A stretch of DNA of 64,000 nucleotides from an uncultured Prevotellaceae bacterium (GTDB lineage: Bacteria; Bacteroidota; Bacteroidia; Bacteroidales; Bacteroidaceae). The stretch spans positions 114,892 through 178,891 of the forward strand of contig CASGAM010000041.1 in NCBI GenBank assembly GCA_949299545.1, written 5' to 3'. Within the stretch, counting starts at the first letter, position 1. Every line of letters begins with the position of its first letter. This document shows, piece by piece, positions 1 through 64,000 of this stretch. A model generated the notes under the pieces. It was not told the origin of the DNA and ran no database searches. It saw only the letters and a list, made by a program, of their open reading frames with translations. The position numbers and the translations under genes were made by a program.

Positions 1-1372
1 GCTGTTCGAGAAGCATGTCAACGACTTTGCCGAACGCTTCTTCGCGTGCGGAATTACTGCCGGCTTCAGGACGCAGTCCCAAAATGTCGAGGACAAAGGT
101 GTGGAACAGTTCGCGCAACGCATCGAGAGCGGCAGCCGAGATAGTGGCCTTGTGGTCGGCCACGGTGTTCAGCACGCGGCAGGCGTCAAACAGGTGACTG
201 ATGAGGATGGGAGAGTTCAGGTCATCGTTCATAGCCTCGTAACATTTGGTACGCAACTCGTCCACGTACGGCAGGTCGAAGTGTTCGCCGGTTCCTTTTT
301 CTGCGGCCGTGATTTGGTCGATGGTTTTCATGCCGTCCATCAGCCGTGACAGGCCCTTTTCGCTGGCTTGCAGCGCTTCGTTACTGAAGTCCACGGTACT
401 GCGGTAGTGTGCCTGCAGGATGAAGAAGCGGATGGTCATCGGCGAGTAGGCCTGTGTCAGCGCTTCATGTTCGCCGCTGAAGAATTGCGGCAGGGTGATG
501 AAGTTGTTCAGACTCTTACCCATCTTCTGGCCGTTGATGGTAATCATGTTGTTGTGCATCCAGTAGTTCACCATGTCGCTGCCTTGACTGGCTACGGCCT
601 GTGCTATCTCACATTCGTGATGCGGGAAGATGAGGTCCATGCCGCCGCCGTGAATGTCGAAATGATTACCGAGATATTTGCGTCCCATGGCTGTACATTC
701 GCAGTGCCAGCCGGGGAATCCGTCGCTCCACGGGCTCGGCCAGCGCATGATATGTTGCGGTTGTGCGCATTTCCAGAGAGCAAAGTCTACCTGATGATGC
801 TTTTCTCCGGTACCGTCCAGTTCGCGGGAGTTGTTGATGACATCTTCCAGGTTGCGGCCTGACAGCTTGCCGTAGTGATGGTCGTGGTTATATTTGTTCA
901 CGTCGAAATAAACGCTGCCCTGGCTTTCATAAGCATAGCCGTTGTCGAGAATCTCCTTGACAAGTTCAATTTGTTCTATGATATGGCCGGTGGCGTGCGG
1001 TTCTATGCTCGGAGGCAGCACGTTGAGCGCATCCATCGCCTGATGGAAACGGTTGGTGTAGTATTGTGCCACTTCCATGGGTTCCAGTTGTTCGATGCGT
1101 GCCTTCTTTGCAATTTTGTCTTCACCCTCGTCGGCATCGTGTTCCAGATGTCCCACATCGGTAATGTTGCGCACGTAGCGGACTTTGTAGCCGATGTGTG
1201 TCAGATAACGGAACAGCAGGTCGAAGGTGATGGCCGGACGTGCATGCCCCAAATGGGCGTCGCCGTAGACGGTCGGGCCGCAGACGTACATGCCCACGCG
1301 TCCGGGTGTGATGGGCTTGAATTCTTCTTTCTTTCTGGAAAGTGTGTTGTATATGATTAGCTTTTGTTCCAT
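1..1372 (-). CDS. cysS: Cysteine--tRNA ligase, C-terminus outside window
   Basis: Class I aminoacyl-tRNA synthetase that activates cysteine and charges tRNA-Cys in the cytoplasm. About 457 codons are inside the window; the stop codon lies beyond base 1, so the gene is cut by the window edge, not broken. The N-terminus reads [10 protein letters not shown], then [19 protein letters not shown], giving the zinc-binding Cys and the HIGH signature (HLGH, about 1234-1254). The second signature KMSKS appears as KMGKS at 512-526, followed by LNNF. The reading frame is intact between them. It is the last gene of the minus-strand run rpoN-PAP2-purE-ispG-cysS, 31 bp after ispG, and no separate promoter was seen. 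Identity is certain from the two signatures. Confidence 0.95.
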
Positions 1373-1403
1373 TTTGTTGTTGATTATATTAGTTTAGGAG
1401 TTT

Positions 1404-3278
1404 CTATTTTATCGTCGGATCGTCACCGTTGGCGCGGATGAGTTCGAGTAATTTTTCAACAGCCTCTTCGGTCGGTATGTTTTTCTCGACGCAGATTTGT
1501 TTTTTGTAAAGGCTTACTTTTCCCCGTGCAGCGCCCACGTAACCGTAATCGGCGTCGGCCATTTCGCCCGGGCCGTTGACGATGCAACCCATGATGCCGA
1601 TTTTCAGTCCTTTGAGATGAGCCGTTGCAGCTTTGATGCGGGCAATGGTTTCTTGCAGGTCGTAAAGTGTGCGTCCGCAGCCGGGACAGGAAATGTATTC
1701 CGTGCGGGTGGTTCGCAGACGGGCGGCCTGCAGAATGCCGAAAGCAGTGCTGTCTATTGTTTCCGCATTAAGCGTTCCGTTGTTGTGCAGATAAATGCCG
1801 TCGCATAGTCCGTCGAAGAGTAAAGCACCCATATCGGCTGCACTTTCTATCTGGAAGTCCTCACGTTCTTCTTCATCGTGTGCGTATTGCTGGAAGATGA
1901 CAGCCGGATTGCGGAGTCCGCAGCGTGTCAGTTCATGAATTAAAGCCCGCTGTTCGGCCAGCCGGTTTTGGTGTCCGCTTTGTATGATGAGTACCATTTC
2001 CGGATGAATCCTCAGGCAGGCACGCACTTCTTCCGTCAGCATGCCGTAGGTGATGAACAGGAATTTGCGTTCTGCCGGGCAGGCACCTGCGAAAGGCAGC
2101 ATTTCCGGCGTGAAGGCCGGCCAAGTGTTTGGTTCTCCTGTCCATGCGTCAGCATCGATGATGTAGTCAGAGGCTTCGCGCTCTGCCTTTTCCGGCAGTT
2201 CCTGTCCGCAATAGATATAATCAGGTTGTAAGTCGGGATTCTTTCCTTCTCCTGGTAAAACTGTTTCTGTCGGTTTACCCATTCTGTCTGCAATGACGAC
2301 GGGAACCTGGTCACCGCCGATGTTGCCTACCGGCTGTGTCTGCCGGCGTTCGGGAGATAGATAGTTGAAGTCATCCGCCGTCAGGCCGGGAACCGGAGCG
2401 TGTCCGGCGCGCCGTAGAACGTAGTCTGCTAATTTGCGTGCCACGGGTATTTCCGCCTCGGGGGCTTCGCTGAGTGACACACGGATGGTGTCGCCTATGC
2501 CGTCGGCTAACAGCGCGCCTATGCCGACGGCGCTTTTGATACGCCCGTCTTCTCCGTCACCGGCTTCGGTAACGCCCAAATGGATGGGATAGTGCATGTC
2601 TTCACGTTCCATCACGTCTACCAACAGTCTGACGCTGCGTACCATGACGACGGTGTTGCTGGCTTTGATGGAAATGACGACATCGTTGAATGCTTCACGT
2701 TTGCAGATGCGAAGGAATTCCATGCAACTTTCCACAATACCGGCCGGCGTGTCGCCGTATCGGCTCATGATGCGGTCGCTCAGAGAACCGTGGTTGACAC
2801 CGATACGCAAAGCCGTATGGTTTTCACGGCAGATGTTTAACAACGGAATGAATCGCTCTTCTATTTTTTTGAGTTCGGCGGCATATTCTTCATCCGTGTA
2901 CTCCAAATGTTTGAAGGTGCGGGCGGCGTCAGTGTAGTTTCCCGGATTGATACGCACTTTTTCGGCATAAAGAGCGGCTACTTCAGCCACCTTCGGGTTG
3001 AAATGTACATCGGCTACAAGCGGTACATTACAACCGGCTGAGCGAACGGCTGCATTAATGTTTCGCAGGTTCTCGGCTTCACGTATGCCTTGAGTCGTAA
3101 GCCGCACATATTCGCCACCGGCAGCGGCGATGCGCAGCGTCTGGGCGGCGCTTCCTTCCGTGTCAAGCGTGGACGTATTGGTCATGCTCTGGATGCGGAT
3201 AGGGTTGTCTCCGCCGAGAGGAGTGCCGCCGATATTCACTACGTTGGTCGTACGCCGGTTATAGATGAAGAATCCCAT
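1404..3278 (-). CDS. ispG: 4-hydroxy-3-methylbut-2-enyl diphosphate synthase, long form
   Basis: Iron-sulfur enzyme of the MEP isoprenoid pathway, converting MEcPP to HMBPP. At 624 residues it is far longer than the roughly 370-residue proteobacterial form. It belongs to the Bacteroidota/Chlamydiae/plant-type enzymes, which carry an extra domain between the TIM barrel and the Fe-S domain. The N-terminal barrel starts RRTTNVVNIGGTPLGGDNPI. The [4Fe-4S] domain is at the end: SCPGCGRT supplies Cys531 and Cys534, and GCIVNGPGE supplies Cys565 and the fourth ligand Glu572. The middle part (about 270-500) is the insertion. It starts 22 bp after purE and is probably cotranscribed with it and with cysS. 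Only the conserved start at 3278 precedes the barrel. Confidence 0.96.
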   Translation of the reverse strand: MGFFIYNRRTTNVVNIGGTPLGGDNPIRIQSMTNTSTLDTEGSAAQTLRIAAAGGEYVRLTTQGIREAENLRNINAAVRSAGCNVPLVADVHFNPKVAEVAALYAEKVRINPGNYTDAARTFKHLEYTDEEYAAELKKIEERFIPLLNICRENHTALRIGVNHGSLSDRIMSRYGDTPAGIVESCMEFLRICKREAFNDVVISIKASNTVVMVRSVRLLVDVMEREDMHYPIHLGVTEAGDGEDGRIKSAVGIGALLADGIGDTIRVSLSEAPEAEIPVARKLADYVLRRAGHAPVPGLTADDFNYLSPERRQTQPVGNIGGDQVPVVIADRMGKPTETVLPGEGKNPDLQPDYIYCGQELPEKAEREASDYIIDADAWTGEPNTWPAFTPEMLPFAGACPAERKFLFITYGMLTEEVRACLRIHPEMVLIIQSGHQNRLAEQRALIHELTRCGLRNPAVIFQQYAHDEEEREDFQIESAADMGALLFDGLCDGIYLHNNGTLNAETIDSTAFGILQAARLRTTRTEYISCPGCGRTLYDLQETIARIKAATAHLKGLKIGIMGCIVNGPGEMADADYGYVGAARGKVSLYKKQICVEKNIPTEEAVEKLLELIRANGDDPTIK

Positions 3279-3300
3279 GTTTACAGTCCTCCCTGTTCGC

Positions 3301-3807
3301 TTAATTGCATTTAAAGGTGTATTTGACTTCTGCCAGATCCTTGTTGGCCTTTACAATTTTTTCTTTCAGGCTTTCTTTATAGTTTGCCAACTTTCCGGCT
3401 ATGGTGGGATCGCCGGCAGCAATGACCTGTGCGGCGAGGATGGCGGCATTGAGCGCTCCGTTGACGCCTACCGTTGCTACCGGAATGCCGGGAGGCATCT
3501 GTACGATGGAAAGAAGAGCGTCAAGCCCGTCGAGCATGCCTTTGATGGGGACACCGATAACGGGAATGGTCGTGTTGGCGGCAATGACACCCGGCAACGC
3601 GGCTGCCATGCCGGCACCGGCAATGATAGCTTGTATGCCGCGGCCTTCGGCTTCGCGGGCGAACGTCTCGACCTCAGCCGGAGTCCTGTGTGCTGATAGT
3701 GCGTTGATCTCAAATGGGATTTCCATTTCGTCGAAAAACTTGGCTGCTTTTTCCATGACGGGCAGGTCAGATGTGCTGCCCATGATGATGCTAACAATTG
3801 GTTTCAT
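3301..3807 (-). CDS. purE: N5-carboxyaminoimidazole ribonucleotide mutase
   Basis: Class I PurE, a cytoplasmic purine-biosynthesis enzyme that moves the carboxylate of N5-CAIR to C4, giving CAIR. The 168 residues match the usual family length. The nucleotide-binding start MGSTSDLP (9-16) and the catalytic SAHRTP segment (Ser38-His40-Arg41) are present, followed by the GAGMAAALPGVIA stretch that lines the active site. It sits between the PAP2-like gene (31 bp upstream) and ispG (22 bp downstream) on the same strand. A partner PurK, needed to make N5-CAIR, is not in the window; purD lies 39 kb away. Confidence 0.96.
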   Translation of the reverse strand: MKPIVSIIMGSTSDLPVMEKAAKFFDEMEIPFEINALSAHRTPAEVETFAREAEGRGIQAIIAGAGMAAALPGVIAANTTIPVIGVPIKGMLDGLDALLSIVQMPPGIPVATVGVNGALNAAILAAQVIAAGDPTIAGKLANYKESLKEKIVKANKDLAEVKYTFKCN

Positions 3808-3838
3808 ATTTCAGTTTTTTATCAATGAATATTATCGT

Positions 3839-4459
3839 TTAAAAAATGATACCGAAGAAGCCGCAGACAACGCCGATGAGCGTTCCCACGACAATTTGTG
3901 CCAGCGTATGTTGCCTGAGCCACATGCGGCTCGAACCTACCAAGCCGGCTAATATGATGAGTATGCAAAGCCATTTGACGGGGTTGAACATGAACATTAA
4001 AGAGTAGGCTACCAATGCACCGATGATGCCGCCGGCGCCGGCAGCGTGTGTGCTGATTTTCCACCAGATATTGATGGCTGCACAAAGAAGCTGGATGAAA
4101 AGGGCGGAAATGATGATGCCTTGCATATAGTGTGGCAGATGCAACTGCTGCATTATGTAGAGGCAGGCCGCATAAGAAATGATGGACCACATGTAGGGGA
4201 CACCGCGATTCTCCCGCATACGCAGGTGATGGGCTGCCCAGCCGTTGATTTTGCGATAGACCCATGCTCCCGCAACCGGGAAAAAGATGGTGAAAACATA
4301 TACCGTGGCCAAGACATAGAGTTTGTAGCCAATGGGGAGCAGTCTAAGGTAAGTGAGGCTGAACAAACTGATGAACCCTACTAACGGCAAATAGTAGGGA
4401 CGGAATATCCACGACAGAAGTCGTGCGGCGTAGGTGATATGTCTTGTCTTTATTGTCAT
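3839..4459 (-). CDS. PAP2-like integral membrane protein
   Basis: Small hydrophobic protein with about six membrane segments, related to PAP2/phosphatidic-acid phosphatase-like proteins common beside purE/rpoN in Bacteroidales. The C-terminal half has HAAGAGG, then SSRMWLRQHTLAQIVVG. These resemble the phosphatase motifs with the catalytic His region (PSGH-like and SRxxxxxH), although the classical KxxxxxxRP motif 1 is not clear. It may therefore have altered or no phosphatase activity. I chose the Met at 4459 (MTIKTRHITYAARL) over an upstream ATG at 4486, because the added nine residues are not needed for the first membrane segment. The gene follows rpoN by 63 bp and precedes purE by 31 bp. 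The substrate is unknown. Confidence 0.75.
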   Translation of the reverse strand: MTIKTRHITYAARLLSWIFRPYYLPLVGFISLFSLTYLRLLPIGYKLYVLATVYVFTIFFPVAGAWVYRKINGWAAHHLRMRENRGVPYMWSIISYAACLYIMQQLHLPHYMQGIIISALFIQLLCAAINIWWKISTHAAGAGGIIGALVAYSLMFMFNPVKWLCILIILAGLVGSSRMWLRQHTLAQIVVGTLIGVVCGFFGIIF

Positions 4460-4522
4460 ATTCTTAATTGAAACGGCTGGTGGCATTGAAAAATGCCCGG
4501 TTTTTATCGTAAGAACCGTTGA

Positions 4523-6016
4523 TTACCTTCTCAGACGAGCCACCGGAATTCCTAATTGCTCCCGGTATTTTGCCACGGTGCGCCGTGCAAGCGGAAACCC
4601 GGCTTCCCGCAGTTTCTCAGTTAGCGCTTCATCGCTGAGTGGCATACTCTTGTCTTCTTCTTCTATGATGGATTGTAACATGCTTTTTATCTTCCTGACG
4701 GTAAATTCTTCTCCACCGACGGTCGTGACTTTGTCGGTAAAGAACCATTTAAGGGGATAAATACCAAACCGTGTTTCCACATATTTACTGTTGGTCACAC
4801 GTGATACTGTGGAGATGTCATACCCTGTTCGGTCTGCTACATCTTTGAGCTTCAGCGGACGCAGTTTCATTTCATCACCTTCTTCAAAAAATTCTTTCTG
4901 GAGTTCCACGATGCAGGTCATGACGGTTGTCATGGTTTGTTTACGCTGAGCGATGGCATCGATAAAGCCTTGTGCCTGTTCTATTTTTTGACGCGTATAT
5001 GTCAGTGCTTCTTTTTCTGCTCTGCTTGCCTGCTCCTTGTTGGTGGCGGCATGTTCAATGATGGATTGAAAAGAAGAACTGATGCGCAGTTTCGGTATGT
5101 CGCCGCTGTTGAGGCTGAGTTCAAGGTTGCCGTCGTCGTCACTTGTTACGAAGAAATCGGGTACGACCTGCCGGAAGTTGTGGCCTTCTATTTCACCCAT
5201 GGCGCTGCCTGGTTTGGGGTTTAGTTTTGCCAGGTCTTGTTGGATGATGCGCATGTCAGTAGCCGACAGCTTCATTTTTTCTGCTATCTTATCCCAACGT
5301 TTGTGGGTAAAATCGTCAAAATAGCGTTCTATGACTTTCAGTTCAGCCTGTTTGATGGGGGTTCTGAATTTGCTGTCGCGTTTGATTTGTATCATCAGGC
5401 ACTCGCGCAAGTTCCGTGCGCCGACACCTGGGGGATCGAACGATTGTATCTTCTGGAGAACGGCCGCCAGCTCATCTGCATTAGTCTGTATATTGTGGTA
5501 AATCTCCAGTTCGTCAGCCATTAGCGACAGGTCTTTTTTCAGCATGCCGTCACTTTCCAAGGAACCGATCAGGTAGTCCATCAGCGTTTTCTCCCGTTCA
5601 GAAAGTTCCGCTTCGTTCATCTGTTCCCGCATCAGTTCATAAAACGATGTTGTGGCTCCATATTCCATCCTTTGTGCAGGAGATTCCTTTTCGTAAGCCT
5701 TGGTTAGATAATCCGGCACATCGTCTTCATTGCGATAGTCGTCAAGGATTTGTTTGAGCATGCCGGTGGGTTCACTTTCGCTGAAAAAGTCAGGTTCGCT
5801 TTCGTCCTCAGAGGGATTGCTGTCTGTTATTTCATCATGCTCATCATCGGCAGGGGAAACACTCTCTTCCAACGCTCCGTTTTCCATCAACTCATTCTTT
5901 ACACGTTGTTCCAATTCCGCAATCGGCATTTCGAGTAGCTTGACTTGAAGCACCTGTTGTGGTGAAAGCGTTTGAGTCTGCTGCAAAGCCTGTGTCTGTA
6001 TGATTTTTTGTGCCAT
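4523..6016 (-). CDS. rpoN: RNA polymerase sigma-54 factor
   Basis: Alternative sigma factor that recognises -24/-12 promoters and needs AAA+ activators. The 497 residues show all three regions: an N-terminal Gln/Leu-rich activator region (QTQALQQTQTLSPQQVLQVK), an acidic region II (about 45-85, many Asp/Glu/Ser), the core-binding domain, a helix-turn-helix at about 390-413 (LKDVADRTGYDISTVSRVT) and the RpoN box ARRTVAKYRE at 477-486. The start is placed at Met 6016 (MAQKIIQTQ), where region I begins; an ATG at 6055 would add 13 residues foreign to the family. A -7-like CAAAGATA (minus TATCTTTG) at 6045-6052 lies 29 bp upstream, which supports this start. Confidence 0.97.
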   Translation of the reverse strand: MAQKIIQTQALQQTQTLSPQQVLQVKLLEMPIAELEQRVKNELMENGALEESVSPADDEHDEITDSNPSEDESEPDFFSESEPTGMLKQILDDYRNEDDVPDYLTKAYEKESPAQRMEYGATTSFYELMREQMNEAELSEREKTLMDYLIGSLESDGMLKKDLSLMADELEIYHNIQTNADELAAVLQKIQSFDPPGVGARNLRECLMIQIKRDSKFRTPIKQAELKVIERYFDDFTHKRWDKIAEKMKLSATDMRIIQQDLAKLNPKPGSAMGEIEGHNFRQVVPDFFVTSDDDGNLELSLNSGDIPKLRISSSFQSIIEHAATNKEQASRAEKEALTYTRQKIEQAQGFIDAIAQRKQTMTTVMTCIVELQKEFFEEGDEMKLRPLKLKDVADRTGYDISTVSRVTNSKYVETRFGIYPLKWFFTDKVTTVGGEEFTVRKIKSMLQSIIEEEDKSMPLSDEALTEKLREAGFPLARRTVAKYREQLGIPVARLRR

Positions 6017-6044
6017 AATCTCATCCCTGTTAAAAAGACTGCCG

Positions 6045-6052
6045 CAAAGATA
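6045..6052 (-). promoter_or_regulatory. Bacteroidota -7 element upstream of rpoN
   Basis: TATCTTTG on the minus strand, matching the TAnnTTTG -7 consensus, 29 bp before the rpoN start. No clear TTTG -33 element is seen at the usual 19-21 bp spacing. Confidence 0.5.
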
Positions 6053-6168
6053 CATATTTTTTCAGTAACATGGTGTTCCTGAACGTTGCAGACAGGGGCG
6101 TTTCCTCATAAAAAATTGTTTTTGTTCGGGCCTTCCCCATTTTGGATATACTTTTTCTCCTAAGTATC

Positions 6169-8394
6169 TCAATTCCTTACTAAGGCATAGTCAAGTTGCT
6201 TCTTTTCAAGGTTGGCTTTTGCTACTTTTATTTTTACGGCATCGCCCAACGAATATCGGTGATGGTATTTGCGTCCCCAAAGACAATAGTTGCGTTCATC
6301 AAATTCATAGTAATCGTCGTCAAGGTCGCGCAGGGGAATCATGCCTTCGCATTTGTTCTCGTTGACTTCCACGTAAAGTCCGAATTCCGTGACACCGCTG
6401 ATAGTTCCGTCGAAGACTTGCCCTAAACGTTCGCTCATAAACTCAACCTGCTTGTATTTGATGCTGGCGCGTTCTGCCGAGGCTGCCAACTGTTCCATGG
6501 CGCTGCTTTGTTCGCAGAGTTCCTCGTATTTGTCTTGGCTGACACTTCTGCCTCCTGCTGCGTAGCGTGTGAGCAACCGGTGTACCATGATGTCCGGATA
6601 TCGGCGGATGGGCGAAGTGAAATGAGTATAGTAATCAAAAGCCAGACCGTAATGTCCGATGTTATGGGTGCTGTAGCGGGCTTTCATCATGGCACGTAGT
6701 GAGACGGTTTCTATCAGTTCCTGTTCCTTTTTGCCTCTCACATCGGCCAATAGCTTGTTCAGTCCTTTGCTAACCTCGTCTTTTGAACCGGTGGTTTTGA
6801 GCTTATAGCCGAATTTGACGATAAACTCGCTCAGGTTTATCAGCTTGTTGGGGTCGGGCAGGTCATGTATACGGTAAGGAAATGTCTTTGCCTTTTTGTT
6901 CTTAGGCACTTTACCGATACTTTCTGCTACAGTCCGGTTGGCTAAGAGCATAAACTCCTCAACCAGTTTGTTGGCGTCTTTGGCTGTTTTGAAATAGACG
7001 CTGACGGGACGTCCTTGCTCGTCAATTTCAAAGCGTACTTCGTTACGGTCAAAGTTAATCGCACCTTTTTCAAATCTTTTGGCGCGCAACAGTTTGGCCA
7101 ATCTGTTTAAGGTAATGAGTTCTTCTTTGAAATGTTCTGTCGGGAGAGCATCTTTTCCACTGAATGCAGGATCGGCGGCATGGTCGCCTGGCGCGTTGTA
7201 GTCTTCTTCAGAGGCTTCGTGATATTTTTCGAGTAAAGCTTGCACTTCCTCATAAGTAAACCTGCGGTCACTTTTGATGACCGTGTGGGCGAGATGCCAA
7301 CTTTTGACCGTCGCATTGTCATCCATCATGAAGATGACGCTGTACGCCAGTTTTTCCTCGTTTGGCCGGAGCGAACAGATAAAGTTGCACAGTTTTTCCG
7401 GTAACATTGGGATGGTGCGGTCTACAAGGTATACACTGGTGGCGCGTTTGATGGCTTCTTTGTCAATGATACTGCCTTCCTTGACATAATGCGACACGTC
7501 GGCAATATGAACGCCGATCTCCCATAGGCCGTTTTCAGCTTTACGAATGGAAAGGGCATCGTCAAAGTCCTTAGCATCACGTGGGTCGATGGTGAAAGTT
7601 GTCACTTGCCGCATGTCTTCGCGGGCGGCAATCTCTTCTTCGGTTATGCCCGGTTCTATTTTTTCCGCTTCTTCTTCTACTGCTTTGGGGTAAACGTACG
7701 GCAACCCGAATTCAGCAAGTATGGCGTGCATCTCGGTTGTATTGTCACCGCTTTTACCCAGTATGTCAATGACTTTCCCGATAGGATTTTTGGCATTAGT
7801 GGGCCATTCGGTAATTTTTACGACAGCTTTGTCGCCCGTTTTGCCGCCTTTGAGCGCTTTCTTAGGAATGAAAATGTCGTTGGCTAACGTGCGGTCTTCT
7901 GTCTGCAGGAAAGCAAAATCTTTTCTCACTTCGAGAGTCCCGACGAAGGATTTGTCATTACGTTTGAGAATTTCTATGACTTGTGCTTCACGCAGGTGGT
8001 GTTTTCGCCGTGCCAGTAACGTTACTTTTACTTTGTCTCCGTTCATGGCATGCAGGGCGTTGCGCTCCGCCACGAAAACCGGTTCTCCGCCATCAGTTGG
8101 CGTGACCGTGTTTTTACCATTGGCTTTACGGTTGAAGATGGCTTCAAATACCTGTCCTTTCGTGTTCAGGCAATATTGTTGTTTGCCGTTGTCTTTGATA
8201 TAATCGTCAAGAGCCAAGTCTTCCAGCATGTCAATGCAGAGCATTTTTGCAGGATGCGTGTTAAGCTTCAGAAGTTTAAAGATTTCTTTTAAACTGTAGA
8301 GCTGTTCCGGGTTACTTTGAAAGAGGTCGATGAGCATATTCGACAAATCTTTTTTCTTCAGCCGTTTACCGGCTTTCTTACCAGTCTTTCCCAT
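6169..8394 (-). CDS. rnr: Ribonuclease R
   Basis: Processive 3'-5' exoribonuclease of the RNase II/R family, degrading structured RNA. The 741-residue protein has a basic N-terminus and winged-helix region (about 1-90), cold-shock-like domains, the RNB catalytic domain starting near residue 265 with the Asp cluster DPRDAKDFDDALS (270-282), a conserved HYGLAFDYYTHFTSPIRRYPD stretch (given in parts: HYGLAFDYY and HFTSPIRRYPD), and a C-terminal S1 domain (GTISGVTEFGLYVEV). An ATG at 8439 is in frame, but Met 8394 (MGKTGKKAGKRLKKK) begins the typical lysine-rich start, so I chose it. It is 152 bp upstream of rpoN and divergent from the CDF gene. Confidence 0.95.
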   Translation of the reverse strand: MGKTGKKAGKRLKKKDLSNMLIDLFQSNPEQLYSLKEIFKLLKLNTHPAKMLCIDMLEDLALDDYIKDNGKQQYCLNTKGQVFEAIFNRKANGKNTVTPTDGGEPVFVAERNALHAMNGDKVKVTLLARRKHHLREAQVIEILKRNDKSFVGTLEVRKDFAFLQTEDRTLANDIFIPKKALKGGKTGDKAVVKITEWPTNAKNPIGKVIDILGKSGDNTTEMHAILAEFGLPYVYPKAVEEEAEKIEPGITEEEIAAREDMRQVTTFTIDPRDAKDFDDALSIRKAENGLWEIGVHIADVSHYVKEGSIIDKEAIKRATSVYLVDRTIPMLPEKLCNFICSLRPNEEKLAYSVIFMMDDNATVKSWHLAHTVIKSDRRFTYEEVQALLEKYHEASEEDYNAPGDHAADPAFSGKDALPTEHFKEELITLNRLAKLLRAKRFEKGAINFDRNEVRFEIDEQGRPVSVYFKTAKDANKLVEEFMLLANRTVAESIGKVPKNKKAKTFPYRIHDLPDPNKLINLSEFIVKFGYKLKTTGSKDEVSKGLNKLLADVRGKKEQELIETVSLRAMMKARYSTHNIGHYGLAFDYYTHFTSPIRRYPDIMVHRLLTRYAAGGRSVSQDKYEELCEQSSAMEQLAASAERASIKYKQVEFMSERLGQVFDGTISGVTEFGLYVEVNENKCEGMIPLRDLDDDYYEFDERNYCLWGRKYHHRYSLGDAVKIKVAKANLEKKQLDYALVRN

Positions 8395-8496
8395 GACGAG
8401 TCGTTTTAAATGTTTAATGCAGTCTTTATAATGTTGCAAGTTAGCTAATTTTATTGATTCTTTGTTTTTTTATCTCACATTTTTTCTGAAATATTG

Positions 8497-8504
8497 TATC
8501 TTTG
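8497..8504 (+). promoter_or_regulatory. -7 promoter element for the CDF transporter
   Basis: TATCTTTG, an exact TAnnTTTG match, 29 bp before the ATG at 8534. The -33 region is T-rich but lacks an exact TTTG. Confidence 0.55.
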
Positions 8505-8533
8505 CGATTTGTTTAACTTAATAAAACAAACTT

Positions 8534-9454
8534 ATGACAAATTCTGATGGTTGTACAAGGGCAATATATAAAGTGACATGGATAGGCAGTGTCGTGAATT
8601 TGCTGTTGTTGGCTTTTAAGTTTCTTGCCGGCATATTGGCCGGAAGTGCGGCAATGATAGCGGATGCCGTACATTCTTTGTCTGATTTTATCACGGATGT
8701 GGTGGTGATTCTTTTTGTTAGGTTGTCGAATAAGCCGCAAGATAAGGATCACGATTACGGGCATGGCAAATATGAGACGCTGGCAACGGCCATTATCGGT
8801 ATCGCATTGTTGGCCGTCGGTGCCGGTATTTGTTGGGATGGTCTTTTGTCTATCAAGGCGGTGTGTGACGGCGAGATGCTTGAAGCACCCGGCTGGCTAG
8901 CTTTTGTAGCGGCCATTGTGTCTATCGTGTCAAAGGAAATATTGTTCCGTTATACTGTCGTGGTAGGTCGGAAGACAAATTCTGCAGCGGTGGTTGCCAA
9001 TGCATGGCATCACCGCAGTGATGCCTTGTCGTCTATCGGTACGGCTGTCGGTATTGGCGGTGCTATTATGCTGGGGCCGTCATGGCGGATCTTAGACCCA
9101 TTGGCGGCTGTTGTAGTGAGCTTTTTTATCATGAAAGTTTCCGTAACGTTGCTTAAACCCTGTATTGATGATTTGACGGAACGTTCGTTACCTGATGATG
9201 TAGAGATGCAGATAGAGAAAATTGCCAACGAAACGCCCGGGGTCAGCGAACTGCATAATTTGCGCACGCGGCGTATCGGCAATCATTATGCCATCGAAAT
9301 GCATGTGCGTATGGACGGACATCTTACGTTGAACGAGGCGCATGCTAAAGCTTCGCAAATAGAGCAGAGGCTCAGGAATTCTTTTGGCCAACAGACACAT
9401 ATCGGGATTCATGTGGAGCCGGTCAAAAATGCAGATGGTAAATACGAAAATTAA
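8534..9454 (+). CDS. Cation diffusion facilitator family transporter
   Basis: Inner-membrane metal/proton antiporter exporting divalent cations such as Zn, Fe or Mn. The 306 residues carry an N-terminal domain of six membrane segments with the paired metal-site motifs DAVHSLSD (Asp44, His47, Asp51) in segment 2 and HHRSDALSS in segment 5 (near 156-164). A His/Asp-rich cytoplasmic loop DKDHDYGHGKYE and a C-terminal ferredoxin-like cytoplasmic domain (about 210-300, GVSELHNLRTRRIGNHYAIE) follow. The first-site composition Asp/His/Asp resembles Zn/Fe transporters of the FieF/YiiP group, but the metal cannot be fixed from sequence. The next gene starts 18 bp downstream and may be cotranscribed. 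Confidence 0.92.
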   Translation: MTNSDGCTRAIYKVTWIGSVVNLLLLAFKFLAGILAGSAAMIADAVHSLSDFITDVVVILFVRLSNKPQDKDHDYGHGKYETLATAIIGIALLAVGAGICWDGLLSIKAVCDGEMLEAPGWLAFVAAIVSIVSKEILFRYTVVVGRKTNSAAVVANAWHHRSDALSSIGTAVGIGGAIMLGPSWRILDPLAAVVVSFFIMKVSVTLLKPCIDDLTERSLPDDVEMQIEKIANETPGVSELHNLRTRRIGNHYAIEMHVRMDGHLTLNEAHAKASQIEQRLRNSFGQQTHIGIHVEPVKNADGKYEN

Positions 9455-9472
9455 CGACGAAAGGGATTCCTT

Positions 9473-10510
9473 ATGAAGATATTGGTTACAGGTGCCAGTG
9501 GTTTCATTGGCAGTTTTATTGTTGAAGAAGGGCTGGAACGAGGACATGAGATGTGGGCCGGTATGCGCCCGACGAGTAGTCACCGGTATTTAGATGAATC
9601 TGCTGTGTCCTTTGTGAATTTGGATCTGGCTCACCCGGACATACTGCGACGTCAGTTGGCCGAATGTAAGGAACAGTTTGGAGGTTGGGATGTCATAGTG
9701 CATGCTGCCGGTGCTACAAAATGTATCGACAAGCGTGATTTCTTTCGGGTGAACACCGACGGTACCCGTCATATTGTAGAGGCTCTTCGTGATCTTGAGA
9801 TGGTGCCTCGCCGTTTTGTTTTCATCAGTTCGCTTGGTGTTTACGGCGCCATCAAGGAAAAACCAGTCCGCAGGCCGACTTCCTCCCAGCCATGGGTTTA
9901 CGAACCCATTTGCGAAGAAGACGTCCCTGCGCCCAATACGGCTTACGGTGCGAGTAAACTCGCGGCGGAGCGTTTTTTGAGAGGAGTGGAAAACTTTCCT
10001 TACGTCATACTCAGACCGACCGGCGTTTATGGTCCGAGGGAAAAGGATTATTTCATGATGGCGCAAAGCATCAGCCGCCATGTAGACTTCACGGTCGGAT
10101 TTCGTCCGCAGGAGATAACCTTTGTATATGTAAAAGATCTTGTCAACGCCGTTTTCCTTGCCATGGAAAAGCCCGTTGTCGGCAAGTCCTATTTTATCAG
10201 TGACGGACAGGTCTATCACAGCACTGCTTTCAGTGACCTTATTGCTGCTGAACTAGGGCATCCTTTTTTTGTCAGGATAAAGGCGCCGGTATGGTTGCTC
10301 CGCGGAATCTGTGCGGTCAGCGGCACCTTCAGTGCCTGGTTTAAACACCCGTCGACGCTTAACAACGACAAATTTCACATACTGCGTCAGCGCAACTGGC
10401 AATGCGATATAGAACCTGCCCGCCGCGAGTTGGGTTACAAACCTTGCTATCTGTTGCCGCAAGGAGTGAAAGAAACGATTGCATGGTATAAAAAGGAGGG
10501 ATGGTTATGA
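9473..10510 (+). CDS. NAD-dependent epimerase/dehydratase family protein (possible ceramide-type reductase)
   Basis: Extended short-chain dehydrogenase of 345 residues. The Rossmann signature GASGFIG is at 7-13 and the catalytic pair is Tyr158-x3-Lys162 (YGASK), with Ser119/120 in FISSLGVYG. It is intact and follows the CDF gene by 18 bp. Its stop overlaps the next gene, a PAP2/IPC-synthase-like protein, by 4 bp (ATGA), so the two are translationally coupled. Family members act on nucleotide sugars, but some bacterial members reduce the 3-oxo group of ceramide. The coupling to a possible sphingolipid head-group enzyme makes a lipid substrate attractive. That is inference; a sugar substrate cannot be excluded. 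Confidence 0.85.
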   Translation: MKILVTGASGFIGSFIVEEGLERGHEMWAGMRPTSSHRYLDESAVSFVNLDLAHPDILRRQLAECKEQFGGWDVIVHAAGATKCIDKRDFFRVNTDGTRHIVEALRDLEMVPRRFVFISSLGVYGAIKEKPVRRPTSSQPWVYEPICEEDVPAPNTAYGASKLAAERFLRGVENFPYVILRPTGVYGPREKDYFMMAQSISRHVDFTVGFRPQEITFVYVKDLVNAVFLAMEKPVVGKSYFISDGQVYHSTAFSDLIAAELGHPFFVRIKAPVWLLRGICAVSGTFSAWFKHPSTLNNDKFHILRQRNWQCDIEPARRELGYKPCYLLPQGVKETIAWYKKEGWL

Positions 10511-11508
10511 GCCTGAACACCGAAAAATGGATTGCTCGCCTGAAGCTTGCGATGGTTCCGGCCGGCATGGGGTCAGGTTTGTGGCCGATAGAGCTTCTTA
10601 TCATTGCTTATGCGATGCTGACTTTGGGTTTTGCCATACCTGTATGGCAGAAAATGGCCGACCCGTGGGAGTTGGTCAGCCACAGGGCGTTTATTTTTGC
10701 TGCGATGTTTCTCATGTGGGGGCTTTACCGTTTGTGGCCCACCCGTTTGATGGCTTTCGTGCGGATTTCTACCCAGATGTCGATGCTTAATCTCTGGTAT
10801 CCAGAGACTTATGCGTTCAGTAGCATCAGAGGAAATTTCGACCATGTATTTGCCCGTTGGGATGCTGTGCTATTCGGTTGTCAGCCCTCATTGGAATTCA
10901 GTCGTCTTTGTCCTTGGGGATGGTTCAGTGAGGCGGTCAACATGGGGTATTTTTCTTATTATCCCATGATACTTTTTGTGATGATATTTTTTGCTTTCTG
11001 CCGGTATGAGAAATACGAGCGTGCTTCTTTTGTGGTCATGTGTTCGTTTTTCATTTTCTATATGATATATATATTTCTTCCTGTTGCCGGACCGCAGTTC
11101 TATTTTCCGGCAGTGGGCGTTGGGCAGATTGAGGCCGGTTGTTTTCCCGCTTTGGGAACCTATTTTGCCACTCATACCGACATACTTGTCGCTCCCGGTT
11201 ATTCCGACGGCTTCTTTTACGGACTTGTGCGTTGGGCGCAAGACAGCGGTGAGTTCCCGACAGCGGCGTTCCCCAGTTCGCACATCGGTGTTTCTCTTAT
11301 CCTGTTGTACCTCGTCTTTGCACAAAGCCGCCGTTTCTTTTGCCTGTTGATGCCTTTCGTGGTACTGTTATCATTGGCTACGGTCTACATTCAGGCACAC
11401 TATCTGGTGGATGCCATTGCCGGTGTTGTCTTTTCCGTGTTGATATTCTATTTGAGTGGCTGGTTCTATGACATCTTTTTTGGTGGTAGAAGTATTCCGG
11501 TTGAGTAG
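10507..11508 (+). CDS. PAP2-family membrane protein, AUR1/inositol-phosphorylceramide-synthase-like
   Basis: Integral membrane protein of 333 residues with about seven to eight membrane segments. The periplasmic-face catalytic motifs of the AUR1/PAP2 group are present: AAFPSSHIGVS (the C2-like motif with its His) and QAHYLVDAIAG (the C3-like motif with the nucleophile His and Asp). Spacing and overall length fit bacterial AUR1-like phosphotransferases, which move a phospho-head group onto ceramide or a similar alcohol, better than small PAP2 phosphatases. The start at 10507 is preferred over the ATG at 10501: AGGAGG at 10494-10499 is 7 bp before it, and it overlaps the previous stop as ATGA. 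A head-group transferase role is inference; a plain lipid phosphatase is the alternative. Confidence 0.8.
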   Translation: MSLNTEKWIARLKLAMVPAGMGSGLWPIELLIIAYAMLTLGFAIPVWQKMADPWELVSHRAFIFAAMFLMWGLYRLWPTRLMAFVRISTQMSMLNLWYPETYAFSSIRGNFDHVFARWDAVLFGCQPSLEFSRLCPWGWFSEAVNMGYFSYYPMILFVMIFFAFCRYEKYERASFVVMCSFFIFYMIYIFLPVAGPQFYFPAVGVGQIEAGCFPALGTYFATHTDILVAPGYSDGFFYGLVRWAQDSGEFPTAAFPSSHIGVSLILLYLVFAQSRRFFCLLMPFVVLLSLATVYIQAHYLVDAIAGVVFSVLIFYLSGWFYDIFFGGRSIPVE

Positions 11509-11567
11509 CCGTGCTCGTGGGAACGTTTCCCTGACGGCGGTCATTTGTTCCGTTTGTGTGAATTAAA

Positions 11568-11600
11568 AAGGGGCTGTGTCCATCTGGACAGCAGCCCCTT
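11568..11600. terminator. Bidirectional hairpin terminator
   Basis: AAGGGGCTGTGTCC pairs with GGACAGCAGCCCCTT (one bulged base, four-base loop ATCT) between the convergent PAP2 and maeB genes. A-rich and T-rich flanks on the two sides suit termination from both directions, although the T-tracts are short. Confidence 0.75.
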
Positions 11601-11633
11601 TAAGGTATATTTGCGGTAATCCTTTTCGTATCT

Positions 11634-13925
11634 TTATTTGTTAGCCTTTTTCTTCATAACGATGGCATCGATGACTGCTACGGCCGTAATGTTCACGATG
11701 TCACGTACAGAACTTTCAAAGTCAGTGAAGTGGATAGGTTTGTTCAATCCCATCTGGATAGGGCCGATGATTTCCATGTCGTCGCCGTTCATGGCTTGCA
11801 ACAGCTGATAGCCGGCGTTGGCCGAACTCAGGTTGGGGAATACCAATGTGTTGACTTCCTTGCCGAAAAGGCGTGTGAATGGGTATTTCTTGTCACGTAA
11901 CTTGTCGTTGATGGCAAAGTTCACCTGCATCTCTCCGTCGATAGACAGGTCGGGATAGTTTGTCTGCATATATTCTACGGCTTTGTGTACGCTGGCGGGG
12001 CTGCCCGTTGTGTCTGAACCTAAATTGGAGTAAGACAACATCGCCATTACCGGTTCGTGATTGAAGAAACGCACCGTTTGTTCCGACAAGCGGGCAATGT
12101 CGATGAGTGTCTCAGTGTCGGGGTGACGGTTGATGAGTGTGTCAGCCAGGAAGTATGTACCCTTCTTGGAGTTCAGAATGTGCATTGTGCCAAAATGGTT
12201 GTATTCCGGACGGATGCCAATGGTCTCTTTTGCTACCTTGATGGTATTTGAATATTTTGTGTAAATTCCGGTGATGAATGCGTCGGCTTCACCTGTTTCC
12301 ACCATCATCATACCGAAGTAGTTACGTTCAAACATTTTGTCGTTTGCTTCCTCAAAAGTGTAACCTTCACGAGCTTTTTTCTCGGAAAGAATCTTTGCAT
12401 AACGTTCGCGACGTTCGGCTTCGCGGTCATGGCGCAGGTTGATGATTTCTATGCCGTCAAGACTCAGGTCAAGCTCTTTGGCCAGTTTTCTGATACGCTC
12501 GTCATTACCTAAGAGGATAGGGTAGCAGATACCTTCAGCCTTGGCTTCTACGGCTGCTTTAAGCATGTTGGGATGGATGCCTTCGGCAAATACGACGCGT
12601 TGTGGGTCGTGGCGGGCAGTATCCATCAACTGCCTTGTAAGTTGCGACTCATAACCCATCAGTTCTTTCAGGTGTTGGCGGTAAGCATCCCAATCTTCAA
12701 TCTGCTTGCGGGCGACACCAGAGTCCATGGCTGCTTTGGCTACAGCGATGGATACTTCTGTAATGAGACGTGGGTCTACCGGTTTTGGGATGAAGTAGCT
12801 AGAGCCGAATGTCAGGTTGTTCACATGATATGCTTCGTTGACAACATCCGGAACCGGTTGTTTTGCCAATCCGGCGATAGCACGGACAGCTGCCAGTTTC
12901 ATTTCCTCGTTAATGGCGGTTGCATTCGTGTCCAGCGCACCGCGGAAAATGTAAGGGAAGCCGATGACATTGTTTATCTGGTTAGGATAGTCGGACCGAC
13001 CTGTTGCCATCAAGACGTCCGGACGCGAAGCCATAGCGTCTTCGTAAGAAATTTCCGGTACGGGGTTGGCCAGCGCGAATACGATAGGTGAAGGAGCCAT
13101 GCTGCGTACCATATCCTGAGAAAGGACGTTACCGCGAGAAAGGCCGAGGAATACGTCTGCCCCTTTGATGGCTTCTTCCAGAGTGTGGATGTCCGTACGG
13201 TCTGTAGCGAAATATTTTTTTTGTTCGTTCAGGTCGGTGCGGGCTTTCGAGATGACGCCTTTACTGTCTAACATCACGATGTTTTTCAACTGTGCGCCGA
13301 GTGACACATACAGTTTGGTGCAGGATACGGCGGATGCGCCGGCACCGTTGACAACGATTTTTACGTCTTCTATTTTCTTGCCTGCCACTTCCAGTGCGTT
13401 GAGCAATCCTGCGCTTGAGATAATGGCAGTTCCGTGCTGGTCATCGTGCATTACAGGTATGTCAAGCTCTTCTTTCAAGCGGCGTTCTATTTCAAAACAT
13501 TCCGGTGCTTTGATGTCTTCCAAATTGATGCCGCCGAATGTCGGTGCTATGGCTTTGACTGCCTGGATGAACTTTTCGGGGTCTTTTTCGTTCACTTCGA
13601 TGTCAAATACGTCGATACCGGCGTAGATCTTGAAAAGCAAGCCTTTGCCCTCCATGACCGGTTTGCCGGCCAGGGCGCCTATGTCGCCCAGTCCCAAAAC
13701 AGCCGTACCATTAGAGATGACGGCTACAAGGTTGCCTTTGGCGGTATAATTGTATGCGTCGTGTGGATTCTTTTCTATTTCTAAACATGGCTCGGCCACA
13801 CCCGGTGAATAAGCCAATGAAAGGTCGGTTTGGGTGGTGTAAGGTTTGGTCGGAACCACCTCGATTTTTCCCGGCTTGCCCTGTGAGTGGTAGAGCAAAG
13901 CCATTTCCTTTGTGATTTTTGCCAT
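11634..13925 (-). CDS. maeB: NADP-dependent malic enzyme with C-terminal phosphotransacetylase-like domain
   Basis: Oxidative decarboxylation of malate to pyruvate, linking the C4 branch to pyruvate and supplying NADPH. At 763 residues it is the MaeB-type hybrid: malic-enzyme domains at about 1-410 ([12 protein letters not shown] near 38, the [11 protein letters not shown] substrate region, the NAD(P)-binding [18 protein letters not shown] near 195) and a phosphotransacetylase-like domain at about 430-763 ([33 protein letters not shown]). In this class the PTA-like part is usually regulatory (acetyl-CoA sensing) and not catalytic. It is monocistronic, with a promoter element 45 bp upstream and a hairpin after the stop. 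Confidence 0.95.
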
Positions 13926-13969
13926 ATTGTTTGTGTTATAAAATGGATTTGTTAAAACAGATGTGCCTG

Positions 13970-13977
13970 CAAAGATA
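13970..13977 (-). promoter_or_regulatory. -7 promoter element for maeB
   Basis: TATCTTTG on the minus strand, 44 bp ahead of the maeB start. The -33 position is AT-rich without an exact TTTG. Confidence 0.5.
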
Positions 13978-14177
13978 ACAAAAAAATATATTTTGATGTA
14001 TATTGTACACCTTTTTATGATAAAATGAGAGCAAAAAAGCCTTTTTTGCGTTAAAATATAAGAGATTTACTTTTTATCTGGTGCATGTTTCCTTTTTTAA
14101 TTTCTGTGCATAGGGCTTCTCCCGTTCGTGCATTTGTTTTTTCGTTGACGTATTTTTTATGAAATCCCTTTCGGAGC
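13978..14177. other. AT-rich divergent intergenic region with short palindrome
   Basis: Between maeB and the YciO/Sua5 gene (316 bp in all). Apart from the two promoters, the only structure seen is a perfect 9-bp palindrome GCAAAAAAG/CTTTTTTGC (14031-14039 and 14041-14049) with a single central C. It could be a regulator site or chance in AT-rich DNA. No open reading frame here looks coding. Confidence 0.4.
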
Positions 14178-14209
14178 GTTGGTTTTATGCGTGTTAAGTT
14201 TTATCTTTG
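14178..14209 (+). promoter_or_regulatory. Promoter of the YciO/Sua5 gene
   Basis: GTTG (14178-14181), a 20-bp spacer and TATCTTTG (14202-14209) fit the Bacteroidota -33/-7 pattern. The gene starts 33 bp downstream. Confidence 0.6.
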
Positions 14210-14241
14210 TGTACCTGTTCTAATTCTAAGGAAACAAAACC

Positions 14242-14850
14242 ATGCTGATAAAGATTTATCCGGAGAATCCCAATCCGCGCGAGGTGGCAAAGGTTGTCAA
14301 AGTACTGAGGGACGGCGGGTTGGTTGTTTATCCGACCGATACGGTGTATGCCGTCGGCTGCGACGCGCTCAACGTGCGTGCTGTTGAACGCATTTGCGAT
14401 CTCAAGGGTGTGAATCCGCAAAAAAGTAATCTGTCCATCATTTGTTATGACTTGTCGAATATCAGTGAATACGCGCAAGTCAGCAATGCCGCTTTCAAGT
14501 TACTCAAGCGCAACCTGCCGGGGCCGTTTACCTTTATTCTTCCTACCAGTAGCCGCCTTCCGAAGGTGTACAGGAATCGCAAGGAAGTGGGCATTCGCAT
14601 CCCCGACAATGAGATAGTCCGTTCCATCGTCCGAGAACTTGGCAATCCCATCCTGACCATGTCTGTACGTGACGAAGACGAGGTCGTGGAATACACGACC
14701 GATCCGGAACTCATCCACGAGAAATATGTGGGGGTGGTAGGGTTGGTTGTTGACGGCGGCTATGGCGGTGTCGAGGCGTCTACTGTTGTCAACTGTGTGG
14801 ACGATGTTTTTGAAGTTGTGCGTCAGGGAAAAGGCGAGCTCCTCTTATGA
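14242..14850 (+). CDS. YciO/YrdC/Sua5-family protein (threonylcarbamoyladenylate synthase-like)
   Basis: YrdC-fold protein of 202 residues. YrdC/Sua5 enzymes make threonylcarbamoyl-AMP for the t6A37 modification of tRNAs; the related YciO group binds nucleotides and RNA but is generally less active. This protein has the typical first strand GGLVVYPTDTVYAVGCDA and the PGPFTFIL segment. It lacks the C-terminal Sua5 domain, and the basic motif reads KSNLSIICYDL in place of the usual KR...PL. The length and the LKGVNPQKSNLSIIC variation point to YciO over TsaC. It has its own promoter and converges on the META-domain gene. Confidence 0.85.
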   Translation: MLIKIYPENPNPREVAKVVKVLRDGGLVVYPTDTVYAVGCDALNVRAVERICDLKGVNPQKSNLSIICYDLSNISEYAQVSNAAFKLLKRNLPGPFTFILPTSSRLPKVYRNRKEVGIRIPDNEIVRSIVRELGNPILTMSVRDEDEVVEYTTDPELIHEKYVGVVGLVVDGGYGGVEASTVVNCVDDVFEVVRQGKGELLL

Positions 14851-14858
14851 TAAAACGA

Positions 14859-14898
14859 CGGCAGGCGGGCTTTCCCTTTCGGGTGAGCCTGTCTGCCG
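14859..14898 (-). terminator. Hairpin between convergent genes
   Basis: CGGCAG (14859-14864) pairs with CTGCCG near 14893-14898, and the inner segments GGGCTTTCCC and GGGTGAGCC extend the stem imperfectly. On the minus strand it is followed by CGTTTTATC, so it most likely ends the META-domain transcript. Confidence 0.5.
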
Positions 14899-14930
14899 GA
14901 TATATGCTGCGTCGCGAATAGCGCCGCGTT

Positions 14931-15716
14931 TTATTTTCTGGTCAGCGTTATGACGGCCTTGCCGTTCGCATCTTTCAGGACAATTTGTGTTTCTGAAACC
15001 GCTTCAAAGCAATGCACGCTGTTCAGAGCGCCAAGTACTTTGCGTTCCACTTCAAGACCCGGACCGGCCATCATGGTGCTGATCATTTGTTTGAACTTGA
15101 GCGAAGCCGGCTGGCCTTCTTCCTGTGAGAAACTGCCGTTGACAATGTTGCATCCGGCAAAACCGTGAACCTGTTTTTCGTTTGCGTTAAAGTTCAGGAA
15201 AGGCGCTTTTTCTGTTTTGCCCAATGTGGCGATAGGTGTTCCCTCCACTTCCGTTATCAGCCACTCACCGTTGAGCGATTCGATGCGTGAAGCGGTGCGT
15301 TTCTCTAATGTCAGGAGCGCTTTGCCGTGTTTGCCCGTAAGGGTTATTTCTTCCGGAGTACCGCTATAACCTGTCACCTCTTTCAGGGCGGCCATCACGG
15401 CTGTTTCCGTTGCCATGTCCTGGCATATCATCCGCGTACTGCCTAATTTACGGAAGGCAATGGTGCCGGGTTTCAGCGTGTCGGCTTCAAGGCTGCCCAT
15501 GATACGGTTACAGCCGGCGCATCCGTAGATGCTCTTCTTTTGCAGGTCAAACCCTATGAAAACCTCTTTCTCGGCTTCCGCTTTCTGGCCGTCCACGGCC
15601 GTGATGTTCCATTCACCTTCCAGGGCGCTTGTAGCCAATGCGTCCTTGCTGCTTTTACAACTTAAAAAGAATGCCGTTCCTGCAAGTGCAGCGGCCATCA
15701 TGATTGTTTTTTTCAT
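14931..15716 (-). CDS. Lipoprotein with two META (HslJ-like) domains
   Basis: Probable envelope lipoprotein: the N-terminus MKKTIMMAAALAGTAFFLSC has a signal peptide ending in a lipobox (F-L-S-C), which sets the start at 15716 over an in-frame ATG at 15785. The mature part has two META repeats, about 35-140 (LEGEWNITAVDGQ, FDLQKKSIYGCAGCNRIMGS) and about 150-261 (LNGEWLITEVEGT, NANEKQVHGFAGCNIVNGSF). Each has the conserved GCAGCN/GFAGCN core. HslJ-like META proteins are linked to outer-membrane stress and novobiocin resistance in enterobacteria; the biochemical role is unknown. A -7 element lies 28 bp upstream, and the gene is monocistronic. Confidence 0.88.
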   Translation of the reverse strand: MKKTIMMAAALAGTAFFLSCKSSKDALATSALEGEWNITAVDGQKAEAEKEVFIGFDLQKKSIYGCAGCNRIMGSLEADTLKPGTIAFRKLGSTRMICQDMATETAVMAALKEVTGYSGTPEEITLTGKHGKALLTLEKRTASRIESLNGEWLITEVEGTPIATLGKTEKAPFLNFNANEKQVHGFAGCNIVNGSFSQEEGQPASLKFKQMISTMMAGPGLEVERKVLGALNSVHCFEAVSETQIVLKDANGKAVITLTRK

Positions 15717-15743
15717 TTGTTTCTTGATATAAGTTTTCACCTG

Positions 15744-15751
15744 CAAAGGTA
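15744..15751 (-). promoter_or_regulatory. -7 promoter element for the META lipoprotein
   Basis: TACCTTTG on the minus strand (TAnnTTTG), 27 bp before the lipoprotein start at 15716. Confidence 0.45.
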
Positions 15752-15814
15752 CACATTCCGGCAGGAACTTGGTATGCCTTTTCATAATTATTACGTTTTA
15801 TACAGAAAAAATAT

Positions 15815-15822
15815 TATCTTTG
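15815..15822 (+). promoter_or_regulatory. -7 promoter element for the nucleotidyltransferase gene
   Basis: TATCTTTG, 45 bp before the chosen start at 15868. Its position supports the internal ATG and argues against the upstream ATG at 15769. Confidence 0.5.
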
Positions 15823-15867
15823 TTCACCCATTTGCCGGTACCGAAACCGGCTGTATTTCTACCGGAT

Positions 15868-16992
15868 ATGCGGAATGATATTATAGAAAATGCCTTTTTC
15901 AAGTTGGTGCGTCTGGCCGTCGGTACCGATGGCGAAACACTCGTTACGTTGGATGCCGAAGGTTGGGAAAACGTGCTGGCTACTGCCCGTAAACAGGCGC
16001 TTGTGGCCGTTGTTCTCGACGGTGTGGCGATGTTGCCCCGGGAGTGTAAGCCGCCGGTTTCACTGATGTTGCAGTGGATTGGTATGGTGCAGAAGATAGA
16101 AATCCAGAACCGGCGCATGAATCTTATGGCCCTGAAAGTCTGTGAAAAATTTGCCCGCGAAGGTATTGACACAGTCTTGCTCAAAGGGCAGGGACTGGCC
16201 ATGCTTTATCCCAATCCGCTCCACAGAATGTCGGGCGACATCGATCTCTGGATCGGCGGCATGCGACGGAGCGACGTGGTCAGTTACGTTTGGGCACGCT
16301 GTCCCGGCGAGGAAGTGGTTTACCATCACGTCGATTTCCCCGTGTTGAAAGATTTTGAAATAGAACTGCATTTCACACCTTCGTGGATGAATAACTACTT
16401 TGTCAACCGCAAGGTGCAGAAACTCTTCAGACACTGGTGGCGTCCTTCGATGGAACATCTTGTAGACTTGCCGGTTACTGAAGGTTCCGTAGCGGTTCCC
16501 ACGCCGGAAATGAACAGGGTCTATGTATTGCTCCACATCTACAGGCATTTGTTCGATGAGGGGATAGGACTCAGACAGTTATTGGACTATTTCTATGTGT
16601 TGCGTTCTCCCTGCACCCCTGACGAGCGTGCCCGGACGGTAGCCATTCTCCGGCGGCTCGGCATGTTGCGTTTTGCCCGTGCCGTCATGTATGTCGAGCA
16701 AGTGGTTTTCGGATTGGAAAACGAACATTTGCTGCTGCCCCCGTCGGAGCGTTATGGCCGGCGGCTCTTGTCCGAGGTGATGCGGGCGGGTAACTTCGGA
16801 CAGTTTGACGAGCGTATTCATCGCAAGCGCAATGAGCGGCCGATTCAGAAGTTCTGGCGCAAGGTCAGCCGTAACGTCACTTTCCTTACCGACTATCCCG
16901 GCGAGGTCCTGTGGTCGCCGTTGTTTAAAATCTGGCATTACTTCTGGCGTATGAGGAAAGGTTACCTGCCCCGGCATAAGGATGGCAGGTAG
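15868..16992 (+). CDS. Uncharacterised nucleotidyltransferase-family protein (NTase_5-like)
   Basis: A 374-residue cytoplasmic protein of the uncharacterised nucleotidyltransferase family seen in many Bacteroidota and Proteobacteria. The core DTVLLKGQGLAMLYPNP, followed by HRMSGDIDLWI, gives the G-[GS]-like helix start and the D-x-D metal-binding pair (DID) of polymerase-beta-type nucleotidyltransferases. The C-terminal half is helical and Arg-rich. An in-frame ATG at 15769 would put the promoter-like TATCTTTG inside the gene, so Met 15868 is used. It lies 60 bp before a MobA-type NTP transferase and faces the CDP-alcohol phosphatidyltransferase operon. The substrate is unknown; a role in head-group or surface-glycan activation is a guess from context. 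Confidence 0.8.
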   Translation: MRNDIIENAFFKLVRLAVGTDGETLVTLDAEGWENVLATARKQALVAVVLDGVAMLPRECKPPVSLMLQWIGMVQKIEIQNRRMNLMALKVCEKFAREGIDTVLLKGQGLAMLYPNPLHRMSGDIDLWIGGMRRSDVVSYVWARCPGEEVVYHHVDFPVLKDFEIELHFTPSWMNNYFVNRKVQKLFRHWWRPSMEHLVDLPVTEGSVAVPTPEMNRVYVLLHIYRHLFDEGIGLRQLLDYFYVLRSPCTPDERARTVAILRRLGMLRFARAVMYVEQVVFGLENEHLLLPPSERYGRRLLSEVMRAGNFGQFDERIHRKRNERPIQKFWRKVSRNVTFLTDYPGEVLWSPLFKIWHYFWRMRKGYLPRHKDGR

Positions 16993-17052
16993 GCATTGCA
17001 CCGGTGTTATTTGGAAAATGTTTTTATTCTCTTTTATTTATAGAAAAACGAT

Positions 17053-17760
17053 ATGAAATTTGCTGTGATTGCCGCCGGTGAGGGGTCAAGGTTGGCGGCC
17101 GAAGGCATAAGTGAGCCGAAACCGCTTGTCAGGTTGTTGGGTGAGCCGTTAATCGACCGGCTCATACGCATTTTCAACTGCAACGGGGCAGAAGAGATTG
17201 TGGTCATCGTGAACGATATTCATCCGCAGACAGAAGCATATATGCGTGAGGCCATCCGAACAGGACGTTTTGCCAATGTCCGGTTGGTGGTGAAGACAAC
17301 CCCCAGCTCGATGCACAGTTTCTATGAGTTGAAACCTTTTCTCGATGGCGGACCCTTTTGCCTGACAACGGTCGACACGGTTTTTTGTGAGGACGAGTTT
17401 GAAGCCTATATCCGTACCTTCTGCCAGAACGGGCAGTTGGATGGTCTGATGGCCGTGACAGATTATGTGGATGATGAAAAACCTTTGTATGTGGCTGTCG
17501 ATGCAGATTGGCGTATTACCGGTTTTCATGACCGATGCGAGGGCGACCGCTTCGTTTCGGGGGGTATTTACTGTTTGCGTCCGCGTGCATTGGACACACT
17601 CGAGCGCTGTATGCGCGAAGGTCAGAGCCGCATGCGCAATTTTCAGCGGGGGCTGGTGGCCGACGGCTTGTGTTTGCGTGCCTGTCCCTTTTCAAAAATC
17701 ATGGATGTGGATCACGCCGATGATATCCGTAAGGCTGAATGTTTCCTTGCAGGGGAATGA
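17053..17760 (+). CDS. MobA/NTP-transferase-like nucleotidyltransferase
   Basis: A 235-residue single-domain nucleotidyltransferase. The signature AAGEGSRL (7-14), then EPKPLVRLLGEPLIDR, is the classic NTP-binding loop plus substrate-binding Lys found in sugar-phosphate, glycerol-phosphate and inositol-phosphate nucleotidyltransferases. A metal-binding Asp follows in TTVDTVF. The domain ends without a fused transferase. In other prokaryotes a CTP:inositol-1-phosphate cytidylyltransferase of this fold pairs with a CDP-alcohol transferase, and here one is encoded 0.7 kb away on the opposite strand. A cytidylyltransferase role is therefore possible, but the substrate is not readable from sequence. 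The gene converges on the HAD gene, 18 bp apart. Confidence 0.82.
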   Translation: MKFAVIAAGEGSRLAAEGISEPKPLVRLLGEPLIDRLIRIFNCNGAEEIVVIVNDIHPQTEAYMREAIRTGRFANVRLVVKTTPSSMHSFYELKPFLDGGPFCLTTVDTVFCEDEFEAYIRTFCQNGQLDGLMAVTDYVDDEKPLYVAVDADWRITGFHDRCEGDRFVSGGIYCLRPRALDTLERCMREGQSRMRNFQRGLVADGLCLRACPFSKIMDVDHADDIRKAECFLAGE

Positions 17761-17778
17761 AACGGTCATCACCCTTTG

Positions 17779-18501
17779 TCATAACAACAGCCGGGGCAGC
17801 TCTTCCAAGTCTGCGATGGTGACGTCGGCACAACTGCCGTCTTCCGGTTCGGCGCCCCAGCCTTCGCCTTTCAACCATACGGTGTGGCAACCTACGGCTT
17901 TTGCCGGCAGCATGTCTTTGCTTAACGAATCACCGACGACTACCGTCTCTTCTGCCCGGACACCGGTGGCTTGCACGCCTAAACGGTAAATGGCGGGATC
18001 GGGTTTCCTTACGCCTACGACAGCCGATTCTATGACAGCCTGGAAAACGTCCAACTTAAAGTCTTTCAGTATGGTATGTATATTGCCATAGAAGTTCGAT
18101 ACCAGCACCATACCGAAATGCGGTTGCAGCTGTTCCAGTACGTGCCGCGACCGTTCCGTCTCCTGCTGTGCGTAGCCGTAGCCGTAGGCGGCGATGCATT
18201 CGGCGGCCTTGCGTCGCACCGGTTCGTTCACTTCCCAGCGTCCGCTGTCGCAGACGGCTTTAGTTTCAATGTCTGCTTTCTTGAGCAACAGCGCGTGAAA
18301 ATTATCCTCCGGGGCGATGATGGGTGTTCGCGCCAATGTCCGTTCCGCTTGCACGTAAGCGTCGAGGAACGTTTCCTTGTCTATGGGGACACCGGCTGCG
18401 ACAAATCCTTCCCAAAGGATGTGCGACCAGTGACGTCCGCGCGTGTCGAGTGTTCCCCCATAGTCGAATATGAGTGCCCTGATGCCTTTAATCTTTTTCA
18501 T
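17779..18501 (-). CDS. HAD-superfamily hydrolase, candidate lipid-head-group phosphatase
   Basis: Haloacid-dehalogenase-fold protein of 240 residues with an alpha-helical cap (about 20-95). Motif I is FDYGGTLD, with nucleophile Asp13 but Gly in place of the second Asp at position 15. Motif II is VSNFYGN, motif III the Lys in GVRKPDPAIY and motif IV GDSLSKDM. It is last in the operon ATP-grasp, CDP-alcohol transferase, HAD, overlapping the transferase by 14 bp. In inositol-lipid pathways a phosphatase must remove phosphate from phosphatidylinositol-phosphate, and this gene is placed to do that. The missing second Asp weakens, but does not exclude, a standard phosphatase; other HADs, such as YihX-like ones, also lack it. 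Confidence 0.85.
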   Translation of the reverse strand: MKKIKGIRALIFDYGGTLDTRGRHWSHILWEGFVAAGVPIDKETFLDAYVQAERTLARTPIIAPEDNFHALLLKKADIETKAVCDSGRWEVNEPVRRKAAECIAAYGYGYAQQETERSRHVLEQLQPHFGMVLVSNFYGNIHTILKDFKLDVFQAVIESAVVGVRKPDPAIYRLGVQATGVRAEETVVVGDSLSKDMLPAKAVGCHTVWLKGEGWGAEPEDGSCADVTIADLEELPRLLL

Positions 18502-19408
18502 AAGAGTCTATTTTCAGGTAAAGCTGCCGGCTGAGACGTTCATGCCGGTTGCGCATGTAGAGCAGGATGCCTGTCAGTACCACTAACTCGAACAGGATAT
18601 ACCAGCCCGGCCGGTTGATAAAGAGCGAAATATAAAGTGCGATGGCACGCGTGTTGAACGTCAGGATGTTCGTGTATTTCATCAGCGGTAGGCTGCCGGC
18701 ACGGAAGTCGTCCCGCAGGCGTTGCGGGATGTCGTCACCGAAACGTTCCTTGATGGCCTTTTTCAACCGTTGGAACTGCGGACTGAGTTGTTCCTGAGCC
18801 CGTGTGTGGTTGCAGTAGAAAAAAAGGAACAGTTTCCAGAACCACTGACTTTTCCAGGGCGTGTTGCGGAAGTCCTCTTTCACTTTTTCGTAACTGTCCA
18901 TTTCGCTGCCTTCCTTGCCTTTTATGAAATATAAGTGTACGTTGCGGTAATAGTCTGCCATCTGGCATTGTTTCACGTGGCAGACAAAACCGTTCACGGA
19001 ACCGATGATCCATATCCAGATACCCCATTCGGGAGTGATGCGCAGTGCGATGGCGACGTAAATGAACAGAAACCATACATCACCGGCAAAGCCGTCGAGA
19101 ATACGTCCCCAAAGTGTTTTCTTGCCCGTCATGCGTGCCAGTTGTCCGTCGGCACTGTCATACAGGTTGGCCCATGTCAGCAGCAGAATGCCTGCCACCG
19201 TATGTTGCCAGTCGGGGAAATAGAACATGACACCGGCAACCGCGCCCAACACCATCGAGAGGATGGTCACGACGTTGGGATGCACGTTCAGGCGCATGAA
19301 GAACTTTGCCCATAGCAGTCCTAAGGGCCGTGTGAAGTAAACGTCTATCCACTCTTCCGTATCCTGTGACTTGAAGGTTGACTGTAACGCTATCTTTTCT
19401 TTTTTCAT
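18488..19408 (-). CDS. CDP-alcohol phosphatidyltransferase, phosphatidylinositol(-phosphate)-synthase-like
   Basis: Integral membrane transferase of 306 residues that joins a CDP-activated lipid to an alcohol such as inositol phosphate. The family motif is complete except for one shift: D84-x2-D87-G88-x2-A91-R92-x8-G101-x3-D105, with the last Asp at 110 (LDGFAGD), five residues after D105 where four is canonical. About six membrane segments are split by a long charged loop (about 140-225). The start at 19408 is fixed by a 4-bp ATGA overlap with the ATP-grasp gene; the open frame farther upstream to 19702 only reads through that gene. The family is clear, but the inositol assignment is inference from context and resemblance to Bacteroides enzymes. 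Confidence 0.88.
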   Translation of the reverse strand: MKKEKIALQSTFKSQDTEEWIDVYFTRPLGLLWAKFFMRLNVHPNVVTILSMVLGAVAGVMFYFPDWQHTVAGILLLTWANLYDSADGQLARMTGKKTLWGRILDGFAGDVWFLFIYVAIALRITPEWGIWIWIIGSVNGFVCHVKQCQMADYYRNVHLYFIKGKEGSEMDSYEKVKEDFRNTPWKSQWFWKLFLFFYCNHTRAQEQLSPQFQRLKKAIKERFGDDIPQRLRDDFRAGSLPLMKYTNILTFNTRAIALYISLFINRPGWYILFELVVLTGILLYMRNRHERLSRQLYLKIDSYEKD

Positions 19409-20295
19409 AATGTCGGTATTGTGGGTTGGATATGTTTGGCAATCAGTTGCGCAATGGCTGTCGCGGCGGCCTCCCGGCAGGCAGAGAAACTCGGCCAGTC
19501 GTTGAAGTCGATGATGGATACCTCGCCCGACGGACTGACAATGGCGTCGCCGCCATAGACGGCCACGCCGGTTTGTCCGGCGATGGTTTCGACCCACCTT
19601 TGCAGCTGTGCGCTGTCGAAGCAGTAGCCTTGTGTGACGCCATTGAGCGCTTCGCAACCGAATTTGCTGAAGGGTTGTGGTGTGCTTGAAGGATGGCAAC
19701 AATAGAAAAATCCGGTACCGGCCACGCCGTAGAATTTCAATACATCACCTTCGAGATGCCGCTCCGTCACGAAATGCGTGATGCCGCGCGCACTGAATCC
19801 GTCGAGCGCGGCGCGCATCGAAGTCGCGTCGCTGATGAATTGCACGTCGTCGGCACCTTGCGTCCAATTGTCGTCGCGCTTCAGCCAGCATGGGTAGTGG
19901 AGTGAGGTAAGGTCGTCGGGAATGTTTGTCTCGTCATGTCCGGGAGGAGTGGCGATGCTTGCTGACAGGCAAAGAGCCCGGATGCTCTTGCGGCGCAGTA
20001 GCAGCAGGCTCTTGGCGCTGTTGGGCATGTAAAGGCCCTGTGACTCCGCTTCGGACAATATGGACAGCGTCTCTTTGGCACGGCCCATCGAGAAGGCACA
20101 GACTATTCCTTCCAGGTCGTCCGGGATAAGGAAACGCTCGTCAATGAGGCGTACCCCGAATCCGTACCGGTTTGCCAATTCGTGACCCACGCCTTGCAAT
20201 ATCTCGGCATCCCGCTTTACCGAATTGGGCGAGAACTGCGGTGCACGGCTGACTCCCAATATTTTTGTTGACACGGTTTGCTGTTGATCTGGCAT
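19405..20295 (-). CDS. ATP-grasp protein of unknown substrate
   Basis: A 296-residue protein with an ATP-grasp fold: the ATP-binding Lys segment YPCWLKRDDN near 155, HFVTERHLEGDVLKFYGVAG (lid and central strand), and the metal-binding C-terminal strand GGDAIVSPSGEVSIIDFNDWPS, given here in two pieces by function: Asp in GGDAIV and the Asp/Asn pair in IDFND. The closing IDFND-WPSF pattern is reminiscent of inositol-polyphosphate kinases of the ITPK type, but the similarity is short. It is first in a tightly coupled operon with a CDP-alcohol transferase (4-bp overlap) and HAD hydrolase. It may phosphorylate or ligate the head-group precursor. I do not recognise a characterised homologue. Confidence 0.75.
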   Translation of the reverse strand: MPDQQQTVSTKILGVSRAPQFSPNSVKRDAEILQGVGHELANRYGFGVRLIDERFLIPDDLEGIVCAFSMGRAKETLSILSEAESQGLYMPNSAKSLLLLRRKSIRALCLSASIATPPGHDETNIPDDLTSLHYPCWLKRDDNWTQGADDVQFISDATSMRAALDGFSARGITHFVTERHLEGDVLKFYGVAGTGFFYCCHPSSTPQPFSKFGCEALNGVTQGYCFDSAQLQRWVETIAGQTGVAVYGGDAIVSPSGEVSIIDFNDWPSFSACREAAATAIAQLIAKHIQPTIPTL

Positions 20296-20383
20296 GAAGT
20301 GCTTATTTTATGTTTTTACATCGTAAAGTTACGAATTTTGTCTGTCTGGCCAAAACGTGGCTTGTCTTTTCACAATAAAAAAA

Positions 20384-20416
20384 GGCCGTGCCGAAACTTT
20401 GTGTTTCGGCACGGCC
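20384..20416 (-). terminator. Strong rho-independent terminator of hsp20
   Basis: GGCCGTGCCGAAAC (20384-20397) pairs perfectly with GTTTCGGCACGGCC (20403-20416) over a five-base loop. On the minus strand the stem is followed by TTTTTTTATTGTG. It lies 22 bp after the hsp20 stop codon. Confidence 0.92.
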
Positions 20417-20438
20417 CGTTAAGGCATGCAAGCATCCG

Positions 20439-20870
20439 TTAATGTATTTCAATCATACGGTTTACTTTCGCTTTTTCTTCCGGAGTCAGTTTAGGCAATG
20501 TAATGGTCAGCACACCGTCTTTAACATTGGCGCCAATCTTGCTGGCATCCACGTTGTCAGGCAATACGAGAGCTTGTTCAAACTTAGAGTAAGAGAACTC
20601 ACGACGCAGGTATTTCTTTTCGTCTCCTTCTTTTACTTCGTTTTTCTTCTCCATGCTGATGACCAATTCATTGTTATCACCTAACTGGATTTTGAAATCG
20701 TCTTTCGTCATGCCGGGTGCGGCTACTTCCACGCTGTATTCTTTGTCGTTTTCGATGACGTTGATTGCCGGTGCGGTAGCGTTTGCCTTTACCATCCAGT
20801 CATTGTCAAAGAAATCATTAAAGATACTTGGTAACCAGTTCTGATTGTAATACTTTCTAATCTGTGACAT
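20439..20870 (-). CDS. Hsp20/alpha-crystallin family small heat-shock protein
   Basis: ATP-independent holdase chaperone of 143 residues. The N-terminal arm MSQIRKYYNQNWLPSIFNDF precedes an alpha-crystallin domain at about 38-130 (INVIENDKEYSVEVAAPGM, then DFKIQLGDNNELVISMEKK, closing with GVLTITLPKL, the conserved GVLTI(x)LPK motif). The final residues VNRMIEIH carry the I-x-I motif that caps oligomer partners. The start is 20870; an upstream ATG at 20927 would only prepend unrelated residues. It is monocistronic with a perfect terminator. Heat-shock control is expected, and a palindrome GACAATTTGTC at 20966-20976 is a candidate operator, but no known CIRCE element is present. Confidence 0.94.
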   Translation of the reverse strand: MSQIRKYYNQNWLPSIFNDFFDNDWMVKANATAPAINVIENDKEYSVEVAAPGMTKDDFKIQLGDNNELVISMEKKNEVKEGDEKKYLRREFSYSKFEQALVLPDNVDASKIGANVKDGVLTITLPKLTPEEKAKVNRMIEIH

Positions 20871-20965
20871 AATCTTATCTCCTATTTTTTTAGTTAAACT
20901 TCTGTTTGTCGGCGGGCTGTTTTTCAACCGCGCTCACTCTGTTATCTGCAAAAGCCGTGCCGTGC

Positions 20966-20976
20966 GACAATTTGTC
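20966..20976. promoter_or_regulatory. Candidate operator upstream of hsp20
   Basis: Palindrome GACAA-T-TTGTC about 95 bp before the hsp20 ATG, loosely framed by TGCCG (20958-20962) and CGGCA (20983-20987). No regulator is recognised; it may be chance. Confidence 0.3.
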
Positions 20977-21141
20977 ATATTGCGGCATTGAACTTTTAAG
21001 TTTGTGAAATGAATTTTAATCCTGCTGCCGGTCGTTTTAAACTTTGGAAATCTATTTTTACATTTTATCCTTCCGGATCTCCTGCACGATACGCCACATT
21101 GGCGGTTTTCCTGCCATTTCTACCTACACTGTTTTTTCTTT

Positions 21142-21612
21142 AAAAAGCCTTCACTCCTTCACCCTGTCCGTATAGTGTTATAAAACAATGGTTTACGGGT
21201 GAAGGACTTTTTTGTTGTTGTCTTTCACCGTGCCTTCACCATTGTTACATCCGGAACGGGTTGACGTCTGAATCCGGATGCGAAAAATCTTGTGTTTCGC
21301 AATGTCTCGTCGGTGCCGGCAACTTTGGTTTTTGACCTTGACAGACCCCTGCGTTAGCCCGGAAGGCCCGTAGCGGAAACGGTTGTACAGCGACCTGTCG
21401 CCGTTGTGGTTGCGACCTGTCGCCTTGCAGAGGCGAGCGGTCGCTGTAATGACGGCAACCGCACGCTTTGGCAAGGCGTGAAGAAAAGCAACAGAATGGT
21501 AGATAGTAAACGGTCATTAAAATCCGGTGAAGGGAAAATGCGGGAAGTCCTTCACCCGTAAATAATTATAATGCAGATATTTACAGCCGAGATGAAGGAG
21601 TGAAGGCTTTTT
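21142..21612. mobile_element. MITE-like long-inverted-repeat element, non-coding
   Basis: A 471-bp non-coding block bounded by perfect 20-bp inverted repeats (AAAAAGCCTTCACTCCTTCA at 21142-21161 and its complement at 21593-21612). Thirty bases inward on both sides lies a second perfect 18-bp pair (TTTACGGGTGAAGGACTT at 21192-21209 and its complement at 21545-21562). The equal 30-bp spacing shows one ancestral arm of about 68 bp whose middle has diverged. CCTTCAC/GTGAAGG occurs seven times in the block. The centre holds three copies of the GCGACCTGTCGC palindrome. No open frame looks coding and no clear target-site duplication is visible. A MITE, an IS remnant, or a structured regulatory locus are all possible. 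Confidence 0.55.
21390..21444. repeat. Palindromic repeat cluster A (GCGACCTGTCGC)
   Basis: Two exact direct copies at 21390-21401 and 21412-21423 and a variant in the reverse sense, GCGAGCGGTCGC, at 21433-21444. The outer ends TACAGCGACC (21386-21395) and GGTCGCTGTA (21439-21448) form a 10-bp inverted repeat. The same core recurs at 34084-34138 and at the right end of the window. Confidence 0.85.
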
Positions 21613-21676
21613 TTGAGAAATCGTTGTATAGGGAAGGGGGGGTAAGCCGTTACCGGACGGTAGACGGCAGGCTCAC

Positions 21677-23746
21677 TCAGAAAGAGTAGCTGACGCCGGC
21701 CGACAGTTCCATCAGACCGTCCGTGTTCTTCATCAGGTTTTTCTTTACTCCGAGGAAATCTTTCTTGAAATAAAGGTTGAAGGACGGTTCCGCAAAGACG
21801 CTGATATTCTTTGTAAGGGCATACCCGGTACGCACGGCGGCAAAGCAACCGAGACTGCTTGTGCCCGAACGTTCTTTCGTCACAATCTTCTTGTTGTCGC
21901 CGGCCTGAATCTCTTTGCTGTAAAGCGTGCTGCTGCGCCGCAGGATGGCGCTGAACGAAGGACCGCAAAGCAGGTAAACGTCCAACCGCCGTCCGGTATC
22001 CTGCCGTTGGTACCAGTTGGAGAAGTTAAAGCTGTAGGCGATGCGGGCATTCAGCAGGTCATAATTGTTACGCCACAACGACGTGAACACATGCGTTCCC
22101 GATTCGTAGTCGGCGCTGTAGGACAGATGGTCCTGTACGCTCAGCCGTTGCCAGCCGATTCGTACGGATACGCCGTGCAGCGGTGTAAAGCGGTAGCCGC
22201 CCTCCGCGCCGGCCTGAAACTGCGGCGAGCGGTCGCCCGCCGGTCTGTCGGCGCGTACGAACTTCAGACCGCCGCCGTAGACGCCGGCCGTCCATTTCGG
22301 ATTTTCGGCCGTGAGGTCCTGCTCTTCCGGTGTATGGTTCCCTTTCTGCAGGCGCACGCCTATATTGATTGACATCGATTTGTCCTTGAAGTTGCGTTCG
22401 CCGTAGACGTTGGAATAAGGAATCGTATAAGACGCCATCAGGTAACGCGGGTCTATAAAGAGCCATGTGGAGCCGCCGATGTTGTACAGAGCCTGAAGTG
22501 AGGCCGTCAGGCCGGTGTAGCCGCAGTGCAGGTGCGTCATGTTCTCGGGCATGCTCTTGATGATCCGCCCTATTTCGCCACCCACTGCGATGTTAAGTGC
22601 GAACGGACTGTCTTTCAGCTTGCGCACGTAGGCCAAGGGGTTGAAAACAGCTTCTAAGCGCAGGGCGGCTGTCGACTCTTTGTAATGGGTTTCGTAAGCC
22701 GGTTGAGATTCGGTGGCGGCGGTGGTCGAACTGCCCCAGTAGTTGTCTGTGAAGTTGCCCGAAAGGCGCAGTCCGAAAGAAGGGTCGAACCACTTGCCGA
22801 CAGCTATCTGCAACGCCGTGCCCGTTGAAGGCATCAAGGGCAGGCTGTTGTTGTGGAAGAAATTGAAACCTTGGGAGATTTCAAAGAACAGATGTCCGTT
22901 ATGACCGGCTGTTTTCAGAGGAACCGGTGTGCGGCGGTACAGGGGCATGGAGATGCCGGCATGGAGTCCGAACAGAACGTCATAGCCCGAAAGGTCGGTG
23001 TTGTTGCTGTGATCGATGCCGTCACCCGTGAGCGCGGCATACGGTTCGACAAAGGCTTCGGCCATATAGCCGAGACGGACACCGAAGCGCAGTCCAGCCT
23101 GCGCCTGCATGATGCTCTTCACCTCGTGTCCGAAAGATGAGAAGGTCACCCCGGCACCGATGGCCGGCGACACGTTGAAGAGGCGGTAGCGCTTGTAACC
23201 GTTGATATACGACATCAGGTCGAAAAGATAGTCGGCGCGTACGGACGTATGATGGAGGCTGTAGAGTTCGTCCGGCACTTGATATTGCACGTAATCCATC
23301 GACAGACGTGCCTGGTGGTATGGGTGTATCTGATAGGTGGCGGAGAGGCCGATGGGAACACCGACCTTCACGTCGCGGGCTCCCTGGGGCTTGATTTTGC
23401 GTGCGCCGGTATGAATGGCGACACTGAAACGTTCCAAAAGGTCGGTACTCAGCGAGTCATTCTTCTCGAGGTGACGTTTCTGCATCTTGTAGAGCTGCGG
23501 ATTGAAGTCCACGTTGGTGTTGACGTTGGCGGTCGTATCCTTTGGAACAGCCGTTTTCTTCTCCGCGTTCACGTTTCCTGTGCTGTCGGCTGTCGCCTGT
23601 AAGCTGTCTGCCGGTACGGCTGTCATGCTGCAGGCCGACGTCGTCGGGCGTATTGCGTCGGTGGCAAAGACATTCGTCATGCTACAGAATGTCAGAGCCA
23701 ATACTGCCAAACAACGTTTTATATCTCTCATCGCTCTTGCTGTCAT
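21677..23746 (-). CDS. Outer-membrane beta-barrel protein, last gene of fimbrial operon
   Basis: A 689-residue secreted protein. The N-terminal signal sequence (MRDIKRCLAVLALTFCSMTN from the second Met at 23731) is followed by a Thr/Ala/Asp-rich stretch to about 90. After that come many alternating amphipathic strands ending in the outer-membrane-type C-terminus AGVSYSF. Two similar blocks (about 105-390 and 400-689) suggest two barrels or one large barrel built from a duplicated unit. It lies 21 bp after the OmpA-like gene and is the distal gene of the operon. I do not recognise a named family; it may be an assembly platform or anchor. Both Met 23746 and 23731 are plausible starts. Confidence 0.78.
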   Translation of the reverse strand: MTARAMRDIKRCLAVLALTFCSMTNVFATDAIRPTTSACSMTAVPADSLQATADSTGNVNAEKKTAVPKDTTANVNTNVDFNPQLYKMQKRHLEKNDSLSTDLLERFSVAIHTGARKIKPQGARDVKVGVPIGLSATYQIHPYHQARLSMDYVQYQVPDELYSLHHTSVRADYLFDLMSYINGYKRYRLFNVSPAIGAGVTFSSFGHEVKSIMQAQAGLRFGVRLGYMAEAFVEPYAALTGDGIDHSNNTDLSGYDVLFGLHAGISMPLYRRTPVPLKTAGHNGHLFFEISQGFNFFHNNSLPLMPSTGTALQIAVGKWFDPSFGLRLSGNFTDNYWGSSTTAATESQPAYETHYKESTAALRLEAVFNPLAYVRKLKDSPFALNIAVGGEIGRIIKSMPENMTHLHCGYTGLTASLQALYNIGGSTWLFIDPRYLMASYTIPYSNVYGERNFKDKSMSINIGVRLQKGNHTPEEQDLTAENPKWTAGVYGGGLKFVRADRPAGDRSPQFQAGAEGGYRFTPLHGVSVRIGWQRLSVQDHLSYSADYESGTHVFTSLWRNNYDLLNARIAYSFNFSNWYQRQDTGRRLDVYLLCGPSFSAILRRSSTLYSKEIQAGDNKKIVTKERSGTSSLGCFAAVRTGYALTKNISVFAEPSFNLYFKKDFLGVKKNLMKNTDGLMELSAGVSYSF

Positions 23747-23767
23747 GCTTCTTCTTTTATGTTTTGT

Positions 23768-26296
23768 TTACCGGCCGGCCTGCAGGCCGTCTTCGTCGGC
23801 AGGGGGGTCCGAAAGGTTATCTGTGTCCGTGTCCGTTTCTCCACCGCCATCCGTTGCCATGCCGTCGGCTTGTGCGGCAGCGGCCTCGGCTGCCGCTTTT
23901 TCCGCCGCCCGTTTGGCCGCCATCTCTTCTCTCAACGATTGTTCGTTTTTCTCCCAGTATGCCTGGAACGATTTTCGGTATTTCTCCGTGAAGTTGCCGT
24001 CGTAGCGCAGGTATTCCAGGTATTTCGGGTCATTCAGGCAGCATTTCACCATCGGGTAGCCCCAGTCCCCGCGTTGGTAGCCTTGATCGTCCACATTAGG
24101 GTCGTTTTCAGACGGAATGAAGAAATCGTCATACATGAAGTGCATGGCCGGGTAAAGTTCTAATGTTGTATTTTTGTTGTTACCCAGTAATTGAAAACGT
24201 AATGTGGCTTGTGTGTAGAGTACCTTTGGGTCTTCAGGGTCAAATTGACTGGTGTCGCTCAGCAAGTAGAGAGCCTGTTCGTGGAAAAAACTTGCTCCTT
24301 CGTGGTCTTGTGCAGCATAAACGACAACCCGGTTCCAGGGTGACGAGTTCGCTACGGTGTCGCGTACCACCGGGTCGTTCCATCCGCCGTTGAGACAGTC
24401 GAGGAAGCGTTTCATTTTGTCGAAGCGCGGTTGGTTGGCCAACAGATTGTAAGCCACTGAATCCGCCATATAGAAGTCGCCGGCTTTACATAACATCGTG
24501 ATGTGGGTCGTTACGATGGCTGCGTCGTTCACCCAACCGAAAGTGGAGCCGTCAAAATGTGTCTTCTCTCTCTCTATTAATTTAGTGCCGGCCAAGCTCC
24601 AGTCTAAATAAGGTTCCAACAGTTTGGTGTCGAACGTGTCGCGTGCCAGGTAGCATTGTGCCAGCAGGTAAGCCGCTAAGGCCCAAGGACGGTTGTTGGC
24701 ACTGGCATCGCGTACCGATTTGTAAGCCTCGCGCGCCAATACTTCCAATTCTTTCGGGTCCTTGACGACCTTGAACAGTTCGTAGAACTCATAAGGCATT
24801 TGCTTCTTGCCGGCATGGTAGTCGGGATCTCTTAGGTATTGTTCGTAGATTTCATCGGGCGTTTTCACGCGGTTGGTATAATAAGAGAACTTGAAGTCCA
24901 CCACACGCAGGCGCGGCAGGATTTTCTCTTTAATCATCTCATAATAGGGCAGCGCCCTGATTTTTGTTTCCTGAACAGTCGTATTGGTGTTGGCGGCGAT
25001 GATGTCCCTCACCTCTTCGGCCTGTGCCGTCAGCGAGTCTTTCTCCAGCAGGTCGGCCACGTCGCTCCATGATGCCACATCGGCGCTGACGGTGTAGAGC
25101 CCAGGCGCGAACTGGGGGAAGTTGCGCCCTATTTCTGTTCGCAGGAACTGTGCGCGTTGCAGGCAGAGCCGTTCATTGGTGGCGATACCGCCGTCGGGCG
25201 ACGATTGTCCGTGTATCTCGATGCCCGTGATGCCGGCGTCGGTGCTGAAGGCATAACGTTTTACGTCGTTAATCAGCTGGTTCATCTGCACCATGTTGAG
25301 CGAGTCGGTCGGGTCGAGTACGGCCTCGCCCACTTTAAAGTTCAGGTTCAGCTGCCGTTTGTCGTCGAGACGTTCGCTTTTGCCGATACGCTCGTAACGT
25401 TCCATCTCGATGGGCAGGGTCATGGTGTTGTATTCCAAGAAACGCATGGGTTCTCTGTCATAGCCCTCATCCAAGCATATACTGTCCATTTGGTACACGC
25501 GATTGTAATCCTCGAACCAACGTTTGGCCACTATCTTATAATGACGTTTCATCTTGATGGGGTACAGTCGCAAGAAAATCGAGACGGAGGATTCTTCGCG
25601 TTCACGCATGAAACCCTCATCGCGGTAAGCTATCAACGGGTCGTTATTTTCATTGAAACCCATGCGTCGCTTCTGTGTTTCCTGGTATTCAATACCATCC
25701 TTTATGAAAGGCCGTGCTATGGCAAAAGTGTCTCCTGTTTCCAATTCAATAATGACAGGTGCCATGACAAAGCGTGCGTCGTTGCGTGTTTCATTCTCCG
25801 ATAAATAGTATTGCAACGGGCCAAGTGTTTTTTGATTGCCTGTGCGCACCGGAGGCGGGACAGAACGATTTTTTGCTTTACCTATAACGGTTGTGGTGCC
25901 GAGAGTAAAACCATCATCTTTGATAGTGATTGTTATATCAAGACGGTTCCTGACGGGTTCAAGTATAGGGTCTCCTGTTCTCGGAACCACGATAATAGCG
26001 CCATTTGCAGTCAATTCCATCTCGCAGAAACCTTCGGAATTGGTTTTGACCACCACTTCCGCACCGCGCATCAGCTTTTCGATGAGCGCCATGTCCTTTT
26101 TGATTTGTCCGTGAACGTTTGCGGCTTTACCGGCATTGTAGAAACCGTTGACGGGAATACCGTCGAGAGGGCGTTTCGACCCGTCGGCATTCTGCATCAT
26201 CACCGTTACCGTTATCTTCTTGAACTGTGCGTGCAGCTCTGTCGGCATGAAGAGGCTGAGGCCGAGGATGAGCAATAAGAGACGTATGGTTTTCAT
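23768..26296 (-). CDS. Large periplasmic protein with OmpA-like domain, fimbrial operon
   Basis: An 842-residue protein with a signal peptide (MKTIRLLLLILGLSLFMPTE, cut after LHA-Q). The N-terminal part (about 25-130) resembles a carboxypeptidase-regulatory-like beta domain (DGIPVNGFYNAG, NSEGFCEMELTANG). An OmpA C-like peptidoglycan-binding region is at about 320-400 (LNFKVGEAVLDPTDSLNM, then IEIHGQSSPDGGIATNERL and RAQFLRTEIG). A helical, TPR-like region of about 400 residues follows. The tail is unusual: an Ala/Glu coiled segment (AAKRAAEKAAAEAAAAQADG) and an acidic Thr/Asp/Gly stretch. It is 9 bp after the second DUF3575 gene. The likely role is to couple the fimbrial machinery to peptidoglycan; this is inference. 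Confidence 0.78.
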   Translation of the reverse strand: MKTIRLLLLILGLSLFMPTELHAQFKKITVTVMMQNADGSKRPLDGIPVNGFYNAGKAANVHGQIKKDMALIEKLMRGAEVVVKTNSEGFCEMELTANGAIIVVPRTGDPILEPVRNRLDITITIKDDGFTLGTTTVIGKAKNRSVPPPVRTGNQKTLGPLQYYLSENETRNDARFVMAPVIIELETGDTFAIARPFIKDGIEYQETQKRRMGFNENNDPLIAYRDEGFMREREESSVSIFLRLYPIKMKRHYKIVAKRWFEDYNRVYQMDSICLDEGYDREPMRFLEYNTMTLPIEMERYERIGKSERLDDKRQLNLNFKVGEAVLDPTDSLNMVQMNQLINDVKRYAFSTDAGITGIEIHGQSSPDGGIATNERLCLQRAQFLRTEIGRNFPQFAPGLYTVSADVASWSDVADLLEKDSLTAQAEEVRDIIAANTNTTVQETKIRALPYYEMIKEKILPRLRVVDFKFSYYTNRVKTPDEIYEQYLRDPDYHAGKKQMPYEFYELFKVVKDPKELEVLAREAYKSVRDASANNRPWALAAYLLAQCYLARDTFDTKLLEPYLDWSLAGTKLIEREKTHFDGSTFGWVNDAAIVTTHITMLCKAGDFYMADSVAYNLLANQPRFDKMKRFLDCLNGGWNDPVVRDTVANSSPWNRVVVYAAQDHEGASFFHEQALYLLSDTSQFDPEDPKVLYTQATLRFQLLGNNKNTTLELYPAMHFMYDDFFIPSENDPNVDDQGYQRGDWGYPMVKCCLNDPKYLEYLRYDGNFTEKYRKSFQAYWEKNEQSLREEMAAKRAAEKAAAEAAAAQADGMATDGGGETDTDTDNLSDPPADEDGLQAGR

Positions 26297-26305
26297 GATT
26301 TGCTG

Positions 26306-26842
26306 CTATTTGATGATGTAAGCGAACGTCACGCCGAGTTTGTAGGGCAGCAACGCATAGCCGGTGGCGTTGCGTCGGTCGGTGAAACGGTCGTAGGTGT
26401 AATATTGCCGGTGGTTGTAATACACCGCGCCCAGGCCGGCGTGGCATTCCAGCACCCAGCGGAGTCCTAAGCTGAACGCATAGCCGAAGGTGAGGCCGAG
26501 GCCGTAGGCATCGCCGTCGTAGTTCTCATGACCCCATGTGACGTCATAGCTCAGGCCGACGGCCGACACGCCCACGAAGGTACGGGTCATCGGGCGGCCG
26601 TTGAACCAGTAGCGGAACTCGGGCATCACGCCCAGCATCTTTACTTTCAGGCCCCAAGGGTGGCTGTTACCGAACACCGACGCATTGACACTTGTCTTTT
26701 CGCCTGTCACGATTTCGAGCCCGAGGTTGGGCGTCATCGCGACATCCCACAATGCATCGGTCTTCACTGACAGCAACTGGGCCTGCATCCGCATGCCGCA
26801 CAACAACATCAATAAGACCAACAACAAACTTTGCCGCTTCAT
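26306..26842 (-). CDS. DUF3575 outer-membrane protein (second copy)
   Basis: A 178-residue DUF3575 protein: a signal peptide (MKRQSLLLVLLMLLCGMRMQ, cut after AQA-Q), then LLSVKTDALWDVAMTPNLGLE, the diagnostic opening of the family, and about eight beta-strands with aromatic girdles typical of a small outer-membrane barrel. DUF3575 genes accompany fimbrillin loci throughout Bacteroidales, but their exact role in fimbrial biogenesis is not established. It follows the second fimbrillin gene by 88 bp, with a hairpin in the gap, and is 9 bp before the OmpA-like gene. It is much shorter than the other DUF3575 gene at the head of the operon. Confidence 0.88.
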   Translation of the reverse strand: MKRQSLLLVLLMLLCGMRMQAQLLSVKTDALWDVAMTPNLGLEIVTGEKTSVNASVFGNSHPWGLKVKMLGVMPEFRYWFNGRPMTRTFVGVSAVGLSYDVTWGHENYDGDAYGLGLTFGYAFSLGLRWVLECHAGLGAVYYNHRQYYTYDRFTDRRNATGYALLPYKLGVTFAYIIK

Positions 26843-26880
26843 CTGCTTTGCGTTTTTTAGAATATTGTGTTTTTAAAGAA

Positions 26881-26919
26881 ACATCCCCGACCGCTTAGGG
26901 GGACACGGCCGGAGGATGT
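26881..26919 (-). terminator. Hairpin between fimbrillin and second DUF3575 gene
   Basis: ACATCC (26881-26886) pairs with GGATGT (26914-26919), and the inner CCGACCG/CGGCCGG extends the stem with one bulge and one mismatch. On the minus strand it is followed by TTCTTTAAAAAC. The T-tract is weak, so partial termination (attenuation) is more likely than a full stop. Confidence 0.5.
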
Positions 26920-26930
26920 ATAAAAAGTGA

Positions 26931-28121
26931 TTAGGGAATTTCTCCAGGTTCCATTGTAACTGCACCACCTTCAGTCCATTCATTTAAGGTGGCTTTCAGC
27001 TTTACATCTTCCAGACTGTTAATCTGCAAGTCGACGGAGTATTTTTTGCTGGCCTCGAAATTGCCACCACCTGCCAAGGTCAAGGTGACAGGACTCGGAG
27101 TTACAATCTTATCGCTTCCTGCTGCGCGCAAGTCAACCGACAGCGTATAGGATGTTTGTGGATAAAGCATGATACTTTCTCCAACAGGAGTCTTGTCAGC
27201 AAGCTTTTGAACCTGCACAGCATTGGTTGCACTGATCTCTGTACCTTCGCTGTCTTTCAGCTTGAAGTCTGCAACACTGGTGTTCCGCTGATAAAGCTGT
27301 CCTTGTTTTGAGGTCGTATAACCTGTGTGGGCGACACAAATACCGACATCTCGTATTGCGTCCTTGATGGTAATACCTACAATTTCAATCTCCTGTCCTT
27401 CTTTGTTTTTAAGATCTTCTGTCGCGGTGACAGTGAAGGTCAGTCGTGTCAACAGATGTTTAAGTTCCAAAGTCGGAGTTGTCGCTCCTTCTTCCTTGCG
27501 GAAATAATCGGCACTGTATTTGTTATTGGTATCACCTTCAGCGCATCCCCAAATCAGGTCTTGTGAACCATCCAAAGTGTATCTTGCCAAGAGAACAGAA
27601 CCACCGGCTGTTGCAAAGTCAACATCCACTGATGCTACGTCAGTAGAGTTTTGTATAACAGCCTGATTATTGTCATACGGGACAGTAGGAGTGTACGCGA
27701 AGAAACTGTAACAATAGTATTGCGTTAACGGATAATAGTACACTCCGTCCCATGTTACATTACCGTCAGCACATGTTGCTTTGACATTGCGCATAAGGCA
27801 AGACAATCCGGAAGTCAATCCCCAATTAATATCGGGAATACCTTCACCACCGTTTTGTTTGGATGTAGCAAGACAATAGATGTAGAGATCTGTTATATCG
27901 GTAATATCCTCTATCGCCGCGCGTGTGGAAGGTTTGTCCTTGATGACGCTGACGCCGCCGGTAACGCCGGAAGACAATGAGATGGGCACTTCGCTGTCAC
28001 CCGGCAGGAACGGTACAAAGTTCTCTGACAGGTCGTCGGAAGTACAGCCGGGCAGCATCAGCAGAGATGCCGCCACAGCCATAAGATATGATTTTTGTTT
28101 CCTCATACCGGATTTTTGCAT
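26931..28121 (-). CDS. Fimbrillin-family lipoprotein (second fimbrillin)
   Basis: A 396-residue exported lipoprotein of the fimbrillin/Mfa1-like family. The signal is KQKSYLMAVAASLLMLPGC, with lipobox L-P-G-C. The start is either 28121 or Met 28106 (MRKQKSYL), which fits the signal better. The mature part shows the two-domain fimbrillin pattern: DLYIYCLATS, the YYPLTQYYCYSFFAY strand, LLTRLTFTVTATE at the domain boundary and the closing LNEWTEGGAVTMEPG. An Arg in PSTRAAIEDI near the N-terminus is placed where trypsin-like proteases trim fimbrillins before polymerisation. It follows the first fimbrillin by 43 bp. Major versus minor subunit cannot be told. Confidence 0.88.
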   Translation of the reverse strand: MQKSGMRKQKSYLMAVAASLLMLPGCTSDDLSENFVPFLPGDSEVPISLSSGVTGGVSVIKDKPSTRAAIEDITDITDLYIYCLATSKQNGGEGIPDINWGLTSGLSCLMRNVKATCADGNVTWDGVYYYPLTQYYCYSFFAYTPTVPYDNNQAVIQNSTDVASVDVDFATAGGSVLLARYTLDGSQDLIWGCAEGDTNNKYSADYFRKEEGATTPTLELKHLLTRLTFTVTATEDLKNKEGQEIEIVGITIKDAIRDVGICVAHTGYTTSKQGQLYQRNTSVADFKLKDSEGTEISATNAVQVQKLADKTPVGESIMLYPQTSYTLSVDLRAAGSDKIVTPSPVTLTLAGGGNFEASKKYSVDLQINSLEDVKLKATLNEWTEGGAVTMEPGEIP

Positions 28122-28164
28122 TCAATTCTAATATCGAAATTTATTGGTAGATATAAGATTACGG

Positions 28165-29487
28165 TTATACGTCGTCATCTCCGAATACCGGTATTTTTTC
28201 ACCTTCTGTCCAGCCGGTCAATTCAACTGCTACGCTGATGGCCTCGCTGCCGTAGAGTGTCATCTTCACTTCGTAGCTGGTACCTGTCTGCAGAGGAGCG
28301 TCTCCTGTCAGTTTGATGGTACCTACCAACGGCTCGCCATAGTTGTCACCATAGTTTGTACCGTTATCACCATCCAGATTTTCTTTTACATAAACTTTCA
28401 GCTCGTATGCCGTTTCGCCCGGAGCTACCATGATGGCATCACCGATTGTCTGGAATGTTGCGCCATCTGTATTGGTGATAGCGGTTGAGGTCAAATCTGT
28501 CATTGTCTGATTTGCACCTGCACGTTCTTTCAACTCGAATGTAGCAGTTTTATCTGCGAATTCAATTAATGAACCGGGGGCTGCATCTGCATAAGCTACA
28601 CACATTCTACCGTCGCACTTGGATGTTACTTCCACTTTGTAAACTTCGAGATTCTTTGCAGACTCAGATCCGCCCGTAACGGAGAAGGTAAGACGGGTCA
28701 GCAAGTGGTCCATGCTGATGCTTGGTTTTACACCTGCACGGGCTGTTTTGCTGGAGTAACCCTCACCTGTATTGTCTGCCATACCTGCCATCAAATCCTG
28801 TGTACCATCAATGGTGAAGTAAACATATTGTGTTTGTTTTCCGTCGGCGTCAGCAGATTTTTCACCTGTTGCCATATCATCAAAGAAAGCCTTTCCGTCT
28901 TCAGTATAAACTGTAGGATATTTATTGGTTGTATAATTTGCATCAGCAGCCCATGTACCGTCTGCATCCATTCCGGTTTGACCCACACCCGGAGTATAAG
29001 TAGCGGCAGCATCGTCTATGCGGTAAGCAAAGAATTTGTGTGTGCTGCCGTCTTGCGGATAGAACTTCAGGTCTTGTTTTACATTGTCAGTACCGGCTGA
29101 TTTTTCCCAGGTGATATCACCGGTTGCTCCTGTAGGTGCTGTTACCTGCAGATGGTTGAAGTTGACAACGTCTTCAATGTCAGTTAAAGGATTACTAACC
29201 TCTGCATCAGAATATCCCCATGTTGTTGGTGCCCAATCTGCATCATCCATGTTCATCATTACTAAATGCAGGGTTTCACCGGCCCACACATTTTCCGGGG
29301 CGTCTTGAATACCGCCAACCGTACCCGTACCACGGACACTGATTGAAGGTGAACCCAATGACAGGGTGACAGGTTGCATGGCATCTTCTTCGGTTTGCGG
29401 CATGTTGGCCGTCACCTCTGTGTCGTTAGAGCAGCTGCACAAAGCGCCCACTGCCAGCATAGAAGCTAAAAAATACGCTTTTTTCAT
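28165..29487 (-). CDS. Fimbrillin-family lipoprotein (first fimbrillin, likely major subunit)
   Basis: A 440-residue fimbrillin-family lipoprotein: MKKAYFLASMLAVGALCSC with lipobox L-C-S-C. Family features in order are TLHLVMMNMDDADW, the strand HKFFAYRIDD, IDGTQDLMAGMAD, LLTRLTFSVTGGS and a terminal VELTGWTEGEKIPVFGD. The residues SISVRGTGTVGG hold an Arg before the first strand, a plausible processing site that frees the N-terminal strand groove. It lacks Cys in the mature domains, is Asp/Thr-rich and has the lowest G+C of the operon genes by eye. It is 69 bp after the tip-like gene. Position and composition suggest the shaft subunit, but this is inference. Confidence 0.9.
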   Translation of the reverse strand: MKKAYFLASMLAVGALCSCSNDTEVTANMPQTEEDAMQPVTLSLGSPSISVRGTGTVGGIQDAPENVWAGETLHLVMMNMDDADWAPTTWGYSDAEVSNPLTDIEDVVNFNHLQVTAPTGATGDITWEKSAGTDNVKQDLKFYPQDGSTHKFFAYRIDDAAATYTPGVGQTGMDADGTWAADANYTTNKYPTVYTEDGKAFFDDMATGEKSADADGKQTQYVYFTIDGTQDLMAGMADNTGEGYSSKTARAGVKPSISMDHLLTRLTFSVTGGSESAKNLEVYKVEVTSKCDGRMCVAYADAAPGSLIEFADKTATFELKERAGANQTMTDLTSTAITNTDGATFQTIGDAIMVAPGETAYELKVYVKENLDGDNGTNYGDNYGEPLVGTIKLTGDAPLQTGTSYEVKMTLYGSEAISVAVELTGWTEGEKIPVFGDDDV

Positions 29488-29556
29488 AATACTTAATTTT
29501 TAATTAAACATATAGTTAATAAAACACTGTTAGTTATATCTCTATTTCGTCATTGA

Positions 29557-30966
29557 TCATTTCGTTGTGTTCCGGAACTGTTGCCCGATGGCGCGGACGG
29601 CTCTTCCACCGACCACCCAATCGTCTTCGCCCACGCTGATGTCGCCACCATCGATCCATCCCAAGGTAGAGTCGTTTACGGCGATTTCCACCTGCTGGTC
29701 TGCCTGAATATTGAGGTTGATGTCATACGTCCTGCCGGCTTCAAAACCATTCACAATTTCTATCTTGTTGTAACGCAGCGTGCGGATATTCTCGGGCATT
29801 TCTTGCAGGTGATAATAGACCCATACGCCGTAGCTTTCGGTCGGCGGCAGAAGGATGGGGACACCGGCCGGCTGGGTTTCGTCGAGAAGGACGTTGAGCC
29901 CCATCTGGTTGTCAGCCCACCGGTTGGTGGAGCCGTAAGGCGCGTCCGGCCGTTCCACGGGCGGCACGAAGAGGGACGAGCAGTCCGGCACGTTGACGGT
30001 GCCGGCATTGTCGTCGGCCGCGGGACCGTCTTCGATGACGGTATCGTCGACACTCACCACGCCCAGAGCCGGTGTGCCGCCGGGCGCGAAGTCCTGCGCC
30101 AGCATCACGTCGCAGCGCCGCGGTGCAAAGACGCGGATGGCGTCGATGACAACCTTCTCGGCATCCTTATGGACGCCCTGCACGTGGAACTGCATTTTCA
30201 GGAAGGCGTGTTCGAGCGAGAAGACGGGCATGATGTTATACTTGCCCGTGCGGGTACTGTAAACCAGGTTGTTCCAGTTGGTAGCCAGGTATTTGAAGTC
30301 CTCGCCTGTTTCCAGGTTTTCTATCTGTTCTTTGGTGGGGAAAGCGTAGGCGACGATGACATCCTGCGTGCCGTCGATTTCGATGGTACGGACGATGCGG
30401 TCGAAATCGCGCTGCTCATTGATGAGAATGGCATCGTCAGCATAGTAGGCAAAGAAGTTGAAACGGTGGTCGGGGTACATGGAGTTGTAGTAAGGCACGT
30501 TGTTTTCGGTGTCTTCGCCGGCTGTCTCCGCCCCTTCGATTTTCCAGGTCAGGCCGGGCCCGTCGGTGATGACGGCCTTGCGGCCGTTGATGAGACAATA
30601 GGGCACGGCGCCGGTCTCAGGGTTCTCTTCCGTGATGCGGTAGTCGGGGGCTCCCACATAGTCGTGGTTGGCGGAGAGGTAAGCATAGACTTCCAGCTCG
30701 GTGCCGATCCAATGGTCGCGGTCCTCTTCGAATTTGTCGAACGCGCCGCCTCCTCTCGAAATGATGGTGTAGTCGGGGTTGTCCATGGAGATGAGTACGG
30801 GAACCTTGTCCTGCGAGTAGTTGGCTTCGGGGCGGTCGGCCCTGAAGTCTTCGAGGAACATGTCGGGGTAGGAGTTATTGCAGCAGGCGGCAGCCGTCAG
30901 CGACAGCAGAATGCTTCTCGCCACTCCTTTTATGTTTATGTCTGACAATATTTTCATCCTTTTCAT
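29557..30966 (-). CDS. Fimbrillin-like lipoprotein, possible tip or adaptor subunit
   Basis: A 469-residue exported protein with signal VARSILLSLTAAAC (lipobox A-A-A-C, the Cys doubled). The mature part has fimbrillin-like elements: VPVLISMDNPDYTIISRGGG with an Arg before strand 1, HRFNFFAYYADD, IDGTQDVIVAYAFP, LEHAFLKMQFHVQG, and the closing NDSTLGWIDGGDISVG. The insertion carrying YYNSMYPD and the Pro/Asp-rich loop SLFVPPVERPDAPYG are unlike the two fimbrillins. It begins 10 bp after the DUF5119 gene and is cotranscribed. A longer antisense frame on the plus strand (29581-30945) is a shadow. The function is assigned by family pattern and place only. Confidence 0.8.
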   Translation of the reverse strand: MKRMKILSDINIKGVARSILLSLTAAACCNNSYPDMFLEDFRADRPEANYSQDKVPVLISMDNPDYTIISRGGGAFDKFEEDRDHWIGTELEVYAYLSANHDYVGAPDYRITEENPETGAVPYCLINGRKAVITDGPGLTWKIEGAETAGEDTENNVPYYNSMYPDHRFNFFAYYADDAILINEQRDFDRIVRTIEIDGTQDVIVAYAFPTKEQIENLETGEDFKYLATNWNNLVYSTRTGKYNIMPVFSLEHAFLKMQFHVQGVHKDAEKVVIDAIRVFAPRRCDVMLAQDFAPGGTPALGVVSVDDTVIEDGPAADDNAGTVNVPDCSSLFVPPVERPDAPYGSTNRWADNQMGLNVLLDETQPAGVPILLPPTESYGVWVYYHLQEMPENIRTLRYNKIEIVNGFEAGRTYDINLNIQADQQVEIAVNDSTLGWIDGGDISVGEDDWVVGGRAVRAIGQQFRNTTK

Positions 30967-30976
30967 TTGTTCGTGC

Positions 30977-32356
30977 CTACAAATCGATTCTTCCGGCTGT
31001 TTCCCAGTTGTCGATACCGCTTTCGGTGTCTTCGCCGCCGGCCGCCTGGTCTTTCTTGACTTCCAGTACGGCCTCTATGGGCAGTATGGCTTCCTTGACA
31101 GCCTGTTTATATTTCTTTTTATCTTTGTCCCATTCCATGAGTCCCGCCTGTTCGAGCGTGTTGTACAGGTTGATGCACACCCTGTGGAGCTTTGTGCGCT
31201 GTGCGCCTTCGTCGTCTTCGGTGTGGGTGTAGATGGCTAAGTGCATCACGCCCGGTCCGGTACTCCACTCGGGGTTGTAGCTCTGTATGATGCCGATGAC
31301 CTGTACGACGCCGGTGCAGCGGATGACGGCTGCCGCCATGCTGTCGGCCTTTGTCGTGTAGCCGGCGTTGTCGTAGTTAGGCTTGAACAGCACTTTGTAG
31401 GTCTTGTCGGCATCGACATAACCCGTGTTCAGTTCCATGCGTGCGGGAACGCCCGACACTTCGGCTATCATGCTGTCGATGACCACGCCTTCGGCCTTGT
31501 CCACGTCGAATGTGAACGTCAGCCTTTGCGTCACGGGGGTCGGGTGGAAGTTTACGGTCACGGTCTGCGGCGAGCCGCTGTTGCTGAGAGGAACTTCTAT
31601 CAGGTCTACTACATCGGAATAGATGGGTGCAAAATATCCCAGGATGTAATCGGCATAGGGGTTATAATCCGTCCATGTTCCGGCATAGCTCTTGATGTAA
31701 GGACTGCTTGCCGGGTAGTGTTTGTACACTAAGTTGATTTCGGAGTAAAGTCCTTCGCCGTTTTCGCCGGTGACGATGTTGTTCACGTCTTCTTCGATGG
31801 CATCCTCAAAGACATTGCTGTCCCAGGCGTAAGTCAGGATGTTGTAGTCGCCTGCCCGTGCCCACAGCTTGTGTTGCGGCATGGCGGCAGACGGCGTGTT
31901 TTCATCGGGCGTCTCTTCGCCCGGCGTTGCTTCGTCATTGCCGTTGCCTTCGTCGCTTCCGGTATTCTCGCCGTTGCCACTGTCTGTTTCTTCGTTACCG
32001 CCGTTTCCTTCGTCGGTCACCTCGCTGTCGCCGGTTTCACCGTTGCGTGTCATGGGTGCGATGTTTTTTTGTCCTGTCAGGTCGACGGCTTCGTCTGCCG
32101 GATAGAGGAGTGTGCCTTTGTTGTCCGATGCGCCAGAGGTTACCTGGTAATCGTACCTGACGATGTTCGACCATCGTATGGCGGTCACGCGCATGCTGTC
32201 GGGAATCGTTCCGGCATATTCATCGTCCCATTGGAATCGGAAGTCCAGGAGCGTGTGATGCGGGTGGAGGGGCTCGTAGCACAGCTCCACCTCGGTAGAA
32301 CATGCGTAACACAGCAGCCACAACGGCAACAGCAGCCTGCAAATCAACTTCACCAT
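30977..32356 (-). CDS. DUF5119 fimbrial lipoprotein (Mfa2/FimB-like anchor) with acidic linker
   Basis: A 459-residue lipoprotein (LLPLWLLCYAC, lipobox ending C-Y-A-C). It starts with the DUF5119 hallmark CYEPLHPHHTLLDFRFQWDD. DUF5119 proteins are thought to act as cell-surface anchors or length regulators of fimbriae. An unusual low-complexity segment at about 103-160, almost only Gly, Asn, Glu, Asp, Ser and Thr with Pro at the end (NGGNEETDSGNGENTGSDEG is a part), splits the domain. The remainder (about 165-420) has the second beta-sandwich, with VTVNFHPTPVTQRLTFTFDV. Its start overlaps the preceding DUF3575 stop by 7 bp, and the next gene starts 10 bp after its stop. Confidence 0.85.
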   Translation of the reverse strand: MVKLICRLLLPLWLLCYACSTEVELCYEPLHPHHTLLDFRFQWDDEYAGTIPDSMRVTAIRWSNIVRYDYQVTSGASDNKGTLLYPADEAVDLTGQKNIAPMTRNGETGDSEVTDEGNGGNEETDSGNGENTGSDEGNGNDEATPGEETPDENTPSAAMPQHKLWARAGDYNILTYAWDSNVFEDAIEEDVNNIVTGENGEGLYSEINLVYKHYPASSPYIKSYAGTWTDYNPYADYILGYFAPIYSDVVDLIEVPLSNSGSPQTVTVNFHPTPVTQRLTFTFDVDKAEGVVIDSMIAEVSGVPARMELNTGYVDADKTYKVLFKPNYDNAGYTTKADSMAAAVIRCTGVVQVIGIIQSYNPEWSTGPGVMHLAIYTHTEDDEGAQRTKLHRVCINLYNTLEQAGLMEWDKDKKKYKQAVKEAILPIEAVLEVKKDQAAGGEDTESGIDNWETAGRIDL

Positions 32357-33495
32357 GTTGCCTCCTTTCCCTGCTTTTTGCCGGTCGCGGTGTTTATCGC
32401 CATTTCGCGGTAGTACTTCAGAACTTTCTCTTCCGGCGTGTTTCTGTAATGTCTCACCTGAATGTCCTGTACGGTGTCGATGACGCCATCCTTGCGCTCT
32501 TTCTTCATCTTCTTTTCCAGCAACCTCAGGAGCGAGTCTTTCTTTTCCTGTATGGCCTTCGCTGCGGCGATAGAGTCGCGCATCGTTTCGCGGAGTATGT
32601 CTTCACGCTCTTGTGTCTGGCGGCGTACCACCGTGAGCGAGTCTTGTATCTCTATCTTGCGTTTGTAGCGCTCGCGGCCACCCTGAACCTTTTCGCGGAT
32701 GGACCTGAAGCGGTAAACCAACGATACGCGCAGGTCTTGTATGACAGGATAAGGCACGACGTGACGCGCCTTATGACCTGTGTAACTGTAGCAACTGCCG
32801 TCTTCGATATAGCGGAAGGTGTCATATTCCGATATGCGGAGTCCAACGGCACAGCCGAGGTCGAGGTCCAAAAATCCTCGTTTGAATCCGTAGAGGGGAA
32901 TGCTCCATCCGGCTGTCAGTCCGGCATTGTAGCTGTCGCCTTGCCGTCCGTCTCGCCCCAGACACCACGTGAATTTTTCCCATCCTGCATAGGCGCCGAT
33001 GTAATAGGCGCGCCAGGTGCGCGGGTTACGCATTGTCTGACCGGACAGCGTGTTGCGGCGGATTTTTCTGAAGACGGAAACAGGCCATGACAGGGTGGTG
33101 TCCCTGTTTGCCTTTCCGAACTTCCATTGGAACCAGCTCTCATCTTCTTCTCTGCTGCCGCCCAACTTTTTCTCGGCATCGCTCGTGCGCCAATATTTCC
33201 GACCTTCCACCATGACGCCCCCCACGTTGTAGACTACACGCGGATTGATGTTGTGTGATGTGTTCCAATTATAATAGCCGCCCAGCAATACGGAGAATCG
33301 GTTTGAGGTATGGGGACTCAAATCCCATTCTACCGTTGCATTGGGCGTTGTCATTACCCATTCGACTACGTTGGTATGGAAAGATACTCTGTTTTTCCAC
33401 GACAGCGAGTCTCCTTTTGCCGGGGCTTGCGCGAGAATACAACCGCTTATCATTAAAAAACAGACAGTTAAGTACCATTTTCTCATTACCTTCAT
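32350..33495 (-). CDS. DUF3575 outer-membrane protein with coiled-coil tail, first gene of fimbrial operon
   Basis: A 381-residue protein with signal MRKWYLTVCFLMISGCILAQ and the DUF3575 opening VSFHTNVVEWVMTTPNATVE, then a barrel of about 230 residues. A charged helical tail follows (about 260-345, IQDSLTVVRRQTQEREDILR and further heptads) that could reach into the periplasm. The signal could be read by either signal peptidase (ISGC or LAQ-A). Met 33495 or 33486 begins the gene; the open frame up to 33621 runs through the inverted-repeat leader and is not used. It is first in the eight-gene operon, 38 bp downstream of the left inverted repeat of the putative invertible promoter. Confidence 0.85.
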   Translation of the reverse strand: MKVMRKWYLTVCFLMISGCILAQAPAKGDSLSWKNRVSFHTNVVEWVMTTPNATVEWDLSPHTSNRFSVLLGGYYNWNTSHNINPRVVYNVGGVMVEGRKYWRTSDAEKKLGGSREEDESWFQWKFGKANRDTTLSWPVSVFRKIRRNTLSGQTMRNPRTWRAYYIGAYAGWEKFTWCLGRDGRQGDSYNAGLTAGWSIPLYGFKRGFLDLDLGCAVGLRISEYDTFRYIEDGSCYSYTGHKARHVVPYPVIQDLRVSLVYRFRSIREKVQGGRERYKRKIEIQDSLTVVRRQTQEREDILRETMRDSIAAAKAIQEKKDSLLRLLEKKMKKERKDGVIDTVQDIQVRHYRNTPEEKVLKYYREMAINTATGKKQGKEATW

Positions 33496-33532
33496 CGAAA
33501 ATACTATCGAAAGTGTTAAACTGCAGTCTCCT

Positions 33533-33553
33533 GTTTCTTTTATAGAAATGGGA
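33533..33553. repeat. Left 21-bp inverted repeat of putative inverton
   Basis: Begins GTTTCTTTTATAGAAATGGG and is a perfect inverted match, over all 21 bases, to 33772-33792. It lies in the 5' leader of the fimbrial operon. Confidence 0.9.
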
Positions 33554-33589
33554 TAACTTACTTTAGAACTTGTTATAACTTTTATTATC

Positions 33590-33607
33590 TCTTTTATAGA
33601 AATGGGA
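33590..33607. repeat. Third (direct, partial) copy of the inverton repeat
   Basis: TCTTTTATAGAAATGGGA, 18 bases identical to the left repeat and in the same orientation, giving a second possible recombination site opposite the right repeat. Confidence 0.85.
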
Positions 33608-33618
33608 ACTACAGGGCA

Positions 33619-33650
33619 CAAAGATATTGGTTTGCATTTTTTTAAACAAG
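33619..33650 (-). promoter_or_regulatory. Fimbrial operon promoter inside the invertible segment
   Basis: Minus strand: CTTG (33647-33650), a 20-bp spacer and TATCTTTG (33619-33626), a good Bacteroidota -33/-7 pair. Transcription would start near 33613, about 118 bp before the first operon gene, with the left repeat and third copy in the leader. Confidence 0.7.
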
Positions 33651-33651
33651 T

Positions 33652-33674
33652 AGTGTAGAAAAACTTTCTACACT
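33652..33674. promoter_or_regulatory. 23-bp palindrome directly upstream of the fimbrial promoter
   Basis: AGTGTAGAAA-AAC-TTTCTACACT, perfect 10-bp arms. It abuts the -33 element on its upstream side, as an activator site would. In the plus direction it is followed by TATTTTTATAG and could also serve as a terminator. Confidence 0.6.
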
Positions 33675-33771
33675 TATTTTTATAGTTGTATATGAATTTT
33701 AAAGAATATTTTAAAATTGGCCTTTTGCAAAGGGTTGATAATCATATAAAAAAATGGATTTTAATGCTTAG

Positions 33772-33792
33772 TCCCATTTCTATAAAAGAAAC
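33772..33792. repeat. Right 21-bp inverted repeat of putative inverton
   Basis: Starts TCCCATTTCTATAAAAGAAA and is the perfect complement of 33533-33553. Together with the left copy or the third copy it defines two possible invertible intervals. Confidence 0.9.
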
Positions 33793-34077
33793 GGTACATA
33801 CAGTAATATAGGATAATATGCTTTTAATGAATTAGATATTAGTTATAAGGGTCGTTTGGAACTGTGTAGTAAGCGTTGTACAATATTTAACATAGATTTG
33901 GCTCTACGCTTGTAAGGAAAGTACCGTAATATACAGCTACTAATAGAAATATTAACTGACATTTTGATGTTTTTTTCAGGTTCGTTCGCTTTACAAATGG
34001 GATGTTGTATATATCTATACCTGAAGCGTGTATCGACTCCATGGACAACGGCGCGCGTAAAGGGAAAAAGAGGCCTT

Positions 34078-34144
34078 AAAATTGCGACCTGTCGCTTCAA
34101 TAACAGCGACAGGTCGTGTTGCAGAAGCGACAGGTCGCAAATTT
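34078..34144. repeat. Palindromic repeat cluster B (GCGACCTGTCGC)
   Basis: Outer 21-bp inverted arms (34078-34098 and 34124-34144, 20 of 21 matching) share the core AATTTGCGACCTGTCGCTTC. A third copy, GCGACAGGTCGT (34106-34117), lies in the loop. It sits between the queG stop and the fimbrial promoter. The surrounding 33793-34240 holds no gene I can support; a 108-codon frame through it is made of the repeats. Confidence 0.85.
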
Positions 34145-34240
34145 CGTTGGAAGCGCTTGCAAATTCCATGCATTGCGCAGCGGCCTGGAGATAAGATCTA
34201 TTCCATTTATTAACAGTATGTTATGAATATTTTTTTTGTT

Positions 34241-35206
34241 TCAGCTGTCTTCGGATGATGACAGGGTGGCGATGTTGCGCATGAGGCCTTCGTATTTTGC
34301 ACGTTTCACGGCCGAATCCTTGAACAGTCTGCGATAGTCTTCCGGCGAGAGCTGCTGCCACCGTTCGCCGGTCATGCCGAACAGTTCTTCTGCCGGGGCG
34401 AACCATGTTTCGGTTGTTGCGGGAGCGCCTTTCAGGTGAGGGCAAGCCTTGAGACAGCGGTCGCAGCCGTAAATGTAAGGTCGGAGTTGTCCGGCGATCT
34501 GTGGGGAAAGGGTCGTTTCGCGGTTTTCGATGGTCAGGTAGCTGAGGCATGTGTTGGCGTTGAGTCCGTTTCGGCCGTCGATGGCTTGGGCAGGGCAGGC
34601 CTCGATGCAGCGGTTGCACTGTCCGCATTGGTTCGGGAGGGGGGTGTCGTAGGTGTCGGCTTCGGCATCCAGCAACAGTTCGCCGAGGAAAAAGGCGCTG
34701 CCGGCATGCGGGATGACTAACTGGGTGTGTTTCCCGATCCACCCCAATCCTGCGTGCCATGCCCAGTAACGTTCGAGCAACGGTGCCGTGTCGCAGATGG
34801 CGCGTCCGTGCAGTTGTGTGCCGTAGCGTGCCTGCAGGCGGACGAGCAGTTCGCGCAGGCGTTGTCCCACCAGCAGGTGATAATCCTTGCCGTAGGCGTA
34901 CCAGGCTATTTGGGGGTTGTGCGGCGCCAGTTCCTTTTGCGGGCGGTAGGCCATGGCCACGCTGACGATGGTGCGTGTGTTTTCCATCAACAGCCGCGGG
35001 TCGTGTCTGATTTCGCGGTAACGCTCCATGTATTGCATGCCGGCATGCCGCCCGGAATCCAGCCAGCGGTCGAAGAAGGCCGTGTGGCTTCCGTCGACTT
35101 CGGATGCAGACGACAGGCCGCAGGCGTGAAAGCCGAGGCGTCTGGCCTCTTCTTTCACGCCTGCGGCGTTGATGGTATGCGGTATGTTGTCCGTAGCGGG
35201 CTTCAT
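34241..35206 (-). CDS. queG: Epoxyqueuosine reductase
   Basis: Last step of queuosine biosynthesis: reduction of epoxyqueuosine to queuosine in tRNA, using cobalamin and two [4Fe-4S] clusters. The 321-residue protein has the N-terminal cobalamin-binding region (GFHACGLSSASEVDG, RHAGMQYMERY) and two ferredoxin-type motifs, CGQCNRCIEACPAQAI (about 190-205) and CDRCLKACPHLKGAP (near 240-255). Its length is a little under the E. coli enzyme; the C-terminal HEAT-like region is short. The start at 35206 (MKPATDNIPH) overlaps the deacetylase stop as ATGA, so the pair is translationally coupled. Confidence 0.94.
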   Translation of the reverse strand: MKPATDNIPHTINAAGVKEEARRLGFHACGLSSASEVDGSHTAFFDRWLDSGRHAGMQYMERYREIRHDPRLLMENTRTIVSVAMAYRPQKELAPHNPQIAWYAYGKDYHLLVGQRLRELLVRLQARYGTQLHGRAICDTAPLLERYWAWHAGLGWIGKHTQLVIPHAGSAFFLGELLLDAEADTYDTPLPNQCGQCNRCIEACPAQAIDGRNGLNANTCLSYLTIENRETTLSPQIAGQLRPYIYGCDRCLKACPHLKGAPATTETWFAPAEELFGMTGERWQQLSPEDYRRLFKDSAVKRAKYEGLMRNIATLSSSEDS

Positions 35207-35814
35207 TCCAGTAGTTTGAACTCGTAACCTTGTGCCTTGAGCCACTCGATGGACTCAGGGAGTGCCGTTTCTAATTTCCTGATGCTCTTCAGCGAGTCAT
35301 GGAACGTGATGATAGACCCGTTGCGGGTATATTTCCTGACGTTCCTGACGACCTGTTCGGCGGAGACGTGGCGGCTGTAGTCGCGCGTGACGACGTCCCA
35401 CATGACTACGCGGTAGTGTTTGCTCAACAACCTGAACTGTAACAGGCGCATCCAGCCGTGTGGCGGTCTGAAGAGATTGGTCTTGAGCAGGCGGTTGGCC
35501 TTTTCCGCATTGGCGATATACTCATCGTTGGAGTGCCTGAAGCCGCTGATGTGGTTGAACGTGTGGTTGCCGACGCGGTGGCCGCGGCTGACGACCATTT
35601 CGTACAGATCCGGATATTTCCGCACGTTGTCGCCCACCATGAAGAAAGTGGCTTTTACACCGTAGCGGTCTAATATGTCCAATATGTAAGGCGTGGCTTC
35701 CGGTATAGGACCGTCGTCGAATGTGAGAAAGACGGCTTTCTTTTTGCGGCTCATCCGCCACAGGGCGTGGGGATAGAGCCAGCGCAAGAAAACGTATGGT
35801 TGCTCGATAAACAT
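35203..35814 (-). CDS. Polysaccharide deacetylase (NodB) family protein
   Basis: A 203-residue NodB-homology protein of carbohydrate esterase family 4 type: TFDDGP (motif 1, metal Asp) near 30-35, GNHTFNH (motif 2, two metal His) near 82-88, RPPHGWM (motif 3) near 115, WDVVTRDY (motif 4) and ITFHDS (motif 5). All catalytic residues are present. There is no signal peptide, only a short hydrophobic aromatic N-terminus, so location is uncertain. Substrates of such enzymes include peptidoglycan and N-acetylated glycans or lipid-linked sugars. It is 10 bp after the DUF2723 gene and coupled to queG. Confidence 0.9.
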   Translation of the reverse strand: MFIEQPYVFLRWLYPHALWRMSRKKKAVFLTFDDGPIPEATPYILDILDRYGVKATFFMVGDNVRKYPDLYEMVVSRGHRVGNHTFNHISGFRHSNDEYIANAEKANRLLKTNLFRPPHGWMRLLQFRLLSKHYRVVMWDVVTRDYSRHVSAEQVVRNVRKYTRNGSIITFHDSLKSIRKLETALPESIEWLKAQGYEFKLLE

Positions 35815-35824
35815 TTTCCGAATA

Positions 35825-38800
35825 TTAGAAATTTACGCCGCGCGCCATGCACTGCTGCATGTGGTTCTGCAGTGCTGTTCGGTAGGTTCCTGCTTCGGGT
35901 GCTTTGGCTGCCTCCATAATTTTGCAGGCATCGTCAAGCACGTAGAGATGCAGCATACACTCGCGTGTGGACTGGAGCAGCCTGCGTGTATTCAGACTCA
36001 GATACCAGGTAAGGTATTCATCAGCTGTCTTTCCGACAGACGCCGCGATGTGTGCGGCCTCGGCACTTTTACCGACGGCAGCCCATGCTCTTGCCATGTC
36101 GAGCGAGCCGCCTTGCATGTTATGAGGCACGGTTGTTTCCGGAACAGCCTTTTCGGCGGCCTGCAGCACCTTGAGTGCTTTGTCGGCCTTTCCTTCTCTC
36201 AACAGTTCGTTGGCGAGGTCGGCGAAGAGCCTGCGGTGGGTGAGGCACATGCGGTAGACGGTTTCGTCGAGGTAGATATCCGGATTGTCGAGTCCGCCGA
36301 ACTTGAATTTGTTCATCAGGTTGTTGTACATGCGTTCGGTGTCTATCCGCTTGCCACTCTGTTTCGTGTCGAACGGCGTGATGCGGTAAACGAGTCCTTC
36401 CTGTACGAAGTTGTCACCGAGGTTGCCGTAGTTGTCTGCTCCGACGGTCATGGCGATATACAATGGCCGTGTCCAGTTGGCTTGTGAAATCATTTCCAGC
36501 ATCATGAGTTCGCTCTTGTAGACGGCGCGTTTGCCTTTGAGCGAGATGTGCATGACATCGGGGATGGAATCGGCTGCCATCATCATGCCTGAACGGAGTA
36601 CGGCCTCCTTGTCGATGGTTACGACCATGCTGTCGGTCGGGATAATCTGCAGGTCGGGGTTGTCGTTGAGAATCCAGTATTTGATGATGTTCTTCAATTC
36701 GTAAGGGTTCTCGCCTAAGGCCTCCTTCATGGCTTCCGGTTGGTCTTTATAGTATTCCATGACTTGCCGTAGGGCTGTCGGGTGTACCTGTATGCCTTCG
36801 CGGGTGCCGGCAACGTATTGCAGACGTGTCCAGCTGATGGGCAGTGAGGGTGATTCGTAGGCCGGCCGTTTCATTTGGTCGATGTAACAGTCTGTCTGCA
36901 GGTAGCTCAGGTTGCAGACACGTGCGTCGGTACGGAATCCCTCCGTTTCCTGATTGTACCAGAGAGGGAAGGTATCGTTGTCGCCATTGGTGAAGATGAC
37001 GGGATAACCCTCCTCATCCATGGAGTTGAGGTAATTCTGTCCGAAGTCGCGGCAAGTGTAACGCCCGCTGCGGTCGTGGTCGTCCCATGTCTGTCCAGCC
37101 ATCTGTATGGGGACGAGCAGTCCGATGACAGCTGAGATGACGGCGGCGGCCGTCTCGTTCAGTTTGAGCCGTTTCAGACCGTCGACAAGGGCGGCAATGC
37201 CGAGGCCGACCCAGATGGCGAAGGCATAGAACGAACCTGCATAGGCATAGTCGCGTTCGCGCGGTTGCAGCGGTGTCTGGTTGAGGTAGATGACGATGGC
37301 GATACCCGTCATGAAGAACAGGAAGAACACTACCCAGAACTGTCTGACACCTTCCTGGTTCTTGTAGGCTTGCCAGAAGAGGCCGATGAGACCTAACAGC
37401 AGCGGCAGGCAGTAGAACACGTTGTGTCCTTTGTTTTCTTTCAGCTCGGTAGGCAGTTTGTCCTGATCGCCGAGGCGTGCGTTGTCGATAAACGGTATGC
37501 CGGTGATCCAGTTGCCGTGTTCCAGTTCGCCATGTCCCTGAATGTCGTTCTGTCGCCCGGCAAAATTCCACATGAAATAGCGCCAGTACATGAAGTTGAG
37601 CTGATAGCTGAAGAAGAAACGCAGGTTTTCCATTTGTGTGGGAACCTTGACATTGACAATTTCTCCACACTGCTCGCAGGATACTGTTTTCCCCTTGACG
37701 CCGCCCATCCAGTCTTCATATGCCTGTGCATGGCGGTCGGAATACATTCTCGGGAAGAGCATGTTTTGGGCATAGATATATTCCATGTCATAGCGTAACA
37801 CTCTGTAAGCGTCTTTCTCGTCGGCAGAGTGCTTTTCCACGCGCTGGTAGACGGGCGCCCCTTTTTTGGATTTGGGGATGCAGTAGCCTTCGCCGGTGTT
37901 CTCCAGTTCCATGCGTGAGGTGTAGGCCTGGCCGTAGAACAGTGGGCGGGAGCCGTACTGCTCGCGGTTGAGGTATTGTCCCAGCGTGAAGACATCCTCG
38001 GGAGAGTTCTGATCCATCGGGGGATTGGAGCTGGAACGGATAACGATGACGGCGTATGTGGAATAGCCAATCATGATCATAAGCATGCAAAGGAGCGAGG
38101 TGTTCATGATGCGTGCGCTGAAGAGCGGTTGTCCGTTGATGTAGCGGGTGAGCAGCCAGCCGATGCAGGCAAGGATAACCGCGCCGATGACCAAGCTGCT
38201 CCAGCCGTAGCCGTAGAACGGTATGCCGAGCATGGCGATGGCCAGCAGGTAGGTGATGTTCATGCGCTTGCGGCTGCGCTGGGCCTGTGTCTCCCAGATG
38301 GCCCACAAAACGACGGCTATCAGGCAGAAGATGTAGACAATAAGTCCCGTGTTGAACGGCAGTTTCAACGTGTTGGTGAAGAACAGTTCAAACCAGCCAC
38401 CTACTTTCACGATGCCGGGCACAATGCCGTAAAGCACGGCGGCAACGAGGATGAAGGAACATATCAAGGCTCCCAATGAACCTTTCAACTTGGCATCGGG
38501 ATGTTTCTTATAATAGAATACCAGGACAATGGCCGGCAGACAGAGCAGGTTCAGCAGGTGGACACCGATGGAAAGTCCCGTGAGATAAGCTATCAAGACT
38601 AACCAACGGTCGCTGTGCGGCTCGTCAGCATGGTCTTCCCACTTCAATATCAGCCAAAATACGATAGCAGTGAAGAGGGATGAATAGGCATAGACTTCGC
38701 CTTCGACGGCACTGAACCAGAAAGTGTCGCTGAAAGTGTATACCAAGGCGCCGGCCAAACCGCTGGCTTCGATGGCGATGAGTTTTCCGATGGAGACTGT

Positions 38801-39142
38801 TCCGGTGTCGGTTTCTTCTTTTGTAAGGATCAGTTTTCTGGCCAAATGGGTGATGCTCCAGAACAGCAACATGATACAAGCCGCGCTGAACAATGCAGAC
38901 ATGATATTGACCATTTTGGCTACATTGGCAGGGTCGTCAGTGAACTGGGAGAACAAGTTGGCCGTCAGCATGAAGAACGGGTTGCCGGGCGGATGGCCTA
39001 TTTCAAGTTTATAGGCTGTTGTGATAAACTCCGGACAGTCCCAGAAACTGGCCGTTGGTTCTATGGTGGAGCAATATACGAAAGCGGCAATCGCAAATGT
39101 CAACCACCCCAGAACATTGTCTGCAAGTTTTAGTTGTTTCAT
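35825..39142 (-). CDS. DUF2723 (GT-C-type) integral membrane protein
   Basis: A 1105-residue membrane protein widespread in Bacteroidota. The N-terminal DUF2723 part has the hallmark ASFWDCPEFITTAYKLEIGH, then PPGNPFF, where the acidic residue in the first loop is typical of GT-C glycosyltransferases. About 12 membrane segments extend to about residue 680. A large soluble C-terminal part includes NGDNDTFPLWYNQETEGFRT and TPR-like helices near the end (LREGKADKALKVLQAAEKA). The family is classed with lipid-linked or protein O-glycosyltransferases; donor and acceptor here are unknown. It has its own -7 element and leads the operon to the deacetylase and queG. Confidence 0.9.
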   Translation of the reverse strand: MKQLKLADNVLGWLTFAIAAFVYCSTIEPTASFWDCPEFITTAYKLEIGHPPGNPFFMLTANLFSQFTDDPANVAKMVNIMSALFSAACIMLLFWSITHLARKLILTKEETDTGTVSIGKLIAIEASGLAGALVYTFSDTFWFSAVEGEVYAYSSLFTAIVFWLILKWEDHADEPHSDRWLVLIAYLTGLSIGVHLLNLLCLPAIVLVFYYKKHPDAKLKGSLGALICSFILVAAVLYGIVPGIVKVGGWFELFFTNTLKLPFNTGLIVYIFCLIAVVLWAIWETQAQRSRKRMNITYLLAIAMLGIPFYGYGWSSLVIGAVILACIGWLLTRYINGQPLFSARIMNTSLLCMLMIMIGYSTYAVIVIRSSSNPPMDQNSPEDVFTLGQYLNREQYGSRPLFYGQAYTSRMELENTGEGYCIPKSKKGAPVYQRVEKHSADEKDAYRVLRYDMEYIYAQNMLFPRMYSDRHAQAYEDWMGGVKGKTVSCEQCGEIVNVKVPTQMENLRFFFSYQLNFMYWRYFMWNFAGRQNDIQGHGELEHGNWITGIPFIDNARLGDQDKLPTELKENKGHNVFYCLPLLLGLIGLFWQAYKNQEGVRQFWVVFFLFFMTGIAIVIYLNQTPLQPRERDYAYAGSFYAFAIWVGLGIAALVDGLKRLKLNETAAAVISAVIGLLVPIQMAGQTWDDHDRSGRYTCRDFGQNYLNSMDEEGYPVIFTNGDNDTFPLWYNQETEGFRTDARVCNLSYLQTDCYIDQMKRPAYESPSLPISWTRLQYVAGTREGIQVHPTALRQVMEYYKDQPEAMKEALGENPYELKNIIKYWILNDNPDLQIIPTDSMVVTIDKEAVLRSGMMMAADSIPDVMHISLKGKRAVYKSELMMLEMISQANWTRPLYIAMTVGADNYGNLGDNFVQEGLVYRITPFDTKQSGKRIDTERMYNNLMNKFKFGGLDNPDIYLDETVYRMCLTHRRLFADLANELLREGKADKALKVLQAAEKAVPETTVPHNMQGGSLDMARAWAAVGKSAEAAHIAASVGKTADEYLTWYLSLNTRRLLQSTRECMLHLYVLDDACKIMEAAKAPEAGTYRTALQNHMQQCMARGVNF

Positions 39143-39174
39143 GTTTTAATGGTTGATAATTTTTATTTGATTTG

Positions 39175-39182
39175 CAAAATTA
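39175..39182 (-). promoter_or_regulatory. -7 promoter element for the DUF2723 gene
   Basis: TAATTTTG on the minus strand (TAnnTTTG), 32 bp before the start codon; no exact -33 seen. Confidence 0.45.
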
Positions 39183-39243
39183 GTACTTTATCTTTATTTA
39201 GTTTACAGTATTTGCCTAAAAATGAAAGATTCCTCTTTTTAAA

Positions 39244-40005
39244 TTAACGATGTTTATGTGATTTTAGTATCCTGTGCGGCATATCGCCATGACCGATGAG
39301 GTCGATGGGGCAGTTGAAGCGGGCTTCAATCCATCCGTCGGGCAGTTCGGTGTCGGGATGGTAATCCAGTGTTTCGTTGACACACGCGATGGTACGTACG
39401 TTTTGTAGGACAGCGCCGATGTCGTGGCTGACCAATATGACGGCGCTTTCACGGTTGATGTCTTCCAGCAGATGATAAAGCTGTCCTTCGAAACGTTTGT
39501 CGATATAGGTGTTCGGTTCGTCCAGGATGACAACCGACGGTTTGGAAATGACCGCCCGTCCTAACAACGCGCGTTGTACCTGTCCGCCACTGAGGGTACC
39601 GATGGGGCGGGTTGCAAGGTCTTCAATCCCCATTTGCTGCAAGACTTGCCGGGCGGCTTCGCGGTCGTCTGTCGTGTATCGGCTGAACAGTCCTTTCCGG
39701 ATACCCGAGAGGATGACTTCTTCCGTGGAAATGGGGAAATTTTTGTCGATTTTGTTATATTGTGGCAAATAGCCTATACTGATCTGCGGAACCTGTTTGC
39801 CGTCTTTAAAATAGGTGATGTTGCCGGTATCGGCTTTTTTCAGGCCGAGTATCGTTTTGATAAGCGTTGTCTTGCCACCACCGTTCGGGCCGATGATGCC
39901 CAGGAAGTCTTTCTCGCCTACCGTCAGGCAGACGTCGGTGAGCACGCGCTTCGTTCCGTAACTGACGCTGATGTGTTCAAGAGATATGACGGGTTGTGGC
40001 GACAT
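39244..40005 (-). CDS. znuC: Metal (zinc/manganese) ABC transporter ATP-binding protein
   Basis: A 253-residue cytoplasmic ATPase of the ZnuC/MntB-type. Walker A is GPNGGGKT (near 37-44), Q-loop GYLPQYNKID, signature LSGGQVQRALL, Walker B VVILDEP and switch His in LVSHDIG. The start at 40005 (MSPQPVISLEH) is preferred over an ATG at 40059 that lies inside znuA. It is 16 bp after the binding-protein gene. Unusually, no membrane permease follows: the next gene is a separately promoted DUF2723 protein. Zinc is the likeliest substrate because of the partner's His-rich loop. Confidence 0.93.
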   Translation of the reverse strand: MSPQPVISLEHISVSYGTKRVLTDVCLTVGEKDFLGIIGPNGGGKTTLIKTILGLKKADTGNITYFKDGKQVPQISIGYLPQYNKIDKNFPISTEEVILSGIRKGLFSRYTTDDREAARQVLQQMGIEDLATRPIGTLSGGQVQRALLGRAVISKPSVVILDEPNTYIDKRFEGQLYHLLEDINRESAVILVSHDIGAVLQNVRTIACVNETLDYHPDTELPDGWIEARFNCPIDLIGHGDMPHRILKSHKHR

Positions 40006-40021
40006 GATATATGGTGTTTTT

Positions 40022-40960
40022 TCAGTTGGCAGATGTGGTGTCGCTGAGAGCGTCGGCAATCGCTCTCATCTCCTGATGCCAGTCGTATGAGAGCGGATTG
40101 ATTTCGACGATCCTGGTTCCGGTTTCCCGGGCGACCAGCTCGGCATTGCTGCGGTCGAATTCCTTTTGGACGAATATGACGTTCGGTCGTTCGCTGCGGC
40201 TTGTTTTGACGAGGGCGGACATCTGTTTGGCAGTAGGCGCTTTGCCGTCTTCTTCAATTGCTATTTGCTTGAGTCCGTAGTCTTTGGCGAAATAGGTGAG
40301 GGTGGGATGGTAGATAAGAAAACTTCTGCGCGACAGATGTTCCGTGCGTTGGTGTATGTAACGGTCTGTTTCGTCTATTTCAATCAATACGCTGTCCAAG
40401 CGGGCGCGGAAGTCATCCGCATGGGTGCTGTCCGTCTGGCTGAGGGCGTTGCAGATGGCGGCGGCTATGATGCGCATGTTGCGGGGCGAAGTCCATACGT
40501 GAGGGTCGGATGTGCCGTGGTGGGAACAGATTCCGCCGGCATGGGCGGGAAGCCTGTTGTCTGTAAGTTCTTTTTCGACGTCGACAAACCGCGTGTCGGG
40601 TGCGGCAGCCTTGAGACTGCCAAGTCTGTTCGCTTCAAAGCCCAATCCGCCGATGCCGATGTAGAGCAGACTGTTTTCCAGGTCGATGATTTGTTGCGGC
40701 GTGGGTTCGTAGGTTTCGGGGCTGTTACCTTTTGTGACCATAGAGCTGACCTCAAAATAGTTACCTGCGATTTGTTCGGTGAAAAAGCGTAGCGGTTCGA
40801 TGGAAACGGTGACTTGTGGTTTGGCCTCTTCTCCGGATGGAGCAGGTTTGCATCCTGACGCCAGCAAGCATAAAGACAGGCAGGAAAGGACGAGGCACAC
40901 TGCCGGTAAGCGGAATGTGTCGCGCAGAAATGAAAAAGAGTGTGTTGTCGGATTTGTCAT
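40022..40960 (-). CDS. znuA: Zinc-type ABC transporter substrate-binding lipoprotein
   Basis: Cluster A-I metal-binding lipoprotein of 312 residues with signal CLVLSCLSLCLLASGC (lipobox A-S-G-C). Conserved elements are EPLRFFTEQIAGNYFEVSSM, GNSPETYEPTPQQ, the metal-site loop CSHHGTSDPHVWTSPRN with His residues, the second-domain YHPTLTYFAKDYGL (His and Glu/Asp ligand region) and EINPLSYDWHQEM. The His loop is short compared with enterobacterial ZnuA, so zinc versus manganese is not settled. It lies between a YqaA-like gene (11 bp) and znuC (16 bp). Confidence 0.92.
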   Translation of the reverse strand: MTNPTTHSFSFLRDTFRLPAVCLVLSCLSLCLLASGCKPAPSGEEAKPQVTVSIEPLRFFTEQIAGNYFEVSSMVTKGNSPETYEPTPQQIIDLENSLLYIGIGGLGFEANRLGSLKAAAPDTRFVDVEKELTDNRLPAHAGGICSHHGTSDPHVWTSPRNMRIIAAAICNALSQTDSTHADDFRARLDSVLIEIDETDRYIHQRTEHLSRRSFLIYHPTLTYFAKDYGLKQIAIEEDGKAPTAKQMSALVKTSRSERPNVIFVQKEFDRSNAELVARETGTRIVEINPLSYDWHQEMRAIADALSDTTSAN

Positions 40961-40971
40961 ATTTTCGGGAT

Positions 40972-41421
40972 TCAGATAAATGAAACGGCATAGATGAGGA
41001 TGGCGTAGCGGATGAATTTTCCGATAAATATGGATATGAGGCTAATCAGGGGGTTGGCACGCATGAACCCCATGGTGACGGCAATCACACTGCCCAGGAT
41101 GGGCAGAAAACAGAGGACACCCATCCATGCACCGCGGTGTTCCATCCATTTTTGTGTTTCCTCGACTTTTTCCCGTTTGACATGGAGGTATTTTTCAATC
41201 CATTCCATACGTCCGAGGCGGCCGATGCCGTAGTTGAACATGCTGCCGGCTACATTACCTGTTGTGCCCCAAATAAGTAAATCGAGAGGGCTGACACCTG
41301 CAATCTGCAAGCCGGCCATGACGGCTTCGGAACTGAAGGGGAATACGCTGCCGGCGATGAAAGCGGCAATGAACATGCCCCAGTTGCCATATTGGATCAG
41401 AAATTCTACAAATGCGTCCAT
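40972..41421 (-). CDS. YqaA-like small membrane protein (SNARE-associated/DedA superfamily)
   Basis: A 149-residue protein with four to five membrane segments. The DedA/SNARE-associated signature shows as SSEAVMAGLQIAG, then TTGNVAGSMFNYGIGRLG with the Gly/Asn-rich turn, and FLPILGSVIAVTMGFMRANP. It matches the short YqaA form. The family includes undecaprenyl-phosphate and phospholipid flippases, but YqaA itself is uncharacterised. It is directly upstream of znuA-znuC, 11 bp apart, so one transcript is probable. It is not an ABC permease. Confidence 0.85.
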   Translation of the reverse strand: MDAFVEFLIQYGNWGMFIAAFIAGSVFPFSSEAVMAGLQIAGVSPLDLLIWGTTGNVAGSMFNYGIGRLGRMEWIEKYLHVKREKVEETQKWMEHRGAWMGVLCFLPILGSVIAVTMGFMRANPLISLISIFIGKFIRYAILIYAVSFI

Positions 41422-41461
41422 ATATTATTAATTGATTTTATTGGGTGGTAGCCTTTTGAGT

Positions 41462-42403
41462 TTATATCCACATGGATAAAATGTTGAAAATGGCCATGGC
41501 AGCGAGACCGGCCAGCAGCAATTTGAACAATATGTCGCTGAAACGCGAAGTAGCAAAAGCGAAATAGTGGGACCATAAAGGTGCGCAGTTAATGATGCAT
41601 AACCCATAAAGTGTGTCGAAATATTGAGGGCAGAACGCCATAAAGAGGAATATCACGACTTGTTGGGTGAGCAGGAGGTAAAACAGCATGCGTATCTTTA
41701 TCTTGTCATTCAGACAGGTCATCAGATAATGGATACCGCTTATCAGGCTGACGATAAATATAGTCGCAAATGAGATGATGCGTTGCTCCCCCAAAGAGGT
41801 ATATTGCCCGATTTGTGGCCACGTGAAAGACGTCAGTTGTGCAAACCTTTCAGGGAAAAATGCTAATTCTCCCTGCGTTAAGTCGTAGGCTACCAAGAAC
41901 CAGTAAGGCAGCAAAAGGCCTGTTAACATGGCGGAGAAGGTTCGGATGTTGAGTGCGCGCAGGTATGCGTACGTGTAAAACACGTAGATGGGTATGAATG
42001 CCAGCAATGGCTTGAATGTCAGGCTTCCGATGCTGAGCCAAAGAAATGTGTGGAACGGTGCAACTGTGTCGTAGGATGACTGGTAACTTCTGAACATACT
42101 GTTGTAAGAAAGCAGAAAACAGCAGGAAACGAACAGAGCCTGCGGTTCTGAATGTAGAAAGCTTGCGACACCTACCAACGCCAAATAGCAGGCGGCTGTC
42201 AGCATGCTGCGGATGCGCATGAGGGCATAGCTGTTATTGGTCTCTATCCACAGGTAACAGCAGAAAGCACAGGCTATCCACCCGGACAACAATACCCAAT
42301 CATAGGATTCTTTGGCCACCCAAAGCAAGGTGGCCAAAACAGCAACGACGGGCAGTGTGAAACCGCTCGCCGCCACTTTATGTTGTAGCCTGATTTTTTT
42401 CAT
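41462..42403 (-). CDS. Conserved hypothetical integral membrane protein
   Basis: A 313-residue protein with about nine membrane segments. I do not recognise a characterised family; it resembles the uncharacterised multi-spanning proteins encoded beside purD in other Bacteroidales. Visible pieces: VATLLWVAKESYDWVLLSGW (segments 1-2), the loop RSYQSSYDTVAPFHTFLWLS, RALNIRTFSAMLTGLLLPYW, and the short cytoplasmic NDKIKIR. No charged catalytic cluster is evident. Met 42403 begins the basic MKKIRLQHK stretch ahead of segment 1; an upstream ATG at 42451 is less likely. It lies 66 bp after purD, on the same strand. Confidence 0.7.
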   Translation of the reverse strand: MKKIRLQHKVAASGFTLPVVAVLATLLWVAKESYDWVLLSGWIACAFCCYLWIETNNSYALMRIRSMLTAACYLALVGVASFLHSEPQALFVSCCFLLSYNSMFRSYQSSYDTVAPFHTFLWLSIGSLTFKPLLAFIPIYVFYTYAYLRALNIRTFSAMLTGLLLPYWFLVAYDLTQGELAFFPERFAQLTSFTWPQIGQYTSLGEQRIISFATIFIVSLISGIHYLMTCLNDKIKIRMLFYLLLTQQVVIFLFMAFCPQYFDTLYGLCIINCAPLWSHYFAFATSRFSDILFKLLLAGLAAMAIFNILSMWI

Positions 42404-42469
42404 GTGCCTTATCTCCGGACTTTGCCGTTGTGACGGTATTCTGCCTATCACTTCTCGAGAACTCGCGTA

Positions 42470-43738
42470 TTACAAGTCTCGGCCGATGTCGGAACGGAAA
42501 TATTTTTTTTCAAATTTGATTTTCTGTGCCTGGCTGAATGATTGCCGCAGTGCTTCTTCTTTGTCTTTCCCGTAAGAGCTGACAGCGATGACACGGCCAC
42601 CGGCTGTTACCACCTGGTTGCCTTTCATGGCTGTACCTGCATGGAAAACAATGCTGTCCTGCACCTCGTCGATGCCGGTGATAGGGAATCCTTTCTCGTA
42701 GGCTTCGGGATAGCCGCCGGACACTAACATGACGCAAACGGCACTCCGGTTGTCCGTTTCCAGTTCCTTTTCATTAAGGTTGCCTTCGGCAACGCCCTTG
42801 AACAATTCCACAAGGTCGCTTTTGATTCGCAACATGACGGTTTCCGTTTCCGGGTCGCCCATGCGCACGTTGTATTCAATGACCATCGGTTCGCCTTCGA
42901 CATTGATCAGGCCAAAGAAGATGAAGCCTTTATAGTCGATACCTTCTTTTGCTAAGCCGTCGACCGTCGGTCTGATGATGCGTTCTTCAACTTTCTTCAT
43001 CCAGTCTTTAGTCGCAAAGGGGACGGGAGAGACGCTGCCCATGCCGCCTGTGTTCAGCCCCGTATCGTGTTCGCCGATACGTTTGTAGTCTTTGGCTTCG
43101 GGCAGTATCTTGTAATGTTTGCCATCAGTGAGGATAAATACGGAACATTCTATGCCGCTGAGAAACTCTTCTATGACGACTGAGGCCGAAGCCTGGCCAA
43201 ACATGCCGCCAAGCATTTCCTTGAGTTCACGGCGCGCCTCGTCCAGGGTGGGGACAATCAGTACGCCTTTTCCTGCACAGAGGCCGTCGGCCTTGAGAAC
43301 GTAAGGTGCTTTCAGGGTCTCCAGAAAAGCCAGCCCATCCTGCAGGGTATCCGCCGTGAATGTCTTGTAAGCGGCTGTCGGGATGTGGTGTCTTTGCATG
43401 AATGCCTTCGCAAAATCTTTGCTGCCTTCCAGCACGGCGCCTTGTCTTGAAGGGCCGATGACAGGAATGGAGGAAAGGCGGCTGTCGGCCTTGAAAAAGT
43501 CATAGACTCCTTTTACCAACGGGTCTTCGGGGCCTACAACCACCATGTCGACCGCGTTGTCAATTACAAATGTCTTGATGGCTTCAAAATCGTCGGCTTT
43601 AATGGATACGTTTTCGCCCACGCCGGCAGTGCCGGCATTGCCCGGTGCAATGTATAGTTTTTCCACTTGCGGACTTTGGGCTATCTTCCATGCCAGCGCA
43701 TGCTCACGTCCGCCGCTGCCCAAAAGTAAAAGTTTCAT
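42470..43738 (-). CDS. purD: Phosphoribosylamine--glycine ligase
   Basis: GAR synthetase of purine synthesis: ATP-dependent joining of phosphoribosylamine and glycine. The 422 residues match the family. The N-terminus [20 protein letters not shown], the ATP-grasp motif [16 protein letters not shown], the Mg-binding [19 protein letters not shown] and the signature VRMGDPETE are intact. It lies 13 bp before the DPP-type peptidase gene in genomic order and is transcribed after it, possibly on one message. It is not linked to purE. Confidence 0.96.
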
Positions 43739-43751
43739 ATAGGTGTCTCCT

Positions 43752-45965
43752 TTATTTTAAGTAATCTTCAAAATACTGTGTAATCCGTTCGTGCAAGTGT
43801 ACCTGGTCTTGTCCGAACATGTTGTGCCCGTCGCCGGGGTAGGTGAAATAGTCTACTTGTTTGCCGGCATCAATGCAGGCACGCAGGAATGAAAGGGTGT
43901 GCTGTGGTACGCATACGGGATCATTGTAGCCGTTGATGATTTGCAGCTTCCCTTTCAGATTGCCGACTTTTGGTAAAAGACTGCTGCCTTGATACCCTTC
44001 GGGGTTGTCTTGAGGGCGGTCCATGTAACGTTCGCCATACATGACTTCATAGTATTTCCAGTCGACGACCGGTCCGCCGGCTACGCCTACCTTGAATACG
44101 TCGGGGTAGGTCAACATCAGATTGATGGTCATAAAACCGCCGAAAGACCAGCCATGTACTCCCATTCTGTCTTTGTCAACATAGGGCAGTGAATGCAGGA
44201 ACTTGACGCCTTCCATCTGGTCTTTCATCTCTTCGATGCCTAAATGTCTGAAAGTTACATTTTCAAAGTCGGCGCCTCGCAGCTCGGAACCGCGATTGTC
44301 GAGGATAAAGAGAAGGTAGCCTTTTTGAGCCATGTAGATTTCCCAGCCGCGGGACAGGTAGTTGCGGCTGGCTTCAACGTTGTGGGCATGCGGCCCGCCG
44401 TAAACGTAAACGATGGTGGGATATTTTTTTGACGGGTCGAAACCGACAGGTTTTACCATGCGATAATAAAGATCGGTGACGCCGTCGGCCGCCTTGATGC
44501 TGCCGCAGGTTATCTCGGGAACGTCGTAATCTTTCCATGGGTCGTCGGCTGTAATCAGGTTGATGCCGCGTCCGTCTGATGCTTTCAGTATATTGATGCT
44601 GCGGGCTACTGAAGGGGAACTGTAAGTGTCTGTCAGATAACTGCCTTTGGAACTCAGCCTGACGTAATGAACACCTTCGTCATTTCCGATGAGGTTTCGT
44701 TTGCCGTTGGAAACTTTTACGCTGAAAATATTGGCCTGAATCGGGCTGAGTGTATTCGCGGTGATGATGACAGATTTGTTTTTTACGTCAAAACCGGCCA
44801 TGTCCCTGACAACCCATTGGCCGGAGGTCAGTTGCGTCACTTTTACATTCTCCTGCCATTCGCCGTCACGGCCTTCGATGTGTTGCCAACCGTCTTTACC
44901 CGCTTTGGAGAGATCGAAGAGATAGAGATGGTTGTAGCCGTCACGCTGACTTTGGTAGATGAATTTCTGTCCGTCCCAAGGAAGGAATTGTATCGGATGC
45001 AAGGGTTCCACGTATTTGGGATGACGTTCGGTGTAAAGACATGCTTCCAATTCGCCTGTCAGCGCGTCATAACGCATCAGACGGGCTTCGTTTTGTTCGC
45101 GGTTGACTTCTATCATGTACACCTTCTTGCTGTCGGGACTCCATGAAATATTGGTGAAGTAACGGTCGGTGGGGTCACCGGCTTTGAGCCAGACGGTCTC
45201 TTTTGTTGCCGGGCAGAATATGCCGACAGTCACCTTATGCATGGCTTCGCCGGCCATGGGGTATTTACAGGAATAGGTCGTTGCGATGCGGGTGGTGATG
45301 TCTACCTGCGGATAATCCGGTACCATGGACTGGTCCATGCGATAAAAGGCTAAACGGTTACCGTCCGGGCTCCAAAAAGTTCCTTTATAGATGCCAAATT
45401 CATCCCGGTGGACACTTTGTCCGTAGACTATATCGTTACTGCCGTCGTTCGTAATGGCTGTTTCGTGACCGTCGGCGTCCATCACGTACAGGTTGTTGTC
45501 TTTGTTGTAGGCGACAGACTTGGACGCTGGGCACCAGTCAACGTGTGACGAGTTTGAAGGTATTTCTTGCTTCCATAACATTTTGCCCTCTTTGAAATCG
45601 ACCATGTAGCGTCTTGATGCTACACTAATAACGGCCAAAGGTTTGTCTGCATAGGGAAATTCCGTATAGAGGCAACTTCTGACGGTCGGCTTATCACCGG
45701 AATCCAGCCATTCGTTCAACTGGTCTAAGGTAAATAAGGTCTTTCTTTTGCCGGAGCGAGGGTCGATGGTAGCACATTGTTCGACATCTGTTTCCACGCA
45801 AATCTCGCCCCACCACGTTGTAAAAATAGTTTGGGGTGTTGATGTGCGATAAGTGTTCCCTCCCGGGAGCAAATCGTTCAGTGTGAATGTTTTCTTTTCC
45901 TGTGCCATACCGATGATAGACAAGTGTAAGAGAAACAAAAGCAGGAACAGTTTAATCTTCTTCAT
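43752..45965 (-). CDS. S9-family dipeptidyl-peptidase IV-type serine protease
   Basis: A 737-residue exported peptidase (signal [20 protein letters not shown], then AQ) that removes N-terminal dipeptides, usually Xaa-Pro. An eight-bladed propeller (about 60-470, DPPIV_N) precedes the alpha/beta-hydrolase domain. The nucleophile is Ser in GWSFGGFM (about 605), the Asp is in NGYNDPVC (about 685) and the His in GDGHNMFG (about 715). An oxyanion Tyr is in VYVYGGPHA. Start 45965 sets the signal peptide; it overlaps the methyltransferase stop by 14 bp, so the two are coupled. A Bacteroidota nutrition peptidase of DPP4/DPP7 company is likely. Confidence 0.92.
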
Positions 45966-47379
45966 AACGATTGTTTTTCCAGTTTTTTCCGTAAGGTTTC
46001 TTTCCTTTGTCGAATGTGCGGTTGTCGCGCTTGAAGGAGCGTTTACCTTCATAAGCGGAACGATGGTCGCGTTCTTCGCGGTTGTCGAAACGTGGGGAAC
46101 GGTTTTTTATCCGGAATTCGTGATTGTTGTCGTCTTCGTCTATGGCTTTCTTGAATTCTCTGTGGGCTTTGAAGCGTTTCTTTTCGGCCATCTGTCGCCG
46201 TTCTTCGGCATTCTTGATTTCGCCGCCTTCGGCGCGAAGTTCTTTATATTTACCGCTGAAAATCTGATATTTCCTGAATTCACATTCTAAAGAACCGTTG
46301 AAAAGGGGAATCTTGATAGATGGTTTCAAACCAATTTGGTCGAAACATTCTTCACGGTAACTTAAAATCCATGCATCATTGTCCATGAATTGATGTTTGA
46401 GGCGTTCGCCTATCATTTTGTAAAGTCCTAACAAGTCAGGCGTGGAGATGCGTTCGCCGTATGGCGGATTGGTAATGATGATGCTTTTTTCTGCGGGCTG
46501 AGTGAACTTGTGAAAGTCTTGGACCGCAAGTTCTATGTCTTTTGTCAGACCGGCCGCTTTGACGTTCATTGTGGCAATGTCGATGGCATTGCGGTTGATG
46601 TCATAAGCATAAATTTTATGGTTAAATTCCCGCTCGTTGGAATCATCGTTATAAATCGTATCAAATAGTTGCTGGTCGAAATCGTTCCATTTCTCAAAGG
46701 CATACTGTTTGCGGAACACACCGGGGGCGATATTGCGTGCAATGAGTGCCGCTTCGATGGCAATAGTTCCGGAGCCACACATAGGGTCTATCAAGTCGCA
46801 TTCACCGTTCCATCCGGTCATCATGATCAAACCTGCTGCTAGTACTTCGTTGAGTGGAGCTTCGACGGCTTCTTGCCTGTAACCGCGACGATGAAGAGAT
46901 TCTCCGGAACTGTCTAATGACAAGGTGCAGTCCTCTTCTGCAATGTGTATGTTTAGCTGAAGGTTCGGGTTGGTGACACAAATATTGGGACGTGAACCCG
47001 TTTTTTCTCTGAAATAGTCTACAATGGCATCTTTAACTTTGTAAGCTACAAATTTACTGTGGCGGAATTCTTTTGAAAAGACCACGGCATCTACGGCAAA
47101 ACTTGTTTCATTATCAAGGTATTGTTGCCAGTCAATGGATTTGATAGCGTCATAAACTTCATCCGCGGATGCTGCCTTAAAATGTTTGATAGGCTTTAAG
47201 ATGCGGATAGCGGTGCGCAATGCGAAGTTGGCACGATACATCATGGCTTTGTCGCCTGTGAATGAAACCATCCGGCGCCCGATTTGGATATTGTTTGCGC
47301 CGAGGTCTGTCAGCTCTTTGGCCAATACATTCTCAAGTCCCTGAAATGTTTTGGCGATGAGTTCAAATTCAGTTTCCAT
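45952..47379 (-). CDS. THUMP-domain rRNA (guanine-N2-)-methyltransferase, RlmL-type
   Basis: A 475-residue SAM-dependent methyltransferase. The N-terminal ferredoxin-like/THUMP part (about 1-165, with FELIAKTFQGLENVLAKELT) recognises RNA. The Rossmann catalytic domain has DPMCGSGTIAIEAALIA (motif I) and the target-base motif NPPYGER (NPPY). This is the RlmL half of the E. coli RlmKL fusion, expected to make m2G at position 2445 of 23S rRNA. A long basic, Arg/Lys-rich tail (about 390-475, DDNNHEFRIKNRSPRFDNRE) looks disordered and RNA-binding. The start is Met 47379; overlap with the peptidase gene suggests cotranscription. Confidence 0.92.
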   Translation of the reverse strand: METEFELIAKTFQGLENVLAKELTDLGANNIQIGRRMVSFTGDKAMMYRANFALRTAIRILKPIKHFKAASADEVYDAIKSIDWQQYLDNETSFAVDAVVFSKEFRHSKFVAYKVKDAIVDYFREKTGSRPNICVTNPNLQLNIHIAEEDCTLSLDSSGESLHRRGYRQEAVEAPLNEVLAAGLIMMTGWNGECDLIDPMCGSGTIAIEAALIARNIAPGVFRKQYAFEKWNDFDQQLFDTIYNDDSNEREFNHKIYAYDINRNAIDIATMNVKAAGLTKDIELAVQDFHKFTQPAEKSIIITNPPYGERISTPDLLGLYKMIGERLKHQFMDNDAWILSYREECFDQIGLKPSIKIPLFNGSLECEFRKYQIFSGKYKELRAEGGEIKNAEERRQMAEKKRFKAHREFKKAIDEDDNNHEFRIKNRSPRFDNREERDHRSAYEGKRSFKRDNRTFDKGKKPYGKNWKNNRYEED

Positions 47380-47425
47380 TTTGTCTGTTGTATGGATAGC
47401 TAAGTGTAAAATTGATATGTGAGTT

Positions 47426-48337
47426 TTATTTGTATTTTTTCTGTACAAGGCGAGCACCGGCAGGCACATCTTCTGTTACCCAGATGTTACCTCCTATGGT
47501 AGCTCCTTTTCCGACGGTGATGCGCCCGAGAATGGTTGAGTTGGCATAAACGATAACTTCGTCTTCGAGGATGGGGTGACGGGGAATGCCTTTGATGGGA
47601 TTGCCATTTTCATCCAATGGGAAACTTTTGGCTCCTAAGGTGACGCCTTGGTATAATTTGACATGGTTCCCGATGATGCAAGTAGCACCTATTACAACAC
47701 CAGTTCCGTGGTCGATGGTGAAATGATGTCCGATTTGTGCGCCGGGATGAATGTCAATACCTGTTTCTGAATGAGCCATCTCAGTGATGATACGTGGAAT
47801 AAGAGGAACATTGAGCAGCAGCAGTTCATGTGCAATTCGGTAGTTGCTCAAAGCCTTGATGATGGGGTAGCAACTGATGATCTCACCATAGCTTTCTGCT
47901 GCCGGATCTCCGTTGTAAGCCGCTTCAACGTCGGTTGCCAGTATTTTACGTAATGTAGGAAGTTTTTGTATAAACTTGCCTGCAATTTCAGACGCTTTTT
48001 CTCTGAAAAAGTCACAACTAGACATATCCTCCGTTTTGTCGGTGAGAGATGCGGAAGAGAAACACAGACCAGCTACAATCTGTTCGATGAGTAAACCGTG
48101 CAGTCGTTCAAGATTGACGCCGATATGATAGGAAATGGTATGATGATTGACAGTAGATTTCCCGTAAAAACCGGGAAAGAGGATAGAACGGCAAAGTTGA
48201 ATGATTTCGTGCAGGTCTTTTCCTGAAGGAAGAGGGTCACCGTCCCGGTGTTCGTGAAACAGTCCTTTTAGCGATGCGCTTTCTGATAATTCAGTAACTG
48301 TTTGTGTCAAAAGATGAGTGAAGTTTGACTGACTCAT
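47426..48337 (-). CDS. cysE: Serine O-acetyltransferase
   Basis: First step of cysteine biosynthesis: acetyl transfer from acetyl-CoA to serine. The 303-residue protein has the helical N-terminal domain (about 1-165) and a left-handed beta-helix of hexapeptide repeats: HPGAQIGHHFTIDHGTGVVI with the catalytic Asp-His, KLYQGVTLGA, then NSTILGRITVGKGATIGGNI. The C-terminus is short (LVQKKYK), lacking the long regulatory tail. It is of the EpsC/plant-like group and longer at the N-terminus than E. coli CysE. A -7 element lies 29 bp upstream. Confidence 0.94.
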   Translation of the reverse strand: MSQSNFTHLLTQTVTELSESASLKGLFHEHRDGDPLPSGKDLHEIIQLCRSILFPGFYGKSTVNHHTISYHIGVNLERLHGLLIEQIVAGLCFSSASLTDKTEDMSSCDFFREKASEIAGKFIQKLPTLRKILATDVEAAYNGDPAAESYGEIISCYPIIKALSNYRIAHELLLLNVPLIPRIITEMAHSETGIDIHPGAQIGHHFTIDHGTGVVIGATCIIGNHVKLYQGVTLGAKSFPLDENGNPIKGIPRHPILEDEVIVYANSTILGRITVGKGATIGGNIWVTEDVPAGARLVQKKYK

Positions 48338-48365
48338 TTGTACATTAAGAATCTAACATATTTTG

Positions 48366-48444
48366 CAAAGATAAGAAAAGATATATAAAGAAATGGCGTT
48401 TTGTATGAAAAAAAATGCCATTTCTTTATATATCCTTATCTTTG
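48366..48444. repeat. Large palindrome between U32 gene and cysE carrying promoter-like ends
   Basis: Arms TATATAAAGAAATGGC (48382-48397) and its complement (48417-48432) are perfect. Outside them CAAAGATAAG (48366-48375) matches CTTATCTTTG (48435-48444). The left end is the cysE -7 element (minus-strand TATCTTTG, 48366-48373), and the right end gives the same motif on the plus strand. The 19-base loop is A-rich. It probably also ends the U32 transcript. Confidence 0.7.
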
Positions 48445-48452
48445 AGGCTTCC

Positions 48453-49703
48453 TTATTCTTTGGCTTCCACTTTTATTAATTTATAGAGTTTGTCGCTGGG
48501 ACGTATCTTTTCCGGCACTTTAAATGAAACCCTCATGCCTTTCCGTACCGTTTCGACTGGCTTGAGGTCGTACCGTACTTCTTCTAATGTCATGAACAGC
48601 GCACCGGTGGTGGGGCCGGTTATTAGAAGCCGGTCGCCGACATTCATTTCTGCAGCCTCAATTTGGAACTCACCGACACACAAATTGGAAAAATATTTGA
48701 TTGCTTTGCCTACGTACACTTTCTTTTCCGTTGCTGCTGACCCATAACTTTTTGTCCATTCGCCCAGCCGTTGTCCTTGATAGTAACCGTCCCAAAATCC
48801 GCGGTTGAAGACGCGTTTCAGTCGTTCATCCCATACGTCTTTTTTCTCTTCCGTAAATGTCCCGTTGATTACGCTCTCTATCGCTTCACGGTAGCAGCTT
48901 ACCACCGTGTATACATATTCGGGGCCGCGTGCGCGGCCTTCTATTTTGAAAACACGCACACCGGCTTTCATCATTTTGTCGATGAAACGGATGGTTTTCA
49001 AGTCTTTCGGGCTCATTATGTATTTGTTGTCTATCTCTAATTCGATGTCCGTTTCACGGTCTTTCACGATGTATCCCCGGCGACAAATCTGCATACAAGC
49101 ACCTCGATTGGCGGAACGTCCCGTATTGTCAAGGCTCAGGTAACATTTGCCGCTTACAGCCATGCAAAGTGCACCGTGGCAGAACATTTCAATTTGTATG
49201 AGGCTGCCGGTTGGGCCACAAATGTGTTGCTCTTCGATTTGCCGATAGATGTCAGCAACCTGGCTCATGTTTAGTTCGCGAGCCAATACAACTACGTCTG
49301 CAAACTGTGCATAAAATTTCAGAGCTTCAATGTTGCTGATGTTCAGTTGTGTGGATAAATGTACATCCTGCCCTATTTGTTGGCAATAAATCATGACAGC
49401 CACATCTGAGGCGATGACGGCTGAGATGCCGGCTTCTTTGGCCGCGTCTATAATAGTGTGCATCAGCGGTATATCCTCTCCGTAAATGATGGTATTGACG
49501 GTGAGGTAGCTTTTTACGCCATGTTCCTTGCAGATCTGTGCCATCTGTTTCAGATCGTTTATGGTAAACGTGCTGGCGGAATGCGCACGCATGTTAAGGT
49601 TCTCTATGCCGAAATAGATGGAATCAGCACCTGCTTTCAGAGCCGCTGCAAGTGACTCTCGCGATCCAACCGGTGCCATTATCTCAAAATCTTTTCTATT
49701 CAT
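48453..49703 (-). CDS. Peptidase U32-family protein (RNA-hydroxylation type)
   Basis: A 416-residue U32 protein. N-terminal TIM-barrel start MAPVGSRESLAAALKAGADS, then YFGIENLNMRAHS. The U32 signature region IEMFCHGALCMAVSGKCYLS, followed by NRGACMQICRR, supplies four Cys likely to bind an iron-sulfur cluster. A C-terminal beta domain (about 335-416) follows. Characterised U32 members are not always proteases; TrhP/RlhA-type ones hydroxylate tRNA or rRNA with prephenate-derived cofactors. This length and layout fit TrhP-like proteins. The start at 49703 (MNRKDFEIMAP) is chosen over 49736 because a -7 element lies at 49724-49731. Confidence 0.9.
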   Translation of the reverse strand: MNRKDFEIMAPVGSRESLAAALKAGADSIYFGIENLNMRAHSASTFTINDLKQMAQICKEHGVKSYLTVNTIIYGEDIPLMHTIIDAAKEAGISAVIASDVAVMIYCQQIGQDVHLSTQLNISNIEALKFYAQFADVVVLARELNMSQVADIYRQIEEQHICGPTGSLIQIEMFCHGALCMAVSGKCYLSLDNTGRSANRGACMQICRRGYIVKDRETDIELEIDNKYIMSPKDLKTIRFIDKMMKAGVRVFKIEGRARGPEYVYTVVSCYREAIESVINGTFTEEKKDVWDERLKRVFNRGFWDGYYQGQRLGEWTKSYGSAATEKKVYVGKAIKYFSNLCVGEFQIEAAEMNVGDRLLITGPTTGALFMTLEEVRYDLKPVETVRKGMRVSFKVPEKIRPSDKLYKLIKVEAKE

Positions 49704-49723
49704 TGTGGCTTGTTTTTGAGTTG

Positions 49724-49731
49724 CAAAGATA
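49724..49731 (-). promoter_or_regulatory. -7 promoter element for the U32 gene
   Basis: TATCTTTG on the minus strand, 20 bp before the U32 start at 49703. Confidence 0.5.
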
Positions 49732-49935
49732 AGCATTTTATTCTCAAATAGAGAATAATATTTCCAAATAGCTTGTTAGTAGGCCGTTATTCTTTTTCTA
49801 AACCTTTAAAAGATAAACGATGTGCGTGGGCGGCGAAAGATGTCTGTCTGGCATTTATAATATTGGTGGTATAAACCGTGTTAAATAGTTTATCGGTATG
49901 CTTCTGTCGGGTGTTCTGTTAATATTTCTTGTGGC

Positions 49936-49967
49936 ATTGTCATCCATGTTTTTTTTATGTACTTTTG
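49936..49967 (+). promoter_or_regulatory. Promoter of dusB, very close to its start codon
   Basis: ATTG (49936-49939), a 20-bp spacer and TACTTTTG (49960-49967) fit the consensus. The dusB ATG begins at 49972, so the transcript would have almost no leader. Confidence 0.45.
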
Positions 49968-49971
49968 TCAC

Positions 49972-50994
49972 ATGAAAATAGGAAATATCGAGTTTGGAGC
50001 TTATCCTGTATTCCTTGCGCCGATGGAAGATGTGACAGATATTGGTTTCCGCCTTTTGTGTAAACAAATGGGGGCGGCGATGGTCTATTCAGAATTTGTT
50101 GCAGCTGATGCATTAGTGAGGATGGTTAATCGAAGCATTGAGAAATTGACTGTATGCGATGAAGAACGTCCAGTGGCTATACAGATTTACGGCAAGGAAG
50201 TGGAACCCGTTGTTGAAGCGGCTCGTATTGTGGAAGAAAAGGCTTGTCCCGATGTGTTGGATTTGAATTTTGGTTGTCCAGTAAAGCGTGTCGCTGGGAA
50301 AGGTGCTGGTGCTGGTATGTTGCAGAATCCTGATAAGATGGTGGCAATGACGCGTGCCGTTGTGGATGCTGTGAAAGTGCCGGTGACGGTTAAAACCCGT
50401 CTTGGGTGGGATGCTGACCATAAAATTATTGTTGAGTTGGCAGAACGTTTGCAGGATTGTGGTATACGGGCCTTGACAATACACGGACGTACGCGGGCTC
50501 AGATGTATACTGGCGAAGCGGATTGGACGCTAATTGGCGCCGTAAAGAATAATCCGCGTATGCGGATTCCCATTATAGGCAATGGGGATATAACGACACC
50601 GGCTCGTGCCCGTGAATGTTTTGAACGTTACGGTGTGGATGCAATAATGGTTGGGCGGGCGACATTTGGCCGCCCTTGGATCTTCAGGGAAATAATGGCT
50701 GAACTGAATCCGAATGATTTGGCTGGAACAGCATGTTATGTGGAAAGTCACTATCCTGTTATGAGTACGGATTGGAAGATAGATGTTTTAAAGGCTCAGG
50801 TGCTAACCAGCGTCAGACGAATAGATGAGTATAGAGGGATTCTGCACAGTCGTCGCCATTTGGCTGCTTCACCAGTTTTCAAAGGAATTCCGAATTTCCG
50901 TGATACGCGGATTGCAATGTTGCGTGCAGAAACGGTGGAAGAACTGTTCGGCATTATGGAACAGGCTCGGGAAATGTTGAAAGGTCTGGAGTAG
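49972..50994 (+). CDS. dusB: tRNA-dihydrouridine synthase
   Basis: FMN enzyme that reduces uridine to dihydrouridine in tRNA D-loops. The 340 residues include the FMN-binding barrel start LAPMEDVTDIGFRLLCKQMG, the catalytic Cys in DLNFGCPVKRVAGKGAGAGM, VKTRLGWD and HGRTRAQMYTG, with a helical C-terminal RNA-recognition domain. It is DusB-like rather than DusA/C by the CPVKRVAGKGAG motif. Two upstream triplets allow a start at 49957, but Met 49972 (MKIGNIEFGAY) matches the family. It is monocistronic, convergent with sufE. Confidence 0.93.
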   Translation: MKIGNIEFGAYPVFLAPMEDVTDIGFRLLCKQMGAAMVYSEFVAADALVRMVNRSIEKLTVCDEERPVAIQIYGKEVEPVVEAARIVEEKACPDVLDLNFGCPVKRVAGKGAGAGMLQNPDKMVAMTRAVVDAVKVPVTVKTRLGWDADHKIIVELAERLQDCGIRALTIHGRTRAQMYTGEADWTLIGAVKNNPRMRIPIIGNGDITTPARARECFERYGVDAIMVGRATFGRPWIFREIMAELNPNDLAGTACYVESHYPVMSTDWKIDVLKAQVLTSVRRIDEYRGILHSRRHLAASPVFKGIPNFRDTRIAMLRAETVEELFGIMEQAREMLKGLE

Positions 50995-51035
50995 ACAGAC
51001 TCATTAGACGGTTGTTGTTAAGCGTAAAAGAGAAT

Positions 51036-51203
51036 AAGACTGTTTCAAAATAAGAAATGGAAGTAGCTTTGCTTACAAACTATAGGCTAAAACATAAAAA
51101 TCTCCGTCTTTAGCATAGTATATATAAAGGTAGGAGATTTTTATGTTTAAGTTTCAATCAGTAAAATTCTTGTTTTAATAACCCTATTTTGAATAGACTC
51201 ATT
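51036..51203. mobile_element. MITE-like element between dusB and sufE
   Basis: Imperfect terminal inverted repeats: AAGACTGTTTCAAAATA at 51036-51052 and TATTTTGAATAGACT at 51185-51199 (GTCTATTCAAAATA when reversed). The ends resemble the TGTTTCAAAA ends of several IS families. A direct repeat AGACTCATT occurs at 50997-51005 and 51195-51203. An inner perfect 16-bp inverted repeat (AAACATAAAAATCTCC 51090-51105 and its complement 51133-51148) forms a hairpin that could terminate both convergent genes. No coding frame is inside. Confidence 0.45.
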
Positions 51204-51208
51204 CCTTT

Positions 51209-51631
51209 TTATGCTTTTGTGCTGAATGCCAATGCATACATTTTCATCTGTTTGAGCATCGCTACCAAACCATTGCTGCGTGTAGGCGAGAGGTGTTCTT
51301 TGAGACCTATGCGTTCAATGAAATAAAGGTCTGCTTCCATTATCTCTTGTGGAGTGTGTCCGCTCAAAACCCTGATGAGTAATGCGACGATACCTTTCAC
51401 AATCAATGCGTCACTTTCTGCCTGGAATGTGATGGTGCCGTCCTTAAGGTCGGCCTGGAGCCAGACCCTGCTTTGGCAACCGTCAATCAGATTCTGTTCT
51501 GTTTTGTATTCATCGGGCAGCGCGGGTTGTTCGCTTCCGATGTCAATGAGTAGTTGGTATTTGTCCATCCAGTCGTCGAAGTCGGAAAATTCTTCGATGA
51601 TTTCATCTTGCAGTTCGTTGATAGTTTTCAT
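51209..51631 (-). CDS. sufE: SufE-family sulfur-acceptor protein
   Basis: A 140-residue SufE protein that accepts persulfide sulfur from a cysteine desulfurase for Fe-S assembly. It has the DWMDKYQLLIDIGSEQPALP opening, the acceptor Cys in LIDGCQSRVWLQ (about 51), and the closing SPTRSNGLVAMLKQMK. The length is standard. The start overlaps the M28 peptidase stop by 4 bp, so it is the last gene of that operon; suf genes themselves are not near. Confidence 0.94.
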   Translation of the reverse strand: MKTINELQDEIIEEFSDFDDWMDKYQLLIDIGSEQPALPDEYKTEQNLIDGCQSRVWLQADLKDGTITFQAESDALIVKGIVALLIRVLSGHTPQEIMEADLYFIERIGLKEHLSPTRSNGLVAMLKQMKMYALAFSTKA

Positions 51632-52641
51632 TTTTCTTCGTTTTCGTTGTAAATAACTTGTATGACAGTTTGTCCGACAGCTTTAAGGACAGCTTTGTCG
51701 ATATGTTCCATGTTGTCGTTGATTGTGTGCCATGTGGGTCCGAAGCCGGATGATGCATTCTTGAAATATGGTACGATATCTATACATGGGATGCCAGCGA
51801 TGCGGTTGACGGGAATATGATCGTCAGTAATATAACCGCCCTCTTCCTTTGGGAAGAATTGCCCATAGCCGAGTTGGTCGGCCGTATTCCAAACACGTTC
51901 AACGACCTGTGCGGCATAACGTTTCGAAAAGCCCTCTTGTGCGAACGTGCTGCCGGATCCGCCCACCATGTCCAGCAGGATGCCGAAGCGTGCACGGTAG
52001 CCGAATTTGTGGGGTTGTGCAGCCCAATGCTGTGAGCCGAGACACCATGAATCTTCGTTCCTTTCGTCAGACCATTGTGGTGTACCATAGTCTTCGGCGT
52101 CAAAACAGATAAAGTCAATGCCGATGCCGAGTGGTTTTTGAGATATAAGCCTGGCCATTTCGAGCATGACGCCTATTTCGCTGGCCGCATCGTTGGCACC
52201 GGGTACCGGCTTGTGCCAGTTGGCCGAATCCGGGTCGTTGTCGGCCCATGGGCGGCAGTCCCAATGTCCGCAAATCAGCAGACGTGTTTCCGCGTCGGGA
52301 AGGAATGATGCTATGATGTTCCTGGCTTTCAGTATGGTTCCGTCGAATGCCGCCAGGTCGGCATATTGGTCAGTAACGACAGCGCCGTAGCTCCTGAATT
52401 TTTCAGCTATGTAGTTACCGCATTTGCGATGTGCTTCCGTATTGGGAACTCGCGGCCCGAATGCACATTGGGCCGCGATGAAGCTGTAGGCGCTGTCGGC
52501 GTTGAAATCCGGTGCTGGCGTCATGGCTATTGTGTCGTTTTGTCCTGTTGTTCCAGCAGTTTTCTGCCCGCAGGAAGTGAGTGAGGCAACTACTGACAGT
52601 ATCATCAGACTGTTGCGTAATATGTGCATGGTCCTGTTCAT
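51628..52641 (-). CDS. M28-family zinc peptidase, glutaminyl-peptide cyclotransferase-like lipoprotein
   Basis: A 337-residue exported lipoprotein with signal LRNSLMILSVVASLTSC (lipobox L-T-S-C). The single-zinc site of the M28/glutaminyl-cyclase group is shown by GHWDCRPWADNDPD, GANDAASEIGVMLEMARL, CFDAEDYGT and, near the end, the His in PTWHTINDNMEHID. Sequence spacing is closer to glutaminyl cyclases (GANDAASG-like) than to aminopeptidases. It would convert N-terminal Gln of exported peptides to pyroglutamate, as expected in Bacteroidota where exported proteins often begin with Gln. Coupled to sufE and 18 bp after the C26-M19 fusion. Confidence 0.88.
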   Translation of the reverse strand: MNRTMHILRNSLMILSVVASLTSCGQKTAGTTGQNDTIAMTPAPDFNADSAYSFIAAQCAFGPRVPNTEAHRKCGNYIAEKFRSYGAVVTDQYADLAAFDGTILKARNIIASFLPDAETRLLICGHWDCRPWADNDPDSANWHKPVPGANDAASEIGVMLEMARLISQKPLGIGIDFICFDAEDYGTPQWSDERNEDSWCLGSQHWAAQPHKFGYRARFGILLDMVGGSGSTFAQEGFSKRYAAQVVERVWNTADQLGYGQFFPKEEGGYITDDHIPVNRIAGIPCIDIVPYFKNASSGFGPTWHTINDNMEHIDKAVLKAVGQTVIQVIYNENEEK

Positions 52642-52659
52642 TCTTTTTGTTATGGCTGG

Positions 52660-54423
52660 TTAATATTCTTTATGTGATTGTACATATTGCATAATGCGCA
52701 GGAAGTTTCCACCCCATATTTTCCGAATGTCCTCTTTGCTGTACCGTTCTGCTAGCAGCCGGCGTGTGAAGTTGATGATTTCGGCTGCCGATGCGCAACC
52801 GGGTATGCCGCCGTCGCCATCGAAGTCAGTGCCGATTCCCACATGTTCCACTCCCATGACGTTGACCATGTGGTTCAGGTGCTCCACAGCATCGAGTATG
52901 CAGGCTTCGCCGTCTTTTTTCAGGAATCCTTTGTAGAGTGTTACTTGCGCTACACCACCGTTTCTTGCTAATGCTTTGAGTTGTTCGTCGCTGAGGTTGC
53001 GTGGGACGTCGCAAAGGGCTTTGGCTGAAGAATGTGAGCAGACGATGGGCGTGTTGCTGGTTTGCAGCGCATCATAGAAACTGCTTTCTGCGGCATGTGA
53101 TAAGTCTACCATCAGACCAAGTCTGTTCATTTCCTTAACAACTTCCTGGCCGAACTGGCTCAAACCACCATGTTCATTGACGCCGCGTGCAGAATCGCAT
53201 ATGTCGTTGTCGCCGTTGTGGCAAAGTGTCATATAGACAATACCCCGATCGCGGAAATGTTTCAGGAGGCTGAGTTCCTTTCCGATAGCATAGCCGTTTT
53301 CTATGCCAAGCATGACCGCTTTCTTTCCTGCGGCTTTCAGCCTATTGAGATCGGCAGGGGTATAGGCTATTTCTACCGCCGAAGCGTTGGCTGCGACCAT
53401 CTTTTCTATTTGCGTCAGAATGCGGTCTGCTTTGGCCGTGGCAGCCAGGAGTGCCTCTTCAGTTCTTTCTTTCTGTTCCAGGTAGGCAACCATGATGGTT
53501 GCGTCAAGATGACCTTCCTGCATTTTGTGCAGGTCGGTGAGGATGCGAGAATCGCGTTTGTCGAAACAGATGTTTTCATGAAAAAACATCGGAGTGTCGC
53601 AATGGCTGTCTAATGTCAGTATCCGGTCATGCAGGTTTTTGGCTTCCTTGAAGAAAGTTGACTCTTGAACGAGCCATGCGAAAATCGGCAGCATACTTTC
53701 GTCTTCGTTCAGGATAAAACATTCCGGATGCCATTGCACACCGAGTAATGACTTGTATTCCGAAGATTCTATGGCTTCAATGATGCCGTCGGACGATGTT
53801 GCACAGACTTTAAGGTGTTTTCCGGGAGATTTTACGGCCTGATGGTGGAACGAGTTGACATGGATGGCTTGTTTCCTGAAAATCTTGCAGAGCAGGCTGT
53901 CCGGACTGATTGTTACTGTATGGGACGCTTGTGAGCGGTCCAAATCCTGACTGTGTTTTATCAAATTCCCGTCGCATTGGCTGTAAATGTCTTGGTAGAC
54001 GGTTCCACCAAGAGCGGCAGCCATGATCTGTATGCCTCTACAGATGCCCAGTATGGGAATTTGTCGGTCGAAAGCTAATCGGGTAATGAGCAACTCTGCC
54101 AAGTCGCGCCGGTGGTTGATGCCGTGCAGCGAGGGTAATGGTTCTTCATTGACAAACAGCGGGTTCATGTCGCCGCCTCCCGAAAGTATCAATCCGTCAA
54201 TGTGGTCGAGGATGTTGGCTAATGCGTCGCGTTCCTCAAACGGGGGGATGATGACGGGTGTCCCGCCGGCTTTCAGGACTGATTTGAAATATCCCTCTGC
54301 CAACTCGCAACCTTTTTCGCCGAAATTGCCGGTTATACCAATGATCGGTTGAGGCGTATAGCCTGGAAACCGGTCATGTGTTTTTTCATATTGGGCATTC
54401 CAATCAAAATAGTCCGTATTCAT
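52660..54423 (-). CDS. Fusion of gamma-glutamyl hydrolase (C26) and membrane-dipeptidase-type (M19) domains
   Basis: A 587-residue two-domain protein. Residues about 20-255 are a class I glutamine amidotransferase/PuuD-like C26 domain: SGGGDMNPLF, the nucleophile Cys in LGICRGIQIM, and the His-Glu pair in GVQWHPEC. Residues about 265-587 are an M19 renal-dipeptidase domain with metal ligands in DSHCDTPMF, IENGYAIG, DLSHAAESS, SHSSAKALCDVPRN and GIGTDFDGDGG. There is no signal peptide, so it is cytoplasmic. It would cut gamma-glutamyl links and dipeptides in succession. Neighbours (Lrp regulator 15 bp upstream, M28 and sufE downstream) suggest amino-acid and peptide use. Confidence 0.92.
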   Translation of the reverse strand: MNTDYFDWNAQYEKTHDRFPGYTPQPIIGITGNFGEKGCELAEGYFKSVLKAGGTPVIIPPFEERDALANILDHIDGLILSGGGDMNPLFVNEEPLPSLHGINHRRDLAELLITRLAFDRQIPILGICRGIQIMAAALGGTVYQDIYSQCDGNLIKHSQDLDRSQASHTVTISPDSLLCKIFRKQAIHVNSFHHQAVKSPGKHLKVCATSSDGIIEAIESSEYKSLLGVQWHPECFILNEDESMLPIFAWLVQESTFFKEAKNLHDRILTLDSHCDTPMFFHENICFDKRDSRILTDLHKMQEGHLDATIMVAYLEQKERTEEALLAATAKADRILTQIEKMVAANASAVEIAYTPADLNRLKAAGKKAVMLGIENGYAIGKELSLLKHFRDRGIVYMTLCHNGDNDICDSARGVNEHGGLSQFGQEVVKEMNRLGLMVDLSHAAESSFYDALQTSNTPIVCSHSSAKALCDVPRNLSDEQLKALARNGGVAQVTLYKGFLKKDGEACILDAVEHLNHMVNVMGVEHVGIGTDFDGDGGIPGCASAAEIINFTRRLLAERYSKEDIRKIWGGNFLRIMQYVQSHKEY

Positions 54424-54438
54424 GTGAGGAAGAAAAGA

Positions 54439-54900
54439 TTATTCTAAGCCGACAGGAATTTCTTTCTTGATGCTTTGTTCTAAAGATATCAGTGTTTCTG
54501 TGGAGATGACTCCGGGAATTTCCTGGAGGCGGTTATTAAGAAGTTCCATCAGATGGGCGTTGTCTCGCGCATACAACTTGATGAGCATGGTATAAGGACC
54601 GGTGGTGAAATGACATTCCACGACTTCGGGTATATGGTTCAGTTCTTCTACGACGCGTTTGTACATTGAACCTTTTTCAAGGATGACGCCGACGTATGTA
54701 CAGGTGCTGTAACCAAGGCTTTTGGGGTTTACGTCATAGCCTGATCCTACAATTACCCCCATGTCAATGAGACGTTGTACGCGCTGATGGATGGCAGCCC
54801 GAGACACGCCACATTCGTTGGCAACGTCTTTAAATGGAATTCGAGCGTTGCATGAAATGATTTCTAAGATTTTTTTATCAAGACTATCTATCTTTTCCAT
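54439..54900 (-). CDS. Lrp/AsnC-family transcriptional regulator
   Basis: A 153-residue DNA-binding regulator. Winged HTH at about 4-60 (LDKKILEIISCNARIPFKDV, then VSRAAIHQRVQRLIDMGVI) and a RAM/ligand-binding domain at about 70-140 (VVECHFTTGPYTMLIKLYAR, IPGVISTETLISLE). It is the first gene of the run Lrp, C26-M19, M28 and sufE, 15 bp ahead of the fusion gene, so it may respond to an amino acid and adjust the operon. The ligand is unknown. Confidence 0.92.
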   Translation of the reverse strand: MEKIDSLDKKILEIISCNARIPFKDVANECGVSRAAIHQRVQRLIDMGVIVGSGYDVNPKSLGYSTCTYVGVILEKGSMYKRVVEELNHIPEVVECHFTTGPYTMLIKLYARDNAHLMELLNNRLQEIPGVISTETLISLEQSIKKEIPVGLE

Positions 54901-55054
54901 GGTTTTTGATGTTTTAATTCAGATTGTACATTTTGTAAGCAAATATAGTTAATTTTCTAATGTTAGATGTCGCTTTAACAAAAAATAAAGCAAATAACGA
55001 GAAGAAACGATTAATTTTTGACTTGCAGAAAGTTCGTACCGTTGAATCTGAAGT

Positions 55055-55918
55055 CTATATGGTTTTGTTTTTATATAGAGTGGGTGTCAAGCCGGTAAAC
55101 CTTTTAAATGAGCGATTGAAGTGAACGATACTTTCAAAGCCACATTCCATACTGACGTCCGTAATGGACAGACGGCTGTTCATCAGTAGTTTGCAGGCGT
55201 ATCCTATCCTCATCTCTAAGATATACTGTTTAAACGTTTTGCCTGTGCTTTCCTTGAAAAAACGGCAAAAAGCCGTAGGGTTCATTGCGGCAAAGGAGGA
55301 AACCTCTTCTAAAGTGATTGGATGCGTATATTGTTTGTTGAGATAGGTCAATACTTTTTCTATTTTATTGTTTTTGAAAACGGAAGGGTTTTTGTAATAG
55401 TTGGGGGAGGCTACCAGGGTGCGTGTGTGGACTGTGGATAACTCGTGTAACAGTTCTATGAAAAGGATGATTTGTTTTACACCTTCTGTTTGAGGCAAAC
55501 TTATCAGCATTTCCTGAATGGCCGGCCGTTTCTTCAGTGAAAAAAGAATGCCTCGTTCCGCTTCCTGTAACAGACGGTTGATTTGAGAGAATTGTAAGTA
55601 ATGGGAGAAAGAGTATTGCATGAAATCCTTTTCAAACTGAATAATGGAACCGTTGACCCTTAACAGGTTGCCATTTTTGTCTTTTTTATCATTATGGATG
55701 CAGTGAGGTAATTCTGGCCCAAAAAGGAACAGATGCTCATTGGAATAACGTATGATGTTGTCGCCGACTAAACAGTCTCCGCCTCCGTGTTCTGCATATA
55801 ACAGTTCAAACTCTTTGTGGAAATGCCAAGGGTAAGTAAAGCAAGCATAGTCGTAGTGTCGCGCTTTGATAGGATTGGAGTCCGTAATATACAGTTGTTC
55901 GTTCAGTATCTTTTTCAT
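55055..55918 (-). CDS. AraC-family transcriptional regulator of the uronate operon
   Basis: A 287-residue regulator with an N-terminal cupin-like sensor (about 15-100; YPWHFHKEFELLYAEHGGGD) and C-terminal paired HTH (about 190-285; KVLTYLNKQYTHPITLEEVS, AFCRFFKESTGKTFKQYILE and SITDVSMECGFESIVHFNRS). The start at 55918 is chosen over 56023 because a -7 element lies at 55947-55954 and the extra residues are not family-like. It diverges from the uxu operon with 120 bp between, so it probably controls it in response to a hexuronate. Other bacteria commonly use GntR regulators (UxuR/ExuR) for this. Confidence 0.9.
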   Translation of the reverse strand: MKKILNEQLYITDSNPIKARHYDYACFTYPWHFHKEFELLYAEHGGGDCLVGDNIIRYSNEHLFLFGPELPHCIHNDKKDKNGNLLRVNGSIIQFEKDFMQYSFSHYLQFSQINRLLQEAERGILFSLKKRPAIQEMLISLPQTEGVKQIILFIELLHELSTVHTRTLVASPNYYKNPSVFKNNKIEKVLTYLNKQYTHPITLEEVSSFAAMNPTAFCRFFKESTGKTFKQYILEMRIGYACKLLMNSRLSITDVSMECGFESIVHFNRSFKRFTGLTPTLYKNKTI

Positions 55919-55946
55919 GGTAATATCGTTTCGGGATGATACTTTG

Positions 55947-55954
55947 CAAATATA
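55947..55954 (-). promoter_or_regulatory. -7 promoter element for the AraC regulator
   Basis: TATATTTG on the minus strand, 28 bp before the regulator start. Confidence 0.45.
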
Positions 55955-56002
55955 GACAAATAATCTGCAAAATTCAGTATATTCAATAATTTCTTTCTGC
56001 AC

Positions 56003-56010
56003 TATTTTTG
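56003..56010 (+). promoter_or_regulatory. -7 promoter element for the hexuronate operon
   Basis: TATTTTTG, 28 bp before the first operon gene. No clear -33 is seen, as expected for an activator-dependent promoter. AraC binding would fall in 55955-56002. Confidence 0.45.
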
Positions 56011-56038
56011 CAATGATAATCATTTTAATACAAGTATT

Positions 56039-56854
56039 ATGAATAACAAGTTTGATATTTCCGGAAGAGTCGCTGTCATTACCGGCGGTTCAGGTGTATT
56101 GGGCAGCAATATTGCTGAAGGTTTTTTACAGGCCGGAGTGAAAGTAATTATAATTGGTGCGCACCAAGAGCGTGTGGATGCGGCTGTCGAACGGCTGAGA
56201 GCTGTTAGTCCGGATGTGTACGGAGTGGCTTGCAATGTCCTTGATATGGACAGCTTGGAGTCAGTAAAGTCCGAAGTGCTTTCCAAATGGGGGCGCATTG
56301 ATATCTTAGTGAATGCAGCTGGTGGCAATATCCCCGGTGGAACCTTGACGGAAGCTCAAAACATTTTCGACATGAAGGTTGAGGATTTGAACAAGGTTGT
56401 GGATTTGAATCTCAACGGTTCGGTTTATCCTTCTTTGGTTTTTGGCCGGGTAATGGCTGAACAGAAAAGCGGTGCCATTGTCAATGTGTCTTCAATGGCT
56501 GCTTATGAGTCTATTACCCGTGTGCCGGGTTATTCCATGGCAAAGAGCGCCATTGAGAATTTTACCCGTTGGATGGCGCAAGAGATGGCCATTAAGTTCA
56601 GTGAGAAAATCAGGGTCAATGCCATTGCTCCCGGTTTCTTTATCGGTAATCAGAACCGTGCCATCCTTATCAATCCTGAAGGAAGTCTGACGGAACGCAG
56701 TAAGAAAGTAATTGCAAAGACGCCGATGCGTCGGTTTGGAGATATTTCCGAGTTGAATGGTGCTGTCCAGTTCTTATGCAGTGACGCTGCCAGTTTCATT
56801 ACCGGTGCTACATTGGCTGTCGACGGCGGTTTTAGCGCATTTAGCGGTGTTTAA
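56039..56854 (+). CDS. SDR-family D-mannonate oxidoreductase (fructuronate reductase)
   Basis: A 271-residue classical short-chain dehydrogenase: TGGSGVLGSNIAEG cofactor site (16-29), NAAGGNIPGG, VNVSSMAAY and the catalytic YSMAK. In uronate operons this SDR replaces the polyol-type UxuB of E. coli and interconverts D-fructuronate and D-mannonate. The next gene, mannonate dehydratase, is 26 bp away, and isomerase and transporter follow, which supports that substrate. The C-terminal loop FFIGNQNRAILINPEGS is typical of the mannonate-acting group. The reaction is inferred from family and context. Confidence 0.9.
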   Translation: MNNKFDISGRVAVITGGSGVLGSNIAEGFLQAGVKVIIIGAHQERVDAAVERLRAVSPDVYGVACNVLDMDSLESVKSEVLSKWGRIDILVNAAGGNIPGGTLTEAQNIFDMKVEDLNKVVDLNLNGSVYPSLVFGRVMAEQKSGAIVNVSSMAAYESITRVPGYSMAKSAIENFTRWMAQEMAIKFSEKIRVNAIAPGFFIGNQNRAILINPEGSLTERSKKVIAKTPMRRFGDISELNGAVQFLCSDAASFITGATLAVDGGFSAFSGV

Positions 56855-56880
56855 CCATAAACAAAAAGGAGAACAGCGAT

Positions 56881-58071
56881 ATGATGGAAAATACATGGCG
56901 TTGGTTTGGAAAGAAAGACAAGATTACGCTTTCCATGCTGAAACAAATTGGTGTGGAAGGAATCGTGACGGCTCTTCACGATGTGCCAAACGGTGAAATC
57001 TGGACCGTTGAGGCGATCAACGACTTGAAATCATACATTGAGTCTTATGGCCTGAGATGGTCTGTCGTTGAAAGCCTTCCGGTCTGTGAGGCTATCAAGT
57101 ATGCAGGTCCTGAGCGCGACGAACTGATAGAAAAATATAAAATCAGTTTGGCCAATCTCGGGAAATGCGGTGTCAAGACGGTTTGTTACAACTTTATGCC
57201 TGTGATTGACTGGGTTCGTACTGATTTGCAGCATCCTTGGCCGGATGGTTCCAGCTCGCTTTATTACGACCGGGTGCGTTTCGCATATTTCGATTTGAAA
57301 ATTCTGCAACGTAAGGGGGCAGAGGCTGATTACACGGCAGAAGAACTCCAGAAGGTGGAAGCCCTTGACAAAGTGATAACCGAGGCAGAGAAAGATGAGT
57401 TGGTGGACGCGATTATCGTGAAGACACAAGGTTTTGTGAATGGTAATATCCGCGAAGGAGATAAAAATCCTGTAGCCATCTTCAAACGTCTGTTGGCGCT
57501 TTACGAGGGTATAGACCGGGCGGCTTTGCGTGAAAACATGCGTTATTTCTTGGCGGCCATTATGCCTGTTTGTGAGGAGTATGGGGTCAATATGTGTGTG
57601 CATCCTGATGACCCTCCTTTCCAGATATTGGGTTTGCCGCGTATCGTGACTTGCGAAGAAGACATCGAATGGTTTCTGAACGCTGTCGACAATCCGCATA
57701 ATGGTCTGACTTTCTGTGCCGGTTCTTTGAGTGCCGGTGAACACAATGATACCCGTGAGTTGGCTAAGAAATTTGCACGTCGCACGCATTTCGTACACTT
57801 GCGTAGTACGGCAGCCATGCCGGGGGGCAACTTTATCGAGAGTACCCACCTTGCCGGCCGTGGCCATCTGATTGATCTTATCCGTATTTTTGAAACTGAG
57901 AATCCCGGCCTTCCCATGCGTGTCGACCATGGCCGCATGATGCTGGGCGATGAAGACAAAGGCTACAATGCCGGCTATTCATTCCATGGTCGGATGCTTG
58001 CACTGGGTCAGGTGCAAGGCATGATGGCCGTCGTTGAAGACGAGTTGAAGCGAGGTATCAACATCAAATAA
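56881..58071 (+). CDS. uxuA: Mannonate dehydratase
   Basis: Cytoplasmic metal-dependent dehydratase converting D-mannonate to 2-keto-3-deoxygluconate. The 396 residues begin MMENTWRWFGKKDKITLSML and show the barrel motifs GVEGIVTALHDVPNGEIW, MCVHPDDPPFQILGLPRIVT, FCAGSLSAGEHND, THFVHLRST and MRVDHGRMMLGDEDK. The His, Asp and Cys metal ligands lie in HPDDPP and CAGS. Start 56881 or 56884 (second Met) cannot be told apart. A terminator-like hairpin follows within 60 bp. Confidence 0.95.
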   Translation: MMENTWRWFGKKDKITLSMLKQIGVEGIVTALHDVPNGEIWTVEAINDLKSYIESYGLRWSVVESLPVCEAIKYAGPERDELIEKYKISLANLGKCGVKTVCYNFMPVIDWVRTDLQHPWPDGSSSLYYDRVRFAYFDLKILQRKGAEADYTAEELQKVEALDKVITEAEKDELVDAIIVKTQGFVNGNIREGDKNPVAIFKRLLALYEGIDRAALRENMRYFLAAIMPVCEEYGVNMCVHPDDPPFQILGLPRIVTCEEDIEWFLNAVDNPHNGLTFCAGSLSAGEHNDTRELAKKFARRTHFVHLRSTAAMPGGNFIESTHLAGRGHLIDLIRIFETENPGLPMRVDHGRMMLGDEDKGYNAGYSFHGRMLALGQVQGMMAVVEDELKRGINIK

Positions 58072-58087
58072 AAAAAACTTAGTGTGT

Positions 58088-58128
58088 TCCTGCGACAGGG
58101 TATGGGCTGCCGCAGGATTCTTTTTTTT
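58088..58128 (+). terminator. Terminator/attenuator between uxuA and the transporter gene
   Basis: TCCTGCG (58088-58094) pairs with CGCAGGA (58111-58117), with a 16-base loop, followed by TTCTTTTTTTT (58118-58128). It would limit readthrough into the transporter and isomerase genes. Confidence 0.7.
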
Positions 58129-58151
58129 AACATTAAATCTGTTTTAATATC

Positions 58152-59633
58152 ATGAATTTACAAAATCCACAGACCGGCATGGGCAAAATGACCAGCTATC
58201 GTTGGATGATTTGCTTCATGCTTTTTATGGCGACGACCATCAACTATATGGATCGTCAGGTTCTTTCACTGACATGGAAGGATTTTATTGCACCGGAATT
58301 TAACTGGACAGACGCCAATTACGGCACTATTGCCGGTTGTTTTTCGCTGATTTATTCTATTGCCATGCTTTTCGTGGGCAGTTTTATTGACAAGATTGGT
58401 ACCAAGAAAGGCTATATGTGGGCTATTGGCATCTGGTCGGTGGGTGCTTGCCTTCACACTTTCTGCGGTATCGCCACGGCCGGTATTTCCGTTGGAACAT
58501 GGACGTTCTCCTTTGAAGAAGCGCGGCAGGCGCTTGCCGCCGCCGAGACGGCCGGAGCGGTTATCTGGAGTGTTTCCACAGTCAGCATCTGGCTATTCCT
58601 TGTGGCCCGTATTATTTTAGCGGTCGGCGAGGCCGGTAACTTCCCTTGTGCCATCAAGGTGACAGCAGAATATTTTCCCAAGAAAGACCGTGGGTTTGCC
58701 ACCAGTGTGTTCAATGCCGGTGCCCAGCTGGGCGCTTTGCTGGCTCCTTTCACCATACCTATCATTGCGCGTTATTGGGGATGGGAAATGTCTTTCTTCA
58801 TCATCGGACTTTTAGGATTTATCTGGATGGGTTTCTGGATACGGATGTACAATCCGCCGGCCCTTCATAAGAAAGTGAATAAGGCCGAGCTGGCTTATAT
58901 TGAGAGCGACAAGGAAAGCGACCGGGCCATGGCGGCTTCTGCTGCGTCAGAACAGCCTGAAAAGCGGTTGAGCCTTTGGAAATGCTTTACTTATCGTCAG
59001 ACTTGGGCTGTAGTTGCCGGCCGTTGTCTGCCCGACGCTGTATGGTGGTTCTTCCTGTTTTGGGCGCCTGCGTATGTGAAAGATGTTTATGGCTACCGTT
59101 CCGATTCTACAATGGGTATGCTGCTTATTTTTACGCTTTATCTCATTTCCATGCTCTCCATCATCGGAGGATATTTGCCGACCATCTTTATAGACAAGTA
59201 TAAGATGAACCCGTTTGCGGGACGTATGCGAGCCATGTTGATATTTGCTTTGTTCCCATTGCTGGGGCTTTTCGCGCAGCCATTGGGTAACATCTCCTGT
59301 TGGTTCCCCATCATCATTATCGGTATCATTGGGGCGGCACATCAGAGTTGGAGTGCCAATGCTTATACGGTGGTAAGCGATATGTTCCCGAAATCGGCTG
59401 TTGCGACGGTAACCGGTATCGGCGGTATGGCCGGGGGTATCGGTAGCTTGTTGTCGAACCAAGGCTCCGGATTGCTTTTCACTTACGCGAAGGAGACTGA
59501 CATGTCTTTCCTCGGTTTCCAAGGTGTGCAGGCCGGATACATGATTGTTTTCATTGTCGCATCCGTAGCTTATCTGTTCAGCTGGATTGTCATAAAGCTG
59601 CTAGTTCCTAAATATAAACTCATAGAATTATAA
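58152..59633 (+). CDS. MFS hexuronate transporter (ExuT-like)
   Basis: A 493-residue major-facilitator protein with about 12 membrane segments. The start YRWMICFMLFMATTINYMDR carries the NYMDRQ motif of the anion:cation symporter group (ExuT/UhpT type), and DKIGTKKGYMWAIGIWSVG the MFS loop motif. An extra insertion between segments 3 and 4 (SFEEARQALAAAETAGAVIW) makes it about 50 residues longer than E. coli ExuT. The next gene starts 6 bp after the stop, so uptake and first isomerisation are cotranscribed. The substrate (glucuronate/galacturonate) follows from context. Confidence 0.9.
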   Translation: MNLQNPQTGMGKMTSYRWMICFMLFMATTINYMDRQVLSLTWKDFIAPEFNWTDANYGTIAGCFSLIYSIAMLFVGSFIDKIGTKKGYMWAIGIWSVGACLHTFCGIATAGISVGTWTFSFEEARQALAAAETAGAVIWSVSTVSIWLFLVARIILAVGEAGNFPCAIKVTAEYFPKKDRGFATSVFNAGAQLGALLAPFTIPIIARYWGWEMSFFIIGLLGFIWMGFWIRMYNPPALHKKVNKAELAYIESDKESDRAMAASAASEQPEKRLSLWKCFTYRQTWAVVAGRCLPDAVWWFFLFWAPAYVKDVYGYRSDSTMGMLLIFTLYLISMLSIIGGYLPTIFIDKYKMNPFAGRMRAMLIFALFPLLGLFAQPLGNISCWFPIIIIGIIGAAHQSWSANAYTVVSDMFPKSAVATVTGIGGMAGGIGSLLSNQGSGLLFTYAKETDMSFLGFQGVQAGYMIVFIVASVAYLFSWIVIKLLVPKYKLIEL

Positions 59634-59639
59634 AAAGAT

Positions 59640-61046
59640 ATGGAGAAATCATTCATACATGCCGATTTTCTTCTGAAAGGTGAGACGGCCGGCAAACTTT
59701 ACCATGAGCATGCGGAAAAGTTGCCTATTATAGATTTTCACTGCCACTTGAACCCGAAGATGGTAGCCGATGACTATCGGTTCCGTTCCATCACGGAGTT
59801 GTGGCTGGGTGGCGACCATTATAAATGGCGCGCCATGCGTGCCAACGGAGTGGACGAACGTTATATTACGGGTAATGCTACCGACTGGGAAAAGTTCCAG
59901 AAATGGGCTGAGACGGTTCCGTACACGTTACGCAATCCTCTTTACCATTGGACTCATCTGGAACTGAAAACCGCCTTTGGAATTGATGAAGTGCTGAATC
60001 CTTCCACTGCACGTGCCATTTACGAGCGTTGCAACGAACTGTTGGCACAACCCGGTTTTACGGCGAGGGCGCTGATGAAACATTATAATGTTGAAAGTGT
60101 CTGTACGACCGATGATCCGGCTGATACGCTGGAATATCATGAACGCATTGCCGCTTCCGGATTTGACGTGAAAGTGTTGCCGACATGGCGTCCCGATAAA
60201 GCCATGACCATAGCAGGAGCTGCGGATTATAATGCCTATATCGACCGTTTGGGAGTCGTCCAGAACATGGATATCAGAACCTTCGACGATTTGATAGACA
60301 CGTTGAAGGCGCGTCACACATTCTTCCATGCACAAGGCTGTCGCTTGGCCGATCACGGCGTTATGGCATTCCCATCATCCGACTATACGATGAGTGAGGT
60401 TAAGGCCATTTTTGCCAAAGTTCGCGCGGGTGTCGAACCGGATCGGGAGGAGAAAGGTAAGTTCCAGACGGCCATGCTGGAGATACTTGCCTGCATGAAC
60501 GCTGAGGCCGGATGGACGCAACAGATTCATTACGGGCCCTTGAGAAATACCAACAGTCGGAAACTTGCCGAGTTGGGACCCGATACAGGTTTCGACACCA
60601 TCGGTGATTTCCGTTCGGCCGAAGCCATTGCCCGTCTGTTCGACCGGCTTGAGGCTAAAGGCCGATTAGCCCAAACCATCATTTACAATATCAATCCGGC
60701 CGATAACGACATGCTGGCAGCCATGATTGCCAATTTCCAGGACGGGTCTGTTCCGGGAAAGATGCAGTTTGGTGCGGCTTGGTGGTTCAACGATCAGCGG
60801 GGTGGCATCATCCGTCAGCTGGATTCCCTGTCAGAGCAAGGCTTGTTGAGCCGTTTTGTTGGCATGCTTACAGATTCACGTTCTTTTGTCTCCTATCCGC
60901 GGCATGAATATTTCCGTCGCATTCTGTGTAACCTCATCGCTAACGACCTTGATGAAGGCTTGTTGCCGCAGGCGGAAATGGAACGTATAGAGCAGATGGT
61001 AGAAGACATCTGTTACTACAACGCAAAGCGTTATTTGAAACTATAG
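59640..61046 (+). CDS. uxaC: Glucuronate isomerase (uronate isomerase)
   Basis: Converts D-glucuronate to D-fructuronate and D-galacturonate to D-tagaturonate. At 468 residues it matches UxaC. Amidohydrolase-fold metal motif IIDFHCHLNPKMVADDYRF, the loop CTTDDPADTLEYHE, VLPTWRPDKAM, and the conserved QFGAAWWFNDQRGGI with GMLTDSRSFVSYPRHEYFRR are intact. There is no UxaA/UxaB in the window, so the visible route is glucuronate to fructuronate to mannonate to KDG. A hairpin follows the stop. Confidence 0.96.
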   Translation: MEKSFIHADFLLKGETAGKLYHEHAEKLPIIDFHCHLNPKMVADDYRFRSITELWLGGDHYKWRAMRANGVDERYITGNATDWEKFQKWAETVPYTLRNPLYHWTHLELKTAFGIDEVLNPSTARAIYERCNELLAQPGFTARALMKHYNVESVCTTDDPADTLEYHERIAASGFDVKVLPTWRPDKAMTIAGAADYNAYIDRLGVVQNMDIRTFDDLIDTLKARHTFFHAQGCRLADHGVMAFPSSDYTMSEVKAIFAKVRAGVEPDREEKGKFQTAMLEILACMNAEAGWTQQIHYGPLRNTNSRKLAELGPDTGFDTIGDFRSAEAIARLFDRLEAKGRLAQTIIYNINPADNDMLAAMIANFQDGSVPGKMQFGAAWWFNDQRGGIIRQLDSLSEQGLLSRFVGMLTDSRSFVSYPRHEYFRRILCNLIANDLDEGLLPQAEMERIEQMVEDICYYNAKRYLKL

Positions 61047-61080
61047 TGATATAGAACACTTTAATAATAAAAAGAAGTGG

Positions 61081-61118
61081 CTCGCCTTTCCCGGATACCT
61101 TAAACGGGAAAAGGCGAG
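61081..61118 (+). terminator. Hairpin after uxaC
   Basis: CTCGCCTTTCCCG (61081-61093) pairs with CGGGAAAAGGCGAG (61105-61118) with one bulged A. The following T-run is poor, so termination may be partial. Confidence 0.6.
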
Positions 61119-61184
61119 TTGCTGTTATGAGCCTTGTCATATCGTCGACTCCTGTCCTGAATGAAATAACTAAAAACTGATACC

Positions 61185-63827
61185 ATGATGAATAATAACA
61201 CGCCTTTTTGTAGAATCGCAACAGTCTTGTGTGCGATAGTGATGTTCCCACCGTCTGTTGCGTGGAGCCGTTCTTATTATGTGTCCGCCACGGCTGCCGG
61301 TGCGGGCTCCGGAACGAAAGAAGCGCCTTTTGGTTCTATTCAGGATGCGGCCGACAAGGTGCAGCCTGGAGACACTGTATGGGTCTCGGGAGGCACGTAT
61401 GAAGTGTCGTCGCTTGTTCCTGCTTCTTCCGGAACGCGGTCGGCTTTCATCGTTTTTTGTCCCGAAGCGGGGACGGGCGAGGTCATACTTCGGCATCCTG
61501 ACACGTCGCCCGGAACCTATACGCCGGTTATCGACCTTTCCAACAAACAGTATATTCGGGTCAGTGGATTTTCGTTTAAGGGATTTAAGTATTTTCAAAG
61601 CGCCATTAGCCTGAATGGAGCTACGGGGTGTGTGGTGGCCGGCAACCGTTTTGAACAGTTGGGGCATGCCGATGTGTCGGAATGGAACGCTAATTCCGTG
61701 ATATGGATGGGTAATGCCGTCGGGAATGCAGTTGTTGACAATTACTTTGCAGACATCATTGGCGACGGTGTGTCGATCAACGGACAGGGCTGTTCTTCTA
61801 ACTTCGTTGGCAACAACACATTCCTTCGTTTTACGGGCAAAAAACGTTCCTGGGGCGGCGATTATCTTTTTACCCGTTGCATAGACATTCAGGACATGAC
61901 GGAAGGTAACAATGTGATTTACGCCAACTCCTTTTCAGATGTCCCCACCTGCATTTGGCTTGACCGGGACGGCAGCAGTAACATTTTGCTCCGGAACAGA
62001 GCGGAAGCATGCAGCGATTTTATATTCAATGAGTCGCGTTGCGCCTCCAACATCGTGATGGAAAACATTGGCGCCGGTTTGGAGGGTATTGCATTCCAGA
62101 CGGCACATTACGAGACGGGATGGACGGTTGACGCCCAGTGGACCAATAACGTGGCTTATCAATGCAAGACCGGTTTCCTGATTCATAAGTCGCATCGTGA
62201 CCGTTTGCGTAACAACATTGTTTATGACTGTTCCTCTTATGCCATCGAGTTTTCCGACAGCGCGCTCGCTTCCGGTCCGCATACTCTGGTTGACAATATC
62301 GTGTTTACCCCCGGTAGGACTGCGACGATTCTTCAGGAAGGGCGTGGCATCACCTTAGAGGAATTTCAGACGCTTTTGGGCGGAACGGGTAATTTGGCCT
62401 CGGAACCGGAATTTGCCGGCAACGATCCGTACAGCGAAAATTTTACTCTGTCTGCCGAGAGCCCTGCCAAAGGGCGTGGCTATGGCGGTGTGGACCTGGG
62501 GGCTTATGCCGTGTATGGCCCTGTTTCTGCCGGATGGCATGAGCCGGCCGATGACCATCCGGTACAAGTCATGTTTGACGCTTACCGGGTTGTTTTGCCG
62601 CGCGATGGACGGGTGCCTGTTACCGTCCGGCTCTCGGAACCTTGTGCAGAAACTTTCTCGTTCACCTTGCGTCCGGTGGCCGGTGATGCCCGTGAAGATG
62701 AAGATTTTCTGATAGAGACGCCTTCTTTGGTCTTTGAACCGGGCGAGACGGAAAAAACGGTATATGTCAGCGGGCGGGGAATGTCTGCTTATGACGAGTT
62801 GGTGGCGTTGACGCTTGACGAACCGTCGGCGGATGCAGATGTGCGGTGTGCCATGGTTGTCGTTAAAGTGAAGAAAACGGCTGATGCCGGATCCGACAGT
62901 GAGTATGAGACAGACAGTGAGACGGGTTATGCCACGGTGCAGCTCGATGCTTCCGGCACATGTGATCCGGCGCAAAATATTAAAAGTTATGTATGGATGC
63001 TCGACGGTGAACAGATAGCAACGGGCATGACGGCTCAAACGGAACTGCCGGAAGGAAGCTATTTCATAACGTTGAAGTTGACCGATGCCGATGGTAACAT
63101 ATACGAAGATGATGTTAATGTGACGGTCATTAGTCCTTCCTCTATTTGGTTGGAGGCCGAGGACGGTGACGTCGGTTCGTTGTGGACTGTTCCGGTGGAT
63201 GCAAATGCTTCAGGTGGCAAGTATGTGGAAGTGAAGAACGGTTACAACAGCAATAATTCGGTGCCCGCTGAGGATGGATGGATTACGTATACCTTTACCG
63301 TGGAAAAGGCGGGCGACTACAATTTCTGGGTACGCACCATTTGTCCCGACCCTAATGGTGATTCTTTCTGGTTCAAGATGGATGACAACAGTTTTACCCA
63401 GTGGAATGGAATACCTCTTTCCACTCAGTGGACGTGGAACAAGAGTAATACGATTTATACGCTTTCGTCAGGAACGCATACCTTTGTCGTGGCTTATCGT
63501 GAAGATGGTACCCGGCTTGACAGGATGTTGCTGACAAACAGCAGTGTTGAACCGGTAGGGCAAGGACCGCAAACCGGCATACTTTCACCCGACCTTTCTG
63601 CCGAAGGCAGTGTCTATTACGATAGGGCATCCGGCAGCCTTGTTACTGAGTGGAATGAAGAGGTTTACAGGGTGCATGTTTATCGGTGTGACGGCACTGT
63701 TTGTTACGTCTCCGGCTTCTTGGAAGGGCGTTGCGAGGTCGGAATCTCTCAACTCTCAACCGGCACGTATATAGTCAGGTTGGAAAACCGGAATGGCAAA
63801 TCTTGCTTTAAGAAGATCTTGAAATAG
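61185..63827 (+). CDS. Secreted multidomain beta-helix protein with CBM and T9SS-like tail
   Basis: An 880-residue exported protein (signal about 1-28, ending SVAW-S). Residues about 29-440 form a right-handed parallel beta-helix, opening SYYVSATAAGAGSGTKEAPF, then IQDAADKVQPGDTVWVSGGT, the pattern of DUF1565/polysaccharide-lyase-like helices. About 455-565 resembles a Calx-beta domain (VPVTVRLSEPC), 575-650 a PKD-like domain, 653-787 a CBM6/CBM35-like module (WLEAEDGDVG, DRMLL). The last ~85 residues look like a type A C-terminal sorting domain (LSTGTYIVRLENRNGKSCFKK). It follows the uronate operon by 138 bp. A uronan lyase is likely but not shown; catalytic residues are not evident. Confidence 0.8.
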   Translation: MMNNNTPFCRIATVLCAIVMFPPSVAWSRSYYVSATAAGAGSGTKEAPFGSIQDAADKVQPGDTVWVSGGTYEVSSLVPASSGTRSAFIVFCPEAGTGEVILRHPDTSPGTYTPVIDLSNKQYIRVSGFSFKGFKYFQSAISLNGATGCVVAGNRFEQLGHADVSEWNANSVIWMGNAVGNAVVDNYFADIIGDGVSINGQGCSSNFVGNNTFLRFTGKKRSWGGDYLFTRCIDIQDMTEGNNVIYANSFSDVPTCIWLDRDGSSNILLRNRAEACSDFIFNESRCASNIVMENIGAGLEGIAFQTAHYETGWTVDAQWTNNVAYQCKTGFLIHKSHRDRLRNNIVYDCSSYAIEFSDSALASGPHTLVDNIVFTPGRTATILQEGRGITLEEFQTLLGGTGNLASEPEFAGNDPYSENFTLSAESPAKGRGYGGVDLGAYAVYGPVSAGWHEPADDHPVQVMFDAYRVVLPRDGRVPVTVRLSEPCAETFSFTLRPVAGDAREDEDFLIETPSLVFEPGETEKTVYVSGRGMSAYDELVALTLDEPSADADVRCAMVVVKVKKTADAGSDSEYETDSETGYATVQLDASGTCDPAQNIKSYVWMLDGEQIATGMTAQTELPEGSYFITLKLTDADGNIYEDDVNVTVISPSSIWLEAEDGDVGSLWTVPVDANASGGKYVEVKNGYNSNNSVPAEDGWITYTFTVEKAGDYNFWVRTICPDPNGDSFWFKMDDNSFTQWNGIPLSTQWTWNKSNTIYTLSSGTHTFVVAYREDGTRLDRMLLTNSSVEPVGQGPQTGILSPDLSAEGSVYYDRASGSLVTEWNEEVYRVHVYRCDGTVCYVSGFLEGRCEVGISQLSTGTYIVRLENRNGKSCFKKILK

Positions 63828-63948
63828 CCGTTGTGTTTCCTCATTGGGGATGCACTTTCGTTGCTGTGTTGAGTAAATTTTTTTCAATTCGGGGGCGTTT
63901 CCAATTTCACCTGGAATAGGCGTATGAATGACGTTTCTGTTTTATAAG

Positions 63949-63991
63949 AAATTTACGACCTGTCGCTGCAAAATTTGCAACCTGTCGCTTC
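63949..63991. repeat. Palindromic repeat cluster C, at the right window edge
   Basis: Two direct 21-base copies of the consensus AATTTGCGACCTGTCGCTTC (plus one leading A) with a 22-base period: 63949-63969 (two differences) and 63971-63991 (one difference). The window ends 9 bases later, so more copies may follow. Confidence 0.8.
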
Positions 63992-64000
63992 TACAAGGCG

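Follow-up and report, generated by a model that had tools for sequence, protein, structure and literature searches.

A candidate three-site phase-variable promoter upstream of a putative pilus-like operon in an uncultured Prevotellaceae bacterium

Results

An eight-gene operon and its neighbours

The locus of interest lies within a 64,000-nucleotide stretch of a contig from an uncultured Prevotellaceae bacterium (hereafter, the window). Downstream of a non-coding switch region, described below, is a run of eight minus-strand genes with small gaps between them (21677-33495):

32350..33495, minus strand: gene 1, DUF3575, 381 aa (start chosen at 33495)
30977..32356, minus strand: gene 2, 459 aa, no family match
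29557..30966, minus strand: gene 3, 469 aa, no family match
28165..29487, minus strand: gene 4, 440 aa, weak NCBIfam Mfa1 match (26 bits, cut-off 130)
26931..28121, minus strand: gene 5, 396 aa, Pfam Mfa_like_1, fimbrillin-like
26306..26842, minus strand: gene 6, 178 aa, Pfam DUF3575
23768..26296, minus strand: gene 7, 842 aa, no family match
21677..23746, minus strand: gene 8, 689 aa, outer membrane beta-barrel domain

An initial reading of the DNA, made from the sequence alone (the sequence-only reading), called these genes a fimbrial operon. Family matches bear this out in part: Mfa_like_1 is found in one gene and DUF3575 in two, while the Mfa1 match falls far below its cut-off. A PDB search with the proteins of genes 4 and 5 returned nothing for one and a weak antibody match for the other. 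On this partial evidence, the operon appears to be pilus-like, and it is a candidate type V pilus operon. On the other side of the switch, the nearest gene with family support is queG; it points towards the switch, and hence the opposite promoter orientation has no evident target.

Two further kinds of repeat were observed around the operon. Firstly, directly downstream of it lies an inverted repeat that differs from the switch repeat (21142-21213 / 21545-21612; CTTCACTCCTTCAC.. / ..GTGAAGG), and the interval 21142-21612 holds the other strong inverted pairs of the window. A similar motif occurs elsewhere in the same genome (L082:8756-9045, on contig C30), so this repeat looks like a dispersed element. 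Secondly, REP-like palindromic GCGACAGGTCGC / GCGACCTGTCGC blocks occupy intergenic positions in the window (34069-34145 and 21391-21445) and at L081:4252-4338.

Three repeat copies and a promoter that faces the operon

The switch region consists of the following features:

33533..33553, plus strand: site A, outer left (core 33534-33548, TTTCTT-TTA-TAGAAA, then TGGGA); extra copy, in the operon leader
33554..33589, no strand: spacer between A and B, 36 bp (54-bp period); lies within the leader in the sequenced state
33590..33607, plus strand: site B, inner left (core 33588-33602, TCTCTT-TTA-TAGAAA); canonical partner of site C
33619..33626, minus strand: -7 box TATCTTTG, Bacteroides consensus TAnnTTTG
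33647..33649, minus strand: TTG, which we take to act as the -33 element, 20 bp upstream of the -7 box
33652..33674, no strand: interrupted palindrome AGTGTAGAAA-AAC-TTTCTACACT, just upstream of the -33 element; possible operator
33772..33792, minus strand: site C, right (core 33777-33791)

Repeat computation and shuffling confirmed the two elements on which the sequence-only reading was built: a perfect 21-bp inverted pair enclosing 218 bp (33533-33553 / 33772-33792), and a third, exact 18-base copy in the sense of the left one (33590-33607). The former is the single inverted pair in the window with exact 21-bp arms 100-500 bp apart, and 100 shuffles within 500-base blocks produced no inverted pair of even 16 bp. 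With up to three mismatches allowed, the 18-mer occurs three times in the 64 kb, each time exactly (mean of 100 dinucleotide shuffles, 0.04), and the repeat stretch is free of N runs. Across the 2.3-Mb assembly, a 16-base part of the repeat is found at this locus alone when zero or one mismatch is permitted; at up to three mismatches there are 48 occurrences, versus 51 for a reversed control. All three copies carry the core TTA, the sites are near-palindromic, and the segment is non-coding. Sites A and B form a same-sense pair 54 bp apart, while B is separated from C by 164 bp containing the left-facing promoter; measured between core starts, B to C is 189 bp and A to C is 243 bp. Site C shares 21 exact bases with A and 18 with B, and the earlier proposal that the third site gives the right repeat two possible partners is supported.

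Between the outer repeats, TATCTTTG is the sole instance on either strand of TAnnTTTG, the -7 consensus of Bacteroides (PMC4747536). Measured inwards from each site, it is 16 bp from B and 70 bp from A. The well-spaced, operon-facing promoter that had been proposed is right in substance (TTG at 33649-33647, a distance of 20 bp, then TATCTTTG at 33626-33619), and so, given that this promoter faces the eight genes, is the description of the switch as ON in the sequenced state. Of the 67 related promoters introduced below, just 12 have a TTG at a similar spacing (19-21 bp).

The adjoining palindrome had been described as a perfect one of 23 bp; it comprises two perfect 10-bp arms, with three unpaired bases between them. 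At up to three mismatches it has one match in the window. Arms of at least 8 bp were found 15-90 bp upstream in 3/67 related promoters. The palindrome was considered, and rejected, as a common part of such switches: among the loci compared it was seen in copies of the window's own locus alone, and similar palindromes are rare in relatives.

Related invertons in the source genome and the family

Four further site pairs with the core TCTCTT-NNN-AAGAGA (at most one mismatch per site) are present in the source genome, on contigs C22, C37, C34 and C25. The first three directly adjoin a tyrosine recombinase gene; Phage_int_SAM_5 scores over its cut-off in all three of these, and Phage_integrase at C22 alone. 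The contig of the C25 pair contains no tyrosine recombinase match. Looking for a recombinase near similar repeats, as the sequence-only reading had advised, was successful for three of the four elements. The C25 inverton (L120:9648-9835; G000:C25:81647-81834) precedes a small gene whose product begins like a lipoprotein, and has an extra half-site beside its left arm.

Among 399 genomes of the family, exact pairs of this core separated by 145-175 bp were found 109 times, in 43 genomes, and the reversed pattern not once. We read the 78 elements with listed places; they are not independent of one another, as several are near-identical paralogues or belong to related species. Complementary three-base cores were seen in 78/78. 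In 67 elements, one arm and no other has a CAAANNTA box (the -7 box) 11-16 bp inside it; of the remaining 11, eight have the box elsewhere within 47 bp, and in three it was not found. Since the distance from arm to -7 box in the window is 16 bp for B and 70 bp for A, we assign B as the canonical arm and A as the extra site. This reverses the earlier view of the inner copy as the odd one out: by comparative geometry, the copy at 33590 is the normal partner, and that at 33533 is the addition.

The site class probably falls within known Bacteroidota inverton groups (PMC11892184). Over the 12 consensus positions of TCTCTT-NNN-AAGAGA, site B has two mismatches and sites A and C have three each; the window's site may be drifting, or may be served by another enzyme. 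A consensus inverton was also observed before a NusG-family gene, which we presume to be perhaps of the UpxY type (L224; G017:C87:57511-57767), and the site class may therefore serve a capsule locus.

A reversed promoter segment in a sister species

Gene 1 homologues are present in 56 of the 301 genomes of the family search (the source genome included). The upstream regions of 29 homologue loci, eight of them from the same genus, were read. The right kind of inverted pair was found at three of the 29, all in the same genus (G008, G001 and G017), with core-start distances of 175, 175 and 174 bp, respectively (compared with 189 bp for B-C in the window); such a pair is absent from the five other same-genus loci read (L049-L052, L072). 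Other upstream inverted repeats—a second pair in L046, those in L056, L059, L061, L064, L066, L069 and L074, and a 12-bp pair in L047 and L048—do not have the site consensus, and were thus set aside rather than scored as invertons. The sister repeats differ in sequence from those of the window, yet within each species the arms match each other. Downstream, G001 and G017 have ORFs arranged much like the window operon as regards number, strand and size; in G001, the first gene encodes a DUF3575 protein.

The promoter segments of G001 and G017 share one orientation (alignment 130/156). That of G008 is reversed with respect to both, with alignment scores of 47 and 37, whereas shuffles reached at most 21 and 18 (0/1000 shuffles in each case). 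Same-sense scores for G008 are -23 and 6, the latter reached by 11/1000 shuffles, indicating that some same-sense similarity is left. The two comparisons do not count as independent, G001 and G017 being closely related. The window's segment has no significant alignment with G008, G001 or G017 in either orientation. The sister-genome comparison suggested at the outset shows a segment that is reversed between G008 and the other two species, but no reversal of the window's own segment. Neither protein nor paired-site searches found same-species or exact-site relatives in the searched set, from which very near genomes may be excluded, and an 801-bp DNA query against 18 same-genus genomes returned the window's own locus and a 65-bp stretch in G003, and nothing else.

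A recombinase is probably supplied in trans

The source genome contains 11 tyrosine recombinase matches, none of which is on the window's contig. Invertase subfamily members are encoded on C22, C34, C37 and C29, with a fragment on C30 (judged by eye). The C29 gene is a long-frame relative without local sites; it matches from residue 61 of a 401-residue relative, and the N-terminal part may be missing. No serine recombinase (PF00239) match was obtained in the source genome, the assembly of which is 79% complete; this speaks against a serine-recombinase (Mpi) inverton. The sister pairs present a similar picture: no recombinase was found on the contig of the pair in G008 or G017, and the nearest in G001 is ~27 kb away; the tested genes beside these pairs encode a DUF362 protein (G008) and a peptidase (G001). 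As a recombinase is absent near both the window switch and the sister pairs, a trans-acting enzyme is likely. One candidate was rejected, namely a shared, site-less recombinase (the clade of L091, L097 and L102): relatives of L102, at 61-95% identity, occur in 9/17 other genomes of the genus, with or without the fimbrial pair (G003 has a relative and no pair), and the best match in the source genome is 57%.

Extra outer sites recur at other loci

A further exact copy outside an arm was found in six of the 78 elements, always in the sense of that arm. Two of the six were discarded because of flanking N runs; tandem copies at N gaps (L170, L171, L224) were treated as scaffold artefacts. The four elements kept are in G235 (48 bp), G193 (two elements, 23 bp) and G141 (19 bp), compared with 4/1560 in a shuffled-site control. 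Scanning for tandem sites less than 45 bp apart by start was confined to the 78 elements read; exact sites 45-75 bp apart by start were found in two of the 399 genomes, G235 and G243 (53 bp). The G243 element has wider arms (252 and 305 bp apart) and a -7 box ~50 bp from the nearer site, and fits the geometry poorly.

Pairs with 201-231 bp between cores number four in 44 genomes (the 43 above plus G243), with none in the control, and all four hold an extra copy: those in G235, G348 and G077, and a case at an N gap in G017 that was dropped. The inner copy in G348 carries one mismatch, as in the window, while G077 is doubled at both ends and its inner right copy has one mismatch. Given that every pair of this length has an extra copy, the long A-C spacing is best regarded as the result of an added outer copy. 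Besides the window, then, extra outer copies occur at seven other loci in four genera. The third copy, which the sequence-only reading called unusual, is indeed rare, but it has precedents at these seven loci and at the Bacteroides fragilis EPS/large-capsule promoter (PMC4747536, PMC3090145).

In G235, as in the window, the promoter is ON and the doubled end lies on the leader side; the doubled end is away from the -7 box in G193 and G141, and next to that box in G348. The G235 switch controls a DUF3575 / DUF3868 / fimbrillin operon and adjoins a recombinase gene, and that of G077 lies before a DUF3575 gene followed by DUF6562 genes. The two G193 loci have S1-S2 (38/38) and the right flank (167/170) in common, while their promoter segments match at 169/172 when one is reversed and at 117/192 otherwise; we conclude that the inner pair recombined there. 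Their left flanks differ (39/65), so these are two paralogous loci, not one locus in two states.

Discussion

A three-site switch with two predicted ON states

Our preferred reading, to which we give a probability of roughly 0.68, is that the window contains a Bacteroidales phase-variable promoter cassette of the tyrosine-recombinase type, upstream of a pilus-like operon, with three sites that would be served by a recombinase acting in trans, and with the predicted states OFF, ON-low (as sequenced) and ON-high. It builds on the sites, promoter and orientation seen in the window, the homologous pairs and the reversal in sister species, and the recurrence of the extra site; the window copy itself would be active. 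The sequence-only reading survives as regards a Bacteroidales-type invertible promoter in the ON state, and is revised as regards the roles of the copies, the number of states, and precedent.

When modelled in silico, inversion between A and C or between B and C gives an OFF form, and a second inversion with the other partner gives an ON form with a one-site leader. Both routes yield an identical sequence, so that there are four reachable states, two of them ON; the distance from the -7 box to the start codon is 69 bp in the one-site ON form, versus 123 bp as sequenced. Two inversion products with different leaders had been foreseen: the two partners stand, but the states number four, and the leaders of the two ON states differ in length by 54 nt and in site number by one.

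The proposed mechanism is as follows: (i) a recombinase encoded elsewhere would pair site C with B (the normal pair, 189 bp) or with A (243 bp), (ii) either event would turn the promoter away from the operon (OFF), and (iii) a second inversion with the other partner would restore the ON orientation, with site B and the 54-bp block now behind the promoter. By analogy with the EPS promoter of B. fragilis, two leader sites would give low expression and one would give high expression. The prediction of OFF, ON-low and ON-high is made because transcription of the EPS genes in B. fragilis NCTC9343 is inversely correlated with how many repeats separate them from the promoter (PMC4747536, citing Chatzidaki-Livanis 2008). 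Our guess is that a leader site could lower expression through bound recombinase in the path of the polymerase.

Alternative explanations

Another possibility is a plain two-site invertible promoter, in which B and C recombine and A is a leftover or silent copy of no effect. The B-C geometry is canonical, and the G193 reversal lies between the inner pair. DNA stiffness makes sites as close as A and B (54 bp) seem too near one another for deletion between them. However, A has not decayed (A-C share 21 exact bases, B-C 18), extra outer copies recur elsewhere as exact copies, and the promoter-gene repeat number varies among B. fragilis mutants (PMC4747536); we consider this reading rather unlikely.

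We consider it improbable that the locus is a former inverton, locked ON following loss of its recombinase. Such a history would fit the uniqueness of the repeat in the genome, the absence of a recombinase match from the contig, and the off-consensus cores. A dead element should drift, however, and the three copies are identical over 18 bp even though the segment no longer aligns with those of sister species; moreover, the assembly is 79% complete, and the sister pairs likewise have no neighbouring recombinase. Finally, that the repeats merely bind a regulator and do not recombine is barely credible: near-palindromic sites do flank a promoter with a further palindrome, but the three-base cores are complementary in 78/78 relatives, as recombination needs, and reversed segments exist (in G008 and G193).

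Comparison with known switches

The three-site phase-variable promoter that we favour resembles several known systems. The E. coli switch fimS (314 bp, FimB) is likewise an invertible promoter of pilus genes worked by a tyrosine recombinase. It differs in that it serves unrelated pili, has two sites, and relies on local recombinases. An element in another genus of the same family (G235:C84:187041-187286) has, like the window, a leader that contains two sites of the same sense; these are 48 bp apart, and the operon that follows is of the DUF3575 / DUF3868 / fimbrillin type. Unlike those of the window, its sites are consensus TCTCTT sites, and a recombinase gene adjoins.

The arrangement of three sites is already known from the capsule switch of B. 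fragilis, and it is the recurrence of the extra site that is worth testing. The B. fragilis EPS or large-capsule promoter (IVp-I; recombinase Tsr19 = BF2766) is, as in our reading of the window, a tyrosine-recombinase promoter inverton with end-duplicated repeats, and with a variable number of them between promoter and gene (PMC4747536, PMC3090145). Strain NCTC 9343 has the duplication at one end, whereas YCH46 has it at both (PMC3090145). In contrast to the window, IVp-I drives polysaccharide genes and has its recombinase nearby; the comparison here is one of layout and repeat number. Besides its own promoter, Tsr19 also works on a distant one (PMC4747536); that second promoter, IVp-II, is served in trans by a recombinase encoded elsewhere, as we propose for the window, with the difference that the serving enzyme is known. 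A search of mostly open-access literature found multi-repeat invertible promoters in PMC4747536 and PMC3090145 (both B. fragilis) alone; the other papers returned appear to concern different topics, one of them (PMC3047005) DNA inversion in Ureaplasma.

A possible rheostat

More tentatively, and with some doubt, we suggest that tandem outer sites are a recurrent, selected, three-level DNA-inversion rheostat (OFF, ON-low, ON-high) for surface operons of Bacteroidales, in which a 20-54-bp block that carries a site, moved in or out of the leader, would set the dose of pili, and stiffness of the block would prevent its deletion. If this were true, some gut bacteria would set the strength of pili expression, besides turning it on and off, by moving sites around one promoter. 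The read-based inverton callers described in PMC11892184 and PMC8748976 search for inverted repeats and tally a pair of orientations; they could overlook a state distinguished by a 54-bp leader block, or score it as plain ON. A direct test is offered by the multi-site loci in the window and in G235, G348, G077, G193, G141 and G243.

Two minor observations concern these loci. At the paralogous invertons of G193 (L129 and L157, on C2 and C7), the shared flank is where two contigs start or stop, a sign that such loci break assemblies. The three-site element of G243 (L153, on C60) is located between two divergent genes with look-alike signal peptides, and could act as an either-or switch.
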